From contig NZ_CP017675.1 in assembly GCF_001870225.1 (NCBI RefSeq), positions 1-64,000 of the forward strand: a DNA stretch of 64,000 nt, written 5' to 3'. The notes under the pieces were generated by a model. It was not told the origin of the DNA, searched no databases, and saw only the letters and a list, made by a program, of their open reading frames with translations. Source of the DNA: Gloeomargarita lithophora Alchichica-D10 (lineage in GTDB: Bacteria > Cyanobacteriota > Cyanobacteriia > Gloeomargaritales > Gloeomargaritaceae). The position numbers were made by a program, and so were the translations under genes. Of this stretch, positions 1 through 64,000 are shown one piece after another (the stretch's first letter is position 1; each line of letters begins with the position of its first letter).

Positions 1-2320
1 TAATTGATTTTGAGCAAGAACTTAAATAAGTTGCTTTTCTTGAGCGCAGTAATTTATCCAACTCTATATATTTTTTCTTAAAGTATTCGGCATCAAATCT
101 AAATAGTAAGTTTTCGTCTAAAACATAACTCAAACTTAATTCAACCGCTTCAAGCCCATCCATTAAGTGCTGATACCTCACAGCATCAAACGATCCCCCC
201 CTGCCCCCCTTATTAAGGGGGGTGGCGTTAGCCGGGGGGATCTCAAAAAAACTGAGTTGCTCCTTTTTGGCAAACTCAATAAAGGCTTCTGCAATGCCGT
301 CTTCCGTCAGTCCTTCGTGGTTGTACAAGTCATGATCCACAATCAGGTGACCATGCCCATCTTGCAGCAAATTCGATCCCCCTAAAACCCTCTTTTTAAG
401 GGAGGCTTCCGAACTACCCCCCTTTTTAAGGGAGGTTGGGGGGATCTCCGGCGGACTCGCCACCCGCCGCCATATTTTTTCGCCAGAATTGTCCTTGCCG
501 CTCTTTTGCATCGTCGCAAAAAAGATATTGTAGTCATCCCTGCGTGGGCAGAGTGCGCCCAGCTTCGGGTCATCATTCCACTTCTGCACAAACAGCACCG
601 AAGTCTTTGTGCCCGTGTGCGGCTTAAATGTATTGCCATGTAGTCCCACCACCGCCAAAATCCGACAGCGTTCCGCAATAAAATCGCGAATGTTCTTATC
701 CGATGAATTGTTAAACCGTCCTTGGGGCAACACAATCGCCATTCTGCCCCCTGGCTTCAAAAAGTCTAGGTTGCGCTCAATAAACAAAATGTCGCGCCCC
801 ACCTTGGTTTGCCACTTGCCATCTGGCTTCTTCGCCAAGTCATAGCGGGCAATCATGCGCGGTTCTTTAATATCTCCCGCAAAGGGCGGATTCGCCATCA
901 CCAGATCAAACTGAAACCGTTGATAGCTGGCTTTGTCTGCTCGCAGTTTCTTCAACCGATTAAACGCCGCATTGTAAGTCTCGCCCCAGTCCTCCTGTTG
1001 GATAATTTCATCCCACAGTTCAAAATCCAGCGTGTTCAAATGCAGCACATTTTGCTCACCATCCCCGGCAATCAGGTTCAGCGTCCGCGCCACCCGCACC
1101 GCCTTTTCATCAAAATCGATCGAAAATACTTTGCTCTTCACATACTCATCGCACTCTGGCGGCTTCACCTCGGCAGTGAACAAATGGCTTTTCTCTAGCC
1201 CCTGATCCGCCAAAATATTCTGCCACACATGAAACATCGTATGCACTGGAAACCCCGAAGACCCCGCCGCCGTGTCGATCATGTACTCATCCTCCTTTGG
1301 GTTGAGCATCTTCACACACATATCAATCACATAACGCGGCGTGAAATATTGTCCCTTATCGCCCTTGCTACTTTGGTTGATCAAATACTCAAACGCTTCA
1401 TCAATAACATCCAGATTGGAGTTGAACAACTTCACATTCTCCAACGACGACACGCAAACCGACAAATGAGATGGCGTAAGGCTAATTTTGGCTCCTTCAC
1501 TAAACACACCCTGCCACTTTTGTTTAGCTTTGTCGAATAAATCCTGAATCTTGGTTCTCAGAGCCGCTTCCGTCTGTCCCGTATTGCGAAACTCTAGAGA
1601 ACGGGTTTTACGGCGGTTGCCCTGCCCAGAATACCATTCATCATAGAGCTTGGTAAAAATCAACTTAAACAACTCCTCAAACACATCCACCCCAGCATTT
1701 GCCAACACCTCATCTTCCATCTCTTCGATCAAGGTTTTGAGGGATTTGTTCTCCTTCACTAATTTGTCATTGGCGATCAAGTCTTCCAGCGTAAACTTAA
1801 TCTGGAGAATATCCGCTAGGGTTTGGTTGGCATGGGGCAGACCCGGAATATCTTCAAAGTAATTAGGGTCTTTGCGCTGGTAGTAGGAGATCTGATCGCC
1901 ATTTGTCCAGACAGCGATCGGCGCACCTGTGGCATTGCAATACGATCGCAACTGATCCTTGCCATCCTTCAGCTTTGGCTTCTTTAGCTCCACCAACATA
2001 TACACCGTGTTTGGACGGTCTTTGTCCATTACCACAATGTCTGCCCGCTTCACCTCCCGCCCAAAATTCACCCCATACTCAACTTGAAGGCGATCGAGGG
2101 AATAATGCAAGCGATTGGTCAAGACCCGTAGATATAACTGCCGAATCACCTCCTCTGGTGTAAGCTTAATTGCCTTCTGGCGCACCAGACAAATCGCATA
2201 GGGAACTTCGCCGCTTTTAGAGGGCTTTAGGGTGATTGCCTGCTCTAATTGCTCAATTTCAGCAGTTGTAAACTGAGACAGTTTATAGTTTGAGTCTTGG
2301 AGGATGTTGGCTAGTTTCAT
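1..2320 (-). CDS. Single-chain restriction-modification protein (nuclease + N6-adenine methylase + specificity region), C-terminus beyond window
   Basis: The reading frame opens with ATG at 2320 and stays open to base 1, so only the N-terminal 773 or so residues are present. Domains in order: an HSDR_N-like nuclease module with the PD-(D/E)XK pattern (ADIV at D94, then ELKK with E111 and K113); an N6-adenine methylase core with motif I as DTAAGSSGF (residues 349-357, a variant of the usual DPACGSGGF) and catalytic NPPF at 477-480; then a C-terminal part entering a target-recognition region (RFDAEYFKK) of the HsdS type. This fits a one-polypeptide enzyme that both cuts and methylates. Two palindromic inserts (375-446 and 192-242) lengthen the protein in frame by 24 and 17 residues. 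No separate hsdR or hsdS is visible on this side. The true stop and the DNA target are unknown. Confidence 0.85.
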   Translation of the reverse strand, partial: MKLANILQDSNYKLSQFTTAEIEQLEQAITLKPSKSGEVPYAICLVRQKAIKLTPEEVIRQLYLRVLTNRLHYSLDRLQVEYGVNFGREVKRADIVVMDKDRPNTVYMLVELKKPKLKDGKDQLRSYCNATGAPIAVWTNGDQISYYQRKDPNYFEDIPGLPHANQTLADILQIKFTLEDLIANDKLVKENKSLKTLIEEMEDEVLANAGVDVFEELFKLIFTKLYDEWYSGQGNRRKTRSLEFRNTGQTEAALRTKIQDLFDKAKQKWQGVFSEGAKISLTPSHLSVCVSSLENVKLFNSNLDVIDEAFEYLINQSSKGDKGQYFTPRYVIDMCVKMLNPKEDEYMIDTAAGSSGFPVHTMFHVWQNILADQGLEKSHLFTAEVKPPECDEYVKSKVFSIDFDEKAVRVARTLNLIAGDGEQNVLHLNTLDFELWDEIIQQEDWGETYNAAFNRLKKLRADKASYQRFQFDLVMANPPFAGDIKEPRMIARYDLAKKPDGKWQTKVGRDILFIERNLDFLKPGGRMAIVLPQGRFNNSSDKNIRDFIAERCRILAVVGLHGNTFKPHTGTKTSVLFVQKWNDDPKLGALCPRRDDYNIFFATMQKSGKDNSGEKIWRRVASPPEIPPTSLKKGGSSEASLKKRVLGGSNLLQDGHGHLIVDHDLYNHEGLTEDGIAEAFIEFAKKEQLSFFEIPPANATPLNKGGRGGSFDAVRYQHLMDGLEAVELSLSYVLDENLLFRFDAEYFKKKYIELDKLLRSRKATYLSSCSKSI
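192..242. repeat. 51-bp palindromic repeat inserted in frame in the methylase gene
   Basis: The segment starts GATCCCCCCC and ends GGGGGGATC, with an AT-rich centre flanked by C and G runs. It can fold into a long hairpin. Its length is 51 bp (17 codons), so the reading frame is kept. On the coding strand it reads as a Gly/Pro/Asn-rich peptide beginning EIPPANATPLNKGGQGG, which looks foreign to the surrounding methylase sequence. It is the shorter of two related inserts. Confidence 0.8.
375..446. repeat. 72-bp palindromic repeat inserted in frame in the methylase gene
   Basis: This second GATC-C-run / G-run-GATC palindrome is 72 bp long (24 codons) and contains two copies of a CTTTTTAAGGGAGG-like block. 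It adds a peptide starting EIPPTSLKKGGSSEASLKK. It is related to the 192-242 element and lies in the same gene, between the methylase core and the specificity region. Confidence 0.8.
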
Positions 2321-2563
2321 CAGGTGCTACAGGTCTATAAAAAAGCGTTATTGATTATAGAGTGTAGCGTCATTGTGGAAACCAACTGATAGGCTTTCTT
2401 AATGCCTTGATGGAAATTCACCAAAGGATAGGCTCTGCCAACCCGTGCCAAGAGACTTTGAGAAGCATTTCCTTCTCGGCAACTGCAAAGCGACTTAGTG
2501 CCCAATACTGGCAGATCGCTGTCAAAGGCCGTCCCCACTAAATATTTGCCGCATAACGACCAA
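2321..2563. other. Intergenic stretch without a confident gene
   Basis: These 243 bp separate the restriction-modification gene from gloA. An 81-residue frame on the minus strand (2335-2580) crosses it and overlaps the gloA end. I recognise no family in it and see no convincing ribosome binding site, so I do not call it a gene. Confidence 0.4.
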
Positions 2564-2995
2564 TTAACCTGTCGTTGCACCGCTCAACGTGGGATTATCC
2601 GCAGATTCGTGGCGACTGAGTTGGATCAGTTCGATTTTGTAACCCGTGGGGTCTTGCACAAAAGCAATCACCGTTGAACCATGCTTCATTGGCCCCGGTT
2701 CTCGGACGACTTGACCGCCTTTAGCTTTAATTTGCTCACACATTGTATAAATATCATCTACTCCCAGAGCAATGTGACCAAAGGCATCCCCCAGGTCATA
2801 TTCTGTTTGTCCCCAGTTGTAGGTGAGTTCAATCACCGTTTGGTTGGCTTCATCCCCATAGCCCACAAACGCCAGGGTAAATTCCCCGCCGGGGTAGTCC
2901 TGCCGCCGCAGGAGTTGCATTCCTAGGACATCGCAGTAAAACCGCAGGGACGCTTCCAAATCCCCAACTCTCAGCATGGTGTGCAACAGCCGCAT
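2564..2995 (-). CDS. gloA: Lactoylglutathione lyase (glyoxalase I)
   Basis: Glyoxalase I converts the hemithioacetal of methylglyoxal and glutathione to S-lactoylglutathione in the cytosol. The 143-residue protein matches the bacterial Ni-type enzyme. The metal ligands fall at the same positions as in E. coli GloA: His5, Glu56, His74 and Glu122. The start at 2995 (MRLLHTML) puts His5 in place; an upstream in-frame extension is not needed. The gene is the last of a probable operon behind rplM-rpsI-rpmE-DUF58, 37 bp after the DUF58 stop. Confidence 0.95.
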
Positions 2996-3032
2996 GATGT
3001 TCGCCTCCCACATCTCACCCCTATTATGGCGG

Positions 3033-4079
3033 TTAGAAGGGCACCAGTGCCAGGAGTTGCGCCGCAGATAGGTTGGGCAGACCCCCTGCAGAAAGGACAA
3101 TACAGCGATCCTGGGCGGTTAAATTCGGGGGGGTGGGGGCGGGCTGGGCGGAAAATTCTACCACCGCTAAAACCCGCAGGATCGCATCCAAATGACCCAA
3201 CCCCCGCCCCATTGCCGTCCGTTCGCCGGGGGTGACCAGTGCCACCGGGTACCCCCGTTGCAAAAGCTCTTGAGCCAAACCCGCACAGGTGCTCACCCCC
3301 TGTTCCAAGCGTTGGGGTTCCGTAGCCGCCGGTGCCACCGGATAAAAGTACAGGGTTAATTCCTCGCTGTCCTGGCGTTCCAAGTCCCGCAGTAACCAGG
3401 TGTCCCGCCGTGCCGAGGCTTTCCAGTGAATGCGGCGGGCATCATCGCCACTGCGAAAGTCCCGCAGGGAGAGAAATTCCCCATCGCCCCCGGCCTGAAT
3501 TTGGGGACGGGTACCTTGACCGACCAGGGACAAAAAACTCAAATTCGGCGGTTGCCCCAGGGATGGATAAACCAACACCGACACCGGTTCCCGCATGACC
3601 CGCACTTTGCAAAACAAATCAAAGGGAAACCGGGTGCTGATTTCATAGCCCTCCAGCATCCACCAACCCCGCCGGGGAAAGGTCACCCGATAACTGACCT
3701 GGGCTGTCCGGCGGGCATCCACCTTCAAAAAATAATTCTCCGGGCAGGTCACCCCCGGCAAACGGTCTGTAATGGTAATTGAAAAGGTGGGAATGCGCCG
3801 CTTTCGGTTCTCCACCTTGAGGGTTACGAGAGCCGGTGCCCCGGCAAAAATCTGGCCAGGAAACCCCCGCTCCACCACCACCCCCTTCATCACCTCCTCC
3901 GAAAGCACCCCGCTGGCAATCATCAGGCTCAGCAACATCCCGAAGAGCAGGTACAGCAGGTTATTGCCGGTGTTGAACGCCCCAATGCTCACCAGCACCG
4001 TCACACCGGTAAAAATACCCCCAATCCGGGTAAAGGTAAACCGGCGGGGCAGACCATGAAACCACCGGTGAAAATCCAT
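3033..4079 (-). CDS. DUF58 domain-containing membrane protein
   Basis: The 348-residue protein has two N-terminal hydrophobic segments (about residues 20-58, with [16 protein letters not shown]), an extracytoplasmic beta-rich region, and the DUF58 signature ([18 protein letters not shown]) near residues 205-225. DUF58 proteins often accompany MoxR ATPases and VWA proteins, but no MoxR gene is next to it here. It starts 9 bp after rpmE and is probably cotranscribed with the ribosomal protein genes. The function of the family is not established; a role in assembling envelope complexes is only inferred elsewhere. Confidence 0.88.
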
Positions 4080-4088
4080 GAATTTGGG

Positions 4089-4370
4089 CTATTTTTTAGG
4101 GGTTGGCTTGGCTTGAGTCGTTTTACCGTCAGTGCCCGTTCCCTTGGGCTTCGCACCGGTGGCCGCCGATTTGCTGTACTTACGCATAAACCGTTCCACC
4201 CGCCCTTCCGTATCAATAATTTTTTGGGTGCCGGTGTAAAAAGGATGGTTTCCCGACCAAATATCCACCTGCAATTGGGGTTTGGTCGAACCAACGGTCA
4301 TCACCACCTCACCGTTGCAAAATACCTTGGCTTCCGGGTACCATTCGGGGTGAATTCCAGGCTTGGGCAT
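4089..4370 (-). CDS. rpmE: 50S ribosomal protein L31
   Basis: L31 bridges the large and small ribosomal subunits. The 93-residue protein has the cyanobacterial/plastid form: MPKPGIHPEWYPEAKVFCNGE at the N-terminus with a single cysteine, so the four-cysteine zinc site of some bacterial L31 proteins is absent. WSGNHPFYTGTQ is conserved. A Lys/Thr/Pro-rich tail (from about residue 70) extends the C-terminus. It lies 29 bp after rpsI in the rplM-rpsI-rpmE operon. Confidence 0.96.
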   Translation of the reverse strand: MPKPGIHPEWYPEAKVFCNGEVVMTVGSTKPQLQVDIWSGNHPFYTGTQKIIDTEGRVERFMRKYSKSAATGAKPKGTGTDGKTTQAKPTPKK

Positions 4371-4399
4371 GGGTTAGGCTCCTGTAATAAAAATTAAAA

Positions 4400-4798
4400 T
4401 TAACGCTTGGAGAACTGCGGGGCTTTGCGAGCCTTGCGTAACCCGTACTTGCGCCGCTCCTTGGCACGGGGGTCACGGGTGAGATAACCCTCAGCCTTCA
4501 AAGGTTGCCGATTTTCCGGGTCAAGCTGGCACAGGGCACGGGCGACCCCCAAACAAATGGCTTCCGCCTGACCGGTCAACCCACCCCCCTGGGCATTGAC
4601 CAAAATATCGTATTCATTCTCCAAACCCAAGGTTTCCAGGGGTGCCCTCACCGCTAACAAATAGGCGGGAATGGCCTGCAAATAATCCTGCCCCTCCCGG
4701 TCATTGATGGTTACTTTACCCTCCCCAGGACAAAGCCGCACCCGGGCAATTGCCGTTTTCCGCCGTCCCGTGCCCCAGTAGGTCACCCGTTCTGCCAT
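4400..4798 (-). CDS. rpsI: 30S ribosomal protein S9
   Basis: S9 binds 16S rRNA in the small-subunit head, and its C-terminal tail reaches the P-site tRNA. The 132-residue protein shows [14 protein letters not shown] near the N-terminus, the [13 protein letters not shown] block, and the hallmark basic tail ending QFSKR. It begins two bases after the rplM stop, so translation is probably coupled. Confidence 0.98.
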
Positions 4799-4800
4799 GA

Positions 4801-5241
4801 TTATGCCGCCTCCAGTTGCATGACTTGTGGTTGTTGCGCCTCGTGGGGATGGTTCGGCCCCGGATAGACCCGCAATTTGGTAAATAATGACCGCCCCAGG
4901 CGATTTTTGGGCAACATTCCCCGCACCGCTTCCTCAATAATCCGTTCGGGGATGCGGGCATTGAGTTGGGCAAAGGTTTCCATCTTCATCCCCCCCGGTC
5001 GCCCGGAGTGCCGCCGGTATAGCTTCTGGGAACGCTTTTTGCCGGTGACTTCAATATCCTTGGCATTGACCACAATCACGTAGTCCCCCGTATCCAAAAA
5101 CGGGGTATAGATGGGCTTGTTTTTGCCCCGCAAAACCCGTGCCACCGCCGTCGCCAACCGTCCCAGGCGTTGACCCTTGGCATCTATGACATACCAGATC
5201 GGCTCTAGGGTCGCCATTGAAGGAGTGTGGGTGGTGTTCAT
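4801..5241 (-). CDS. rplM: 50S ribosomal protein L13
   Basis: L13 is an early assembly protein of the large subunit. The 146-residue protein contains [15 protein letters not shown], the [11 protein letters not shown] block and the [11 protein letters not shown] motif. It is the first gene of the rplM-rpsI-rpmE operon. An internal Met at residue 9 (MATLEP) is an alternative start. In many cyanobacteria rpoA-rplQ-truA precede it; here the upstream neighbour is psaD, separated by a terminator. Confidence 0.97.
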
Positions 5242-5347
5242 AGACTGCCCAGAAAATTTAACGTCACAATCTATAAATATACAGGATTGATTAGCCGTTA
5301 GGCAAGAAATTTTTCAGAATCTCTGCCCAGGGGATGGGCAATAGCCA

Positions 5348-5374
5348 CAAAAAACCACCCCAACCAGGGTGGCA
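5348..5374 (-). terminator. Rho-independent terminator downstream of psaD
   Basis: Read on the minus strand, CCACCC and GGGTGG (plus-strand 5367-5372 and 5355-5360) pair around a 6-nt loop and are followed at once by a run of six T. It lies about 40 bp after the psaD stop and would insulate the rplM operon from psaD transcription. Confidence 0.75.
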
Positions 5375-5410
5375 ATGCTGAAATTGAGAATTTAAGCGCA
5401 TTAAAACCAG

Positions 5411-5830
5411 CTAAACATCGTAGGGGGCTTGCCCAGAGAATTTGACCTTGGAAGGGTCGGGGTTTTCGCCAATCCGCCGGTCTTTTTTGCCGACGTAGGG
5501 ACGACCCGCATTGACTTTTTCCGAATAGACCCCATCGGCGGGGTGGATAAATTGAATTTCCCCGCTGGGATAAACCCGATAAATTTTGTAATCGGTTTTG
5601 AATTTGGTACGCAGTTGGGTACCCAAAGCCAGACATTGCTCCTTGCGCGCCAGGTAGAGCAGGTTATCCCCCTCCTGCATGGTGGCGGCACCGCCGGTGG
5701 GCATCTCAAACACTTGCTCTTTTTTGCTCGTCCAGGTGATGGCGTATTTCTCCTCAACTTCGGCCTTGCGGAGCAGACCGCCCGTACTGCCGCCAAAAAT
5801 TGGGGCTGGCGTTTCCAAATTTAGGGTCAT
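5411..5830 (-). CDS. psaD: Photosystem I reaction centre subunit II (PsaD)
   Basis: PsaD is a stromal/cytoplasmic-side subunit that docks ferredoxin and helps anchor PsaC. The 139-residue protein (start at 5830, [18 protein letters not shown]) has the typical cyanobacterial length and motifs: [45 protein letters not shown] and a C-terminus ending VKFSGQ. An in-frame extension upstream is not part of the family. It is monocistronic in appearance: 75 bp from clpB and followed by a terminator. Confidence 0.97.
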
Positions 5831-5905
5831 AGGGATACAACTATGAATGACTGGTTGGCAGTTTATCATCGTCTTGATGCCCAGGGATGCACCTGTGAAA
5901 AACCT

Positions 5906-8506
5906 TTACACTCGCTGGCAGGCCAACCGCTCCGCTACCACGTCCACCCGGATGGTATCGCCTTCTTGACAGGTACCTTTGAGCAATTCGCGCGCCAGCA
6001 GGGTTTCCAAATGCCGCTGGATCGCCCGTTTCAGAGGCCGTGCCCCATATACTGGGTCGTAGCCCACCTCGGCCAGGAAATCCACGGCGGTTTCGGTTAA
6101 CTCCAGGGTGATTTTTTGTTCTTGTAAACGTTTTTGCAACCGTTGCACTTGCAGGGTAACAATTTGCCGCAGTTGGGCTTTGGTTAAACTTTGGAAAATG
6201 ATGGTTTCATCAATGCGGTTGAGAAATTCGGGGCGGAAATTTTCCCGCAATACGGCCATCATCCGTGTGCGGAGTTCCTCATCTTTTTCCGGTTGTCCCG
6301 CCAGGTCAAGAATGTACTGGGAACCCAAATTGCTGGTCATAATAATCACCGTGTTTTTGAAATCCACCGTACGGCCTTGGGAATCGGTCAACCGCCCATC
6401 ATCGAGGATTTGCAACATGATATTAAACACATCCTCGTGGGCTTTTTCGATTTCATCAAATAAAATCACCGCATAGGGACGACGGCGAATTGCCTCGGTG
6501 AGTTGCCCGCCTTCTTCGTAGCCAATGTACCCCGGCGGGGCACCAATCAAACGGGCAACCGTATGCCGTTCCATATACTCGGACATATCAATCCGCACCA
6601 GCGCCGTTTCGCTATCAAATAGATACTCCGCCAGGGCTTTCGCCAATTCGGTTTTACCCACCCCCGTTGGCCCCAGGAAAATAAAGCTGGCGATGGGACG
6701 ATTCGGGTCAGAAAGCCCCGCCCGGGAACGCTGGATCGCCTCGGCCACCACCGTTACTGCCGCCTCTTGACCAATCACCCGCCGGTGCAGTTCATCTTCT
6801 AGGTGTAAAAGGCGTTCTTTTTCGGAAGCAACGAGTTTGGCGACCGGAATCCCCGTCCATTTGGCAATAATTTCGGCAATATCCCCCTCAATCACTTCCT
6901 CCCGCAATAAATTCACCCCGGAGGTTTGCAATTCCTGGAATTTTTGCTCCGTCATTTGCAATTTTTTTTCCAATTCGGTGCGTTTGCCATACTTCAAGGT
7001 AGCGGCACGGTTCAGGTCGTATTCCCGCTCCGCCTGTTGAATTTCCACATCAATTTGATCCAGGGATTCTTTAATTGCTTTACGTTGGTCAAGAATCTCT
7101 TTTTCCGCCTGCCATTGGGCGTTAAATTCCTGTTGTTTGGCTTTTAGTTCGGCCAACTCCCGCTCCAGTTTATTCACCCGTTCTTTGGAAGCTAAATTCT
7201 CTTCTTTTTGGAGGGACAAACGCTCCATTTCTAACTGGAGAATTTTCCGGTCAATCTCATCCAATTCTTCCGGTTTGGAGGTGGTTTCCATTTTCAGTTT
7301 GGCGGCGGCCTCATCCACCAAATCAATCGCCTTATCGGGTAAAAATCGGTCACTGATATAACGATTGGATAGGGTGGCGGCGGCAATCAAGGCCGAGTCG
7401 GAAATTTTCACATTATGGTGGGTTTCGTAACGGTCTTTCAATCCCCGTAGAATGGAAATGGTATCTTCTACGTTGGGTTCATGGACATACACCTGCTGAA
7501 ACCGCCGTTCTAAGGCCGCATCTTTTTCAATATATTTGCGATATTCATCTAACGTGGTGGCTCCAATACAACGCAATTCTCCCCGCGCCAGCATCGGTTT
7601 CAGCAAATTACCCGCATCCATCGCTCCTTCGGTGGCACCGGCTCCCACCACCGTATGAATTTCATCTATAAACAGGATAATTTGCCCTTCCGAATTGGTG
7701 ACTTCTTTGAGTACGGATTTTAATCGGTCTTCAAATTCGCCCCGGTATTTTGCCCCGGCAATCAAGGCCCCCATATCCAAACTAATCACCTGCCGATTTT
7801 GCAAAGATTCCGGTACATCACCACTGATGACTCGGCGGGCTAAACCTTCGACAATGGCGGTTTTCCCCACCCCCGGTTCCCCGATTAAGACGGGATTATT
7901 TTTGGTGCGCCGGGAGAGGATTTGGATCATGCGCCGAATTTCATCATCCCGACCGATCACCGGGTCAAGTTTCCCTTCGCTGGCTTGGCGGGTCAGGTCC
8001 CGACCGTACTTTTCTAGGGCTTCGTAATTGGCTTCGGCATTACGACTTTTCACGGTTTGACTCCCCCGAATCTGTTGAATGGTTTCCTTGAGTTTTTGAT
8101 CGCCACTAATCCCAAATTCCTGGAGTAATTTTTTGCCACAGCGGTCATCTTGACTGTAGGCCAAAAGTAAATGTTCTACGGCAATGAAATCATCTTTTAA
8201 CTGTTGCCGGTATTGCTCCGCCCGATCCAGGAGTTTATCCAGACTATTGCCAATATAAACCTGCCCATCCCCACCGGTGATTTTGGGGTTGCGGCGCACG
8301 AGTAGTTCCACCTTGTCCCGGAGTTGCTGGGGGTTGATATTTAGCCGTTGACAGATGCTATTGGCTAAGCCTTCGGCGTTGAGTAATGCGAATAGTAAAT
8401 GTTCGGATTCAATTTGTTGTTGTTGCTGTTGTTTGGTTGATTCCACCGCCTGCACAATGGCATTCCAGGCACTTTCCGTAAATTTATTGGGGTCATTGGG
8501 TTGCAT
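5906..8506 (-). CDS. clpB: ATP-dependent chaperone ClpB
   Basis: ClpB is a ring-forming AAA+ disaggregase that works with DnaK on heat-aggregated proteins. The 866-residue protein has the N-domain, a first AAA module with Walker A GEPGVGKT (209-216) and Walker B LFIDEIH, a long coiled-coil M-domain (about 400-530) and a second AAA module with GPTGVGKT and DEIEKAH. The length is that of full ClpB, and there is no IGF/L loop for ClpP binding, which separates it from ClpA/ClpC. A glutamine run (residues 26-31) near the N-terminus is a local oddity. Confidence 0.97.
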
Positions 8507-8670
8507 GGGAAATTACCAGGAATGAATGGATTTTTAGGGCATCATTTATCAGTATAGAACGGGAATGTTGGCACTTCAGTACGGTCGTCCGTATTTTTTT
8601 AGGGTAATCTCCGCAACGGAACGGCACCTTTGCTGTGGTTAGAGTTGGGGTTGATGATAGGGTAACCGGC

Positions 8671-9648
8671 TTAATTGGCGCTCAGTTCTTGCCCTAATTC
8701 CTGGAGTTTTTGCTCGTACTGGGCTTGGGTAATGGCACCACTCTGGAGTTGTTGATGCAGTTCACTAATTTGGGCGGCGTGGGCTTGTTGTTGTTGATTG
8801 ATGAGGGCTTGATTTTTTTGGTATTGCTGTTCGCCTTCTTTGCGGGCTTGTTTGAAGGCGGTTTGTAGGGATTGGGCATCGAGTTTACCCCCGGAAGCAT
8901 AGTATTGGTTGGCGACTTTGCCAAACCCCCAGGTGGAGGCATAGGACAGGGACGCGCCCACCACACTCCCCCAGCCGGGGATGAATTTCACCGCATTACT
9001 AATGGCGATGCGAAACAGGGATACCCCCATGCCGCCGACCATGCCATCCCGCAGAAGTTCCGCATCCTTACGTTGGGTGGCATAGCCCCAGTAACGGCCA
9101 ATTTCCTCAATCATTTTTAGTTGAAAGGTCAAAACGGCAATATCCACCACCAACGCCACGCCGGGGATGGGAAACGCCCCCAGCACCGCTGTAAAAATGG
9201 CGTAGTTTTGGATCACCTGTTCGACTTGTTTATCCCGTTGGGTGGGGTCGCTAATCGGGGCAATGTTGGCGGGCAATAACGTACTGCGGGTGTCATTCAT
9301 CAACTGTTGCAGGAGGTCGGTTTTTTCGGTGGGAACGGCAAAGACCTGTTTAATCCGCGCCAGGACTTCCCGTTCTTCCACGGAGCGGTTGCGGTCGGCA
9401 CAGGCTAGGGCTAAAGCGGCGGCGTACACCTGCTCCCGGGCGGTGGGGGTGGTAATGTGGGCGAGTTCTGTCTCCAGGTCAATGTCTTGGCGCACCAAAT
9501 CCAGCAGGGATATGTCCGGGGGCAAGGCCAGGGTTTCGCAGGTTTCCAGGAGAATTTCTTCTTCCTCGGCGCGAAAAATGCCATCGGCGCGGGCCATAAA
9601 AATCAAAACCTTAATACTGGCCAGGGCTTCTTGGGGCGTTAAAGACAT
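8671..9648 (-). CDS. TerB-like / DUF697 membrane-associated protein with SHOCT-like tail
   Basis: The 325-residue protein has three recognisable parts. Residues 1-115 are helical and acidic and resemble TerB (KVLIFMARADGIFRAEEEEIL, then ACADRNRSVEEREVL). Residues about 145-245 are a DUF697-type hydrophobic region (AIFTAVLGAFPIPGVALVVDIAVLTFQLKMI, FIPGWGSVVG) of the sort linked to small GTPases and envelope stress proteins. The C-terminus is Gln-rich coiled coil ending in a SHOCT-like LHQQLQSGAITQAQYEQKL. It stands alone, divergent from the DUF3119 gene. Function unknown. Confidence 0.75.
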   Translation of the reverse strand: MSLTPQEALASIKVLIFMARADGIFRAEEEEILLETCETLALPPDISLLDLVRQDIDLETELAHITTPTAREQVYAAALALACADRNRSVEEREVLARIKQVFAVPTEKTDLLQQLMNDTRSTLLPANIAPISDPTQRDKQVEQVIQNYAIFTAVLGAFPIPGVALVVDIAVLTFQLKMIEEIGRYWGYATQRKDAELLRDGMVGGMGVSLFRIAISNAVKFIPGWGSVVGASLSYASTWGFGKVANQYYASGGKLDAQSLQTAFKQARKEGEQQYQKNQALINQQQQAHAAQISELHQQLQSGAITQAQYEQKLQELGQELSAN

Positions 9649-9747
9649 AGGAGTAGGCCGCCGGGGGGTTGCCTTTATTTTAGGGGTGGTGACGGTTTTG
9701 GCTACACTTTCTTTACAATTAAATTAAAATCCTTAGGCTTCCCTGCG

Positions 9748-10140
9748 ATGCAAACCACCTCCCCCGCTTTGGCCGTGCCATTTACCCTCAACCCGGACTA
9801 TCGGGTGGCATTGGGATTGGCGGGGATGGGTTTGGCGGTAACGGCTTGGTCTTGGCCAACGGGGTTGGGGCTGGGGGCAATGGCGGCGTTTTTGGGCTGG
9901 CAGAGTGCTGTTTTGCGGCTCACGTTTACGGAAACAGCGGTGGTGCTGACCCGCAATGGCGCACCTTTGCGGGAATTTCCCTACCGGGATTGGCAGGATT
10001 GGTATTTGTTTTGGCCGGGTCTGCCGGTGATTTTATTTTTTCGTGAGGTGCATAGCATCCATTTTGTGCCGGTATTGTTTGACCCGCTGGCATTGAGCCG
10101 TTACCTCGCCCACTATTGTCCCCCCACGGAGGCTCGTTGA
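9748..10140 (+). CDS. DUF3119 family protein
   Basis: The 130-residue protein matches the cyanobacterial/plant DUF3119 family: FTLNPDYRVALG, two short hydrophobic stretches (about 20-55), RLTFTETAVVLTRNG, FPYRDWQDWYLFWPGLPVILFFREV and SIHFVPVLFD. The fold suggests a small membrane protein with a PH-like beta domain, but no function is established. Its TGA overlaps the ATG of the DUF3086 gene by one base, implying coupled translation. Confidence 0.85.
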   Translation: MQTTSPALAVPFTLNPDYRVALGLAGMGLAVTAWSWPTGLGLGAMAAFLGWQSAVLRLTFTETAVVLTRNGAPLREFPYRDWQDWYLFWPGLPVILFFREVHSIHFVPVLFDPLALSRYLAHYCPPTEAR

Positions 10141-11141
10141 TGGAACCTGGGGATGTGATGGCTGTGGAAGCGCAGGTGCAACAGTTGCAGGCGGAGATTA
10201 CCCGGTTGCAGGCGGAAAAAGCGGACTGGCAGAACCAAGTTCAGCAGGCGCAAACCCAGTTGCAACAGGTTTTACCCAGTGCCCTGCGGGAATTGGAAGA
10301 GCGTAAGCAAAAATTACAAATCAGCATTGAGCAGTTGGAGCGGCGCCAGGAACGCATTCAAAAGGAAATGCGCTCCACGTTTGCGGGCACGTCCCAGGAT
10401 ATTGCCGTGCGGGTGCAGGGGTTCAAGGATTATTTGCGGGGGGCACTCCAGGATTTGGTGGCGAGTGTGGAAGAATTGCCCCTACTCCCAGCCCCTCCCA
10501 GCGCGCCGGTGGTGGCACCGGAACCCACACCTTCCCTCCGGCCAACGAAAGCGGCTCCCCTGAAATTGGCCGCCGAAACCTATGCCGACCAGGTGGAGGT
10601 GATTGAGGAATGTTTGGAGCAATACCGTAGCCAACCGGACTATTACGGGCCGGCCTGGCAGTTGCGCCGCACCTTTGAACCGGTGCAGGAGGAACGGGTA
10701 CGGCGGTGGTTTTTGGAACAGGGGGGCAGGGGTGCCCTGCGGAGTCTCGGCAGTCGGTTGCAGAATATTCTGGTGACGGCGGCAGTTATTTCTATCCTGC
10801 GGCAACTGTATGACATTGACCTGCGGGTGTTGGTGCTGGCCAATAGCCCAGAACGCTTGGGGGAATGGCGCCGGGGGTTGCAGGATTGTTTGGGGATCAC
10901 CCGGAGTGATTTTGGGGCGGAGGGGGGAATTTTATTGTTTGAAGCCGCCGAAGCCTTGGCACAAAAGGCGGATCGGTTGGAACGGGAGGATTTGGTGCCC
11001 TTGATTGTCATGGATGAGGGGGATGGCACCGTGCCCGTGGGTCTGTTGCAGTTTCCCCTGTGGTTGACGTTTGCGCCTGACCCAAAAAAGATGCGGCAAA
11101 GATTAGCCGAAGACGATGAATTTGATTTCAAATTGTTTTAG
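10140..11141 (+). CDS. DUF3086 domain-containing protein
   Basis: The 333-residue protein starts with a coiled coil (about residues 10-90, rich in Gln, Glu and Leu heptads), has a Pro-rich linker, and then the cyanobacterial DUF3086 domain (from AETYADQVEVIEECLEQY to LQFPLWLTFAPDP). ATG at 10140 overlaps the preceding stop as TGATG; ATG at 10158 is an alternative. Pairing with DUF3119 suggests a shared, still unknown, cellular task. Confidence 0.85.
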   Translation: MEPGDVMAVEAQVQQLQAEITRLQAEKADWQNQVQQAQTQLQQVLPSALRELEERKQKLQISIEQLERRQERIQKEMRSTFAGTSQDIAVRVQGFKDYLRGALQDLVASVEELPLLPAPPSAPVVAPEPTPSLRPTKAAPLKLAAETYADQVEVIEECLEQYRSQPDYYGPAWQLRRTFEPVQEERVRRWFLEQGGRGALRSLGSRLQNILVTAAVISILRQLYDIDLRVLVLANSPERLGEWRRGLQDCLGITRSDFGAEGGILLFEAAEALAQKADRLEREDLVPLIVMDEGDGTVPVGLLQFPLWLTFAPDPKKMRQRLAEDDEFDFKLF

Positions 11142-11150
11142 AAAAATAGT

Positions 11151-11232
11151 AATTCCACGGGATTTGTGAACAGATATTCAAAAGAACCAAGGACAGGGGC
11201 GGCACCCCTGCGACCAATTTTTAGAGGTGTCC
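11151..11232 (-). repeat. Dispersed repeat, short form, between convergent genes
   Basis: Read on the minus strand it begins GGACACCTCTA, continues with GGTCGCAGGGG, a matching C run, TTGGTTCT and AATATCTGTTCACAAA. It is the short (type B) member of the dispersed family and lacks the GCATTCCAGCGAGAT block. It fills most of the space between the DUF3086 and cheW stops. Confidence 0.75.
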
Positions 11233-11269
11233 GAATGGTGCGATTTCGCCTTGAACCGGGCAGAAAAAA

Positions 11270-11767
11270 CTACTCCAGATGCGCCAGTACAGTCTCCGGC
11301 AACAGCAGGGCTAGGGCTTCCCCCCGGCGATAGACCAACCCCTGAAATAATTCCCGATACCGCTGTTGCAACTGCTGGGGCAGGGGAACAACCTGGGGCT
11401 GATCCGCCGTAAATATGCCCTCCAAGGCCGTTACCACCAAGGCCAACCGGCGGTTCCCCGTGGTGACCAAGATAGTAGTCAAAAGTTGCTGTGCTTCTGA
11501 GGCAACCCCGGTCAGGCCGAGAAATGCCCCCAAATCAAGCACCCAGCACAACTGACCCGTGCGATTCACCACCCCCAACAGGGCAGCGGGCACCCCCGGC
11601 AAGGGGCAGACCTCCCCCGGCGGGATTTGCGCCACTTCCCGTACCAGGTCAGCAGGGAGTGCCAACCGGACGTTCTCCCCCACCCGGATGGCAAAGCATT
11701 CCTGGACATCGAAAGCCCCAGGGGTTGCCACCATTGTTTCTGTGTCAATCGCTTTTGCGCCAATCAT
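11270..11767 (-). CDS. CheW-like chemotaxis/phototaxis adaptor
   Basis: The 165-residue protein is a single CheW domain: a beta-rich fold with FAIRVGENVRLALPADLVREV, then LPGVPAALLGVVNRTGQLCWVLDLGAFLGL, the usual receptor/kinase coupling signature. The start at 11767 is chosen because its ATG overlaps the TGA of the upstream muramidase gene (ATGA). CheW couples methyl-accepting receptors to a CheA-type kinase; in cyanobacteria such proteins usually serve type IV pilus phototaxis. No receptor or kinase gene is nearby. Confidence 0.85.
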   Translation of the reverse strand: MIGAKAIDTETMVATPGAFDVQECFAIRVGENVRLALPADLVREVAQIPPGEVCPLPGVPAALLGVVNRTGQLCWVLDLGAFLGLTGVASEAQQLLTTILVTTGNRRLALVVTALEGIFTADQPQVVPLPQQLQQRYRELFQGLVYRRGEALALLLPETVLAHLE

Positions 11768-12372
11768 TTTTGCGCCAACTCTTCCCGCAAAACCTGTTGA
11801 TAAACCCAGGGTAACAGGGGTGTCAACCGATTGGATTCGGCTCCATAACCCAAACTTGTCCAGGTGGTGGATAATTCGCGCAAAACCGGCTCTAATTCCC
11901 CCCGGCGCAGGGTAGTCGCCACATTCAAATCCCAGGCGGTGGGGTCGCTCAGCCACCGATACACCACCTGGTCTTGAAATTCCGGCGCAAAATTAAAGCT
12001 GTACCCCTGGGGATGGTAGCGTTGGGCTTTTTCCTGCCAAGTAGTAGAAAGCAATTGATACCGCCCCGCCGCCGTCGAACACCAACCGGGGCGAATCGGC
12101 ACACATTGGTCGGGATGCTGGCTGAAATTAGCAAGATGCCCGCCCCCATAAATGCGACTGTAGGCACCAGGACCGTAGGCTTCACTCACCGCAATCGTCC
12201 GCATCAATGCCCGCACATAAGGGTCACCCCCCCGCATCACCAAAGGCGGCGAGAGCCAGCGGGTGAGGAACTGGGGTTCCAGCAAAGGCCAACAGCCCAG
12301 CCCCAGTCCCACCAGGAGTGCCGCCCAAAAACCGGTTACCGCTGGCTTGGCTGCGGTGCGTTTGCCCTCCAT
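11764..12372 (-). CDS. Membrane-anchored muramidase (glycoside hydrolase, phage-lysozyme-like)
   Basis: The 202-residue protein has an N-terminal membrane anchor (residues 13-32) followed by a lysozyme-like domain: RTIAVSEAYGPGAYSRIYGG contains the probable catalytic Glu, and STAAGRYQLLSTTW is the typical core of this muramidase group (COG4678-like). It should act on peptidoglycan outside the cytoplasmic membrane. It overlaps cheW by 4 nt, which implies joint expression with a signalling adaptor. Confidence 0.82.
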   Translation of the reverse strand: MEGKRTAAKPAVTGFWAALLVGLGLGCWPLLEPQFLTRWLSPPLVMRGGDPYVRALMRTIAVSEAYGPGAYSRIYGGGHLANFSQHPDQCVPIRPGWCSTAAGRYQLLSTTWQEKAQRYHPQGYSFNFAPEFQDQVVYRWLSDPTAWDLNVATTLRRGELEPVLRELSTTWTSLGYGAESNRLTPLLPWVYQQVLREELAQK

Positions 12373-12457
12373 AAGACCGTTAGTTCATTGACATTACTTT
12401 AACCGTACCACTACTGTACCTGGCTGTCTGGGAAGGAGACAAGTCCCCGCCAATTTC

Positions 12458-12943
12458 CTAGGACATCGCCTGGATCACATAGTCAAAGTAATCGCTGGCC
12501 GCCGACGCATCCTCCGCATCCAACAAGGCCAGGGAAGCGGTTTTGAGACAGCGAATCGCATCCGCCATCCCCACCACCGGCACTCCCAGGGAGTTGTACA
12601 TTTCCCGTACCCCCACCAGGCCAATGTTCTCGATGGGGTCCTTATCCCCGGCGACCACCCCGTAGGAGATCAACCGCAAATACCAGCCATAATCCCGCAG
12701 ACACAAAGCCCGTTGGCGTTGGCCGTAGGCATTGCCGCCGGGGAGGATGTACTCCGGGTGCAACTTCCAGAGTTGTTGAACCGCCTTGTCAATAATCTTC
12801 TTCTCATTTTCCGCCAGGGTGCTGGCGATGCGAACCCGTTGTTCGCCGGTAGCCAAAAAATCCCGGATGGACTGCAATTCCCCGCTGGTCGGGTAGCGCA
12901 GTTCCTCGTCCGCATGCAAAATCACCTGTGCGACTAAAGCCAT
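12458..12943 (-). CDS. apcD: Allophycocyanin alpha-B subunit ApcD
   Basis: ApcD is a phycobilisome core terminal emitter that passes energy preferentially to photosystem I. The 161-residue protein (start 12943, [23 protein letters not shown]) has phycocyanobilin ligand Cys81 in [11 protein letters not shown], plus NAYGQRQ and [13 protein letters not shown]. Length and sequence fit ApcD better than ApcA or ApcF. It is monocistronic, as is common for apcD. Confidence 0.92.
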
Positions 12944-13021
12944 ATGCGAAAACCTCGTTAGTACAGCCAAACAAACCCACCTGTTCCACTTTAGGAATTA
13001 ATTGCCCCCTCCGGCAAGGGG

Positions 13022-13474
13022 TCAGGGAATGGTGGCGCCGGGGGCGGGGGTGGGGCTGATTTGGGGAGCGGGTTTTTCCGGGTTTTCTTTGATCACATAC
13101 ACGGACTGCACCTGCTTTTGGGGCACGGGCAGGGCTTCGATTTTGCCCGTATCCAGGGTATAGACCACCACATCCGCCCGCAGGGAATTGTTTTCCTGCT
13201 GGACAAAGACATTCCCCCGCAGGGTGATAATGCGGCGGCGGGTATCGTATTCCGCCATTTCTGACACCGCATCCACCTGGCGGCTGGGATAAACCATCCG
13301 CACATTACCCCGGGCGATAAAAATCCCGGAGCGGGCGTTCCCCTCCTGGGTATCGGAGGTAATGGTCAAGGGGCCTCCCCGGGTGGGGGCAGGGCTGGGT
13401 TGGGCAAATAGGGGCAAAACCGCTGTCGCCGCCACGCCGAGACTCCCCAACACACCAATGACAAATCCTTTCAT
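13022..13474 (-). CDS. LptA/OstA-like periplasmic protein
   Basis: The 150-residue protein has a signal peptide (about residues 1-24, cleavage near FAQP) and an OstA/LptA beta-jellyroll segment (TSDTQEGNARSGIFIARGNVRMVYPS, then YDTRRRIITLRGNVFVQQENNSLRADVVVY). LptA bridges inner and outer membrane in lipopolysaccharide export. A Pro-rich C-terminal tail follows. It is divergent from bioD with only 32 bp between the start codons. Confidence 0.85.
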   Translation of the reverse strand: MKGFVIGVLGSLGVAATAVLPLFAQPSPAPTRGGPLTITSDTQEGNARSGIFIARGNVRMVYPSRQVDAVSEMAEYDTRRRIITLRGNVFVQQENNSLRADVVVYTLDTGKIEALPVPQKQVQSVYVIKENPEKPAPQISPTPAPGATIP

Positions 13475-13506
13475 AATGGTTACTGCAACACTACTGCCTA
13501 TAATAA

Positions 13507-14208
13507 ATGACGCTTTCCCCCTTGGGTCAGTGCCTATTCATCAGTGCCAGTGATACGTCTGCGGGCAAAACCGTGGTCACGGCGGCCTTGGCTCTCCTGA
13601 TGGGGAAGGTGGGGGTAATGAAACTGGTGCAGGCGGGGGCGGGCGACCGGGAGTATTACCAGCAGGTATTGGCTTTGGATCAAACTCCCGCAGAACTCAA
13701 TCCCCTGTATTTTTCCGCCCCCTTGGCTCCCCCCTTGGCGGCTCAGCGGGAAGGGCGCACGGTTGACCTGGCGCAGGCGTGGCAAAATCTCACCCAACTA
13801 CGGCAGAGATATACCCAGGTGTTGATTGAGGGGGCGGGGGGGCTGGGTTCGCCGGTCACCTGGGAGTGGACAACGGCGGATGTGTGTGCCCAGTGGCGAT
13901 TAGCGACGGTGGTGGTGATTCCCGTACGGTTGGGGGCGATTGGGCAGGCGGTGGCACAGGTGGCTCTCGCCCGGCAGGTGGGGGTGCTCCTGCGGGGGTT
14001 GATATTAAATGAACCGCAACCCTTGACCCCAGAGCAACGGCAGGACTGGGCACCGGTGGGGTTGATCCAACAACTGACGGGGGTGCCGGTCTTGGCCCAA
14101 TTTCCCCACGTTACCAATATCACCGACCCGGAGTGCCTCAAACAGGCCGCCCAAGCGGGGGAGTTGTCCCGATGCTGGCCGCAGGTTCTGTCCGGGACGG
14201 CGAGGTAA
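13507..14208 (+). CDS. bioD: ATP-dependent dethiobiotin synthetase
   Basis: BioD closes the ureido ring of dethiobiotin from 7,8-diaminopelargonate, CO2 and ATP. The 233-residue protein has the P-loop variant ISASDTSAGKT (residues 12-22), the VLIEGAGGLGSPV motif, and the VVIPVRLGAIGQ stretch of the family. No other bio gene is adjacent, as is usual in cyanobacteria. A TATAAT sits directly before the ATG, too close to serve that start. Confidence 0.88.
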   Translation: MTLSPLGQCLFISASDTSAGKTVVTAALALLMGKVGVMKLVQAGAGDREYYQQVLALDQTPAELNPLYFSAPLAPPLAAQREGRTVDLAQAWQNLTQLRQRYTQVLIEGAGGLGSPVTWEWTTADVCAQWRLATVVVIPVRLGAIGQAVAQVALARQVGVLLRGLILNEPQPLTPEQRQDWAPVGLIQQLTGVPVLAQFPHVTNITDPECLKQAAQAGELSRCWPQVLSGTAR

Positions 14209-14281
14209 AAATGGCGATTAGGGTTACAGCCCCGCAGATAATGTGGTTAAATCGGAAGTGAATGCCAAACCGTAGGGCGTT

Positions 14282-14806
14282 ATGACTAGGAAAGTTTTGG
14301 TGATTGATGACAGCCGCGTGATTCGGATGCGGGTCAAGGACATGATGCCCCAGGAAGGTTTGGAACTGCTGGAAGCCCGGGATGGGGTGGAGGGCATGAA
14401 AATGATCCGCCAACATCAGCCAAATTTAATTTTGTTGGATTTTATCCTCCCCAGAAAGGGGGGGTGGGACATTTTTCAAGAGATTCAACAGGATGCCCAC
14501 CTGCATACGACTGCCTTGGTGGTGATGTCGGGACGCAAAGAAGAAGTGGTCGAAAAAATCCCGGAACCCTTTGCTTATTTCGCCTTTGTTTCTAAGCCCT
14601 TTGAAAAGGCCGAATTGTTTGAAGCCATCCGGTTAGCCACCCGGTTTGCCGGTGAGCGGCTCAAACGCCAACAGGTTGCCCCCACCCCCACACCCGTCAG
14701 TGCCGATGTTGAAGCACGGGTGCAGGCATTGGAAGCCCAGGTTGCCCAACTGCGGGGGGAATTGCAATCTTTGCGTACCTGGATTCAAGAACGGTTGGGC
14801 GGTTAA
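14282..14806 (+). CDS. Response regulator (CheY-like receiver with C-terminal coiled coil)
   Basis: The 174-residue protein has a full receiver domain (1-125): acidic pair Asp9/Asp10, phospho-acceptor Asp53 in LILLDFILPRKGG, Ser83 and Lys105 in VSKPF. A Pro/Thr linker and a coiled coil (about 140-172) follow instead of a DNA-binding domain. Such stand-alone regulators in cyanobacteria often act in type IV pilus motility. The cognate kinase is not in the window. Confidence 0.88.
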   Translation: MTRKVLVIDDSRVIRMRVKDMMPQEGLELLEARDGVEGMKMIRQHQPNLILLDFILPRKGGWDIFQEIQQDAHLHTTALVVMSGRKEEVVEKIPEPFAYFAFVSKPFEKAELFEAIRLATRFAGERLKRQQVAPTPTPVSADVEARVQALEAQVAQLRGELQSLRTWIQERLGG

Positions 14807-14843
14807 TAGCTCAGCGATAGGAATAGAATATGGAGAAACCACA

Positions 14844-15107
14844 ATGCAAGCTGAATTACCGCCCGATGACTTCCAGAATCAAGTGCTAACTGAACTGCGG
14901 AATATCAATACCCGGTTAGACAAGTTAGAGACGGACATCAGAGAGACAATAAAGCGGGTGGATAAGTGGGAACTGCAATTTTTGCAACTGTCACGGGATA
15001 ATTTAGCCATCAGTCGCACCATTATCATTGCCGCCGGTGCCGCCGTTATTTTTGCACCCTTGATCAAAGAAATTGCCCCCGCCGTTGCGTCACTCATCAA
15101 GCCCTGA
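14844..15107 (+). CDS. Small coiled-coil protein with C-terminal membrane anchor (family copy 1)
   Basis: The 87-residue protein has an acidic N-terminus, a coiled coil (NINTRLDKLETDIRETIKRV, about 18-50) and one hydrophobic segment near the C-terminus (TIIIAAGAAVIFAPLIKEIAP), giving a tail-anchored layout. GGAG lies 8 nt before the ATG. A nearly identical copy is at 19336-19599. Related small genes surround the adhesin gene. No function is known to me. Confidence 0.8.
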   Translation: MQAELPPDDFQNQVLTELRNINTRLDKLETDIRETIKRVDKWELQFLQLSRDNLAISRTIIIAAGAAVIFAPLIKEIAPAVASLIKP

Positions 15108-15116
15108 TCTCATTTT

Positions 15117-15175
15117 TCTTGCGGTAGTGCCCCCGTACCTGGTTCTCCAGAATATTTGTTCGCCAAATGGGTGAG
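15117..15175 (+). repeat. Degenerate short copy of the dispersed repeat
   Basis: TGCGGTAGTGCCCCCGTACC, then TGGTTCTCCAGAATATTTGT and CGCCAAATGG, parallel the 61321-61455 copy. The G run of the hairpin is lost. It lies between the first small coiled-coil gene and the adhesin. Confidence 0.45.
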
Positions 15176-15252
15176 ACGGCAATCGCCATGATTGACAGGG
15201 CAGAAAGTTCTTGCTAGTTTCAGGTTAGAGTGTTCTTGAGTATCTGTAATTT

Positions 15253-15384
15253 ATGCGTCATTTTTTAAGCCGTATATTACTGGTTATAGCAGTATTTGTT
15301 GCGCCTAGAGCCGCTGTAGCCAATCCCATCGTCCCGAACGGTCTGGGTACGCAGGTGACGGTGAATGAATGGTCAGCAGTTTGA
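15253..15384 (+). pseudogene. Detached signal-peptide portion of the adhesin gene
   Basis: This 43-codon frame encodes a signal peptide (MRHFLSRILLVIAVFVAPRA, cleavage near AVAN) followed by NPIVPNGLGTQVTVN, which is the expected N-terminus of a two-partner-secretion adhesin. It then meets a direct 4-bp duplication (GAATGAAT at 15363-15370), shifts frame, and stops at 15384. Deleting 4 bp joins TQVTVN directly to GQQFDITGGT in the next frame. Confidence 0.8.
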
Positions 15385-18304
15385 CATCACAGGCGGCACG
15401 AGGGCGGGGGCGAATCTATTTCACAGTTTTGCCAAGTTTGGGTTGAGTCAGGCGCAGATTGCTCATTTTTTGTCTAATCCAGCAGTACGCAATATCCTGG
15501 CACGGGTGACGGGTGGCGATGCGTCAGTGATTAATGGGTTGATCAAAGTCACGGGCGGCAATAGCAATTTGTACCTGATGAATCCGGCGGGGATTGTGTT
15601 TGGGCCAAATGCGTCCTTGAATGTCCCAGCGGCGTTCCATGCCACCACAGCCAATGCGATTAAAATTGGGGATGGTTATTTTGGGATGAATACCACAGCG
15701 GCGGAACTGGCTGTATTGACCGCTGAACCCAATGGCTATGCCTTTAGTAGCTTGAATCAAAACCTAAATCCGGGGACACCAACTGGGGTGATTGTCAACC
15801 AAGGGAATTTAAGTGTGAATGGGGGGCAAACGATTGTTTTAGCCGGGAATCAGGTGATTAATACGGGCACGATTCAAAGCCCAAATGGAACGGTAATCAT
15901 TGCCGCTACTGCCGATGGAAAATATGTGAATGTGTCCCAATCAGGAAGTATTTTAAGTTTGGATTTGCCGGTGGCGGTGAATCAGAATCTTGCAGTGCAG
16001 AATTTACGTCCGGTTTTACCCAATGATATACCCCAACTGTTGACAGGGACGGCCTATGTGAGTGGCACGGTGACGACCGCCTCTGAAATTAAAAACCCCG
16101 ATTCTTTAATCAATATCACGGGTGAGCGGGTGATTTTGGATAGGGCGAATTTGGATAATCTGGGCACGGATGGGTTGATCCAAATCCGGGTAGCACCGGG
16201 GATAGCCAATGAAGGTTATGTGTTTTTAGACCGGGTACGCAACTATGAACAACTGGTGAATGCTCTAGCACCGGGAAGTGAATTGTATTTAATTAATCGC
16301 AGTGATTCTGGGGTAGAAAAAGTCAATCAAGTGATTGCCAAAAATGGAGCGGTACAACGGATTGATATTGTGGGGGATGGGAATGCGGGACAAATCTGGT
16401 TTGGCCGGGATTTTATCACGGTAGATACCTTGCCCCAGTATGAAGCACAAATCGCCCAATGGGGTCAGGGATTGACGGGAAATCGGGAGATTTATCTGTA
16501 TGCCTGTAATCTAGCCGCCAGTATTGCGGGGAAAGAATTGGTGGGGGAGATTAGCAGTTTAACGAATAGTACGGTGGCGGCCTCAACGGACATCACGGGC
16601 AGTAGCCAGTACGGTGGAAATTGGCAGTTTGAGTACAGCACGGGGAATGTGGCGGGTCAGATTGTGTTTGATGCCCAAGCGGTGCAAAATGCCGATGTGA
16701 AGTTGGCTACTTTTACCGTATTGAATACTAATGATGCTGGGGCTGATTCACTGAGGCAGGCGGTTATTGGTGCTAATGCGTTAGTGGGTGCGGATGAGAT
16801 TAAGTTTGCGCCGGGGACTAATGGCACTCCTATCATTTTAACCACTGGTGGACTATTAGTTAATGACGCAGCCGGTCTGACCATCACGGGCAATGGACAA
16901 ACTAACACGATTATTGATGGCAATAAAGCCAGTGGGGTGTTTAATGTAACAGCAGGGGACATCACCTTTGATGGTGTAACGATTAGAAATGGTAACGCCC
17001 CTGGCAATGGCGGGGGGATTAATAATGCTCTTGGCAATGTCACCCTCACCAACGCCACCGTGTCCAATAATACGGCAGGTATGACTGGTGGAGGTATTTT
17101 TGCTGGTGGCACTGGTGGCACTGTCACCCTCACCAACTCCACAGTTTCAGATAATACGGCTAACAAAGAAGGCGGGGGGATTAGGGCTAATGGCACTGTC
17201 ACCCTCACCGACTCAATCGTGTCAGGAAATACAGCAAATGGCTCTGGCGGGGGGATTAAAGCTACCACTGTCACCCTCACCGACTCAATCGTGTCAGGAA
17301 ATACAGCAAATGGCTCTGGCGGGGGGATTAATAGTGGCATTGTCACCCTCACCAATTCCACTGTGTCGGAGAATACGGTTACTGTTGGCAATGGCGGGGG
17401 GATTAGGGCTAATGGCACTGTCACCCTTACCAACTCCACCGTGTCGGGCAATGTGGTAACCACACGCAATGGCGGGGGGATTAATGCTGGTGGCACTGTC
17501 ACCCTTACCAACTCCACAGTTTCAGATAATACGGCTAACAAAGAAGGCGGGGGGATTAGGGCTAATGGCACTGTCACCCTCACCAACTCTACTGTGTCGG
17601 GGAATACGGCTGGTACTAAAGGCGGGGGGATTTTGACTTTTAGCACGGGCGGCACGATTCGCAATAGCACGATTGCTTTCAATACTGCCGACAATAGCGG
17701 TGGGATATTTAGAAACGGTGGCACGATCGACATCGGTAACAGCATCGTTGCCCAAAATACTGCTACGACGACCTCGCCCGATATTGGAAGTAGCACAGTT
17801 GGCACGGGCTACATTAACGCTGGCAATAACTTAATTGGCATCAATACCGGTTTTGAGGGTACTTTTGCCACTGGTACGCTGGTTGGCACTGCTGGCAGTC
17901 CTGTCGATCCATTACTTGGTGCTTTGGCAAATAATGGCGGTGCGACCTTGACTCATGCCCTTTTAACAGGTAGTCCTGCCATCAATGCGGGTAATAATGC
18001 AATTACTACGGTTACTACGGATCAAAGAGGGGTGGGTTTCCCTAGGATTTCTGGGGGCACAGTGGATATTGGGGCATTTGAGGTGCAGATGCCATCCCCT
18101 CCAGTTACACCGCCTATATCGGCACCCTTTGTTCCTGTCGAAATCCTATCCTTCTCCAATCTACTCAATATCATCCTGCGCGGGCCTGAGGATTTGATTT
18201 TTAGTCAATTTTTCTCCTGTTCTCCTCAAGAAGCTGAAGCCTTCGCTCAATGCTTGGATAATGCCACCTTTACCATCGGGGAAATGATACTGCAAATTGA
18301 ATAA
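15365..18304 (+). CDS. Filamentous-haemagglutinin-type (TPS) adhesin with DUF4347 and beta-helix repeats, frameshifted from its signal peptide
   Basis: The 979-residue frame starts inside the TPS secretion domain (GQQFDITGGT, NLFHSF, NPAGIVFGPNA; to about residue 110). A beta-helical stretch follows, then a DUF4347 domain (about 300-430; VQRIDIVGDGN, IYLYACNLA), then a right-handed beta-helix of imperfect repeats around TVTLTNSTVSGNTA and GGGI (about 550-760), and a short C-terminal domain with FFSCSPQEAEAFAQCL. Such proteins pass the outer membrane through a TpsB pore; none is in the window. Without the signal peptide encoded at 15253-15384 this product cannot be exported, so the allele is off, decayed or mis-sequenced. 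Confidence 0.85.
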   Translation: MNGQQFDITGGTRAGANLFHSFAKFGLSQAQIAHFLSNPAVRNILARVTGGDASVINGLIKVTGGNSNLYLMNPAGIVFGPNASLNVPAAFHATTANAIKIGDGYFGMNTTAAELAVLTAEPNGYAFSSLNQNLNPGTPTGVIVNQGNLSVNGGQTIVLAGNQVINTGTIQSPNGTVIIAATADGKYVNVSQSGSILSLDLPVAVNQNLAVQNLRPVLPNDIPQLLTGTAYVSGTVTTASEIKNPDSLINITGERVILDRANLDNLGTDGLIQIRVAPGIANEGYVFLDRVRNYEQLVNALAPGSELYLINRSDSGVEKVNQVIAKNGAVQRIDIVGDGNAGQIWFGRDFITVDTLPQYEAQIAQWGQGLTGNREIYLYACNLAASIAGKELVGEISSLTNSTVAASTDITGSSQYGGNWQFEYSTGNVAGQIVFDAQAVQNADVKLATFTVLNTNDAGADSLRQAVIGANALVGADEIKFAPGTNGTPIILTTGGLLVNDAAGLTITGNGQTNTIIDGNKASGVFNVTAGDITFDGVTIRNGNAPGNGGGINNALGNVTLTNATVSNNTAGMTGGGIFAGGTGGTVTLTNSTVSDNTANKEGGGIRANGTVTLTDSIVSGNTANGSGGGIKATTVTLTDSIVSGNTANGSGGGINSGIVTLTNSTVSENTVTVGNGGGIRANGTVTLTNSTVSGNVVTTRNGGGINAGGTVTLTNSTVSDNTANKEGGGIRANGTVTLTNSTVSGNTAGTKGGGILTFSTGGTIRNSTIAFNTADNSGGIFRNGGTIDIGNSIVAQNTATTTSPDIGSSTVGTGYINAGNNLIGINTGFEGTFATGTLVGTAGSPVDPLLGALANNGGATLTHALLTGSPAINAGNNAITTVTTDQRGVGFPRISGGTVDIGAFEVQMPSPPVTPPISAPFVPVEILSFSNLLNIILRGPEDLIFSQFFSCSPQEAEAFAQCLDNATFTIGEMILQIE
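17095..17635 (+). repeat. Tandem near-identical coding repeats (beta-helix rungs)
   Basis: About eight units of roughly 60-70 bp contain ACTGTCACCCTCACCAACTC and GGCGGGGGGATTA variants. Two adjacent units near 17196-17325 are almost identical at DNA level, as are segments at 17140-17200 and 17515-17575. This suggests recent expansion by unequal recombination or slippage. It is not a CRISPR array: units are coding, in frame and without unrelated spacers. Confidence 0.75.
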
Positions 18305-18361
18305 CCCAAACCTCATTTGCAGGTGGGGGGATACACTAAAGATAGAAACGGAGTACCCGCC

Positions 18362-18619
18362 ATGAGTAATTCCCCTGCGACCCTGGAGACTATCGCCCAA
18401 GATTTGGCACAATTCCGCCAAGAAGTCGCACAACGCCTGGACAAGTTGGAAGCCACTGTGGATAAGCTAGAGCAACGGGTGGAAAACCAAGACTTCAAAT
18501 TTGAAACTTTTAGGCAAGCAACAAGTGATCTTGTGCGACTCGCTACTTCACTAATTGCCGGTGCCACCATTGCCATTATTGGTGGCGTTGTTCTCACCAT
18601 TATCACGGCGGGGGGATAA
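18362..18619 (+). CDS. Small coiled-coil protein with C-terminal membrane anchor (family copy 2)
   Basis: The 85-residue protein has a long coiled coil (ETIAQDLAQFRQEVAQRLDK onward, residues 8-50) and a C-terminal hydrophobic segment (LATSLIAGATIAIIGGVVLTII). It shares architecture but little sequence with copies 1 and 5. Its leader (GCAGGTGGG, then CGGAGTACCCGCC before ATG) closely matches the leader of the 19336 gene. It starts 57 bp after the adhesin stop. Confidence 0.75.
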   Translation: MSNSPATLETIAQDLAQFRQEVAQRLDKLEATVDKLEQRVENQDFKFETFRQATSDLVRLATSLIAGATIAIIGGVVLTIITAGG

Positions 18620-18744
18620 CCCGTACACCCGTCCTAGAGGGACTGATTGTAGAAATTGGGAGAACAGGGGTATGGCGTTGCCCCGCTCTTATTCTTGTTT
18701 TGCAGGTGGGAGGTACCATTAAAGTAGGACTTGAGAGGGACATC

Positions 18745-18996
18745 ATGCAGAGTGAAACATCAGTAACCTTGGAGACATTAGCGAGTGATTTGGAGACAGT
18801 TAAAAACAACCTGGTGACTGTAGTTGCTGAATTGAAAGATCAGAAAGAGTCTTTATCTCGGATGCGTTTTGAGTTTGAAGTTGCCCAACGAGCGGCGGAT
18901 AGGATTGTAAATCTTGCTTTTGCTCTTGTGGCATCAGGTACTGTTGCCCTCATCTTGTCTGCACTGCGGTTGTATTTACCAAATCCTCCGGCGTAG
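18745..18996 (+). CDS. Small coiled-coil protein with C-terminal membrane anchor (family copy 3)
   Basis: The 83-residue protein has an N-terminal coiled coil (ETLASDLETVKNNLVTVVAE, about 10-50) and a C-terminal hydrophobic helix (IVNLAFALVASGTVALILSA). The leader again carries GCAGGTGGGAGG 45 nt upstream of the ATG, as for copy 2. The conserved leader and protein plan point to duplication followed by divergence. Confidence 0.72.
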   Translation: MQSETSVTLETLASDLETVKNNLVTVVAELKDQKESLSRMRFEFEVAQRAADRIVNLAFALVASGTVALILSALRLYLPNPPA

Positions 18997-19010
18997 GGAA
19001 ACTGATTTCA

Positions 19011-19117
19011 GGACACCACTAAGTAATATAATTATGTCATAGGAGCAACATCTCCGTACCAGAAGTATCTGTCGTATATGGTTCTCCTGGATACATGGCG
19101 TAAATAAATAGAGGTAC
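19011..19117 (+). repeat. Diverged copy of the dispersed repeat
   Basis: It begins GGACACCACTAAGTAA, contains TATGGTTCTCCTGGAT and ends TAAATAAATAGAGGTAC. Both termini are recognisable, but the central G/C hairpin is lost. It lies directly in front of the 43-residue gene, so its end could influence that gene's expression. Confidence 0.6.
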
Positions 19118-19119
19118 TC

Positions 19120-19251
19120 ATGAGAAAAACAAATACAGAATTGTTAATACGAATATCTAATGCGGTTATCATCCTGACCGGTGCCGCTGTCATTTTTGCC
19201 CCTTTGATCAAAGAAATTGCTCTGGCTGTTGCCTCACCCATCAAACCCTAG
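19120..19251 (+). CDS. 43-residue hydrophobic peptide, truncated member of the small coiled-coil family (copy 4)
   Basis: The frame ATG 19120 to TAG 19251 encodes MRKTNTELLIRISNAV, then ILTGAAVIFAPLIKEIALAV and ASPIKP. The C-terminal half matches copies 1 and 5 closely, while the coiled coil is missing. It is either a deletion remnant or an independent small membrane peptide. The upstream repeat ends 3 nt before its ATG, and no good ribosome binding site is evident, so expression is doubtful. Confidence 0.5.
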   Translation: MRKTNTELLIRISNAVIILTGAAVIFAPLIKEIALAVASPIKP

Positions 19252-19335
19252 CCCTCTATTCTGAATTAATCGAGTAACCCAAACCTTATTTGTGGGTGGG
19301 AGGGATAAAATAGAATTACCAACGGAGTACCCGCC

Positions 19336-19599
19336 ATGCAAGCACCGTTACTGCCCGATGACTTCCAGACTCAAGTGCTAACCGAACTGCGGAATATCAA
19401 TACCCGGTTAGATAAGTTAGAGACGGACATCAGAGAGACAATAAAGCGGGTGGATAAATGGGAACTACAATTTTTGCAACTGTCACGGGATAACCTCGCC
19501 ATCAGCCGCACCATTATCATCGCCGCTGGTGCCGCCGTCATTTTTGCCCCCTTGATCAAAGAAATTGCGCCCGCTGTTGCGTCATTAATTAAACCGTGA
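19336..19599 (+). CDS. Small coiled-coil protein with C-terminal membrane anchor (family copy 5)
   Basis: The 87-residue protein is nearly identical to the 14844 gene from residue 6 on (DDFQTQVLTELRNINTRL and the TIIIAAGAAVIFAPLIKEI anchor). The leader has GGAG 8 nt before the ATG and resembles that of copy 2. Its last 48 bp (15 codons plus stop) form the start of a 171-bp segment that is duplicated downstream at 19766-19936. Confidence 0.8.
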   Translation: MQAPLLPDDFQTQVLTELRNINTRLDKLETDIRETIKRVDKWELQFLQLSRDNLAISRTIIIAAGAAVIFAPLIKEIAPAVASLIKP

Positions 19600-19602
19600 T
19601 TA

Positions 19603-19722
19603 GGACACCGCTAAAAATAGGTCGCAGGGGGGCACCCCCCGCCCCAGAAGCACCTGCGGTGTATGGTTCTCGGTAATATCTGCATTCCAGCGAGATAACT
19701 TTCTTCTGGTTCAAATAAATAG
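19603..19722 (+). repeat. Dispersed repeat, long form, with left terminal repeat
   Basis: GGACACCGCTAAAAATAG, GGTCGCAGGGGGGCACCCC, an extra arm (AGAAGCACCTGCGGTGTA), GGTTCTCGGTAATATCTGCA, CCAGCGAGATAACTTTCTTC and TTCAAATAAATAG are all present. The terminal GAGGTGTCC is replaced by AAGATA. It begins 3 bp after the stop of the preceding small gene. Confidence 0.85.
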
Positions 19723-19816
19723 AAGATATAGCTAAGTAGAGTAAGGTTGTCGTCTCAAGATTCTGTTGATCAAAGAAATTGCGCCCGCTGTTGCGTCATT
19801 AATTAAACCGTGATTA

Positions 19817-19936
19817 GGACACCGCTAAAAATAGGTCGCAGGGGGGCACCCCCCGCCCCAGAAGCACCTGCGGTGTATGGTTCTCGGTAATATCTGCATT
19901 CCAGCGAGATAACTTTCTTCTGGTTCAAATAAATAG
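19817..19936 (+). repeat. Dispersed repeat, second identical long copy
   Basis: It is identical to 19603-19722 as part of the 171-bp duplication. Its right end was fused to the left end of the 20128 copy through the palindrome TAGAAG-ATA-CTTCTA before the 181-bp element entered. Confidence 0.85.
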
Positions 19937-20117
19937 TGGGACTTTGAGAGAAACTGGCTCCTAAACGGCCTCAGACCTAGACACAGCAATTGTTTTACCT
20001 CGATCAGCATATTTTCTTGATGCGACTGGGTTCCAGCCATTATTACCTTGCCGATGTGTTTTGCCTGTCTTGCTTGAGCTTGAGCCTGTTTTAGGGCTTA
20101 AAACTTATAAAGTCCCA
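19937..20117. mobile_element. 181-bp non-autonomous insertion with 9-bp inverted repeats and 4-bp target duplication
   Basis: The element starts TGGGACTTT and ends AAAGTCCCA. It is flanked on both sides by ATAG (19933-19936 and 20118-20121). Removing the element and one ATAG rebuilds a continuous junction between two dispersed repeats. It has no full transposase; a 35-codon frame starting at 20040 on the minus strand (MAGTQSHQENMLIEV) may be a relic of a parent insertion sequence. Confidence 0.8.
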
Positions 20118-20127
20118 ATAGAAGATA

Positions 20128-20233
20128 CTTCTAAAAATAGGTCGCCGGGGCACCGCCCCCCGCATTTGGTTCTCGGTAATATCTGCATTCCAGCGAGATA
20201 GCTTTCTTCTGGTTCAAATAAATAGAGGTGTCC
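20128..20233 (+). repeat. Dispersed repeat in front of the Uma2 gene
   Basis: It runs from CTTCTAAAAATAGGTCGCC through GGTTCTCGGTAATATCTGCA to the intact right terminal repeat TAGAGGTGTCC. TATAAT follows directly (20234-20239), 38 bp before the ATG of the Uma2 gene. Confidence 0.85.
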
Positions 20234-20276
20234 TATAATAACTAATGGGCGGCAGAAAAATTATCTCAAATCAAAT

Positions 20277-20861
20277 ATGTTGGAAACCCAAGCAAAAAAT
20301 CATTTTCCAGAGCAGTCCATTACCCGCAGTGGTATTGGTTGGGAGCAGTTTATCAACATCCAAAAAGCATTTGCTGATATACCTGGGATTCGTCTGATGT
20401 ATTGTGAGGGAGTGCTAGAAATTATGCCCCTAGGGAAACCCCATGAGTTTATTTGCCATTTCCTCAACTACCTGTTAATCAGTTATTTCGTACATCAGCG
20501 CATCCGGTTTTTCCCCAGTGGTGCCTATTTTCAAATTCTTGAGGGTGTCACGGAGTATCAGTCCGACCTTTCCTACAGTTTTGATAGCGATAAAGATGTA
20601 CCCGACCTATGTATCGAAGTGGTGATTACCAGCAGTGGTATTGATAAATTACGCAAGTATCAACTGCGGGGTGTGCCCGAAGTATGGTTTTGGCAGGATG
20701 GTCAAATTCTGGTTTATTGCCTGGTGGCAGGCAACTATCAACTGCGAGAAAATAGTATATTATTACCTACCTTAGATTTAGTTTTATTGTGTGAATGTGT
20801 GCAACAGAATGACCCGCTTCAGGCATCATTGCAATTTCAAACCCAGATTACCTCCACTTAA
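20277..20861 (+). CDS. Uma2 family endonuclease-like protein (DUF820)
   Basis: The 194-residue protein belongs to the very abundant cyanobacterial Uma2/DUF820 family with a restriction-endonuclease-like fold. Visible family features are RLMYCEGVLEIMPLGKPHE, PDLCIEVVITSSG and KYQLRGVPEVWFWQDG. The PD...E-x-(V/I) arrangement gives the probable metal site. Cellular role unknown; many copies occur per genome and are often near mobile DNA, as here. Confidence 0.88.
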   Translation: MLETQAKNHFPEQSITRSGIGWEQFINIQKAFADIPGIRLMYCEGVLEIMPLGKPHEFICHFLNYLLISYFVHQRIRFFPSGAYFQILEGVTEYQSDLSYSFDSDKDVPDLCIEVVITSSGIDKLRKYQLRGVPEVWFWQDGQILVYCLVAGNYQLRENSILLPTLDLVLLCECVQQNDPLQASLQFQTQITST

Positions 20862-20924
20862 ATCTGCGTACAGAATTTCTGCCTTCCAGCGATAGGTTTT
20901 TTTAATTGAACGACAATGCCCCAC

Positions 20925-22043
20925 CTATCCCCCAAATACAGCGGGGAATGTCAGTTTCAAGGCCGCTGTGATCAATAAATTAGCCAAGGCCACCGGCAAT
21001 AAAAACTTCCAACCCAAGTCTAATAACTGGTCAATCCGCACCCGGGGCACTGTCCAGCGCAACAGAATTGCCAAAAACAACATGAAATAAGCCTTGAGCA
21101 AAGTCATGGTAATCCCCAACATTCCGGCAATAATTTGCACTAGGGGATTATCCAGACTCAAATTCAGCCAACCCGCCAGAGCATCCACCGAAACAGGCGA
21201 TTCCCAGCCGCCCAGGTACAGCACCGCCACCAACAAACAGGACAAGACCAAATTCAGATAGGAACCGGCGTAAAAAAGCATAAAATTCACCGCCGTATAT
21301 TCCGTCTGATACCCGGCCACCAATTCTTCCTCCGCTTCCGGCAAATCAAAGGGCAGACGTTCACATTCCGCCAAAGCCGCAATCCAAAAAATCAAAAACC
21401 CCACCGGTTGCCGCCACACATTCCACCCTAAAATGCCATAACCCGTCTGTTGCTCCACAATGTCAATCGTGCTGAGGCTATTGGACATCATCACCACCGC
21501 CAACACCGCCAAAGCCAAGGGCACCTCGTAGCTAATGGACTGGGCTGCCGCCCGCAATCCGCCCAGCAAAGAATACTTATTGTTAGAACCGTAACCCGCC
21601 ATCAGCAAGCCAATCGGGGCAATGCTAGAAATGGCAATCCAGAAAAAAATCCCCACCCCCAAATCCGTAATCACAATGTTTTGACCAAAGGGCACGATCA
21701 CATAGGCCAACAACACCGCCATTACCACTACTATCGGGCCGAGGGAGAATAGCCACCTATCCGCCTTGGCGGGGCGCACATTTTCCTTGACCAACAATTT
21801 CAGTACATCCGCAATCGGGATCAACATCCCCAGCGGCCCGGCGTACTCCGGCCCAATCCGTTGCTGGATCGCCGCCGACACCTTCCGTTCCAACCAGGTC
21901 GCCACCAACGCCCACAGGGTCGCAAAAGTCAACACCGACACCATCGGCAGGGGCAACCACAAGGCATGGGCAACCCCCGGCGTGACCCCCACCCCTTCCA
22001 ATAGTTGGACAAAGGACTGCTGTAAATCAATTCCGGTTTCCAT
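20925..22043 (-). CDS. ndhA: NAD(P)H-quinone oxidoreductase subunit 1 (NdhA)
   Basis: NdhA is a membrane subunit of the NDH-1 complex (respiration, cyclic electron flow, CO2 uptake) that forms the quinone-site base. The 372-residue protein has eight or more hydrophobic helices and the family motifs [40 protein letters not shown] and [20 protein letters not shown]. Its ATG overlaps the ndhH TAA by one base. The usual partners ndhI-ndhG-ndhE do not follow. Confidence 0.97.
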
Positions 22044-23224
22044 TAGCGATCTACCTCACCCATGATCACGTCAATACTGCCCAAAATTGCCATAATATCC
22101 GCCACCTTCATCCCCCGCACCAATTGGGGCAAAACCTGCAAATTGATAAACCCCGGTGGCCGGATTTTCCAACGCCAAGGAAACACACTATCATCACCCA
22201 GGATATAAACCCCCAATTCCCCCTTGGGAGCCTCCACCCGCACATAATGTTCCCCCTTAGGAATCTTAAAGTTGGGCGAGGATTTTTTGCTAATAAATTG
22301 ATAATCAAAGCCCCCCCATTCGGATTTTGGGCCACTGCTAATGCGTTTCGCTTCTAGGTTTTCATAAGCCCCGCCTGGTAGCCCTTGCAGAGCTTGGCGG
22401 ATGATTTTTACCGATTCGCGCATTTCCCCCAATCGCACCACATAGCGGGCAAAACAATCCCCGTCCGTCGTCCATTGCACTTCCCAATCAAAATCATCGT
22501 AACACTCGTAATGATCCACCTTGCGTAAATCCCATTTTACCCCGGAAGCCCGCAACATCGGCCCCGACATTCCCCAATTGATCGCATCTTCCCTGGATAA
22601 GGTGCCCACCCCCTGCACCCGCCTGCGAAAAATCGGATTATCCGTAATTAACCGCTCGTATTCATCAATTTTGGGCAGGAAATAATCACAAAAATCCTCA
22701 CATTTATCCACCCAACCGTAGGGCAAATCGGCGGCCACCCCCCCCACCCGGAAATAATTGTGCATCATTCGCATCCCGGTGGCGGCCTCAAACAGGTCAT
22801 AGATCATTTCCCGTTCCCGGAAAATATAGAAAAACGGCGTTTGCGCCCCGACATCCGCCAGAAATGGCCCCAGCCACAGCAAATGGGAGGCAATCCGGCT
22901 CAATTCCAACATAATCACCCGGATATAGCTCGCCCGCTTCGGCACTGGCACATCCGCCAATTTTTCCGGGGCATTCACCGTGATCGCTTCGGTAAACATG
23001 GTTGCCAGGTAGTCCCACCGGGTCACATAGGGCAAATACTGCACCACCGTCCGGTTTTCGGCAATTTTTTCCATCGAGCGATGCAAATAACCCAGCACCG
23101 GCTCACAGTCCAGCACATTTTCCCCATCCAAGGTGACCATCAGGCGCAAAACCCCGTGCATCGAGGGATGATGCGGCCCAAAGTTAATCACCATCGGGTC
23201 GGTGCGGGTTTCAATCATCGTCAT
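22043..23224 (-). CDS. ndhH: NAD(P)H-quinone oxidoreductase subunit H (NdhH)
   Basis: NdhH is the 49-kDa-type subunit at the quinone site of NDH-1. The 393-residue protein has [41 protein letters not shown], the [16 protein letters not shown] stretch and a C-terminus with [18 protein letters not shown]. Start 23224 is chosen because GGGAG lies about 9 nt upstream. It is the first gene of an ndhH-ndhA pair. Confidence 0.97.
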
Positions 23225-23270
23225 AGAGTTGATCTCCCAGGGGCTACCACGTTTTAGTATAAACGTCCCA

Positions 23271-23891
23271 TTAGAAATTTCCCACCGCCGCCCAAAGAAT
23301 CGCCGGGGGATACAAATCATGCTCCTGTTGCTGAATCCGGGCGTGGAGCGTCACCACCGTGTCATCCGCCCACACCGGCACCGCTGACTGGGCAATAATC
23401 GGCCCGCTATCCACCGCCAATACCACCCGATGCACCGTGCAACCGGTGATTTTTACCCCGGCGTGTAATGCCCGCTCCACCGCTTTGATCCCCGGAAACG
23501 CCGGGAGTAAACTGGGATGAATGTTCAACACCTGGGTGCCAAAAGGTTGTAATAACACATTGGTCGCCTGGCGCATCCACCCGGCCATGATCACCCACTC
23601 CGCACCCCAATTTTTAAGCGTATCAGCAATATCATGATCAAAGGCTTCCCGGTCGGGGTAATCCCGATGGTTGAGCAAGTGACTGGTGATCCCCGCTTCC
23701 CTCGCCCGTTGCGCCACCCCTGCCCCCGGATTGTTGTAGATAACGCCCGTGACGATAGCGGGTAATTTTTGGGCAGCAATGGCCTGGACAATCGCTGTAA
23801 AATTACTGCCATTTCCCGAAGCCAAAATGCCCAAACGCAGGGGTTCCCCCCGATAATCCGGCCAATGCCCTGGTACCGCCAATGCTTCCAC
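23271..23891 (-). CDS. purN: Phosphoribosylglycinamide formyltransferase
   Basis: PurN transfers a formyl group from 10-formyl-THF to GAR in purine synthesis. The 206-residue protein has [23 protein letters not shown] (catalytic Asn and His) and the [13 protein letters not shown] block containing the catalytic Asp. The likely start is GTG at 23891, directly after the TAA of the upstream small gene, so the two are translationally coupled. Confidence 0.94.
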
Positions 23892-24185
23892 TTACCAGAC
23901 CCCCCACCAATCGGTCAACAAAAGTCCCAGAAATGCACCAACGAGCAAGGGAAGGCTATGCCAAAACCAAGTGGTCATCCGCTTCTGCCAGGAACGATGG
24001 GCAAGGTAAGGAGGCGGTTCTGCTGGTAAAGCGGGAATCGGTTTAGTCCAGCGGGGTGGTCGGTTTTCAAAGTTGGCAATCCCCGTCCGCACAAAGGTTT
24101 GCGCCTCTCGCACCGCTTCCCAAGACTGTTGGCGACTGAGTGCTAACCGGGCTAACCGCTGGTTCAAGTCCTCACTTTTCCCCAT
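23892..24185 (-). CDS. Small membrane protein of unknown function upstream of purN
   Basis: The 97-residue protein has a basic/polar N-terminal helix (LNQRLARLALSRQQSWEAVR), a Pro-rich middle, and one C-terminal transmembrane helix (FWHSLPLLVGAFLGLLLTDW). I do not recognise a named family. Its stop abuts the GTG of purN, indicating one transcript. Confidence 0.65.
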   Translation of the reverse strand: MGKSEDLNQRLARLALSRQQSWEAVREAQTFVRTGIANFENRPPRWTKPIPALPAEPPPYLAHRSWQKRMTTWFWHSLPLLVGAFLGLLLTDWWGVW

Positions 24186-24301
24186 GTTTCCAGGGTTTCC
24201 TAGATTATGCTAACTTTAGAACATACCTTCAGATTGTAGGCAAATTGGTGCCCCAAAATCAAAAGTTTTTGCGAATCCCTGGGTCGTTTTGATAGGAATC
24301 C

Positions 24302-26881
24302 ATGATGGCCGTTGCAGTCGCAGATTTACTCAATTCAGAGATTAACAAACCGGCTCGCTATCTGGGGCAAGAACTGGGAGCCATTCACAAACCCTGGGAT
24401 AATGCTCAGGTGCGCTGGGTGTTGAGCTATCCCGAATTGTATGAAGTGGGCGCATCCAATTTAGGGCATATTATCTTATACAACATTATCAACGCTCAGC
24501 CGGATCAATTATGTGACCGAGCCTATTTACCCGCACCGGATTTAGCCGCTAAATTGAGGGCAACCCAAACCCCTTTATTTGCGGTTGAATCCCGCCGCAG
24601 TCTCCAAGAATTTGACATTATTGGCCTGAGTTTAAGTTATGAACTGGGCGCCACGAATATCCTGGAAATGTTAAATCTAGCTGGCATACCCTTGACCAGT
24701 CATGCACGGCAAAATGGGCATTACCCCCTAATTTTTGCGGGCGGACCAACGGCAACGGGCAACCCGGAACCCTACGCTGATTTTTTCGATTTTTTTGCCC
24801 TAGGAGATGGGGAAGAATTACTACCAGAAATTGGTTTGGTTTTACAAGAAGGCAAAAGTGCGGGTTTATCTCGCCGGGAATTATTACTTGATTTGGCGCA
24901 AATTCCCGGAGTCTATGTCCCGGAATTTTACGCCCCGCAACCGGATGCTTCCGTCATACCATTGCGAAATGATGTCCCTAAAAAAATTCTGCGCCGGGTG
25001 GCGACCCCCATTCCCGCCTATGGCATTGGGTTGGTTCCCTACGTGGAAACCGTGCATGATCGTTTAACAGTAGAAATTCGCCGGGGATGCACCCGGGGCT
25101 GTCGTTTCTGTCAACCGGGAATGCTCACCCGACCGGCGCGAGATGTGGCTCCCGAAACGGTAATTCAAACCATTGAACAGGGGATGCGGGCGACGGGATT
25201 TAATGAATTTTCATTACTTTCATTGAGTTGTTCGGATTACTTATCTCTGCCATCGGTGGGTTTAGAAATTAAACAAAAATTGCACGACCAACCGGTGAGT
25301 TTATCCTTACCCAGTCAACGGGTGGATCGCTTTGATGAACATATCGCTGAAATTATTGGCGGCACCCGCAAAGGGGGGTTGACTTTTGCGCCGGAAGCGG
25401 GCACCCAACGGCTACGGGATATTATCAATAAAGGCTTAACCAATGAGGAATTATTGCGGGGGATCAAAACCGCTTGGGAGCAGGGCTGGGACCGGGTAAA
25501 ACTTTATTTTATGATCGGCCTACCAGGGGAAACGGATGTGGATGTAATTGGCATTGCCGAAACCTTGAAATGGTTACAACGGGAATGCCGGGGCAATGGC
25601 CGGAAACCCCTCGGCTTTAATGTGACCATTTCTAACTTTACCCCCAAACCCCATACGCCTTTTCAATGGCATTCCGTAGCCACTGCTGAATTTATCCGCA
25701 AACAGGAATTACTCAAGCAAGAATTTAAGGTAATTCGCAATGTGAAAGCCAATTTTACCGATGTGCGAATTTCAGCAATGGAGGATTTTTTGGGACGGGG
25801 GGATCGTTCCCTCGGAAAAGTGATTCAACGGGCATGGGAACTGGGTGCTGGAATGGATGCCTGGTGGGAATCCTTAGAACGGGCTTATGGGGCGTGGTCA
25901 CAGGCGATTGAGGCATCCAATTTAACCTGGAAATATCGCACGATTGAACAAGGACAGTGGTTTACATCGGTAGATTCTGAACAGTTACTCACGCAAGATT
26001 TGCCCTGGGATCATCTGGATACTGGCATTGAGAAAAAGTGGTTAGTAGATGATTTAGAACGGGCATTAGCAACAGCCACCGTCCCGGATTGCTCCTTTGA
26101 GGGATGCTCCCATTGTGGGGTGTGTGGGGTTGATTTGGGTCATAACGTGGTGGTGCCACCGCCCCCTTTACCCACCGGCAAAATTACCGCTAAAATTCCC
26201 ACCGAACGGGTACAAAGATTACGGGTAAAATTTGGCAAACAAGGGGACTTGGCACTGTTGAGTCATCTGGATCTAGTGCGTTTATTTGACCGGGCAATGC
26301 GGCGGGCTAATCTACCCATTTCCTACAGCGAGGGGTTTCATCCGGGGGCACGATTGATGCCTGCGAGTGCCTTACCTTTGGGGGCGACCAGCGTGGGTGA
26401 AATTATTGATTTTGAATTATATCAAACCTGCCCTCCCCAGGATTTTCTCCAGAAATTAAAAGCCCAATTACCCACGGATATTCCCCTGTATGAGATTGCC
26501 GAAATTCCAGTGAATCATCCATCCAATACCCAATTGCTTATCGCCGCCCAATACCGATTAACCCTGGAATTGGATCACCCTTTGGCAAATCCAGCTTGGG
26601 AATCGTGGGTGCATCAAATTATTGCCACCTCGGAATTATGGTGGGAAGGGAAAACCAAAAGCGGCAAACCCAAGCGAATCAATTTGCGAGAAAAGTTACA
26701 TCATTTACACATTATTAAATCGGATCAAAATCAAGCGGAAATTGCCTACGAAGGAGCTTGGAGTAATGATGGTCAATCCCTCCATCCCGACCATGTATTA
26801 TTTTTGTTTCAGATGGTGGGTATTCCAGAAATTAATTTGATTCATATTCATCGAGAGCAGTTGATTTTTCGCACCCATTGA
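24302..26881 (+). CDS. B12-binding-type radical SAM protein fused to DUF2344 (TIGR03960/TIGR03936)
   Basis: The 859-residue protein starts with an N-terminal region of the B12-binding-like type ([21 protein letters not shown]), has a radical SAM core with CTRGCRFC (Cys263, 267, 270), a Cys-rich segment around residue 600 ([15 protein letters not shown]), and a C-terminal TIGR03936/DUF2344 region ([20 protein letters not shown]). In many genomes the two halves are separate neighbouring genes. The substrate is unknown; links to tRNA or RNase E/G loci have been noted elsewhere. ATG 24305 is an alternative start. Its TGA overlaps the mnmE ATG. Confidence 0.9.
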
Positions 26882-28248
26882 TGTTGGATTTAGGTGATAC
26901 CATTGCGGCCATTGCCACAGCGGTTGCCCCCGAACAGGGGAGTATTGCTATCGTGCGTTTATCGGGTGGGGATAGTGTTAAAATTGCCCATACTATTTTT
27001 CACGCCCCAGGGAAACAAATCTGGGAAAGCCATCGGATTTTGTATGGTTATATCCAAAATGCAACGGGTCAAACCATTGATGAAGCCCTATTATTACTGA
27101 TGTTGGCTCCCCGTTCCTATACCCGTGAAGATGTGGTGGAATTTCACTGTCATGGGGGGATGATGACCGTACAAAAGGTATTGAATTTATGTATTCAAAA
27201 TGGGGCACGTTTAGCCCGTCCAGGGGAATTTACCCTGCGTGCCGTGTTAAATGGACGGTTGGATTTGACCCAGGCGGAAGCCATTGCTGATTTAATTGGT
27301 GCCAAATCATCCGCATCCGCAGACAATGCCCTGGCGGGTCTGCAAGGCAAACTGAGTCAATATATCCAAAAATTACGCCATCAATGTTTAGATTTATTGG
27401 CCGAATTAGAAGCTCGGATTGATTTTGATGAGGACTTAGTTCCCTTAAATTATGACCATATTCAAAAGCAAATTTTTCTACTATTAGAACAGGTGCATCA
27501 GTTATTAGCAACTGCTGAGCGGGGGGAATTATTACGGCGGGGGATTAAAGTGGCGATTGTGGGTCGTCCCAATGTGGGCAAATCCAGTTTGTTAAATGCC
27601 TGGAGTCAGACTGAACGGGCGATTGTCACCGATTTACCTGGTACAACCCGTGATGTGGTAGATGCTTATTTGGTGGTGCAGGGCATCCCTGTGGAAATTT
27701 TAGATACCGCCGGGATTCGATCTACGGATGATCCGGTGGAGCAAATCGGGATTGATCGTTCCCGGCAAGCCATACAAAAAGCCGATATTATCCTATGGGT
27801 TGTTGATGCTTTGACGGGGTGGACAAAAGAGGATGAAAGGCTCTATCAAGAATTAGAAGCCAGCAAGGTGATTGCCATCGTAAATAAAATTGACTTAACC
27901 GCAGAATTACCACAAATTTCCCAAATAAAGACCCCAATAATCTACACCTCAGCCCTCAATCATACCGGCATTGATCAATTAGAGTCGGTGCTGATAGAGC
28001 AGGTTTCGCAAGGAAAAGTGCAGCAAACTAATGTAACCTACACTATTAACCAACGCCAACAAACCGCCCTACTCCAAGTCCAACAAGCCTTACAAAATAT
28101 GCAAACCACCATCACTCAGAAATTACCGATAGATTTTTGGACGATTGATTTACGCACAGCAATTCAAGCCTTGGGAAGTATTACCGGAGAGGAAATTACC
28201 GAAAGTGTCCTCGACCGTATTTTTAGTAAATTCTGTATTGGTAAATGA
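26881..28248 (+). CDS. mnmE: tRNA uridine-5-carboxymethylaminomethyl(34) synthesis GTPase MnmE
   Basis: MnmE, with MnmG, modifies U34 of tRNAs read at wobble positions. The 455-residue protein has the THF-binding N-domain ([22 protein letters not shown]), a G-domain with [23 protein letters not shown] and NKID, and the diagnostic C-terminal CIGK. ATG 26881 shares its A with the preceding TGA, so it is translated from the same transcript as the radical SAM gene. Confidence 0.97.
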
Positions 28249-28250
28249 TC

Positions 28251-28400
28251 TATAGCAATCCTAGCTGAGTATGGCTACGCCACGCTATCGCTAACGCTAT
28301 GAGAATAGCGGTCGCAGGGGCATCCCCCGTCCCTGGTTCTCGGTAATATGGGCATTCCAGTGAAATAGCTTTCTCTTCGTTCCAATAAATAGAGATGTCC
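28251..28400 (+). repeat. Dispersed repeat, hybrid form, upstream of mutS
   Basis: It starts with the alternative terminal repeat TATAGCAATCCTA, carries a GCTACGCCACGCTATCGC insert, then GCGGTCGCAGGGGCATCCCC, TGGTTCTCGGTAATATGGGC and the type A right end AATAGAGATGTCC. TATAAT follows at about 28404. Thus the left end is of one class and the right end of the other. Confidence 0.82.
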
Positions 28401-28433
28401 TGTTATAATTAGGGCAAATAGTGGGGCTTATCT

Positions 28434-31007
28434 ATGTTAGAAAATAGCAATTATCATCAGGTTAATCGAGAACAATTGGTGGATATGTTACGACATTATT
28501 GCCACGTCAAGGATGAATATAGTCATGCACTTTTACTGTATCGAGTTGGGGATTTTTACGAAACGTTTTTCCAGGATGCGATTACCGTCGCCAGGGAATT
28601 AGAACTTTATTTAACCAGCAAACATGGGGGCAAAGAAATTGGCAAAGTCCCGATGGCTGGAGTGCCCCACCACGCCTTAGAAAGATACGCCAATCAGTTA
28701 TTAAAAAAAGGCTATGCGGTTGCTATTTGTGACCAAACCGAAGAAGCCGCCATTGCCGAGCGTGAACGGCGGATGGTACGCCGAGAAGTAACCCGTGTAT
28801 TTACGCCCGGAACTTTGTTGGAAGAAGCCCTCCTGCCCGCCCGAGAAAATAATTTTTTGTGCGCTTTAATCCTGAATAATGAACATTGGGGACTCGCCCA
28901 CGGAGACGTTTCCACCGGGGAATTTCGCCTCACCCAAGCCCAGGGGATTGACATGCTAACCCAGGAATTATTACGCATTCAACCGGCAGAAATTATCCTA
29001 CCCGTCGAAACCCCCGATTTGGTTGGTTTACTGCGACCGGGGGAAAGCGCAGGTAAAATCCCCGCCGGTTTGCCCATACAATTTACTTATACATTACAGC
29101 CCTATCGTCTCTTTCAAGGCACCAATGCCCGCCAAACTCTTTTGGAAACCTATGGTCTGAAATCCCTCGAAGGTCTGGGGTGTGATGGGTTGCCCCTAGC
29201 GGTACAGGCGGCGGGGGGATTGTTGGGGTATTTGGCGAATAATCAAGGCCATTATCAAACAGGATTGCAATTACCTCATACATACTTTGTCAGTGAATAT
29301 ATGCGATTGGATCAACAAACCCGCCGCAATCTGGAACTGACCCAAACCGTGCGGGAGGGGGCATTTCACGGCTCACTGCTCTGGGCGATTGACCGGACGA
29401 TGACGGGGATGGGGGCACGGTTATTGCGGCGGTGGTTATTGCAGCCATTGTTAGAGATACAAGCCATCTCTGCCCGGTTGGATACGGTGGCGGAGTTGGT
29501 GAATCGGGGCGGATTGCGCCAACGGGTACGGGAGCATATCAAGCAAATTTATGACCTGGAACGCCTGCTGGGACGGGTGCAAGCGGGCACGGCAAATGCA
29601 CGGGATTTACTGGCTTTGGCGGCTTCTTTATTTGCTATTGGTCGGTTGGCACAAGTGTTGGATAACGTAAAGTCAAAATACTTACAAAATTTGCAAATTG
29701 TACCATCAGAATTGGAAGCCTTGGCGGAGCGGATACGACAATTGTTGGTGGAAGCCCCGCCGGTGACGCTGACCGAAGGGGGGGTGATTCGGCCTGGGGT
29801 GGATGGGGAACTTGACCGGTTGAAGCAAACATTAACGGAGGATCAAAACTGGATTGCCCAACTGGAAATTACGGAGAAAATTCGCACGGGTATTGCCACG
29901 TTAAAAGTAGGTTTTAATAAAACTTTTGGCTACTACATCAGTATCACCCGCGCCAAAAGTGAACAAGCACCAGCGGACTATATTCGCAAGCAAACCTTGA
30001 CTAATGAGGAACGTTATATTACGCCGGAATTGAAGGAGCGAGAGATTAGGATTCTCACGTTACAAACAGAAATCAATCAACGGGAATACGAATTATTTTT
30101 GCAACTGCGGCAGGCCGTATCTTTGCAACAAAACCTGATCCGTCCCCTAGCTCAAAAAGTGGCGGCGGTGGATGTCTTGGCCGGTTTCGCAGAAGTGGCG
30201 GTGATGTATAACTATCAGTGCCCAGAAATTATGGCTGGGCGGGAGTTACACATTAAACAGGGGCGGCATCCGGTGGTGGAACAATTATTACCCGCCGGGT
30301 GTTTTGTCCCCAATGATACCCATCTCGGCATGGGCATAGATTTGATGATTTTAACTGGCCCGAATGCCAGCGGTAAAAGTTGTTATCTGCGCCAAGTGGG
30401 GTTAATTCAGATGTTAGCCCAAATCGGTAGTTTTGTGCCATTATTACAAGCAAAAATCAGCATTTGTGACCGGATTTTTACGCGGGTGGGGGCGGTGGAT
30501 GACCTGGCAACGGGGCAATCTACGTTTATGGTGGAAATGTGTGAAACGGCGAATATCTTGCACCATGCCACCGACCGCTCCCTGGTGCTTTTGGATGAAA
30601 TTGGGCGGGGAACGGCTACGTTTGATGGCTTGGCAATTGCCTGGTCGGTAGCAGAGTATTTGGCTTTTTATCTCAAATGTCGGGGTATTTTTGCTACCCA
30701 TTATCACGAACTTAATGAATTAGCAAATACCCTAAAAAACGTCGCCAATTATCAAGTGGTAGTGCAGGAATTGGCAGATCAAATCGTGTTTTTGCATCAG
30801 GTGCAACCGGGGGGTGCCGACCGTTCCTATGGGATTGAGGCGGGTCGCTTGGCGGGTTTGCCGCCCGTGGTGATTAACCGCGCCAGGGAAATTATGCACC
30901 GGATTGAACAGCATTCCCAGATTACTTTGGGATTGCAAAATTATGGGGTTGATTTAGGGAATACCCAGGGTGAACTACCCCTATTTGCGCCTAACGTGCC
31001 GGAGTGA
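28434..31007 (+). CDS. mutS: DNA mismatch repair protein MutS
   Basis: MutS binds mismatches and recruits MutL. The 857-residue protein has the mismatch-reading Phe motif ([14 protein letters not shown], residues 36-49), the clamp/lever domains and an ABC-type ATPase with Walker A GPNASGKS (about 642), [14 protein letters not shown] and [14 protein letters not shown]. Its last 17 bp overlap the convergent SpoIID/LytB gene. A dispersed repeat occupies its promoter region. Confidence 0.97.
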
Positions 31008-32130
31008 TTTCGGTGCCCTGGTAATAGTACTGCAAAATTTGCTGGTAATTGTAGCCCCGTTGTGCTAATCCAAAGGCTCCCCACTGGCTCATCCCCAGAC
31101 CATGCCCAAACCCCCGCCCCTGAAATTCAAAACCGCCGTTGGGGGCATTCACCAGGTTGGCACTGGCAATATCCCCCCGGTTGGGGGTAACTTGGAACAG
31201 GGTGCTACGCAGTTCCAGCAGGCGGCGCAATTCCCCGCCAGTAAAGGTTTTATTCCCCGCCGTGCCGGTCACTTGCATCTGGATTACCCGGCCTTGGGGT
31301 GTGGTTCGCACTGGGGTTAGGCTCCTAACCTGCCCCACCCCTGGTAGCAGACGGCTGAGTTCCGTCTGGGTAAAGGTTTTTTGCCAACTATAAACCGGGG
31401 CTTCCTGGTCAAAATCCGGCACGCCCCGCAGATAGGGACGGGGAGCCGACCAAATATCTTCGACATTTTCCGTGTGCCCCCCGGAGGCGGCGTGATACAC
31501 CGCTTCGATAATTTGCCCCCGATGGGTCACCACTTGGCCGCTGGTGGCACTCACCGCCTCTCTGGTGCTGTCGGATTCCCGGCTGTAACCCTTGTAGGCT
31601 TGCCAGGTGACCGTGCGCCCCACATCAAAATCCGGGTCAGCGGGACGGCGCAAACGAAACAGGACAAAGGAACGGGCGGCCACCGCCTGGGCTTTCAGGG
31701 CTTCCAAAGGCCAGTAGGGGTACATTTCCGACCCCACCACGCTGTAGAGGTACTCCTCCAGGGGGACGTGATTCACCGCCAGCAGGCCATCACCCCGCGC
31801 CACCAAGCGCAACCGCCCCCGGTGCCAATCATCGCTGATAAATACAAAACTATTGTTCATCGGGCGCACCCACAAATCCCGCCCCCGGAAGGTGTGCAGA
31901 CTCACTTGCCCCCCCTGCACCTGCGCCGTAAATCCCAGCATCGGCGGTAAAGTGCCCAAGGAACGCCCCGCTCCATCGGTGACCACAGCGGCACCGGCAA
32001 CCCCCACCCGCAGGGTTTTGGCCGACTGTTGGATGCCCACCCGCAATTCCGTAGCTAAGGCGGCTGTCCCCCCCAGGGTTAGCCCCGCCATCAGCACGCC
32101 CACGGTCGTCCGCATCCAAAGCAATAGCAT
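30991..32130 (-). CDS. SpoIID/LytB domain protein
   Basis: The 379-residue protein has an N-terminal signal/anchor (about 8-26) and a SpoIID-like domain: [42 protein letters not shown], then [17 protein letters not shown]. In Bacillus SpoIID is a lytic transglycosylase; the cyanobacterial relatives are presumed peptidoglycan-active periplasmic proteins. The probable catalytic Glu lies in the GSEMYPYWP stretch. Its 3' end overlaps mutS. Confidence 0.9.
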
Positions 32131-32555
32131 CTTAAAACATTCCGTAGATTAACGGATAAATCCCGTAAAAAGTATAGCAGGATTCAGTTTTCCCGGCTAC
32201 CACCCAGGATGAACGACTGGTACAAGCCGCCTTTTAGGGGTATCCCAGGGTGTCCTTGTCTAAGGACGGCAGTACAGAAGGAGTTAAGCGGAATGGGGAG
32301 ATTGCTCATGTAAAATCACTCAAAACGATCACCCATATAAGCTCGTATGGGTCGGGGTCGCACGGTTTGCCAAGGATAACGGGGTTGTAGTTTATTCAGC
32401 GGAAAACTAGCCAAGCGATGCTCGATATGGTTTTTTTCGGCATCTGTCAAGCCAAACATTGTATAAATATAGCAATCTTATTTGAATTTAGAACAGCGGT
32501 CGCAGGGGGGTATCCCCCGCCCTTGGTTCTGCGGAATTTCCGTTCGTAACTCGTG
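32131..32555. other. Intergenic region with one short frame and one dispersed repeat
   Basis: Within these 425 bp, 32316-32459 holds a 47-codon frame and 32468-32568 a dispersed repeat. The remainder (32131-32315) shows only AT-rich sequence suited to the SpoIID/LytB promoter and a short CTTGTCTAAGGACGG motif. No larger gene is supported. Confidence 0.6.
32316..32459 (-). CDS. Possible 47-residue peptide, or remnant of a longer gene
   Basis: The frame reads MFGLTDAEKNHIEHRL, then ASFPLNKLQPRYPWQTVRP and ends YMGDRFE. It has a protein-like composition (amphipathic start, aromatic and proline residues) rather than random low-complexity sequence. I recognise no family and see no clear ribosome binding site. 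It may be the leftover of a decayed gene beside the restriction-modification locus. Confidence 0.25.
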   Translation of the reverse strand: MFGLTDAEKNHIEHRLASFPLNKLQPRYPWQTVRPRPIRAYMGDRFE

Positions 32556-32568
32556 TCATATTGCTATA
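32468..32568 (+). repeat. Dispersed repeat, TATAGCAAT-ended form, overlapping a gene end
   Basis: Terminal inverted repeats are TATAGCAAT (32468) and ATTGCTATA (ending 32568). Inside are TTTAGAACAGCGGTCGCAGG, the G-run/C-run hairpin, TTGGTTCTG and TTCGTAACTCGTGTCA. The right terminal repeat contributes the last codons and the TGA of the minus-strand restriction-modification gene. Confidence 0.8.
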
Positions 32569-35500
32569 GTATGATCAATTCGATTCAGGACAGCAAAAAA
32601 GTCCGATTCAACCTGTTGAAAATGAATCAGTCGCTGGCGATAGGTTGCCATCACATCGGGATAGTCCTGCGGAATGACTAATTTTTGGATAATTGCCTTG
32701 GAAATTAGGGTATCTTCATCTGTGTTTAGAGTCAAAAGTTTATAAACCAATTCTGCCAGGTCAGCATCTAATAATTGGAAGTAAAATAAACCGGCACGGA
32801 TATAACTTCCATCCAAGGTTAATTCTTCGACCGGCACATCCTCAGGACTCCAATCTAAAAAATTCAATCCCAATCTTCTTTCACTGAGTTTGTAACGACG
32901 GTTGCCAATGCGGTTTTCCACTTCAGATAGGAGCCATTCATCGGGATTGTTTTTGGCAATGGCGGCCAAGCGAGCCAGTTCATCATAATCTGCGACTAAT
33001 TGTTGCTCAATGGTTGGGTCTAAATGTCGTACCCAGGGTAGGGCTTCTAAAGTGCGGGGATAGAATGTTGCGCGAGAAGACCCTTCTAAAACAGCCGAAC
33101 GAAGTCTGACAAGGGAATAAAAACGAGCTAGTTTACTATTCAGATAAGCCGTAACTATTTTTGCAGAAACTTCTGATTTTGGAATCGCTAAAAGAACTGT
33201 GTTTATAACGGCAATTTCTTGATTATCCCGAAGTTTAATTATTGATGCAAACATGGCTTTGGAAAGTGTAGGTACAACAATAAAAGTGGATGGATTATTT
33301 TCAGCCCACAAACTCAACTTACCATTGGGGCGATTTTTCACCGCTTCTAAATCCACCCAACCCACCGGTTCTCCCGCCCAAGCCATCGAGATATTCCGAC
33401 CCGCCAATACCTGAATCGGTCGCTCTCCCGTAGGTTCTGGGGTCACTTCCACACCGCCCCGTTGGATGCCATAGGTAAACCAAAAAGGGCGATTATTTCG
33501 ACTCATTTGCCGCTGTACGGCTGATTTTAATTCCACAAAATTACCCCCATTGCCGTTGGGATATAGTTTTTGCAAAATCGGTATATCTTGCGGATGTAAA
33601 AGGGGTAGTAAATAATCCCCCCAATAATCAGAACCATTCCCTTGGACTTCCGTAACTTTGGGATTCACTTTCGGATCAAAAAAGTCCCCATAGCGAATGT
33701 TTACTGGGGGTTGATCACTCGGCCATTGACTGGGAACGTAAAGCTCTATTTCATCTTCGATTTGGGCAGGTCGTTTTTCGATAATTAATAACAAAGGAAT
33801 GGCGGCGGCATCCCACAACCTCCCGACAAATTCGAGCCATACTACTTTTTTTAAGGTGGCGATACGCCCTGGATAAAGTAATTTCCACACCCTGGCGGCG
33901 GCTTCCGAATTGGCATAACCACCACTGACCACCATCCCCAAAAAACCATCCGCTGTGAGCCATTCCGTGAGGGAACGATAGAGAAATACTAACCCCGTAT
34001 CGGAATTTTGCCCCCAAATAGGTTGCCACAAACCCCGCATTTCCTCCCCATATTTCACCCGCTCCGCCCGGATGTAGGGGGGATTACCCAAAATGTATTT
34101 CCACTGGTGGCGATCCCGTGCTAAAGAACCGGGAGGAAAAAAATCTTCCCCTAGCAATGGTACTAAATCATCATCTTTGACCAAGCTATTGAGATTGTGA
34201 ATATGAATTTTAGGAATTGTATTAGGTTGATTGGCGGGCTTAAACCGCACCAACGCCCACATCAGTTGGAAATAGCTGATAAATGTGGCAAAAGGATTCA
34301 GGTCAAATCCCCACGTATGGGTTTGTAAATCCTGTACCACCGTATCCCCATTCAATCCCCGCCGTTTGGCATCTGCTAAACACCGATGCACATAGCGCAC
34401 TAGAAAAGAACCACTGCCACAGGACGGGTCAAGCAAATCCCCTTCCCCATGTTGAAACACCGTTTGTTCTAATATCCAATCCACGATGCTGGGGGGGGTA
34501 TAAAATTCTCCCAACCGTTTGCGTTTCGCTGGGGGTAAAAAATTCTGATAAATATCACCCAAAATTTCTTCAGACAATCCTGAAAAATCGTAGGCGTTAA
34601 ATCGCAAAATCAGACGTTGTAGTACCTGATCTAACACCCCATTGGTTTCATAAATCCAATCAAATAAATTGGGTTGAAAGGGTTCCTGATACAATCGCCC
34701 CATATTTTTGGATACCAATTCAATCAAGGCTTTGGCATCGCCGGTTAATTGCTCCACAAATGCCGCCCAATCCCTTGGCCCGCCATCGGATAATCGCCGC
34801 CGGGAAGTTAAATTTAAGTCTTCGATAAGTCGGAGAAATAATACCCGTGCCACCAGTACGGCGACCGAATCCGCCACAAAAGATTCCCGAATCCGCTCAG
34901 CAATCTGATTGCCTCTGGCGTTAATATCCCGCCCATATTGGTCTTCAAACCGGGGTAAGGTTTCTTCAAACAAATGGCGATGAAAATCGGATTTAAGTTG
35001 GAGTTTGACCAACGCCCGCCGTTGGGTATCCTGAGCCGCCGCCACCAGATTGCGCTTGAGTTCTTGTTCCTGATGTTGAAATTCTTTATATTCTTGGCAG
35101 AGCCTAGCCATCACGCCCTCTGCTGAGGCACATAGTTCCGTAAAACTGAGATGTAAATCCTGGCGCAGTCGTTCTAATAATTCGGGTGTATCAAGTTGGA
35201 GATAGGCATAGGGAAACTGACCTTCAAGGAAGCCTGCCCATTGCTGTTCATGGTTGGCCTGGGCATAGGCCATGAATTGCAGTTTTTCTTGTAATTCTGC
35301 CAACGTGATTTCAGACAAATTACAGGGTTGCTCAAAGCCGACCACCGCAGAACCCGTAGGTAAAACAACCCAAAGATAATGGGCGGTTAAAAATAATACA
35401 TACTGGGTCAACCCTTCGATGTATTTGCGTTTTTCCTGCCAGAGATTTTCCCACCTTAATAGTTCTGTTAATTCCCGGTCATCTTTTTTCAAATCCCCCA

Positions 35501-35696
35501 CCACCCAGGCGATTTTTTCAGTCGTTAGCAGTTTAATATCCGGGTAGCCGCCGCCACCGCTATCCTCGGTCACGACCCGGTCTTTGGGATAGGCCAACAC
35601 CCCCGCCAAAAAATCACGCACCTCGGGATTATAAGCACGTTCCGGTCGTTCCCAATCCAAGGCCAGCCATTTTGTTAAGGGATTTCTTGCGCTCAT
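32556..35696 (-). CDS. Type IIG-like restriction-modification enzyme (Eco57I-type N6-adenine methylase with N-terminal nuclease)
   Basis: The 1046-residue protein has an N-terminal nuclease-like region (GGGGYPDIKLL, then WVVGDLKKDD: a PD...D-x-K pattern near residues 50-75), a helical linker, an N6-adenine methylase core (FYTPPSIVDWILEQT, DPSCGSGSFL, GNPPYIRAERVKYG) and a C-terminal target-recognition region. One chain carries cleavage, methylation and specificity. ATG 35696 is preferred over GTG 35702. The last residues (TIAI, stop) lie inside a dispersed repeat, so the original C-terminus may have been changed. It is the second such enzyme in the window. Confidence 0.9.
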   Translation of the reverse strand: MSARNPLTKWLALDWERPERAYNPEVRDFLAGVLAYPKDRVVTEDSGGGGYPDIKLLTTEKIAWVVGDLKKDDRELTELLRWENLWQEKRKYIEGLTQYVLFLTAHYLWVVLPTGSAVVGFEQPCNLSEITLAELQEKLQFMAYAQANHEQQWAGFLEGQFPYAYLQLDTPELLERLRQDLHLSFTELCASAEGVMARLCQEYKEFQHQEQELKRNLVAAAQDTQRRALVKLQLKSDFHRHLFEETLPRFEDQYGRDINARGNQIAERIRESFVADSVAVLVARVLFLRLIEDLNLTSRRRLSDGGPRDWAAFVEQLTGDAKALIELVSKNMGRLYQEPFQPNLFDWIYETNGVLDQVLQRLILRFNAYDFSGLSEEILGDIYQNFLPPAKRKRLGEFYTPPSIVDWILEQTVFQHGEGDLLDPSCGSGSFLVRYVHRCLADAKRRGLNGDTVVQDLQTHTWGFDLNPFATFISYFQLMWALVRFKPANQPNTIPKIHIHNLNSLVKDDDLVPLLGEDFFPPGSLARDRHQWKYILGNPPYIRAERVKYGEEMRGLWQPIWGQNSDTGLVFLYRSLTEWLTADGFLGMVVSGGYANSEAAARVWKLLYPGRIATLKKVVWLEFVGRLWDAAAIPLLLIIEKRPAQIEDEIELYVPSQWPSDQPPVNIRYGDFFDPKVNPKVTEVQGNGSDYWGDYLLPLLHPQDIPILQKLYPNGNGGNFVELKSAVQRQMSRNNRPFWFTYGIQRGGVEVTPEPTGERPIQVLAGRNISMAWAGEPVGWVDLEAVKNRPNGKLSLWAENNPSTFIVVPTLSKAMFASIIKLRDNQEIAVINTVLLAIPKSEVSAKIVTAYLNSKLARFYSLVRLRSAVLEGSSRATFYPRTLEALPWVRHLDPTIEQQLVADYDELARLAAIAKNNPDEWLLSEVENRIGNRRYKLSERRLGLNFLDWSPEDVPVEELTLDGSYIRAGLFYFQLLDADLAELVYKLLTLNTDEDTLISKAIIQKLVIPQDYPDVMATYRQRLIHFQQVESDFFAVLNRIDHTIAI

Positions 35697-35731
35697 GGGC
35701 ACCTTGCTATTGCCTTGTGGTTATGCCTATT

Positions 35732-36433
35732 TTAAGCGGGGGCTTCATTCCAGGCGACCTGGGTATCCAGATGGTGCTGGTGAATGTACCGTTGCAGTTG
35801 CGCCCCCGTGCCCTGCTGGGTAATGCGTCCCCCCGCCAATAGTACCGCCTGGTCGCAATAGCTCAATTCCTCCAGACGATGGGTGACCCAAAGGGCGGTG
35901 ATGCCCGTTGAGCGGACTAAATTTTGCACCTGTTGCGCCAGTTCCAACTGTTGTGCCGGGTCTAAAAAGGCGGTGGGTTCATCCAGGAGCAAAACCGGCA
36001 CTTGGCGCGCCAAAGCCCCCGCAATCGCCAAGCGTTGTTTTTGGCCGCCACTGAGGGCATAAACCGGTCGCTGGTGCAATTCCCACAAGCCCACCAACCG
36101 CAGTGCCTGCTCCACCTGCCCCGCCCAGAGCACCGGGGGCAAATCCGCCAGCCCAAAGGCCACATCCGCCCCCACGCTGGGCATGATCACCTGATGGTCA
36201 GGATTTTGCAGTACCAACCCGACCGCCCCCGCCAATGCGACTCGCCCCTGGGTAGGCGTGATCAACCCGGCCAATAGTTTCAACAGGGTTGACTTACCAC
36301 TGCCATTGGCACCCAAAAGCATCCAAAACTCCCCCTGGGGCACCCGCAGATGGCAACCTTGCAGTGCTAAGCGTCCCTCAGCCCAGCCAAACCCCACATC
36401 TTCCAAAAGAATGGCGGGAACACTCACCCTCAA
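35732..36433 (-). CDS. ABC transporter ATP-binding protein (CbiO/EcfA-like)
   Basis: The roughly 230-residue ATPase has Walker A GANGSGKST, a Q-loop in VGLVLQNPDHQVIMPSVGADVAFG (QNPDHQ is typical of energy-coupling-factor ATPases), signature ALSGGQKQRLAIAGAL, Walker B LLLDEPTAFLDP and switch VTHRLEE. Import of a metal or vitamin is likely, but no transmembrane partner is adjacent. The start is TTG 36433 (4-nt overlap with the ndhN stop) or GTG 36427. Confidence 0.85.
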   Translation of the reverse strand: MRVSVPAILLEDVGFGWAEGRLALQGCHLRVPQGEFWMLLGANGSGKSTLLKLLAGLITPTQGRVALAGAVGLVLQNPDHQVIMPSVGADVAFGLADLPPVLWAGQVEQALRLVGLWELHQRPVYALSGGQKQRLAIAGALARQVPVLLLDEPTAFLDPAQQLELAQQVQNLVRSTGITALWVTHRLEELSYCDQAVLLAGGRITQQGTGAQLQRYIHQHHLDTQVAWNEAPA

Positions 36434-36897
36434 CCCAAAAAAGTTTGCAACGACTGCCAGCGAAATTCCCGGTCGCTCGCCACCTCCACCACCACCTTAC
36501 ACCGGGGGTTCAGGGTCGGCAGGAGGCTCAAATAGCGCAATTCTTGTTGGGAAAGCACCTTGCCTTCGATCAACCACAGGACTAACCCCTGCGCCTGGGG
36601 GGGCAAAGCGGCCAAGGCATTATCCAGCAAGGGCGGGAAATAATACACATCCCCCACCGCCGCCGGTTGCGCCAAAGCTTTCCCCAAATGCGGTGGCCGT
36701 ACCCCGTGAAACCGGGTCAAAAACGCCTCCAAATCCCCCATCCCCCGTGCCGTCATGGGGAGCGTGCGATAACCCGCCCCTTTGAGTCGCCGTTGGTAAC
36801 GCCCCTCATGTCCCCCCTCCGGCGGCACCCAAACCGCCAACGCTCCCTGGGTGGCTAAATCCTGGGCAAAACCATTACCAATAACTAAAAGTGCCAT
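36430..36897 (-). CDS. ndhN: NAD(P)H-quinone oxidoreductase subunit N (NdhN)
   Basis: NdhN is a peripheral subunit found only in the cyanobacterial/plastid NDH-1 complex, on the hydrophilic arm. The 155-residue protein has ALAVWVPPEGGHEGRYQRRL, GYRTLPMTARGMGDLEAFLT, HGVRPPHLGK, QGLVLWLIEGKVLS and RCKVVVEVASDREFRWQSL. The start at 36897 (MALLVIGNG) matches the family. It shares a transcript with the ABC ATPase gene. Confidence 0.95.
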   Translation of the reverse strand: MALLVIGNGFAQDLATQGALAVWVPPEGGHEGRYQRRLKGAGYRTLPMTARGMGDLEAFLTRFHGVRPPHLGKALAQPAAVGDVYYFPPLLDNALAALPPQAQGLVLWLIEGKVLSQQELRYLSLLPTLNPRCKVVVEVASDREFRWQSLQTFLG

Positions 36898-36967
36898 AGG
36901 TTTACCTGGACGGGCAACTGCATAAAACTGTAACAGAGTTTTTCCCAGATCAGGGTAAAGTAACTGT

Positions 36968-37369
36968 ATGGATTCGGTTCCAGCTATGAACACCACCAAT
37001 TTTCGCGAAGCCTGCCAAACCTGGGGCACGGGAACCCGCCCCATTTTGGAATTGGGCAGTTTAATTCATACGGGGGAAGATGCGCGGGCATTGATGCGGG
37101 TGATTAGTGCCCTGTGGAGTCAGGGTTTAGAGCTAGACGATTCCACCGTGACCCGGATGGCCTTCATCTACGACCTGCTCAGCCATTGGGAATCCTGGAG
37201 CAAACATCAGGCGCAGGAATGTGAACAGGTGGTGCGGGGATTGCAACTGCAACTGGGGCAAATGCAGATGGCGAGCCATGCCCACCTGCCCTGCTCCCAG
37301 GAAACCTTGGATTTGCTGATTCAAGTATTGGGGAGTGGCATTAGTGCCCATATTGATGACATGAATTAA
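36968..37369 (+). CDS. Conserved-looking helical protein of unknown function
   Basis: The 133-residue protein is mostly alpha-helical and acidic (ALMRVISALWSQGLELDDSTV, MAFIYDLLSHWESWSKHQAQ, QLGQMQMASHAHLPCSQETL). No family is recognised. It is divergent from ndhN with 70 bp between the starts. ATG 36986 (MNTTNFREA) is an alternative start that would shorten it by six residues. Confidence 0.65.
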   Translation: MDSVPAMNTTNFREACQTWGTGTRPILELGSLIHTGEDARALMRVISALWSQGLELDDSTVTRMAFIYDLLSHWESWSKHQAQECEQVVRGLQLQLGQMQMASHAHLPCSQETLDLLIQVLGSGISAHIDDMN

Positions 37370-37387
37370 TTAAAAAAATTAATTGCC

Positions 37388-37507
37388 GGACACTTCTAAA
37401 CAATTGGTCGCAGGGCATCGCTCCGTTATTGGTTCTCAGTAATACCGGCATTCCGTCGAGATGAATTTCTGCTGGTACAAATAATACGGAGGTGTCCAGA
37501 AGTGTCC
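37388..37507 (+). repeat. Dispersed repeat with perfect 10-bp terminal pair
   Basis: It starts GGACACTTCTAAACAATTGG, has a shortened hairpin (CGCAGGGCATCGCTCCG), TTGGTTCTCAGTAATACCGG, then AATACGGAGGTGTCC and an extra AGAAGTGTCC. The first and last 10 bp are perfect inverted repeats (GGACACTTCT/AGAAGTGTCC). No clear target duplication is visible. It lies between the unknown gene and zds. Confidence 0.82.
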
Positions 37508-37627
37508 ATTACTTGCTCGGCTATAACGGCTCTCATACCCCCTTCGCCGGGGCTGGGATGCTCCCTCGTCCTACTGGTTCTCCCCCCTCTGAGCTAGAAT
37601 GTTAAGCAAAGTTAAATTTCTGTGACC

Positions 37628-39064
37628 ATGCGGGTAGCAATTGTCGGGGCGGGTTTGGCGGGGCTGGCAACGGCGGTGGGGTTGGTGGATGCCGGACATC
37701 AGGTGACCCTCTACGAAGGTCGTCGGTTTGTGGGGGGTAAGGCGGGCAGTTGGCAGGACGAACAGGGCAACCATATTGAGATGGGGTTACACGTATTTTT
37801 TAATAATTACTACAATTTATTTGCTCTCCTGGGGAAAGTGGGTGGATTTAGCAATTTGTTACCCAAAGAACACGTCCATACTTTTGTGAATTGGGGTGGA
37901 GAACTAGGGCAATTGGATTTTCGCTTTCTTTTGGGGGCACCATTTCACGGCCTCAAAGCCTTTTTTACCACAGCGCAATTAACCTGGTTAGACAAGCTCC
38001 GCAATGCTTTGGCTTTGGGCACTAGTCCGATTGTACCGGGGTTGGTGAATTATGATTGGGCGATGCAATGGATTCGGGATTTAGACCGGATGAGTTTTGC
38101 GGATTGGTTTCGCAGTCATGGGGGTTCCCAACACAGTTTAGAACGAATGTGGAATCCGATTGCTTTGGCCTTGGGATTTATTGATACGGAGCAGATTTCC
38201 GCCCGCTGTATGTTGACGATTTTTTTGATGTTTGCCACCCGCACGGAAGCCTCCCGGTTGAATATGCTCAAGGGTTCGCCGGATCAATACTTGCATCAGC
38301 CGATTGTGCAGTATATCCAAGAGCGGGGAGCCGAGATTTTTACCTCCCGCCGGGTGCGGCAGATTCAGTTTGCGGAAACGCCTGTGGGGACGCAAGTGAC
38401 GGGTTTAATTCTGGCGCAGGGGGAAGGGGAGGAATGGGTGACGGCGGATGTTTATGTGTGCGCCTGTGATGTGCCGGGGATTCAGCGTTTGTTGCCCCAG
38501 GAGTGGCGAAAATGGCCGGAATTTGACCGGATTTATCAACTAAAAGCGGTGCCGGTGGTGACGGTGCAGTTACGCTTTGATGGTTGGGTGACGGAAATGT
38601 GCGACCCGATAGCCCAAAAATCCCTGGCAAAAGCCGCTGGTTTGGACAATTTGCTCTATAGTGCGGATGCGGATTTTTCCTGTTTTGCGGATTTGGCCGT
38701 GACCAGTCCGGCGGATTATTACCGGGAGGGGCAGGGTTCTTTAATGCAGGTGGTACTTACTCCCGGTGACCCGTTTATTCCAATGAGTAATGAACAGATT
38801 GCCCACCACGCTCTCGCCCAAATTCATCAACTTTTTCCCTCCTCCCAAGCGTTAAATATGACCTGGTTTAGTGTGGTGAAATTAGCCCAATCATTATACC
38901 GAGAAAATCCGGGGATGGAGATGTTTCGCCCGCCGCAAAAAACCCCGATTCCTAACTTTTTCCTGGCCGGTAGTTATACCCAGCAGGACTACATTGACAG
39001 CATGGAAGGGGCGGTAATTTCCGGTCAACAGGCCGCCCAAGCAGTGTTAGCATCCCTGAGGTAA
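37628..39064 (+). CDS. zds: 9,9'-di-cis-zeta-carotene desaturase
   Basis: Zds (CrtQ) converts zeta-carotene through neurosporene to lycopene at the membrane. The 478-residue flavoprotein has the N-terminal dinucleotide motif [40 protein letters not shown], and a C-terminal FAD/substrate region ([20 protein letters not shown]). ATG 37628 is preferred over GTG 37622. The SRPBCC gene follows 5 bp downstream, as next to zds in other cyanobacteria. Confidence 0.95.
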
Positions 39065-39069
39065 TTCCC

Positions 39070-39531
39070 ATGACTGAGTGGCTGGAACATACGGTGCAGG
39101 TGGATGTGGAAATTCCCGTCAGTGAGGCGTGGGCACTGTGGTCGGATTTGGAGCAAATTCCCCATTGGATGCAGTGGATTCGCTCGGTGGAAGTCCTGCC
39201 GGAGCAACCGGAATTGTCCCGTTGGCATTTGGCAACCCGGGGTTTGGATTTTAACTGGCACTCCCGGATTGTGAAGCAAATTCCCCTGCAAATCATGCAG
39301 TGGGAGTCGGTGACCGGGCTACCCAACCGGGGGGCGGTGCGGTTTTATGACCGGGGGGCGCATTGTGTGGTGAAACTCACCGTGGCCTACAGCCTGCCCG
39401 CCTGGGTGAGCCAGTGGGTGGACGGGCTGGTCGGCCCCCACGTGGAGCGGACGTTACGGTTGGATTTGGAGCGGTTTCGCCTCTACAGCCAAGGCTTGTC
39501 GCCCGAATTAGCCCCCGCACGTCTGGCGTAG
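39070..39531 (+). CDS. SRPBCC family protein (cyclase/dehydrase-like)
   Basis: The 153-residue protein has a START/SRPBCC fold: VDVEIPVSEAWALWSDLEQIPHWMQWIRSV at the N-terminus and a C-terminal helix with HVERTLRLDLERFRLY. Such proteins bind hydrophobic ligands in a central cavity. A tight link to zds (5-bp gap, same order as Synechocystis slr0940-slr0941 from memory) suggests a role in carotenoid handling. Its 3' end overlaps the convergent hisC by 24 bp. Confidence 0.88.
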   Translation: MTEWLEHTVQVDVEIPVSEAWALWSDLEQIPHWMQWIRSVEVLPEQPELSRWHLATRGLDFNWHSRIVKQIPLQIMQWESVTGLPNRGAVRFYDRGAHCVVKLTVAYSLPAWVSQWVDGLVGPHVERTLRLDLERFRLYSQGLSPELAPARLA

Positions 39532-40614
39532 GCGTTGTAACAAACGGCTATTTTCAGCGGCACTACCAATGGTGAGACGCAATCCCCCGCCCGTGTGACG
39601 GACAAGACTGCCCAGTTCCCTTAAACTCTGATGCAATTGTGGTAAGGGCACTGCTGTAGTGCGAATGTACAGAAAATTTCCCTGACTCGGCCACACCTGT
39701 AGGGCTGGGATTTTGGTTAATTCCATCCCCAAACGTTCCCGCTCCGTGAGAATTTCCGGGATGCCGCTGAGCAACTGCCGCCGTTGGGTGAGGGCAAATT
39801 GCGCCGCCAATAGGGAAAACCCGGAAAGATTGTAGGGTAAACGCACTTTTTCCAAAGCCGTAATCACCTCTGGATGGGCGATGGCATAACCGATCCGCAA
39901 ATTAGCCAACCGAAATCCCTTGGAAAAGGTGCGTAAAATCACCCAATTCGGATGCGCTAACAAATCCGGCAATAAGGTATCCTGGCTAAATTCAAAATAG
40001 GCTTCATCAATTACCACCAAAACCTTGGGCGGCAGGCGTTTTAGCCAATCCCGTTCCGCTGGCGTTAAACCATTGCCGGTGGGGGAATTGGGATGCACGA
40101 CAAAGACAACCCGGATGGGTTCTTGGTTCATTAACTCCGTCGCCTGGGTCGTGTTAATGGCAAACTGTTCATCCCGCCCCGCCGCCCACACGGGGATGCC
40201 CAGGGTACGGGCGAGGATTTGATACATGGAAAACGTGGGTTCTGCGATGAGAATGCCCGCATTTTGCCCCAGGCAGGTCGCCATCAACAGGGAGCGAATC
40301 AACTCATCCGAGCCATTGCCGAGGGCTAACCAATCGGCGGTCAGGGAACCGGTCGTCAACCCTTCACCAACGTAATTACAAAGTTCGTATTTCAATTCCC
40401 CGTGACTGCCATCGGGATAGCGATTATTTTCCATATCCTGGCGGTACATCCAGGCCAATTTTTCTTTTAAGGACGGCGGCCAATCCAGGGGAAATTCATT
40501 GCCATCCAGCCAGTCCGCCCCCGCTTCCCGTGCCTGGGGGTGATAGGTGGCAAGACTGACCAAATCCGGTCGCAAACAGGGGAGCATGGGTGCATCGCCA
40601 TCACGCTGTTCCAT
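39508..40614 (-). CDS. hisC: Histidinol-phosphate aminotransferase
   Basis: HisC makes histidinol phosphate from imidazole acetol phosphate in histidine synthesis. This PLP fold-type I enzyme (368 residues from ATG 40614; ATG 40587 is also possible) shows LGNGSDELIRSLLMA, HPNSPTGNGL, VVIDEAYFEF and the PLP-lysine motif RTFSKGFRLANLRIGYA. It is divergent from the DUF427 gene. Confidence 0.93.
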   Translation of the reverse strand: MEQRDGDAPMLPCLRPDLVSLATYHPQAREAGADWLDGNEFPLDWPPSLKEKLAWMYRQDMENNRYPDGSHGELKYELCNYVGEGLTTGSLTADWLALGNGSDELIRSLLMATCLGQNAGILIAEPTFSMYQILARTLGIPVWAAGRDEQFAINTTQATELMNQEPIRVVFVVHPNSPTGNGLTPAERDWLKRLPPKVLVVIDEAYFEFSQDTLLPDLLAHPNWVILRTFSKGFRLANLRIGYAIAHPEVITALEKVRLPYNLSGFSLLAAQFALTQRRQLLSGIPEILTERERLGMELTKIPALQVWPSQGNFLYIRTTAVPLPQLHQSLRELGSLVRHTGGGLRLTIGSAAENSRLLQRLRQTCGG

Positions 40615-40682
40615 CCTAGCGGCTGTACCCGGCAGAACTGTTAAGTTAAAATAAAGTTGACAGTTCAGGAGCGGGGGCATCT

Positions 40683-40967
40683 ATGGCGCAGGCAATCTGG
40701 GAAGGCGTGGTACTGGCAGAAAGCGACCGTTATGAGGTGGTGGAAAACAATGTGTACTTCCCGCCGGAAACCTTGAAGATGCAGTATTTTCAGCCTACCA
40801 ATACCCACACCACCTGTGGCTGGAAGGGGGTCGCCAGTTATTACACCATAGCCGTTGATAACAAGGAAAATAAAGATGCGGCCTGGTATTACCCGGAACC
40901 GAAGGCGGCGGCCAGCAATATCAAGGGCTATGTGGCCTTTTGGCGGGGTGTGCAGGTCAAACGTTAG
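40683..40967 (+). CDS. DUF427 domain-containing protein
   Basis: The 94-residue protein is a complete DUF427 domain: WEGVVLAESDRYEVVENNVYFP, TNTHTTCGWKGVASYYTIAVD, AAWYYPEPKAAASNIKGYVAFW. These small beta-tent proteins are widespread; their role is not established. Confidence 0.93.
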   Translation: MAQAIWEGVVLAESDRYEVVENNVYFPPETLKMQYFQPTNTHTTCGWKGVASYYTIAVDNKENKDAAWYYPEPKAAASNIKGYVAFWRGVQVKR

Positions 40968-41009
40968 GTAAATTGATGCCGGTGCATCCATGCTTGGGGG
41001 TTTTTTCCG

Positions 41010-41748
41010 ATGGCCTTTACGGATTTCCAAACGATCGGTGAGGTTCAGGAGCGATTTTTGGTAAAATATCAAAGTCAAAACTCTGTCCAAGTTAATACTA
41101 TAACCATTAGTCAGGAGGACACCTCTATTTATTTGCACCCGCAGAAAGTTATCTCGCTGGAATGCCCATATTACCGAGAACCAAGGGCGGGGGGTGCCCC
41201 CCTGCGACCGCTAATTTTCAATTGATAGAGGTGCCCAGGAGTTGATTGCAGAACTGGAATTCACGGAAAAGTTTATTGATACCCGTGTATCAGAATTTGC
41301 GATTAGGGAAAATTTGATTTTTCCAACCCTTAAAGCCGCCTATCGCCCTTATGCTAATTTATTTTCCCTATGGAGTCATCGGTTTATTCGCTATGATGAA
41401 ACGTTGGTGGGAACCCCGGATTACTTGGTATCCCAGCGTTCAAATTTGGGTAAGACCGTTTTGGGGAAACCTTTGCTGTTAATTGCAGAAGCTAAAAAGA
41501 ATGATTTTGATGGGGGTTGGGCACAGTGTCTTGCCGCTATGGTTGCTGCTCAGAAGATGAATGAGCAGGCCATGACCATCTATGGCATTGTCACCGATGG
41601 TAAAATGTGGCAATTTGGTAAACTGGAGAAGGATTGTTTCACTTTTAATGAACGCCTCTATACCCTGGATAATCTATCGGAACTGATGGGGGCTTGGGAT
41701 TTTATTTATACGCAGTTGCAAGCTCAGTTAATGTGTTATGTGAACTAG
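41010..41748 (+). pseudogene. Nuclease-like protein gene split by a dispersed repeat
   Basis: The N-terminal part (MAFTDFQTIGEVQERFLVKY, from 41010) runs into a repeat at 41117 and stops inside it at 41225. The rest resumes at 41241 (LIAELEFTEKFIDTRVSEFA) and ends at 41748. Joining 41010-41116 to 41241-41748 gives a clean frame of 204 codons with the junction reading ISQE-LIAELEF. It resembles a cyanobacterial family with a nuclease-like core (ETLVGTPDYLVS, LLLIAEAKKNDFDGGWAQCL: a D...E-A-K site). The distal part could still be translated from TTG 41242, but the intact product is lost. Confidence 0.85.
41117..41236 (-). mobile_element. Dispersed repeat as 120-bp insertion with terminal inverted repeats and 4-bp target duplication
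   Basis: On the plus strand the element starts GGACACCTCTATTTATTTGC and ends TTGATAGAGGTGCCC; the termini are 11-bp inverted repeats with one mismatch. AGGA flanks both sides (41113-41116 and 41237-41240). The inside, read on the minus strand, has GCGGTCGCAGGGGGGCACCC, TTGGTTCTCGGTAATATGGG and CCAGCGAGATAACTTTCT. This copy defines the family's ends because the disrupted frame is known. Confidence 0.9.
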
Positions 41749-41760
41749 GGAGGAACCAGC

Positions 41761-42048
41761 GTGGCGACGGAAATTCTGGAAAAACCAAAAACGGGCGGGC
41801 AGCGCAAACACGCCCCAAATTACAAGGTGTTATTACACAATGACGACCACAACAGCATGGAATATGTGGTGGAATCCCTGATGAAAACCGTGCCTAGCCT
41901 GTCCTGGATGGATGCGGTGGCGGTGATGATGGAAGCCCACAATACGGGGATTGGTTTGGTAATTGTCTGCGCCCAGGAACCGGCGGAATTTTATTGCGAA
42001 GGTCTGCAAAGGCGGGGGTTGACCTGCACGATTGAACCGGAATGCTAA
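41761..42048 (+). CDS. clpS: ATP-dependent Clp protease adaptor ClpS
   Basis: ClpS delivers N-degron substrates to ClpC/ClpAP. The 95-residue protein has the binding-pocket segment NYKVLLHNDDHNSMEYVVESL and the helical core MDAVAVMMEAHNTGIGLVIV. The start is GTG 41761 with GGGAGGAACC upstream; no earlier Met is available. The CPBP gene begins 7 nt before its stop. Confidence 0.93.
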   Translation: MATEILEKPKTGGQRKHAPNYKVLLHNDDHNSMEYVVESLMKTVPSLSWMDAVAVMMEAHNTGIGLVIVCAQEPAEFYCEGLQRRGLTCTIEPEC

Positions 42049-42872
42049 AGGCGAGGTTGAGCCGGTTAGCCAACCTACCCTTCCCCCTGCGTTTGCTGGC
42101 TTTTGTCCTGATTTTACTCGGTTTTTGGTTGCCGGTGGTACTGGTGCTTTGGCCGTTTTTAGGCACGGGTGACCAGGTGCGGTATCTGGCGACCACGATT
42201 CTTTATCTGCAATTTGTCGGTATTTTGTACCTCTGGGGCTGGGGGGTGCGGGGGGAAGAGCGTCCCCTGGCTAGTTATGGCTTAAATTTACAGGGGCGTT
42301 GGTGGGGGGAAGCCCTGAGCGGTTGGGTTTTGGGGCTGATGGCTCTGATGTTATTGCTGAGTATGCAGGCGGCCTGGGGGTGGTTGTTTTGGCAAAATCC
42401 ACCGGGGATGCGGATTTTTTTAGAGGGGGTGGCGGTGGGGCTGGGGGTGGCCTTAGCGGAGGAATTGTTGTTTCGGGGGTGGCTATGGCAGGAATTGCGC
42501 TGGGACTATGGGCGGGTGGGGGCGGTGTGGGGCGGTAGTTTTTTGTTCGCCGGGGCGCATTTTTTCCATCCTTGGGAGGTGATTTTAACCATCTGGCCGC
42601 AATTTCCGGGCTTAGTATTATTGGGGTTGAGTTTGGCCTGGGGGCGTTTGGCCTGTGGGGGGCGGCTGGGGTGGCCGGTGGGGTTTCACGGCGGGCTGGT
42701 GGCGACCTACTACTGGGTGCGGGTGGGGGGCTGGCTAACGGTCAATCCCGATTTGCCCGCTTGGTTAACGGCATTGGAGAGCAATCCCCTGGCGAGTCCC
42801 TTGGGGTTGACAGCCATGCTGGGGGTGGCGGTGGGGACTCGCTGGTGGGCGCAAAGAATGTCCCCGGAGTGA
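42042..42872 (+). CDS. CPBP family intramembrane glutamic endopeptidase
   Basis: The 276-residue membrane protein has seven or so hydrophobic helices and the CPBP/Abi (CAAX-protease-like) motifs EELLFRGWLWQEL (motif 1, Glu-Glu and Arg), FAGAHF (His) and VGFHGGLVATYYW (His). It overlaps clpS by 7 nt and the lipoprotein gene by 1 nt, so the three form one transcript. Roles proposed for the family include prenylated-protein processing and bacteriocin self-protection; none can be assigned here. Confidence 0.9.
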   Translation: MLKARLSRLANLPFPLRLLAFVLILLGFWLPVVLVLWPFLGTGDQVRYLATTILYLQFVGILYLWGWGVRGEERPLASYGLNLQGRWWGEALSGWVLGLMALMLLLSMQAAWGWLFWQNPPGMRIFLEGVAVGLGVALAEELLFRGWLWQELRWDYGRVGAVWGGSFLFAGAHFFHPWEVILTIWPQFPGLVLLGLSLAWGRLACGGRLGWPVGFHGGLVATYYWVRVGGWLTVNPDLPAWLTALESNPLASPLGLTAMLGVAVGTRWWAQRMSPE

Positions 42873-43267
42873 TGGGCAAATCCTACTACTGGGTCGCCCT
42901 CGTCCTGGCGTTGACCGGATGTGGCGCACCTGTGGTGGCGGTGGCACCTGGATTTACCCCCGTGATGTTGCAGGGACGGGCGGGGGGAAGAGTAGCCAGC
43001 GGCCTGTGCGGTTATATTGGTCGCCGTCCCAACCATCGCCTCCAGGTCAGTGCCGATTTGGATTACGCCAAACTCCGGGTCACCAGTCCGGCGGTGGTCA
43101 CACTCTGGGTCAAAGGGCCGGATGGGGTTTTTTGTGCCACCCCCATCCAAACCCGCCCCGCCCAAATTTCCGGGTATTGGAAGGCGGGCACCTATGACCT
43201 ATTTATTGGCAGTCCCGCCCCCAATACCTTGCCAAATTACCAGCTATTGCTGACAACCGAACGCTAA
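42872..43267 (+). CDS. Putative lipoprotein of unknown function
   Basis: The 131-residue protein has a lipoprotein signal peptide (WVALVLALTGC, lipobox cysteine at residue 17) and a beta-rich mature part (HRLQVSADLDYAKLRVTSPA, KAGTYDLFIGSPAPNTLPNY) reminiscent of small pre-peptidase-like or C2-like domains. ATG 42872 shares a base with the CPBP stop. Its stop touches the convergent pentapeptide gene without any gap. Confidence 0.8.
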   Translation: MGKSYYWVALVLALTGCGAPVVAVAPGFTPVMLQGRAGGRVASGLCGYIGRRPNHRLQVSADLDYAKLRVTSPAVVTLWVKGPDGVFCATPIQTRPAQISGYWKAGTYDLFIGSPAPNTLPNYQLLLTTER

Positions 43268-44482
43268 TTAACGGGGCAAAATCGCCTCGGTCAGCAGGGC
43301 ACCATTCAAATCCGTGGCATCCAGGAAGGCATCCGTCAAGCAAGCGCGGGTAAAATCCGCCCCCTGCACTAACACTTCGTAGAGGGAAGCCCCGCTCAAA
43401 TCAGCACCCACCAGTTTGGCATTGGTTAAATCCGCCTGGTTGAGAATCGCTCCGATCAAACTCGCCCCACTCAGGTCGGCTTCTTGCAATGATACCCCCG
43501 CCAAATCCACCCCCGTCAGGTTGGCCTGCACCAGGTTTGCCCCCGTGAGAATCGCCCGCGCCAGCCGCGCATCCGTCAAGTCCGCTTCGCTCAAATTGGC
43601 CTCCTTGAGGGTGGCCTGTACCAAATTACTGCGGTGCAAAATCGCCTTTTGCAACTGCGCCCCGGTCAGGTTGGTGCGGCTCAAATCCACCCCCGTCAAA
43701 TCCGCCCGCGTCAGGTCGGCACTGGTGAGGTTGGCATGACCCAGATCCACCCGGTCTAAAATCGCCCCACTCAGACCCACCCGGGTGAGATTCGCCCCCT
43801 TGAGGTTGGTGCGACTAAAATCGGCGTTCATACATTGGGCTTCGGTCAAATCCGCATTGGCCAGATTGGCCTCACTCAAAATCGCATCACTCAGCCCCGC
43901 CCGCACCAGTTTCGCCCCCTGGAGAATCGCCCGACTCAGGTCGGCTTCAAAAAAATTAGCCTGACTCAAATCACTATTACGCAACGCCGTGCGGGTCAAA
44001 TCCACCCGTGCCAGGTTAGCCCCAAACAACCGGGCATCATTCAAATTCGCTCCCGTCAAGTCCGCCCCACTCAGGTCTGCCCCGCTCAAATCCGCCTCAA
44101 TCAACACCGCCCGACTCAGATTGGCACCCACCAATTTGGCACCCCGCAGGTTTGCCCCCACCAAATCCGCTTCGGTTAATTTCGCCTTATTTAAGACCGC
44201 CCCTTCCAAATTTCCCTGGCTCAGGTAGGCTCCCACCAACTTCGCCGCCGTGAGATTCGCCTCCCGCAAGACCACCTGGCTCAGGTCTGCCTCCCGCAGG
44301 ATCGCCCGACTCAAATCCGCCCGGGTCAAATTGGCCTGACTGAAGCCAATCCCCGCCAGCTTCGCCCGACTGAGGTTAATCTCCCGCAGAATCGCTAAAG
44401 ACAAATCCGCCCCGCTCAGGTTGGCCTGCCGGAAATCCCGCTCCCCATTCGCATAACGCCGCAGTAGTTCGTCCGCATTCAT
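43268..44482 (-). CDS. Pentapeptide repeat protein
   Basis: The 404-residue protein consists almost wholly of A(D/N)LXX pentapeptides (for example ANLTRADLSRAILREADLSQ), about 75 in a row, which fold into a right-handed quadrilateral beta-helix. There is a short N-terminal helix (NADELLRRYANGERDFRQ) and no signal peptide. Such proteins are numerous in cyanobacteria; a few mimic DNA to inhibit gyrase, most have no known role. Confidence 0.92.
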   Translation of the reverse strand: MNADELLRRYANGERDFRQANLSGADLSLAILREINLSRAKLAGIGFSQANLTRADLSRAILREADLSQVVLREANLTAAKLVGAYLSQGNLEGAVLNKAKLTEADLVGANLRGAKLVGANLSRAVLIEADLSGADLSGADLTGANLNDARLFGANLARVDLTRTALRNSDLSQANFFEADLSRAILQGAKLVRAGLSDAILSEANLANADLTEAQCMNADFSRTNLKGANLTRVGLSGAILDRVDLGHANLTSADLTRADLTGVDLSRTNLTGAQLQKAILHRSNLVQATLKEANLSEADLTDARLARAILTGANLVQANLTGVDLAGVSLQEADLSGASLIGAILNQADLTNAKLVGADLSGASLYEVLVQGADFTRACLTDAFLDATDLNGALLTEAILPR

Positions 44483-44505
44483 GGCTTTATCATACAGGCG
44501 ATTGG

Positions 44506-45264
44506 TTAATTGCCCATACAGGCGACCAAAGTGCGCTCGTCCATGTCAAAGTTAGCACTAACTGTCTGTACATCGTCCAAATCCTCTAACCCCTCCAGCA
44601 ACCGGAGTACCTGCCGCCCCCAATCCGCATCCGTAATTGCCACCGTCATCGTGGGTTGCCAGCGGGTCATGGCCGCCCCCACCCGATACCCCTGGTCTTG
44701 CAACGCCGCCGCCACCCGTTCCAGGTCTAACGGCTCGGTGACCAAAGCGGCGGTTTCCCCCTCCCACTCGTAACCCGTGGCGGGCACCTGCATCGCCGCC
44801 GCCAGCAGGTCGTCTTCGCTGGTCACCCCCGGCATTTCCAGCCAACCCACCTGGGCAAACATCCAGCCCACACAGCCGGTTTCCCCCAGATTACCGCCGT
44901 ATTTGTTAAACGCCGCCCGAATTTCCCCCGCCGTGCGGTTGCGGTTATCCGTGAGGGCTTCGATCAACACCGCCACCCCCCCCAGGGCATAGCCCTCGTA
45001 GCGCACGGCTTCCAAACTATCCGCATCGGCACCCAGCAGACCCGCCCCCTTGGCAATCGCCCGTTCAATATTCTCCTGGGACATCCCGGCGGCCTTGGCC
45101 TTTTCCATCGCCGTCCGCAGGCGAAAATTCCCCGCTGGGTCGGGTAACCCGGTGCGCGCCGCCACAATCATTTCCCGCGAAAACTTGGCAAATATCTGCC
45201 CCTTGAGCGCATCTACCCGGGCTTTTTGGCGTTTGATATTCGCCCACTTGCTATGTCCCGCCAT
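44506..45264 (-). CDS. YebC/PmpR family DNA-binding regulatory protein
   Basis: The 252-residue protein starts MAGHSKWANIKRQKARVDAL and contains RLRTAMEKAKAAGMSQENIERAIAKG and YEGYALGGVAVLIEALTDNRNRT, all diagnostic of TACO1/YebC. Family members act in transcription regulation or in ribosome rescue at proline stretches. The start at 45264 is set by the conserved N-terminus. A dispersed repeat lies in its upstream region. Confidence 0.95.
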   Translation of the reverse strand: MAGHSKWANIKRQKARVDALKGQIFAKFSREMIVAARTGLPDPAGNFRLRTAMEKAKAAGMSQENIERAIAKGAGLLGADADSLEAVRYEGYALGGVAVLIEALTDNRNRTAGEIRAAFNKYGGNLGETGCVGWMFAQVGWLEMPGVTSEDDLLAAAMQVPATGYEWEGETAALVTEPLDLERVAAALQDQGYRVGAAMTRWQPTMTVAITDADWGRQVLRLLEGLEDLDDVQTVSANFDMDERTLVACMGN

Positions 45265-45307
45265 GGTTCTAATTGAATTAATGAACGCAATGATGTTTAT
45301 AACAATA

Positions 45308-45384
45308 TGACACGGTTTACGAACAGAAATTCCCCAGAACCAACTGCGGGGGTAAACCCCTACGACCCATTTATAGACGTGTCC
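45308..45384 (-). repeat. Short dispersed repeat upstream of yebC
   Basis: On the minus strand it reads GGACACGTCTATAAATGG, GTCGTAGGGGTTTACCCC, AGTTGGTTCTGGGGAA and TTTCTGTTCGTAAACCGTGTCA. Ends form a GACACG/CGTGTC pair. At 77 bp it is the shortest complete-looking copy (type B, without the GCATTCCAGCGAGAT block). Confidence 0.75.
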
Positions 45385-45440
45385 ATAAGCAATGCCCAAG
45401 GGTGATTACTACATAAAACCTGATCTAGCCAATCACTTTA

Positions 45441-45773
45441 TCAATGGCAATAAAAACTGACATCTTCCCCGCATTGGTCGGCCAAAAAACACAAAGCCCG
45501 CCAACGCAGTTGCATCAGTTCCCCATAAACCGGATTCAATTGACAAAGAGCAGGAATACGGACGAGACACTGCCCCCGAAACCAAATTTCTCGCTGAAAT
45601 GGGCATTGGGCAGGAATCCACCGACACAGACGATGCGCCAGTTGGGGGTCTTGAATTTCTAACCGATTCAGCCACGCCTGCAAAGGCATCCACAACTTCA
45701 ACCACTGGTTTACACGCATTGATAACCACAAATAAGGGAACATGGGGTGAGAAGCAGGGGGGTTGCCGAGCAT
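45441..45773 (-). CDS. Mo-dependent nitrogenase C-terminal domain (Mo-nitro_C) protein
   Basis: The 110-residue protein shows the cyanobacterial Mo-nitro_C pattern: PLQAWLNRLEIQDPQLAHRLC, RWIPAQCPFQREIW, RIPALCQLNPVYGELMQLR and WRALCFLADQCGED. Despite the domain name, such genes occur in non-diazotrophs and their function is unknown. Cysteines (six in the last 70 residues) are well conserved. ATG 45743 or 45719 could also be the start. Confidence 0.82.
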   Translation of the reverse strand: MLGNPPASHPMFPYLWLSMRVNQWLKLWMPLQAWLNRLEIQDPQLAHRLCRWIPAQCPFQREIWFRGQCLVRIPALCQLNPVYGELMQLRWRALCFLADQCGEDVSFYCH

Positions 45774-45987
45774 AAAATGACACCCTGAGCGGGTATGACA
45801 TCTAGGTTCAAAAAGAGTTGCATGGCCGATTGAATTGACCGTTTAACCCACAATATAATCTTAGAAAATTTCCTATTTCACTGAAGGTGATTTAGATTAC
45901 ATTTTGAGAAAAATGGCCTATTTATCGGACATTGCGGCGGATTTTTACACAATTGTTCGCAGACTTAACAAATTGCAATATCTGTTT

Positions 45988-46815
45988 TTAGTGAGTTACA
46001 TTTGGGGATAGTACCGGGTTTAATTTACCACTGCGAAACCCCTCCAAATCCAGGCTCACCCAACGGAATCCCAACCCTTGAAAATGGTCAACCAAAGCGG
46101 GCATATCGGTTGCTTGCACAAACGGGGCAATCTGTTCGGCGGGGATTTCAATGCGGGCGGTTTCTCCAACTGAGCGCACCCGCACCACCCGCCACCCCAA
46201 CTGGCGCAGGTATTGTTCCGCCCGTCCCACCCGGTAGAGCTTCTGGGCATCAATGGCTTCCCCCGCCGGAAACCGGGAACTGAGGCAGGGTTGCGCCGGT
46301 TTGTCCCACCAGGGCAGTTGTAGGTAACGGGAAAGCTCTCGTACTGCTAATTTGTTGACATTTAATTCACTCAAAGGGGAGCGCACCCCCCGTTCTCGCG
46401 CCGCCTGAATCCCAGGGCGATAATCCCCTTCATCATCGGCATTTACCCCATCTACAATTTGTGCCGAGTCGTAATTTTGTACTAAAAATTTTAGGGTATC
46501 GTGCAGTTCACTTTTGCAGAAATAACAGCGATTCACCGGATTGGCCGCATAGTTGGGATTGGCGAGTTCATGGGTGGCAATCAATTCATGGGTAATGCCA
46601 ATATACTGCGCTTGCTCCTGGGCCGCCGCCAAATCTTCGGGCAAAAGGGAAGGGGATACAGCAGTCACGGCCAAGGCTCGTTTTCCCAGCACATCCTGGG
46701 CAATTTTGGCGACCAGGGCACTATCTACACCCCCGGAGTAGGCCACCACCACCCGTTCCCAGGGTTGGAACCAGTGGCGTAATGCTTGGAGTTGGGTTTG
46801 TATGGTGAGTTGCAT
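45988..46815 (-). CDS. larE: ATP-dependent sacrificial sulfur transferase LarE
   Basis: LarE donates sulfur to the pyridinium bis-carboxylate intermediate of the nickel-pincer cofactor of lactate racemase. The 275-residue protein has the PP-loop SGGVDS (27-32), RCYFCKSELHDTL, and the conserved QPCLSSRFPAGEAI whose Cys supplies sulfur. larA, larB and larC are not in the window. It is one of the few metal-cofactor genes here. Confidence 0.93.
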   Translation of the reverse strand: MQLTIQTQLQALRHWFQPWERVVVAYSGGVDSALVAKIAQDVLGKRALAVTAVSPSLLPEDLAAAQEQAQYIGITHELIATHELANPNYAANPVNRCYFCKSELHDTLKFLVQNYDSAQIVDGVNADDEGDYRPGIQAARERGVRSPLSELNVNKLAVRELSRYLQLPWWDKPAQPCLSSRFPAGEAIDAQKLYRVGRAEQYLRQLGWRVVRVRSVGETARIEIPAEQIAPFVQATDMPALVDHFQGLGFRWVSLDLEGFRSGKLNPVLSPNVTH

Positions 46816-46849
46816 TACAATTTGTTCAAAAATAACCCGTTCCCCAATT

Positions 46850-47869
46850 TTAACCCGCAGGTAAGGGTTCGGCAGCAGGATTAGGCACCTGCTCTACCCA
46901 TATCCGGGGGGGTTGGGAGCGGCGGATTGTACGCCAAATTTTCGTTGCCGCCAAACAGCCATCCGCCACCGCAATCGCCACCTGATTCACCCCTTTTTTC
47001 AAATCCCCCAGGGCAAAAATCCGGGGGTGGGTGGTCTGGCAAAATTCATCCGTGACCAGATTTTCCCCATCCCAGGTGAGTTCGGGAATGGCTTTCAAAT
47101 AATGATTGTGGTAAATCGAACCCATATTCACTAAACCGGTGGTCACTTCAATCCGTGTCCCATCGGTAAATTCTACCCCTTGGAGTTGATGATTTTCCCC
47201 TAAAAACCGGGCAATGGGGGTTTCAATTAGGGGATAACCATGTGCTTGCAAACGGGTTTTCATGGCTTCACTTACGGGGAATTTACCATCGGTTAAAACC
47301 GTGATGTAGGGCGTAAACCAATTCAGGACAAAAGCGGCTTCAATTTGGGGTTCTCTGGCGGCAATCAAAATCGCTTTTTGATCCCACATATCAAACCCAT
47401 CACAAATCATACAAACGTGTAACGTATAGCCCGCATAATCATAGACATTTTGCATATTTTCTAATTCGGGCAAGATGTCAATAATCCCCGTGGCAGCAAT
47501 CAGATATTTGGCCTTAAATGTCACGGCGGTGGGGTGGGTTTTCCCCACGTTCACTTGAACTTCGAGATAGTCACCCTGGTCGGTTACTTTGTCAACGAAT
47601 GCCCGCAGGTGGTCTGCCCCCCAACCCAAGGCCGCCGTTGTCCCCTGTTTAAGCAAGTCTCGCCCCGGCGTATGGGGGTCAAGCCCGACATAGTTGCGTA
47701 ATTCCTGCATCCACATCGAGCGACCTTTGCCCTTTTCAATCACCAGACATTTCAAGCCGTAGCGGGCGAGATAAATGGCCGCCGACAGCCCCCCGGCTCC
47801 CCCCCCGGCAATCACCGCATCGTAGAGGGTATCCAAGCGCTGGTCGAGGTTTCTGCTGGTGAGTTTCAT
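46850..47869 (-). CDS. Thioredoxin-reductase-like FAD-dependent oxidoreductase
   Basis: The 339-residue protein has FAD-binding AVIAGGGAGGLSAAIYLARYG, a second dinucleotide region (KAILIAAREPQIEAA, which lacks a canonical GxGxxA, so NAD(P)H binding may be altered), a C-x-x-C (CMICDG) where thioredoxin reductase has CATCDG, and C-terminal IFALGDLKKGVNQVAIAVADG. This fits the atypical cyanobacterial flavoproteins of the Slr0600/DDOR type better than NADPH-thioredoxin reductase, though I cannot decide between subfamilies. Confidence 0.8.
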   Translation of the reverse strand: MKLTSRNLDQRLDTLYDAVIAGGGAGGLSAAIYLARYGLKCLVIEKGKGRSMWMQELRNYVGLDPHTPGRDLLKQGTTAALGWGADHLRAFVDKVTDQGDYLEVQVNVGKTHPTAVTFKAKYLIAATGIIDILPELENMQNVYDYAGYTLHVCMICDGFDMWDQKAILIAAREPQIEAAFVLNWFTPYITVLTDGKFPVSEAMKTRLQAHGYPLIETPIARFLGENHQLQGVEFTDGTRIEVTTGLVNMGSIYHNHYLKAIPELTWDGENLVTDEFCQTTHPRIFALGDLKKGVNQVAIAVADGCLAATKIWRTIRRSQPPRIWVEQVPNPAAEPLPAG

Positions 47870-47930
47870 CGCAGGTTAATGATTGCTAATTACTAGTGTA
47901 GGATTTTCGGCGCAGGTTGGGGATGGGAAA

Positions 47931-48377
47931 TTACTGGGGATGCAAATCATCGGGAAAATCAGGATCAAGCAGTTGGGTAATGGTGTAAATTGAATTTCCG
48001 GGCAAGTCGGGATAGTCCAGGGGTGTTTCTAAAACCGCCAAGTCCAAACCCGTCTGATAACCTTTGTGGATGGCTGTAGGCAAATAGGATTTGAGGCGAG
48101 GATTTTCTGCCAATAGGTCAATGATTTCCCGGCGTTGGTTCCGAATCATCACTCGCCAGCTTTTACTGCGATTTTTGGGTTGGTAATGCCATTTCAGCAA
48201 ATGCCCGATTAAAATACCCAGTCGGCTTTTCAATTCTTGCCGCTGTTGTTTGCCCAAGGACTCGATTTCCACCGCCAGATTGCTTATATCTAAGCATGGG
48301 AAATTACCCTGTTTGAGCAGAGTAGATTGTTCTAATGTCCAGGCGTAAAAATCGGTTTCGTAGAGAGGGTTTACCAT
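47931..48377 (-). CDS. DUF29 domain-containing protein
   Basis: The 148-residue protein is a full DUF29: YETDFYAWTLEQSTLLKQG, LDISNLAVEIESLGKQQRQELKSRL, LIGHLLKWHYQP and the C-terminal helical part. The family is very common in cyanobacteria, often beside mobile DNA, and has no assigned function. Confidence 0.9.
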   Translation of the reverse strand: MVNPLYETDFYAWTLEQSTLLKQGNFPCLDISNLAVEIESLGKQQRQELKSRLGILIGHLLKWHYQPKNRSKSWRVMIRNQRREIIDLLAENPRLKSYLPTAIHKGYQTGLDLAVLETPLDYPDLPGNSIYTITQLLDPDFPDDLHPQ

Positions 48378-48410
48378 CGCTAAAATTGCCTAATTTAAGG
48401 GTTTTCGCAC

Positions 48411-48480
48411 GGGTGGGAGAAGAGAATTTTACTCGGTTGAAACCCAGTTGGTTTGGCAAGCAAAACTCTCCTTCCCACCC
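48411..48480. other. Long imperfect inverted repeat between peroxiredoxin and DUF29 genes
   Basis: GGGTGGGAGAAGAGAATTTT (48411-48430) pairs with AAAACTCTCCTTCCCACCC (48462-48480), and a small inner pair AAACC/GGTTT sits in the loop. It has no T run on either side, so it is not a standard terminator. It could be a processed RNA hairpin or a small palindromic element. Confidence 0.6.
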
Positions 48481-48487
48481 CATTGCA

Positions 48488-49027
48488 TTAGGATTTTAGG
48501 GACTTCAAGTAATTCAGCATGGTGTCCGCATCGGATACTTCAAAGGGGTCAATGGGGCAGTCATCGCCGAAGTCCGGTTCGATGAACATTTTTTCGATTT
48601 TGCCATCATTGACATACATGGAATAACGCCAGGAACGCATCCCAAATCCCAGATTATCCTTGCGTACCAGCATTCCCATTTTGCGGGTAAATTCCCCGGA
48701 ACCATCGGGCAGTAAAAAGATATGATTCACCCCCTGGGTTTTGCCCCATTGGAACATCACAAAGGCATCATTCACCGATAGACAAACTACCCCATCAATC
48801 CCCAGAGTACGAAACTCGTCAAACAGTTCTTCGTAGCGGGGTAAATGGGTACTCGAACAGGTGGGGGTAAAGGCTCCCGGTAGGGCAAATAGAACGATTT
48901 TTTTGCCACCAAAAACCTCTTGGCTGGTCACGTCTTGCCAACGAAAGGGGTTGGGGCCACCCACGGACTCATCCCGCACCCGGGTTTTGAATGTCACTTC
49001 TGGTACACGCTCTAGGACTGCCATCAT
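48488..49027 (-). CDS. Peroxiredoxin (Prx5/type II)
   Basis: The 179-residue thiol peroxidase has the Prx5 active-site block [20 protein letters not shown] with the peroxidatic Cys, plus [18 protein letters not shown] and [15 protein letters not shown]. It reduces H2O2 or alkyl hydroperoxides using glutaredoxin or thioredoxin. A further Cys (DDCPID) near the end may act in recycling. Starts at 49027 and 49024 are both possible. Confidence 0.92.
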
Positions 49028-49230
49028 TCCCTCCTGGGGTCAGTTGCATCCCTACGATAGCAGAAAGAATTTCCCCGCTTGCTTACCTTGGGGTAACCTT
49101 GGGCAACAAAAAAAATCCTAAGCAACAAAAATTTTTCTGTAAATTGGAGCTACTTTCGGTTTAATCGTCCCCAAACCAGGGCAATTCGGATTAGGATAGA
49201 ACCAATTTATTTTGAGTACAGAAACGATTT

Positions 49231-50874
49231 ATGACCACCATGCCCCCCCTCGGTTCCGTCATTCAAGGGTCACTCACCCAAGGGTTAGAAGTGCGGTTGC
49301 ATCCTGATATTTCGGTGGAGGATTTGCGGGTGGGAAAATTTTTGGTGGTACAGGGGCGCCGGGCACGGTTTTTTTGTATGCTTACCGATGTGGTCTTGGG
49401 CACCGCCAGCCCCCGGATTCTCGCCGACCCGCCCGCTCCCAATAATCAGTTTCTGACCCAGGTGTTGGCGGGGACGGGTACCTATTCAACGGTGAATCTT
49501 AGCCCCATGTTGACCCTGATTACCGGGGATGGGGATCAGCCGATGGAACTCCTGCCGGTGAAAACCGTGCCCAGCCATTTTAGTCAGGTTTATGATGCTT
49601 CGGAGCAGGATTTTCGTTCGGTTTTTGGTTGGGAAGATGACCCGCACCGGCGCAATTTTGCCATTGGTCGTCCGTTGGATATGGATGTGCCAATTTGTGT
49701 GGATTTAGACCGGTTTGTGGAGCGGAGCAATGGGATTTTTGGTAAATCGGGGACGGGGAAATCTTTTTTAACCCGCTTATTACTCTGCGGCATTATCCAC
49801 AAACAGGCCGCCGTGAATTTGATTTTTGATATGCACTCGGAGTACGGCTGGGAGGCGATGAAAGAAGGGAAAGATGTCTCGATGGTGAAGGGATTACAGC
49901 AGTTGTTTCCCGACCAAATTAAAATTTATACCCTTGATCCGGCTTCTACCCAACGGCGGGGGGTGCGCCATGCCCAGGACTTGTGGATTAGTTTAGACCA
50001 AATTGAGGTGGAGGATTTAGAACTTTTGCGGGAAGTGTTGAACCTGTCGGAAGCCAGCCTGGAAAATGCCAACATTCTGCGGGCGGAATTTAAGAACCAA
50101 TGGATTGCCCAATTATTGCAATTATCCAACGATGAAATCCAAGAATTTTGTCAGACCAAGCGGGGTTCTCCGGCGGCAATTATGGCTCTACAACGCAAAC
50201 TGCAACGGTTGGAGAATCTCACCTATATCCGTTCCGGTTCAGCGAATAACTACGTCAACCAAATCCTACGGGACTTGGATGCGGGGCATCATGTGGTGGT
50301 GGAATTTGGCTCCCAGTCCAACCTACTGGCCTATATGTTGGCGACGAACATTATTACCCGCCGGATTCACAATTCCTATGTGAAAAAAGCGGAGAAATTT
50401 CTGCAAAGTAAAAACCCTACGGACCGCCCCCAGCAATTGGTGATTACCATTGAGGAAGCCCACCGATTTTTGAACCCGGCGGTGGCACACCAGACCATTT
50501 TTGGCACCATCGCCAGGGAAATGCGGAAGTATTTTGTCACCCTCTTGGTGGTGGATCAACGGCCTTCCGGGATTGATAACGAAGTCATGTCCCAAATTGG
50601 CACCCGGATCACCGCTTTATTAAATGACGAAAAAGATATTGATGCCATCTTCACCGGGGTTTCCGGCAGTCAGGGCTTGCGTTCCGTGCTGGCGAAACTG
50701 GATTCCAAACAACAGGCATTGGTGCTGGGTCATGCGGTGCCGATGCCCGTGGTTCTCCAGACTCGCCCCTACGACACGACCTTTTACCAGGAATTGGGCT
50801 ACCTGGACAGCCAACGGGACCGGGAGAAAATCCTCGCCCGTGCCCAGTCCGCCCGCCGGGATTTGGGCTTTTAG
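49231..50874 (+). CDS. HerA/DUF87-type ATPase
   Basis: The 547-residue protein has an N-terminal HAS-barrel-like domain (1-115), Walker A IFGKSGTGKSFLTRLL (about 170), Walker B with VITIEEAHRFLNP and the sensor region LLVVDQRPSGIDNEVMSQIGTRI. It resembles the HerA/FtsK-like hexameric translocases. In archaea HerA works with the NurA nuclease; here no nuclease gene is adjacent. Cyanobacteria carry a lone copy of unclear role. Confidence 0.88.
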   Translation: MTTMPPLGSVIQGSLTQGLEVRLHPDISVEDLRVGKFLVVQGRRARFFCMLTDVVLGTASPRILADPPAPNNQFLTQVLAGTGTYSTVNLSPMLTLITGDGDQPMELLPVKTVPSHFSQVYDASEQDFRSVFGWEDDPHRRNFAIGRPLDMDVPICVDLDRFVERSNGIFGKSGTGKSFLTRLLLCGIIHKQAAVNLIFDMHSEYGWEAMKEGKDVSMVKGLQQLFPDQIKIYTLDPASTQRRGVRHAQDLWISLDQIEVEDLELLREVLNLSEASLENANILRAEFKNQWIAQLLQLSNDEIQEFCQTKRGSPAAIMALQRKLQRLENLTYIRSGSANNYVNQILRDLDAGHHVVVEFGSQSNLLAYMLATNIITRRIHNSYVKKAEKFLQSKNPTDRPQQLVITIEEAHRFLNPAVAHQTIFGTIAREMRKYFVTLLVVDQRPSGIDNEVMSQIGTRITALLNDEKDIDAIFTGVSGSQGLRSVLAKLDSKQQALVLGHAVPMPVVLQTRPYDTTFYQELGYLDSQRDREKILARAQSARRDLGF

Positions 50875-51251
50875 GGGAACCTTTACCCGCCTGAGAACGT
50901 CCTCCCGCCAGGTGCGGGAACCCACCCCACCCGCCACTAGGTATTTCTGAGATACTGAAAAATAAGTAGGGTCAAACCTCGTCTAGGAGTCAATCCAAAT
51001 TCCCCTGTCCGACGTATCAATTTACATAAGGATACATTTGGTTTACCATGTTGATAGAAACATTTGTGGCGATCATTCCCATTCCCCAGCGATATTCTTG
51101 TTTCTGGAGACCCGTTGATTCCCTTAGTCACTGACCGATTTCGATGCGTTTTTAATGTGAAATTGCCCCGACTTAGCAGGGTTTTACCGGATTTGCCTAC
51201 GCAAACTGTCCTTTGATTACCTGACGATTGAACTTTCGCCCCATCCACCCC
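50875..51251. other. Long leader/intergenic region before the sigma factor gene
   Basis: These 377 bp contain an inverted pair near 50911-50925 (CCCGCCAGGTGCGGG) just after the HerA stop, which is not followed by a T run, and then AT-richer sequence. No protein gene or known RNA is recognised. Sigma factor promoters, perhaps several, are likely here. Confidence 0.5.
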
Positions 51252-52298
51252 ATGATTGAATCTATGACTGACCTGACCCCTGACGAACCCCTCACTGATT
51301 TGGACAGTCCTTTGGCCAACGCCAGCGAGGTTGACGCTGGTGGGCGCCGGGGGGCGGTCACGCCGGATATGGTGCGCACCTACCTGCAAGAGATTGGCCG
51401 GGTGCCGCTGTTGACCCATGAGCAGGAAATTGTCTTTGGCAAACAGGTGCAACAGATGATGCAGTTGTTGGAACTGCGGGATAAAATGACCGCTGAAGCC
51501 GGTCAAACCCCCGATGCGGAACCCTGGGCGGCACAGGCCGGGGTCACGGTCACGGCGTTGCAAGACACCCTGCGCCGGGGACAACGGGCCAAACAACGCA
51601 TGATTGAAGCGAACTTGCGGTTGGTGGTCTCCATTGCCAAAAAGTACCAAAAACGCAACCTGGAACTGCTGGATTTGATCCAGGAGGGCACCCTGGGTTT
51701 GGAGCGGGGCGTGGAAAAATTTGACCCCACCCGGGGCTACAAGTTCTCCACCTATGCCTATTGGTGGATTCGCCAAGCCATCACCCGGGCGATTGCCCAG
51801 CAAGCCCGCACCATTCGCCTGCCCATTCATATCACCGAGAAGCTGAACAAGATCAAAAAAACCCAGCGGGAATTGTCCCAGCAGTTGGGCCGCTCCGCCA
51901 CCCCGACGGAGATTGCCCAAGCCCTGGAACTGGAACCAGCCCAAATTCGGGAATACCTGATCATGGCGCGCCAACCGATTTCCATGGATTTACGCATCGG
52001 CGACAACCAGGACACGGAACTGGGGGAATTGCTGGAAGACCGGGGGATTTCGCCGGAGGACTTTACCACCCGGGAAGCCCTGCGGGGTGACCTGGAGCGG
52101 TTGATGGCGGAACTCACCCCCCAACAACGGGAGGTGATCAGCCTGCGCTTTGGGCTCCAAGATGGCAAGGAACTGTCCCTGTCCAAGGTGGGCAAACGCC
52201 TGAACCTGTCTCGCGAGCGGGTGCGCCAGTTGGAGCAACAGGCCCTAGAACACCTGCGCCGCCGCCGGATCAACATCCGGGAATACCTGGCGAGTTAG
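51252..52298 (+). CDS. sigC: Group 2 RNA polymerase sigma factor, SigC-like
   Basis: The roughly 348-residue sigma-70 protein has region 1.2 (VRTYLQEIGRVPLLTHEQE), region 2 (NLRLVVSIAKKYQKRNLELLDLIQEGTLGL, then YKFSTYAYWWIRQAITRAI), region 3 and region 4 with the helix-turn-helix LSLSKVGKRLNLSRERVRQLEQQAL. The long acidic N-terminus of group 1 SigA is absent. MDLRIGDNQDTELGELLED and the EYLAS end suggest SigC rather than SigB/D/E, from memory of those sequences. ATG 51264 is an alternative start. The rlmI start follows the stop directly. Confidence 0.8.
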   Translation: MIESMTDLTPDEPLTDLDSPLANASEVDAGGRRGAVTPDMVRTYLQEIGRVPLLTHEQEIVFGKQVQQMMQLLELRDKMTAEAGQTPDAEPWAAQAGVTVTALQDTLRRGQRAKQRMIEANLRLVVSIAKKYQKRNLELLDLIQEGTLGLERGVEKFDPTRGYKFSTYAYWWIRQAITRAIAQQARTIRLPIHITEKLNKIKKTQRELSQQLGRSATPTEIAQALELEPAQIREYLIMARQPISMDLRIGDNQDTELGELLEDRGISPEDFTTREALRGDLERLMAELTPQQREVISLRFGLQDGKELSLSKVGKRLNLSRERVRQLEQQALEHLRRRRINIREYLAS

Positions 52299-53489
52299 GT
52301 GGCGCAAGCGAGGGTGATCCTCAAACCGGGGCGGGAGAAATCCCTGCTCCGGCAACACCCCTGGGTCTTTGCGGGAGCGATTGCCCAGGTGCAGGGGCAA
52401 CCCCCGCAGGGGGCAACGGTAAGTATTCATACTCAAGAAGGAAAATCCTTGGGCTGGGGTGCCTGGTCACCGGAGTCCCAGATGGCGGTGCGGGTGTGGA
52501 GTTTTGATACCCAGGTTACGATTGACCGAGCCTGGTGGCGCGCCCAAATCCAAGGGGCACTACACCGGCGCCAAACTTTAGCGCAACCTAACCTTAATAG
52601 CTATCGCCTAATTTATGCGGAAGCGGACGGCCTGCCCGGAGTGATCGTTGACTGCTATGGGGAGGTTTTGGTACTGCAATTGCTCAGTTGGGGGGCGGAA
52701 TTTTGGCGGGAAACGCTCACCGCATTGCTCTTAGAATTGCATCCCTGCGACAGCATTTATGAACGCTCCGATACGGATAGCCGCCGGAAAGAAGGGTTAC
52801 CCGCCCGCACCGGATTGATCGCCGGGAACGAACCCCCGGAATTGCTCCTAATTCAGGAATATCAGGCGCAGTTTTGGGTAGATGTGCGCCGGGGGCATAA
52901 AACCGGTTTTTATCTGGATCAACGGGAAAATCGCCAGATCGTGCAACGCTATTGCAATTACGGTGCCGCCCTGAATGCTTTTGCCTATACCGGCGGGTTT
53001 ACGGTGGCCTTGCTCCAAGCCGGGTGTGCCCAAGTGACCCAAATTGATAGTTCCGCCAGTGTCTTGGATTTAGCGGCTAAAAATGCTGAATTAAATAACC
53101 TTGACCCCGACAAAATCATTACCATTGTGGGGGATGTGTTTCAAATTTTGCGCCGCTATCGGGATCAGGGTGAGACTTTTGACCATATTATTCTTGACCC
53201 GCCCAAATTTGCCGATTCCCAGGCGCAAATCCCCAAGGCCAGCCGGGGCTACAAAGACATTAATCTGCTGGCGATGAAACTACTCAAACCGGGGGGATTT
53301 CTGGTCACCTTTTCCTGCTCTGGTTTGGTCACGGCGGACTTATTTCAAAAAATCCTCGCCGGGGCTGCCCTGGATAGCGGTCGGCGGGTGCATTTGCTCC
53401 AACCCCTCGGCCAACCCCTAGACCACGGGGTTAATTTGGCCGTGCCGGAGGGGGCGTACCTGAAGGGCTGGGTGTGCCAGGTGCTTTAG
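52299..53489 (+). CDS. rlmI: 23S rRNA (cytosine)-methyltransferase RlmI-like
   Basis: The 396-residue protein has an N-terminal PUA domain (KPGREKSLLRQHPWVFAGAI), an EEHEH-like middle, and a Rossmann methylase core with FAYTGGFTVALLQAGC and the NPPF-like HIILDPPKFADS, followed by TFSCSGLV with the family Cys. It belongs to COG1092. The start is GTG 52299, directly after the sigma factor TAG. Its last 59 bp overlap the convergent beta-lactamase-like gene. Confidence 0.88.
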   Translation: MAQARVILKPGREKSLLRQHPWVFAGAIAQVQGQPPQGATVSIHTQEGKSLGWGAWSPESQMAVRVWSFDTQVTIDRAWWRAQIQGALHRRQTLAQPNLNSYRLIYAEADGLPGVIVDCYGEVLVLQLLSWGAEFWRETLTALLLELHPCDSIYERSDTDSRRKEGLPARTGLIAGNEPPELLLIQEYQAQFWVDVRRGHKTGFYLDQRENRQIVQRYCNYGAALNAFAYTGGFTVALLQAGCAQVTQIDSSASVLDLAAKNAELNNLDPDKIITIVGDVFQILRRYRDQGETFDHIILDPPKFADSQAQIPKASRGYKDINLLAMKLLKPGGFLVTFSCSGLVTADLFQKILAGAALDSGRRVHLLQPLGQPLDHGVNLAVPEGAYLKGWVCQVL

Positions 53490-54630
53490 CCCGGTTCAAA
53501 TACTGGTAACTTTTGCGGGATAATTCCTGGAGGAGTTGCACCGCTTGGGGGTCATTGTAGCTACTTTGTATAAATATCGTGATTAAATAACGTTGCCCCG
53601 TTGCCGTATCCACCACCCCCGCATCGCCGATGATAAAGCCAATGTCGCCGGTTTTGTGACCAATCACCGCCCCCTTTCCCAGCCCCGCCGGTAATAAACT
53701 GCGGTTTTCGGTACTCCGCAGAATGTGCAACACCCAATCCCGACTGCGCTGGGACAAAAGTTCTCCCTGGGCAATCAACGCCAGGGTATGTACCAGGTCG
53801 GCGGCACTGGTGGTATTGGTGCCCTTGAGGTCGGGCAGAAGATTTCGTACTGCTGTTGTCTGTAACCCCCATTCCTGGAACCGTTGGTTGACCACCTCCT
53901 TGCCGCCCAAGCGTTCTAAAATCATGTTGGTGGCCGTATTGTCGCTGATCACGATCATCCGGGTGGCCGTGTCCAACAGGGTAAAGGTGGTGCCCACCGG
54001 CTGAAACTGCATATCCCCGGAACCGCTGGCTACCAGGGGCTTGGTCATGGTCAAACGCTCGTCCAAGCGAACCTTGCCCTGGTCTAAATCCTGGAAGAGT
54101 GCCAACAAAAGCGGTAATTTAATTGTACTGGCCGCCGGTACTGTTTTTGTACCACCCATATCCAGATATTCACCGCTGTCCAAATCCACCGCATAGAGGG
54201 TGGCCGTCACCTTGGGATTCCTTTGGGTCAGGGGCAATAACTGGGCTTGCAAAGCCTGCATGGGTGTGCGCCGGGGCAGCAGGTCATCGAGGGTCGTGGG
54301 GCGCATCGGCTGGGGGATCAAGGTGGTTTGTTCGGCGGTTTGCGGCCAGAGAAAACTCTGCCAACTGGGGGGGCGGTCCTGGGCTTGGATGGGAAATTGC
54401 CCCAGGTGGTCATGCCCTTGGCTGAGCCAGATATTTAACCCCGTTCCCGTGAGTACCCCCAGCCCCACCCCCACCAGACCCAGGCGTAAACCACCCAGGA
54501 ACCAGGAACGCCACCAGGGGACAGGGCGGAGACGGCCATTTAACTCAGTAACATTGCGGCGGCGGGCTGAGTCTGATTTAGGTTCTGGTTGAGGCATTGC
54601 ACCAACATTGTGATTATTGTTGTTACCCAT
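53431..54630 (-). CDS. Membrane-anchored class A beta-lactamase-like serine hydrolase
   Basis: The 399-residue protein has a basic N-terminus, one transmembrane helix (about 45-68), and a penicillin-binding fold with the active-site SxxK (STIK in VPAASTIKLPLL), SDN (VISDNTATN) and KTG (IGHKTGDIG) motifs. A Pro-rich tail follows. In cyanobacteria this class is usually a periplasmic transpeptidase- or beta-lactamase-like enzyme; substrate unknown. The overlap with rlmI affects only the tail. Confidence 0.87.
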   Translation of the reverse strand: MGNNNNHNVGAMPQPEPKSDSARRRNVTELNGRLRPVPWWRSWFLGGLRLGLVGVGLGVLTGTGLNIWLSQGHDHLGQFPIQAQDRPPSWQSFLWPQTAEQTTLIPQPMRPTTLDDLLPRRTPMQALQAQLLPLTQRNPKVTATLYAVDLDSGEYLDMGGTKTVPAASTIKLPLLLALFQDLDQGKVRLDERLTMTKPLVASGSGDMQFQPVGTTFTLLDTATRMIVISDNTATNMILERLGGKEVVNQRFQEWGLQTTAVRNLLPDLKGTNTTSAADLVHTLALIAQGELLSQRSRDWVLHILRSTENRSLLPAGLGKGAVIGHKTGDIGFIIGDAGVVDTATGQRYLITIFIQSSYNDPQAVQLLQELSRKSYQYLNRAKAPGTPSPSGTPPPARPN

Positions 54631-54685
54631 TATGACTATTTTTAGGGAAATCTCACCGGGGGAAACGGGGTTCTCCGGCAGGAAT

Positions 54686-55603
54686 TTAAGAGCTTACCTG
54701 GCGCAGGGGCGAATCACTCCGATAGGGCACGCGGCCACTCGGCACCACCTGGGAAGCGGGTTCCAAATGCACCTCCTGGTCATCAAAGAAAATTTGCGCC
54801 CCAAACGCCTGTAGGACCGCATCCTTGGTCAATCCGCCCAGGAAAAATGCCGCATCCACCCGCACCCCCCACGCCCGCAGGGTTTTAATCACCCGTTCGT
54901 GGGCAGGGCTACTGCGCGCCGTCACCAGGGCAATCCGTACCGGGGCTTGTTCCGGGGGTACCTGCTGTTGGATCGTACTGAGGGTGTGCAGAAACTTGGC
55001 AAATGGCCCCGCCGGTAACGGCTGATCCGCCCGTTCCTGTTCGTGGGTACAAAATGCCGCCAAACCCTGTTGTTTATAGACCAATTCCGCCTCATCGGAG
55101 AATAAAACCGCATCCCCATCAAAGGCAATCCGCACCCGCCCATCCAACGGGGTCATGTCCAGGGGAGGATGGTACAACAGAGCGGCGGCAATCCCCGCAT
55201 CAATCGCCCCCTGCACCTCCGATTCCTCCCGCGAGAGCAATAAATCCAGATGAAACGCCTGAAAATAGGGCACGATGGACTCACCCCCGGTTAATGCGGC
55301 ACGGGTAATATCCAGCCCATAGTGCTGAATAGCATGAAAAATCCGCAGTCCCGTGTCAGGACTATTGCGGGACATAATAATTACTTCAACGAGACGTTTA
55401 TCCGTCAATTCATTTAACTTCAGCAGTGCCTGCACCAAAGGAAAAGCCGTCCCCCGCGGCAGAATTTCCTGCTCATGTTCCCGCTGGTAGGTGCTGTAGG
55501 CGGCCAAGCCTTCCTGCTGGAAAATCCCATCCTCCCGGCTCAGGTCAAACAACGCCCGCGAGGAAATCCCAATTACCAATAGGCCAGTCAAGGAATAGGG
55601 CAT
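54686..55603 (-). CDS. 5'-nucleotidase
   Basis: The 305-residue protein matches the 5'-nucleotidase family (pfam06189, cytosolic IMP/GMP-type), with GISSRALFDLSREDGIF, RVRIAFDGDAVLFSDEAE, VRIALVTARSSPAHERVI and AFFLGGLTKDAVLQAF. The DGDAVLF segment corresponds to the HAD-like metal site. ATG 55603 has GAGGTGGGAG upstream and is preferred over GTG 55612. Confidence 0.85.
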   Translation of the reverse strand: MPYSLTGLLVIGISSRALFDLSREDGIFQQEGLAAYSTYQREHEQEILPRGTAFPLVQALLKLNELTDKRLVEVIIMSRNSPDTGLRIFHAIQHYGLDITRAALTGGESIVPYFQAFHLDLLLSREESEVQGAIDAGIAAALLYHPPLDMTPLDGRVRIAFDGDAVLFSDEAELVYKQQGLAAFCTHEQERADQPLPAGPFAKFLHTLSTIQQQVPPEQAPVRIALVTARSSPAHERVIKTLRAWGVRVDAAFFLGGLTKDAVLQAFGAQIFFDDQEVHLEPASQVVPSGRVPYRSDSPLRQVSS

Positions 55604-55674
55604 TGCTCCCACCTCGATTCTCCATATTATTGTGGCCGATGGGCAGGGCTTAAGAAAACTCTTGCCCCACTAAA

Positions 55675-55745
55675 AACAGGTCGCAGGGGCACCGTATCCG
55701 GTTTTCCAAAATATCTGTTCACAAACCGTGCGGAATCAGTATATG
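55675..55745 (+). repeat. Short copy of the dispersed repeat
   Basis: CTAAAAACAGGTCGCAGGGG, then CACCGTATCCGG, TTTTCCAAAATATCTGTTCA and CAAACCGTGCGGAA. It is a type B copy with a damaged hairpin (the C run is lost), between the 5'-nucleotidase start and the DUF5132 gene. Confidence 0.65.
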
Positions 55746-55844
55746 AATTAGATTGGCATTACTTTGTATAAAAATTGAAAGATCCAAAATGGGGGCAGAT
55801 TATCGAACCCTACTGCCCCACCCAGACCCATCGGTTATCCCGAT

Positions 55845-56144
55845 TTAATCACTCAGATTCACTTCCTGCGGGGGAGCGCTGGCTCCATTTTGGGAAGCCG
55901 TCCGTTCCGCCTTTGCCTCCGCCACCAAATCCTGTAACGATTCCCCGGCTTCCGCTACCGCACTTTGCGCCTTATCAAAAGCCTCAAAAACCACCACCAG
56001 GGTTTTCTTGGCGGTTTCCCGCGCAGAATCGGCCAATTCGCTCTTGGTCGCCATGCCCACCAGGGGAGCTAAGACCAAAACCCCCACCCCAACGGCCAGC
56101 GCCGTCACGGGTTCCAATCCCAAAAACAAAGCTTCAAATTCCAT
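55845..56144 (-). CDS. DUF5132-like small membrane protein
   Basis: The 99-residue protein begins with an acidic MEFEALFLGLEP, then one hydrophobic helix (VTALAVGVGVLVLAPLVG, 13-30), and an amphipathic helical C-terminus rich in Ala, Glu and Lys. The layout recalls DUF5132 proteins. Function unknown. It lies 35 bp downstream-to-upstream from miaB on the same strand and is possibly cotranscribed with it. Confidence 0.65.
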   Translation of the reverse strand: MEFEALFLGLEPVTALAVGVGVLVLAPLVGMATKSELADSARETAKKTLVVVFEAFDKAQSAVAEAGESLQDLVAEAKAERTASQNGASAPPQEVNLSD

Positions 56145-56179
56145 GGTTCACACCCAACAAAACTGATTGCCCCTTAATT

Positions 56180-57532
56180 TTAACCGACTTGTCCAGCCCC
56201 AGAAAGACTGGTCACTGGCATCCCCGTCAAGCTAAACGCCCGCACTTCGGTAATGGCGACCGGTACCAAACGACCCACCTGGGTTTCCCCCGCCACAAAG
56301 GTCAACCGATTGGTGCGAGTGCGTCCCATGCCCTGGGTGGGGTCTTTCGGGTTCACCCCTTCAATCAAAATTTCCTCGACCCGCCCCTGGTAGCGTTGGG
56401 AGCGTTGCGCCGCCACCTGGGCCACTAAATGATTTAAGCGTTGCAAACGGTCTTGTTTCACCTCATCGGGAATTTGATTGTCCCACTTGGCCGCTGGCGT
56501 ACCAGGGCGAGGGGAATAGGCCGCCGTATTCAGTTGGTCAAACCCAATTTCTGCCACTAAATCTAAGGTTTGGGTGAACTGGGCTTCTGTTTCTCCGGGA
56601 AACCCCACGATTGCATCGGCACTGATGGCCGCATCCGGGAGATAGTGGCGAATTTTGCTAATAATTTGGCTATATTTTTCCCGGGTGTAGCCCCTTTGCA
56701 TCGCCCGCAGAATCCCATTATCCCCGGACTGAAACGGAATGTGAAAATGCTCACACACCTGGGGCAAAGCCGCACAGGCTTGGATCAACCGCTCCGTAAA
56801 ATAACGGGGATGGCTGGTCACAAACCGAATCCGCTCAATTCCCCCCACGTCATGAATGTGGTACAACAAATCCGTCAGCGTCATCCGATAACGGCCATCG
56901 GGACGGGTGCCCAAGTCTCGCCCATAAGCGTCAATATTTTGACCTAATAAAGTAATCTCTTTGTACCCCTGCTCTGCCAGGCTAATAATTTCCTGTTTGA
57001 TCGCTTCCGGCTGGCGGGACTGCTCTTTCCCCCGCACCTGGGGCACGACACAGTAGGTACAATGTTCATTGCACCCATAAATCACATTCACCCAGGCCGA
57101 CACCCGACTGTCCCGCCGGGGTTTGGTAATGTCCTCCAGAATATCAATGGCTTCCGTAGCCACCACCTGCTGTCCCTGTTCTACCTGTGCGAGCAAATCC
57201 GCCAAGCGGTTGGCATACTGGGGTCCCATGACCACATCCAATTCCGGCACCCGCCGCAGTAGCCGTTCCCCCTCCTGCTGGGCCACACACCCAGCCACCA
57301 CCAGGGTTAACCCCGGATTTTGGTGCTTGCGTTTGGCCTGCCGCCCCAGGTAGGAATAAACTTTTTGCTCCGCATTATCCCGAATTGTACAGGTATTGTA
57401 CAGAATTAAATCCGCTTGGTTTTCATCCGCCACCGCCTGCCAGCCCAGGTCATCCAACACCCCGGCCATGCGCTCCGAATCGGCACGGTTCATCTGGCAA
57501 CCAAAAGTGACAATGTGATAATGACGGGACAT
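56180..57532 (-). CDS. miaB: tRNA-2-methylthio-N6-dimethylallyladenosine synthase MiaB
   Basis: MiaB adds the methylthio group to i6A37 of tRNA. The 450-residue protein has the N-terminal cluster cysteines in [21 protein letters not shown] and VVAGCVAQ, the radical SAM motif [11 protein letters not shown], and a C-terminal TRAM domain with [12 protein letters not shown]. The intact set of cysteines suggests an active enzyme. Confidence 0.96.
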
Positions 57533-57640
57533 GGCGCAAGGATTAACGCAAAAAGATTAACGCAAAAAGTTTAGCGTAGGATTACTATTATACGTCATGC
57601 CCAATGGTAGGAGAAGAGATGGGATTTCCCATGACGTTTC

Positions 57641-58288
57641 CTAGTCCAGGGGCAACGACCTAATTTTTTGGCGCCAGGTGCGTAGGGCTTGACTTCTGCC
57701 GATGGTGATACTCTGGGCAAGGAGTTCCGGCACCCAGGCCAAAAGCGGCAGATTGGGGAAGATAGAACTGCACTCAGAACGCTGATATTGTCCCGATTGG
57801 AGGATATAAATGGTTAGCTCAGCCTCCCCATAGACCCATAGTTCCGGCACGCCCAAACGGGTATAAGCCTGCACCTGGGTCTGAGAAGTCACATCCACTT
57901 CAATGGCGAGGTCGGGTGGGGGGTCAATGGCTAAGTTGAGCCGGTTTTTACCAATCATGGCATGATGATTTTGAATATAAAAACATTCATCGGGTTCAAT
58001 GCCAAAGTTCATTTCTTGTCGTTTGAATGTGGTTGAACCAAAGCACTCGCAGTCAATGGCTAATTCTTCTAACAGGATTTTAACTATATCGCCCAGCATT
58101 GATTTCTCTCGTTCATGTTTGGGTAATGGCATCCTAATCTCCAAAACTCCATCACAATAGGCAAGGCGGCTGGCTCGTTTTTCGCCCATTTCCGCCATTA
58201 TCGCCTCAAATTCAGACCATTGCAGGCCATGAATTAACAAGCGTTGACCGGGGGGAACATCGAGTTGTCGTAGTTGTAAGGTGACCAT
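57641..58288 (-). CDS. Uma2 family endonuclease-like protein (DUF820)
   Basis: The 215-residue protein has the DUF820/Uma2 pattern: RLAYCDGVLEIRMPLPKHER, ECFYIQNH, PPPDLAIEVDVTS (probable PD...E metal site) and YTRLGVPELWVYG. Start 58288 (MVTLQLRQLDV) matches family N-termini. It is the second member in the window and, like the first, sits beside a dispersed repeat. Confidence 0.88.
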   Translation of the reverse strand: MVTLQLRQLDVPPGQRLLIHGLQWSEFEAIMAEMGEKRASRLAYCDGVLEIRMPLPKHEREKSMLGDIVKILLEELAIDCECFGSTTFKRQEMNFGIEPDECFYIQNHHAMIGKNRLNLAIDPPPDLAIEVDVTSQTQVQAYTRLGVPELWVYGEAELTIYILQSGQYQRSECSSIFPNLPLLAWVPELLAQSITIGRSQALRTWRQKIRSLPLD

Positions 58289-58375
58289 GATAGAAATCGG
58301 TGAATTTGGGTGAGCTTTTTGGATTTGTTGCAACTAAATGATTGGCTAGGTATAACCTGAATGAGCATAATTATA

Positions 58376-58475
58376 ACCGTAGGTCGCACGGTGAACCGCC
58401 CCGTTACTGATTCTCTAGCATCTTTGCCTGCCAGGGATGCGATGTTCCCTTGATTCAAATAATATAGAAGTGTCC
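58376..58475 (+). repeat. Diverged dispersed repeat between divergent genes
   Basis: GTAGGTCGCACGGTGAACCG, then TTACTGATTCTCTAGCATC, TTGATTCAAATAATATAGAA and the right terminal repeat GTGTCC followed by TA. The left end is worn. It occupies the shared promoter region of the Uma2 gene and the 58506 gene. Confidence 0.68.
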
Positions 58476-58505
58476 TAAAGTCATTTCCTGCTGGGGGAAT
58501 CAATC

Positions 58506-58841
58506 ATGGCGATTGAATTGCACAATTTTTATTGGGATCAGGAACGACTGGTGCAGGTGGAAACCCAGCCCCATCATTTGGCGGGTTTGTTGGCAAATAT
58601 CCGAGCCACCCTAGGAAATTCTGATTGCCAATGGGAGGATATTTATTCTGCTTATTACGAATGTCTCCAGGATAGTACCACGACATTTTACGAGGCGGAA
58701 TGCGCCCAGGCGGGCAAACCGGGCATCTGGACCTATGTGGTCTATGAGTGCGCTGAAGGGGAGGAAACGGTCTTGACCCAGGCGGATATTGATCCCTACC
58801 AACCGGTTTTGGCTCTGCGGGCATTGGCAACTCGAGTATGA
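58506..58841 (+). CDS. Unknown protein translationally coupled to gamma carbonic anhydrase
   Basis: The 111-residue soluble protein (MAIELHNFYWDQERLVQVET, then ECLQDSTTTFYEAECAQAGK, TYVVYECAEGEETVL) has an acidic, alpha/beta-like composition and four cysteines. I do not recognise a family. GGGG and GAATCA lie upstream of the ATG. Its TGA overlaps the next ATG (ATGA), so it is made together with the gamma carbonic anhydrase-like protein. Confidence 0.65.
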   Translation: MAIELHNFYWDQERLVQVETQPHHLAGLLANIRATLGNSDCQWEDIYSAYYECLQDSTTTFYEAECAQAGKPGIWTYVVYECAEGEETVLTQADIDPYQPVLALRALATRV

Positions 58842-59383
58842 GTGATTTTGGGGAGATCAACTGCGCTCGCCCGGATATACGTTGCGCCAGTTTTGTGGCT
58901 CCCAATGCCACCCTGGTCGGGGATGTGCGCTTGGGGTTAGATGCCAATATCTGGTATCAGGCGGTTTTGCGGGGGGATTGTAGCCCGATTATTTTAGGAC
59001 AAGGTACTAATATTCAAGATGGGTGTATTCTGCACGGCGACCCCGACGCACCAACGGTCTTGGGGGATTGGGTCACGGTGGGACATCGGGCGGTAATTCA
59101 CAGTGCCCAAATTGAAAGCGGTACTTTGATTGGGATCGGCGCAATTGTCCTCAATGGGGTAACGGTGGGAACCGGGTGCATCGTGGGGGCGGGTGCCCTG
59201 GTGACCAAATCTTTGCCGGATTATTCCCTCGCTGTGGGTCTGCCCGCCAAGGTGGTGCGGGAGGTGACTCCCCAGGAAGCCGCCGGTTTAATCACCCACG
59301 CCCAACATTATGTGACCCTCGCCCGCCAGCACAGCCGTCAGGTTTTGGAGGGGGAGGGTTCCCCAAACACGGGACTCAGGTAG
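58838..59383 (+). CDS. Gamma carbonic anhydrase family protein
   Basis: The 181-residue protein has a left-handed hexapeptide beta-helix (APNATLVGDVRLGLDANIWY, GTNIQDGCILHGD, VTVGHRAVIHSAQIESGTLI) and the three metal-binding histidines of the family (CILHGD, VGHRAVIH). It lacks the RuBisCO-like repeats of CcmM. Whether it acts as a carbonic anhydrase is unproven; relatives include plant mitochondrial complex I gamma-CA. The 3' end overlaps the Psb32-like gene by 46 bp. Confidence 0.9.
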   Translation: MSDFGEINCARPDIRCASFVAPNATLVGDVRLGLDANIWYQAVLRGDCSPIILGQGTNIQDGCILHGDPDAPTVLGDWVTVGHRAVIHSAQIESGTLIGIGAIVLNGVTVGTGCIVGAGALVTKSLPDYSLAVGLPAKVVREVTPQEAAGLITHAQHYVTLARQHSRQVLEGEGSPNTGLR

Positions 59384-60144
59384 GCCACCAAGGCCCCGAT
59401 GGCAAACCCGGCCACGTTGCGTACCACGGGTAACCAGTCGCTGGTACGGGTAACCACCGGCCCCAGACCAAAGGAGATGAATAACATTCCCCACAGGGGC
59501 GAAAAAATCAGCACCCACTGCCAGGCAATCCCTTGCCCTTCCCGGCGGGGTTGGGCGGCAAACCCGCAAATGACTCCCCCCACCAAGGAGGTGATCAGGG
59601 TTAATAACCATTGCTCCTGGGGCAAACCGGGGACTACTTTACACCCCTGTTCCCGCACCAGACAGGTTTCTACCGAGTGCAGAGCCTCAATAATGGCCTG
59701 GTCTTCCCCATGCTCCCGGACGTAGAACAAATTGCCAAACCGGGCTTGCAATTCAATCCAAAACAGGCGCGGCATTTTGGCGTAAACCGCATCCCCCACA
59801 TTAAAACTCAGCAAATTCCCACCCCGGGGGTCGGCCACCAGCAGTACACTATGCTCATCTAAACCCCAAAATTCCTTGACCGCCTTGCCGGGGGTGCGGT
59901 CGTACTGGGTGACCACCCGCAGTTTCCAGCCCTGCTCCCGCTCGAATTGCTCCAGTTCCTGGCCGAGGGTCAATTCCTGCACAGCGGTGAGCGAACGATT
60001 CAGGTCAATAATCGGCGTGGGCTGACTGGGCAATAAATCCGGGTTGTCATAGGCCATCGCTGGCGATACCCCTAGCCCCAAACCCAATACCACCAACAAA
60101 AATAAACCCATTACCCAAGAACATGGCTTAAACATCGCTTGCAT
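59338..60144 (-). CDS. TPM domain protein, Psb32-like (photosystem II repair)
   Basis: The 268-residue protein (start 60144; 60135 also possible) has a signal peptide (VMGLFLLVVLGLGLGVSPAMA), a TPM domain (DLNRSLTAVQELTLGQELEQ, KLRVVTQYDRTPGKAVKEFW, SVLLVADPRGGN) and three C-terminal hydrophobic segments. It resembles cyanobacterial Psb32 and plant TLP18.3, which protect and repair photosystem II. The lumenal location of the domain is inferred from the signal peptide. Confidence 0.85.
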   Translation of the reverse strand: MQAMFKPCSWVMGLFLLVVLGLGLGVSPAMAYDNPDLLPSQPTPIIDLNRSLTAVQELTLGQELEQFEREQGWKLRVVTQYDRTPGKAVKEFWGLDEHSVLLVADPRGGNLLSFNVGDAVYAKMPRLFWIELQARFGNLFYVREHGEDQAIIEALHSVETCLVREQGCKVVPGLPQEQWLLTLITSLVGGVICGFAAQPRREGQGIAWQWVLIFSPLWGMLFISFGLGPVVTRTSDWLPVVRNVAGFAIGALVAYLSPVFGEPSPSKT

Positions 60145-60298
60145 CACTCCGTAATGAATCCATGTGTTACCCAACCTTATCACAAACTTTACATTCTGTA
60201 ATTTGTCTTTAATTTTAGAAAGTTTTGGGGTCAGCGTCAAATCGGAGGGTGGGGGTGGGGTTCGCTAGACTGGAGAAGCATAAATAGATGGGTTGCGG

Positions 60299-61261
60299 GT
60301 GGAAATCACATTTTTGGGAACCAGTTCGGGGGTGCCAACCCGGGGGCGAAATGTCTCCAGCATTGGCCTGAAATTGCCCCAGCGGCCAGAGGTCTGGCTG
60401 TTTGATTGTGGCGAAGGCACCCAGCATCAACTGTTACGCAGTGAACTGAAGTCCAGTCAAATTCGCCGGGTTTTTGTCACCCACATGCACGGGGATCATA
60501 TTTTTGGCCTAATGGGGCTGTTGGCGAGTTGTGGCTTGGCGGGCAACAATCACCGGGTGGACATTTACGGGCCGGAGGATTTGAGTGGCTATATCAAAGC
60601 CTGTTTGCGCTATAGCCAGATGCGGTTTGCCTTCCCGGTGCAGGTGCATGGGGTCACGCCGGGGGTGGTCTATGAGGATGGGGAATTTCAGGTGACCTGC
60701 GCGCCTTTGAAGCATCGGGTGCCCGCCTTTGGGTATCGGGTGGGGGAGCGTCAGCGGGCGGGGGAATTTGATGTGGGGAAAGCCCAAAAGCTGGGGATTC
60801 CGCCGGGGCCGGTGTATGGTCGCTTGAAACGGGGGGAAACGGTGACTTTGCCAGATGGCCGGGTGGTGGAGGGCAAAGACTTTGCTGGTATTCCCCAAGC
60901 GGGGCGGCATTTTGTGTACTGCACGGATACCATTTACTGTGACCAGGCGGTGGCTTTGGCGCAGGGGGCGGATGTGTTGGTGCATGAGGCGACCTTTGCC
61001 CACCAGGATGCGGCCTTGGCCTTTGAACGGCTCCATTCCACTTCGACAATGGCGGCGCAGGTGGCTTTGGCCGCTGGGGTCAAGCAGTTGATCCTCACCC
61101 ACTTCAGCCCCCGCTACGCGCCGGGGAATGCCCTGCAATTAAGTGATTTGCTCGCCGAAGCCCAGGCGATTTTTCCCCATACGGCCTTGGCCAGTGATTT
61201 CTTTACCTATGCCATTCCCCGTTGCCAAACTACGCCAGCAATGGCGGTGGGGGCGGGTTGA
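60299..61261 (+). CDS. rnz: Ribonuclease Z
   Basis: RNase Z trims the 3' trailer of tRNA precursors. The 320-residue metallo-beta-lactamase protein has the N-terminal EITFLGTSSGVPTRGRN, the metal motif VTHMHGDH, the exosite/AXDX region and the later His in ILTHFSPRY. The family N-terminus is MEITFLGT, so the likely start is GTG 60299; TTG 60293 would add two residues. No ATG is in a suitable position. Confidence 0.94.
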   Translation: MEITFLGTSSGVPTRGRNVSSIGLKLPQRPEVWLFDCGEGTQHQLLRSELKSSQIRRVFVTHMHGDHIFGLMGLLASCGLAGNNHRVDIYGPEDLSGYIKACLRYSQMRFAFPVQVHGVTPGVVYEDGEFQVTCAPLKHRVPAFGYRVGERQRAGEFDVGKAQKLGIPPGPVYGRLKRGETVTLPDGRVVEGKDFAGIPQAGRHFVYCTDTIYCDQAVALAQGADVLVHEATFAHQDAALAFERLHSTSTMAAQVALAAGVKQLILTHFSPRYAPGNALQLSDLLAEAQAIFPHTALASDFFTYAIPRCQTTPAMAVGAG

Positions 61262-61635
61262 TGGGGGTTGATGCGCTAGATTTGACTGGGTAAATGTGTT
61301 AAAATATACCTACAAATAGCTATAGCAATCCTAATTAAATTTAGAACAGTGGTCGCAGGGGGGTAGCCCCCGTACTTGGTTCTCCCAAATATCTGTTTTC
61401 CAAATGGCTATGTCCTGCGGGCACGCTGCGCAAGCTAGCGAGTGGGATTGCTATAAGTCATTGACATGGTTGACCATCACTCGACTCTTAAACCCAAGAT
61501 TTTGTATCCTAGATTACATCATTGGGGTAAATGTGGAGGAGAAACTGGGATTAATAAAAACCTGCTATTCCCATCGGGACAAGCATTGCCGCTCCGTAAA
61601 ATGACTTAGATTTGAGTTCAAGGTTTTGGGATAGG
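61262..61635. other. Intergenic region with one dispersed repeat
   Basis: Besides the repeat at 61321-61455, the rest is AT-rich with no supported gene and should hold the promoter of the GGDEF/EAL gene. Confidence 0.6.
61321..61455 (+). repeat. Dispersed repeat with TATAGCAATCC inverted ends
   Basis: The ends are TATAGCAATCC and GGATTGCTATA (11-bp inverted repeats). The core has GTGGTCGCAGGGGGGTAGCC, TTGGTTCTCCCAAATATCTG and a GGGCACGCTGCGCAAGCTAG tail. Total length is 135 bp. The core matches the copies that carry GGACACC ends, showing that the ends are exchangeable. Confidence 0.85.
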
Positions 61636-63543
61636 ATGGCCGGACTGGGGTTTATATTACTGTTATTTTTTGGGCTATTGGGTTTCAGCCGGTGGTGGCA
61701 CCTACGGGATAAATATGGTTTTTTTAACCAGTTGGAGGTGGGGTTGGCCTTGGTCAATCACCAGGGGCGGATTGGTTGGGCGAATGATTATTTCTGTACA
61801 TTGTCTGGCTATGACCGACTGGCTCTATCGGGGATGAAGCCTAAAGAAGAATGGCCTCTGCGGACGGTTCCCTGGGGTTCGTACCGAGCCTGTGTGTGGG
61901 CGGGGGGGGACGGCTATCGCAGTTTTTTTGAAAATGCCATTGAGGGGATTTTTCAAACCACTGTGGATGGCCGTTACCTACGGGTGAATCCGGCGTTGGC
62001 ACGCATTTATGGCTATCATTCCCCGGCGGAATTGGTGGTCAATTTGACTAACATTGCCCAGCAGTTGTATGTGGATTCGCAGCGGCGGGCGGAGTTTGTG
62101 CGCCTGTTGCAACAGCAGGATCAGGTGTGCGACTTCGAGGCGGAAATCTACCGCAAGGATGGCTCCCGGATTTGGATTGCGGAAAATGCCCGGGCGGTGC
62201 GGGATGGGCAGGGGCGATTGCTGTACTACGAGGGGACCGTGGAGGATATTACCCGCCGCAAACAGGCGGAGGATCAGTTACTGCGGCACGCTTTTTATGA
62301 CCCGTTGACGGGGCTGGCAAATCGGGCGTTGTGTTTGGAGCGGTTGCGGGAATGGTTGGCGCAGGAACGGTATTTTACCCTGTTGTTTTTGGATTTAGAC
62401 CGGTTCAAATTGGTGAATGATACCCTGGGGCATACGGTGGGGGATGAATTGCTGGTGCAGGTGGGGCAAAGGTTGCAGGCGTGGTTGACCCCGGCGGACT
62501 TGGTGGCACGGTGGGCGGGGGATGAGTTTGTGATTTTGCTGGGGACGGGGGTGCCAGCGGCGCAACAGTGGGCGGAACAGGTGTTGTCCTACCTGACGCA
62601 ACCCTTGACCATTCGGGAGCAGGAGGTGGTGGTGGCGGCCAGTATTGGCATGGTGGCGAGTCAGGGTTACACGCAACCGGAGACGCTTTTGCGGGATGCG
62701 GATACGGCGATGTACCAGGCGAAACTGCGGGGCAAGGCGCAATGGGCGTTGTTTGATACCCAAATGCGGGCGCAGATCGCCGGGCGGTTACAACTGGAGT
62801 TGGATTTGCGCCGGGTGATCGAACGGCAGGAATTAGTACTGCATTATCAACCCATTGTGGCCCTAGCGACGGAGCGGGTGGTGGGGTGGGAAGCCCTGGT
62901 GCGGTGGCAACATCCCCAGCGGGGTTTGATCTCGCCGGGGGAATTTATCCCGTTGGCAGAGGAAATCGGTTTTACGCTAGTGCTGGGGCAGTGGGTACTC
63001 CAGACGGCCACCGGGCAACTGCGCCACTGGCAACAGCAGGGGCTTTGTGATGACCAGGTTTATATGAGTGTGAATCTCTCCGGTCGGCAGGTTGCCCATT
63101 CCCGTCTGGTGGCGTGGGTGCAAACCGCCCTGCAGGAAAGTGGTCTGCTGCCCCGGTGTTTGCGGTTGGAGGTCACCGAAAATAGTATCAGCGAGGGTGT
63201 AGAGCGGGTGGTCAGCCATTTGACGACCCTGGGTGCGCTGGGGGTTGGCCTAAGTATTGATGATTTTGGCACCGGCTATTCCTCCCTCAGCCGCTTGCAC
63301 CAGTTCCCGATGGATATGTTGAAAATTGACCGTTCCTTTATCTGTTCCTTGGGACAGCCTGGGCCAGCCACTAATCTTGTCCAGGGCATCGTCACCCTGG
63401 CGGCGAGCTTGGAAATGCAGGTGGTGGCCGAGGGCATTGAAACCCCAGCGCAACTCTGGGAATTGAAAAACATGGGGGTCACCTACGGCCAGGGATTTTT
63501 ATTGGCGAAACCCTGCCCCGATCCGTGGCTGTCGGTGGCGTGA
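61636..63543 (+). CDS. Membrane-anchored PAS-GGDEF-EAL protein (cyclic-di-GMP turnover)
   Basis: The 635-residue protein has one N-terminal transmembrane helix (about 1-20), a degenerate first PAS, a PAS/PAC (SFFENAIEGIFQTTVDGRYL to GTVEDITRRKQ), a GGDEF domain whose signature reads AGDEF (294-298), and an EAL domain with complete motifs: EAL (419-421), VNLSGRQ, ENSISEG, DDFGTGYSSL, LKIDRSFI and EGIETPAQL. The EAL half should hydrolyse cyclic-di-GMP; the cyclase half may be weak or regulatory. ATG 61636 follows GGGATAGG; TTG 61612 is possible. Confidence 0.92.
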   Translation: MAGLGFILLLFFGLLGFSRWWHLRDKYGFFNQLEVGLALVNHQGRIGWANDYFCTLSGYDRLALSGMKPKEEWPLRTVPWGSYRACVWAGGDGYRSFFENAIEGIFQTTVDGRYLRVNPALARIYGYHSPAELVVNLTNIAQQLYVDSQRRAEFVRLLQQQDQVCDFEAEIYRKDGSRIWIAENARAVRDGQGRLLYYEGTVEDITRRKQAEDQLLRHAFYDPLTGLANRALCLERLREWLAQERYFTLLFLDLDRFKLVNDTLGHTVGDELLVQVGQRLQAWLTPADLVARWAGDEFVILLGTGVPAAQQWAEQVLSYLTQPLTIREQEVVVAASIGMVASQGYTQPETLLRDADTAMYQAKLRGKAQWALFDTQMRAQIAGRLQLELDLRRVIERQELVLHYQPIVALATERVVGWEALVRWQHPQRGLISPGEFIPLAEEIGFTLVLGQWVLQTATGQLRHWQQQGLCDDQVYMSVNLSGRQVAHSRLVAWVQTALQESGLLPRCLRLEVTENSISEGVERVVSHLTTLGALGVGLSIDDFGTGYSSLSRLHQFPMDMLKIDRSFICSLGQPGPATNLVQGIVTLAASLEMQVVAEGIETPAQLWELKNMGVTYGQGFLLAKPCPDPWLSVA

Positions 63544-63547
63544 ACCC

Positions 63548-64000
63548 CTAACCCAAGCGAGATGCACCCCTAGGAATTTGCCCCCACAGCGCAAGACATC
63601 GTAAGAGTAAATCCGGTTGCCAGAGCAAATCCGGTCGGTCGCCCCGCAACTGCCGCCCCAACCACGCCCCATCGCCCCCCGTGATCACTACCTTGCCCGC
63701 CCATTGTTTTAGATAAAAATTCAACCCCGCCACCACCGTATAACCAATGCCGCTTTGGATCGCTTCTATCGTATCGTTCGCCCACAAAGCGGGTAATTCT
63801 AACGGCCAAGTCACCGCTGGCAATGCGCCCGTTCCCCGGTGTAGGCTTTGACATTGTAATGCTAAACCCGGCAAAATTGCCCCGCCCATAAATTGCCCCC
63901 GTTCATCCACCGCATTCAGGCTAATCGCCGTCCCCGCATCAATCACCAACACCGGCGAACCATACAATTGACTCGCTCCCCAGGCGGCCAACGCCCGGTC
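63548..64000 (-). CDS. coaX: Type III pantothenate kinase, N-terminus beyond window
   Basis: CoaX phosphorylates pantothenate, the first step of CoA synthesis. The visible 150 residues begin DRALAAWGASQLYG at the window edge and contain LVIDAGTAISLNAVDERGQFMGGAILPGL and VVITGGDGAWL, as in the type III enzyme (ASKHA fold). The N-terminal DxGN phosphate-binding motif lies outside. It is convergent with the GGDEF/EAL gene, 4 bp apart. Confidence 0.9.
   Translation of the reverse strand, partial: DRALAAWGASQLYGSPVLVIDAGTAISLNAVDERGQFMGGAILPGLALQCQSLHRGTGALPAVTWPLELPALWANDTIEAIQSGIGYTVVAGLNFYLKQWAGKVVITGGDGAWLGRQLRGDRPDLLWQPDLLLRCLALWGQIPRGASRLG

Follow-up and report, generated by a model that had tools for sequence, protein, structure and literature searches.

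How does a nuclease-like gene come to lie in two pieces in the cyanobacterium Gloeomargarita lithophora Alchichica-D10, and does the gene survive the break? The question arises at positions 41010–41748 of the window, i.e., the 64,000-nt stretch of DNA that we analyzed, which opens contig NZ_CP017675.1. The genome it comes from (G000) is a single contig with 99.9% completeness. Working from raw sequence, a first-pass annotation described a gene “caught in the act” of being split by a mobile repeat, and this proved right in its main points. The insertion site reads, in order, ATTAGTC, AGGA (41113–41116), GGACACCTCTAT...ATAGAGGTGCCC (41117–41236), AGGA (41237–41240), and GTTGATT, i.e., a 120-bp element with AGGA on each side, as the annotation had noted. 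The interval is 739 nt long; subtracting 124 nt (the element and one AGGA) leaves 615 nt, or 204 codons and a stop codon. The features of the locus are listed in the table below. No Rfam family matches in 40900–41800.

Features of the split gene, the inserted element, and the flanking genes (window positions)
Feature	Position	Strand	Remarks
Upstream neighbor, DUF427 protein	40683–40967	+	Conserved synteny anchor
Split gene, 5′ fragment	41010–41225	+	71 aa: 35 gene codons, then element sequence until TGA at 41223–41225
AGGA, left copy of target duplication	41113–41116		One copy, AAGA, in orthologous empty sites
120-bp MITE, family termini GGRCACCTCTAT	41117–41236	+	G002 and G004 lack it at the orthologous site
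Left terminal inverted repeat, GGACACCTCTAT	41117–41128	+	17–23 bp of homology to the end of the partner IS
Hairpin core GAACCAAGGGCGGGGGGTGCCCCCCTGCGACC, G+C-rich	41178–41209 (bounds approximate)	+	Also in second MITE family
Right terminal inverted repeat, GGGCACCTCTAT on minus strand	41225–41236	-	Terminal 19 bp fit the right end of the partner IS at 18 of 19 positions
AGGA, right copy of target duplication	41237–41240		Sequence
Split gene, 3′ fragment, open frame	41242–41748	+	168 aa; entire PD-(D/E)XK core, TPDY ... EAKK
Downstream neighbor, ClpS	41761–42048	+	Conserved synteny anchor

Two sister genomes provide the empty site. In G004, a genome of the same genus, the orthologue is uninterrupted and lies in the same DUF427-gene-ClpS neighborhood. 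It is 204 aa long, the length of the frame that the first-pass annotation had restored by removing the element and one AGGA. The residues at the junction are VSQELMDEL in G004 and ISQ|ELIAEL in the window gene, and the 5′ fragment aligns to residues 1–35 of the orthologue. The insertion point is also empty in G002 (OV696605.1, Gloeomargaritales cyanobacterium VI4D9). At the DNA level, the junction is GTTAGCCAAGAATTGATG in both sister genomes and ATTAGTCAGGA[element]AGGAGTTGATTG in the window; since both empty junctions have a single target copy, one 4-bp copy is ancestral. About 20 homologues from many cyanobacterial families, 28–47% identical, are continuous across the insertion point, with neither a natural break nor unrelated sequence there. 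These orthologous empty sites support the earlier proposal that the repeat has moved, and neither of the observations that the first-pass annotation named as refuting its reading is borne out.

The 120-bp element contains no ORF and no transposase gene, and its terminal inverted repeats, GGACACCTCTAT and GGGCACCTCTAT, match at 11 of 12 bp. It belongs to a large family. At least 53 stretches of G000 are related to it (E ≤ 0.001, with 40 of 356 candidates scored), ~40 of which are near full length or comprise the left three quarters; among the matches listed, the closest copies reach 95.8% identity across all 120 bp. Terminus-like sites with ≤1 mismatch number 367 in this genome, compared to 41 for a reversed-pattern control. 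Each of the seven genomes of the genus that were searched contains related stretches, and G002, G004, and G005 have many. Exact 4-bp duplications flank 22 elements in a sample of 56 from G000 that have both ends, a subset of all copies (shuffled mean 1.9, maximum 7); 3-bp and 5-bp flank matches are rare. Given this frequency and the multi-copy family, the AGGA duplication is not due to chance. Two features count against the explanation that we favor. An exact 4-bp match is missing from 34 of the sampled elements, which are presumably old or degenerate, or else mis-paired or composite; and the AGGA duplication is G-rich, whereas most duplications in the family are A+T-rich. Elsewhere in the window, two near-identical stretches ~214 bp apart (19603–19850) each contain a MITE-like core along with the right end TTTTTAGCGGTGTCC; this is a local duplication that takes in a degenerate element.

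The likely source of mobility is found in a sister species. G002 carries a 1,243-bp element with the same termini as the short element, encoding a 343-aa transposase that matches the IS5 family model NF033581 (270.5 bits, with a cut-off of 140) and has DDE_Tnp_1 and DUF772 domains. At least 19 copies in G002 have an intact, nearly identical transposase, and 16 of 20 of these IS5 elements are flanked by exact 4-bp duplications. The right-terminal 19 bp of the 120-bp element match the right end of this partner IS at 18 of 19 positions, and the sequence common to the two is limited to the terminal 17–23 bp. Two comparisons confirm the ends that the first-pass annotation had drawn for the element: the duplications throughout the family and the termini of the partner IS. 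Because the IS5 elements of G002 share its termini and make 4-bp duplications, we conclude that the element is a MITE mobilized by an IS5 relative. An IS5 transposase of this type presumably did the moving.

We therefore hold, with high confidence, that the element is a MITE moved in trans into the nuclease-like gene by an IS5-family transposase. MITEs are small, non-autonomous DNA transposons that carry no genes. Acting in trans, an IS5-family transposase would have recognized the ~12–19 bp inverted termini of the element and joined the element to the nuclease-like gene where AGGA had been cut in staggered fashion; repair of the gaps would then have copied the 4 bp, giving the duplicated target.

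It also counts against this explanation that no intact IS5 partner and no match to NF033581 were found in the complete G000 genome. It does retain two short remnants of a G002-type transposase, one of them adjoining a MITE of the same family. Since only decayed remnants are left, “caught in the act” is an overstatement. Transposition looks to be a finished burst in this genome. Most likely, a burst driven by this IS5 element came to an end once its autonomous copies had disappeared, as they presumably did, from the G000 lineage.

Two other accounts of the insertion have to be set against movement by an IS5 relative. The AGGA match could be a coincidence, with the element native to the gene or with two genes arranged naturally side by side. 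Chance 4-bp matches do arise, in ~3% of shuffled flanks; however, two empty orthologous sites and ~20 unbroken homologues refute this account, and once the element is subtracted, the frame has precisely the orthologue's length. We give this account almost no credence. It is also conceivable that the mobilizer was a transposase other than the G002-type IS5, e.g., another DDE element of G000, where an intact G002-type transposase was not found and which has further transposase fragments bearing a DDE_Tnp_1 domain. Yet the ends, the terminal 17–19 bp, and the 4-bp length of the duplication all fit the G002 IS5; termini of the MITE family bound no other DDE_Tnp_1 locus among those checked in G000; and the two remnants of the matching transposase persist. 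A different mobilizer is consequently very improbable.

The fate of the gene is less settled than the origin of the insertion, and here the alternative concerns only the step of inactivation. Residues 53–196 of the orthologue match the PADLOC profile PD_DExK (PDLC01472, on the CRISPR-associated list; E 5e-44), which supports the “nuclease-like” label in the first-pass annotation, and the motifs TPDY and EAKK appear in the homologue alignment, with PEY instead in some homologues. The profile and the D...ExK motif support classifying the gene product as a predicted PD-(D/E)XK nuclease-like protein. Beyond this resemblance to PDLC01472, no Pfam family passes its cut-off for the disrupted gene, profile searching of the PDB returned no relative among solved structures, and a single-sequence structure model of the G002 gene product has a pLDDT of 36. 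The insertion breaks the 5′ frame, and the gene probably no longer yields its normal product, with loss of function the probable outcome. The first-pass claim of inactivation thus holds as likely rather than proven, since the whole PD-(D/E)XK core remains in an open distal frame. That distal ORF might still be translated into a 168-aa protein, by re-initiation after the TGA at 41223–41225 or from a TTG at 41242, in which case the gene would be changed rather than destroyed. The PD_DExK match lies wholly within it, its conserved residues are kept, and an AGGAG sits just 5′ of the TTG. However, the ORF has no well-placed start: the AGGAG abuts the TTG with zero spacing, no ATG lies nearby, and no promoter-like site was found. 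In addition, the first 35 residues are conserved among homologues, and a recent break would likewise show no decay. We regard a translated distal ORF as unlikely, though less so than either alternative account of the insertion, and continue to favor inactivation.

The distal fragment has no internal stop codon, and its dN/dS relative to G004 is 0.09, the same as for the neighboring DUF427 gene, which makes the insertion a recent event compared with the divergence of the species. Purifying selection acted on the gene over most of the period since that divergence, and no decay is visible after the insertion.

The same gene has been hit a second time. In G002, it is broken near codon 192 with a TATA duplication (L031, 3440–4712; L119, 1330–1475). 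The 5′ part, ending in TTTATTTATA|, abuts a complete IS5 copy near 2,008 kb. The last codons, starting with |TATAGCCAATTACAAG, come after a family MITE that lies upstream of clpS at 2,105.5 kb. At the corresponding point, G004 has TTTATTTATAACCAATTACAAG, with one TATA; comparison of the break sequences with this single TATA indicates an independent insertion of a related element with a 4-bp duplication. The two halves of the gene are ~97 kb apart in G002, having been separated by a later rearrangement, for which an inversion between two oppositely oriented elements is the simplest account. Comparison of the outer breakpoints in G002 with relatives gave no match to an ancestral order. The outer breakpoints were also considered as a palindromic terminator between two neighboring genes, a reading that we rejected because the substrate-binding-protein gene beside one breakpoint was not found near cobM in G004, G000, or G005, and because a similar TGTTGATCTT sequence borders another IS remnant (L064).

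The DUF427-clpS interval (window 40968–41760; L117, L120, L121, L122, and L033) is a variable slot. G000, G002, and G004 have the nuclease-like gene there, whereas the slot is empty in G005 and G003 and, judged by eye, contains a toxin-antitoxin-like pair in G001 and G006. G004 has a similar toxin-antitoxin-like pair and a partial clpS copy nearby.

The hairpin core of the element is not confined to this family. A core of the form GAACCA....CGGGG...CCCCTGCGACC is common to the IS5-type MITEs and to a second MITE family with ends TATAGCAATCC, and it is found at 166 places with ≤1 mismatch, compared to none for a reversed control. The likely partner of the second family is a 1,151-bp IS630-like element (DDE_3) with ends TATAGCAATCC/GGATTGCTATA, at ~2156841–2157991 of G000 contig C1 (L176, 1371–2521); its transposase is split over two reading frames, and the whole element (~2,156.8–2,158.0 kb) sits inside a first-family MITE. 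Among sampled loci, IS5-type ends lie on both sides of 39 cores and TATAGC ends on both sides of 11, and a further 11 cores have one of each; because the sample was picked by IS5-type ends, the counts do not give proportions for the genome. Some IS5-type MITEs contain a nested MITE with TATAGCAATCC ends or form a half-and-half join with one (L137, L151, and L176; window 28310–28400). Nesting followed by recombination at the core is a candidate explanation for the mixed ends that would need nothing new. It is possible, although we lean against it, that in this genus two MITE families with IS5-type and IS630-type ends share the hairpin core and trade halves or nest, placing the core under two mobilization systems, with the gene-splitting element as one product and the gene between DUF427 and clpS as a repeated target, hit independently in G000 and G002.

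Bacterial IS-related MITEs, including Correia, Nezha (in cyanobacteria), and MITEAba12, have been reviewed (PMC10969869), as have cases in which MITEs interrupt genes, including the mcy genes of Anabaena (PMC10969869). The window family resembles them in being short and non-coding, with terminal inverted repeats, target duplication, many copies, and an interrupted gene; unlike the named examples, it has its own termini, GGRCACCTCTAT, together with a 4-bp duplication. Likewise, its G002 partner agrees with the IS5 family (NF033581, transpos_IS5_4) in score, DDE_Tnp_1 and DUF772 domains, and 4-bp duplications, whereas the 120-bp element has no transposase and shares only the terminal 17–23 bp with the IS. 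In the library searched, no report on MITEs or IS of Gloeomargarita was found. The locus is a clean, well-documented example of MITE insertion into a gene, by a mechanism already well established for bacteria, including cyanobacteria (PMC10969869).

The site gives a ready empty/filled pair, and members of one transposon family have independently interrupted a single gene in two species. The Gloeomargarita group comprises the cyanobacteria usually placed nearest plastids. For a large MITE family of this group, the ends, the target duplication, and the likely mobilizing transposase are now fixed.
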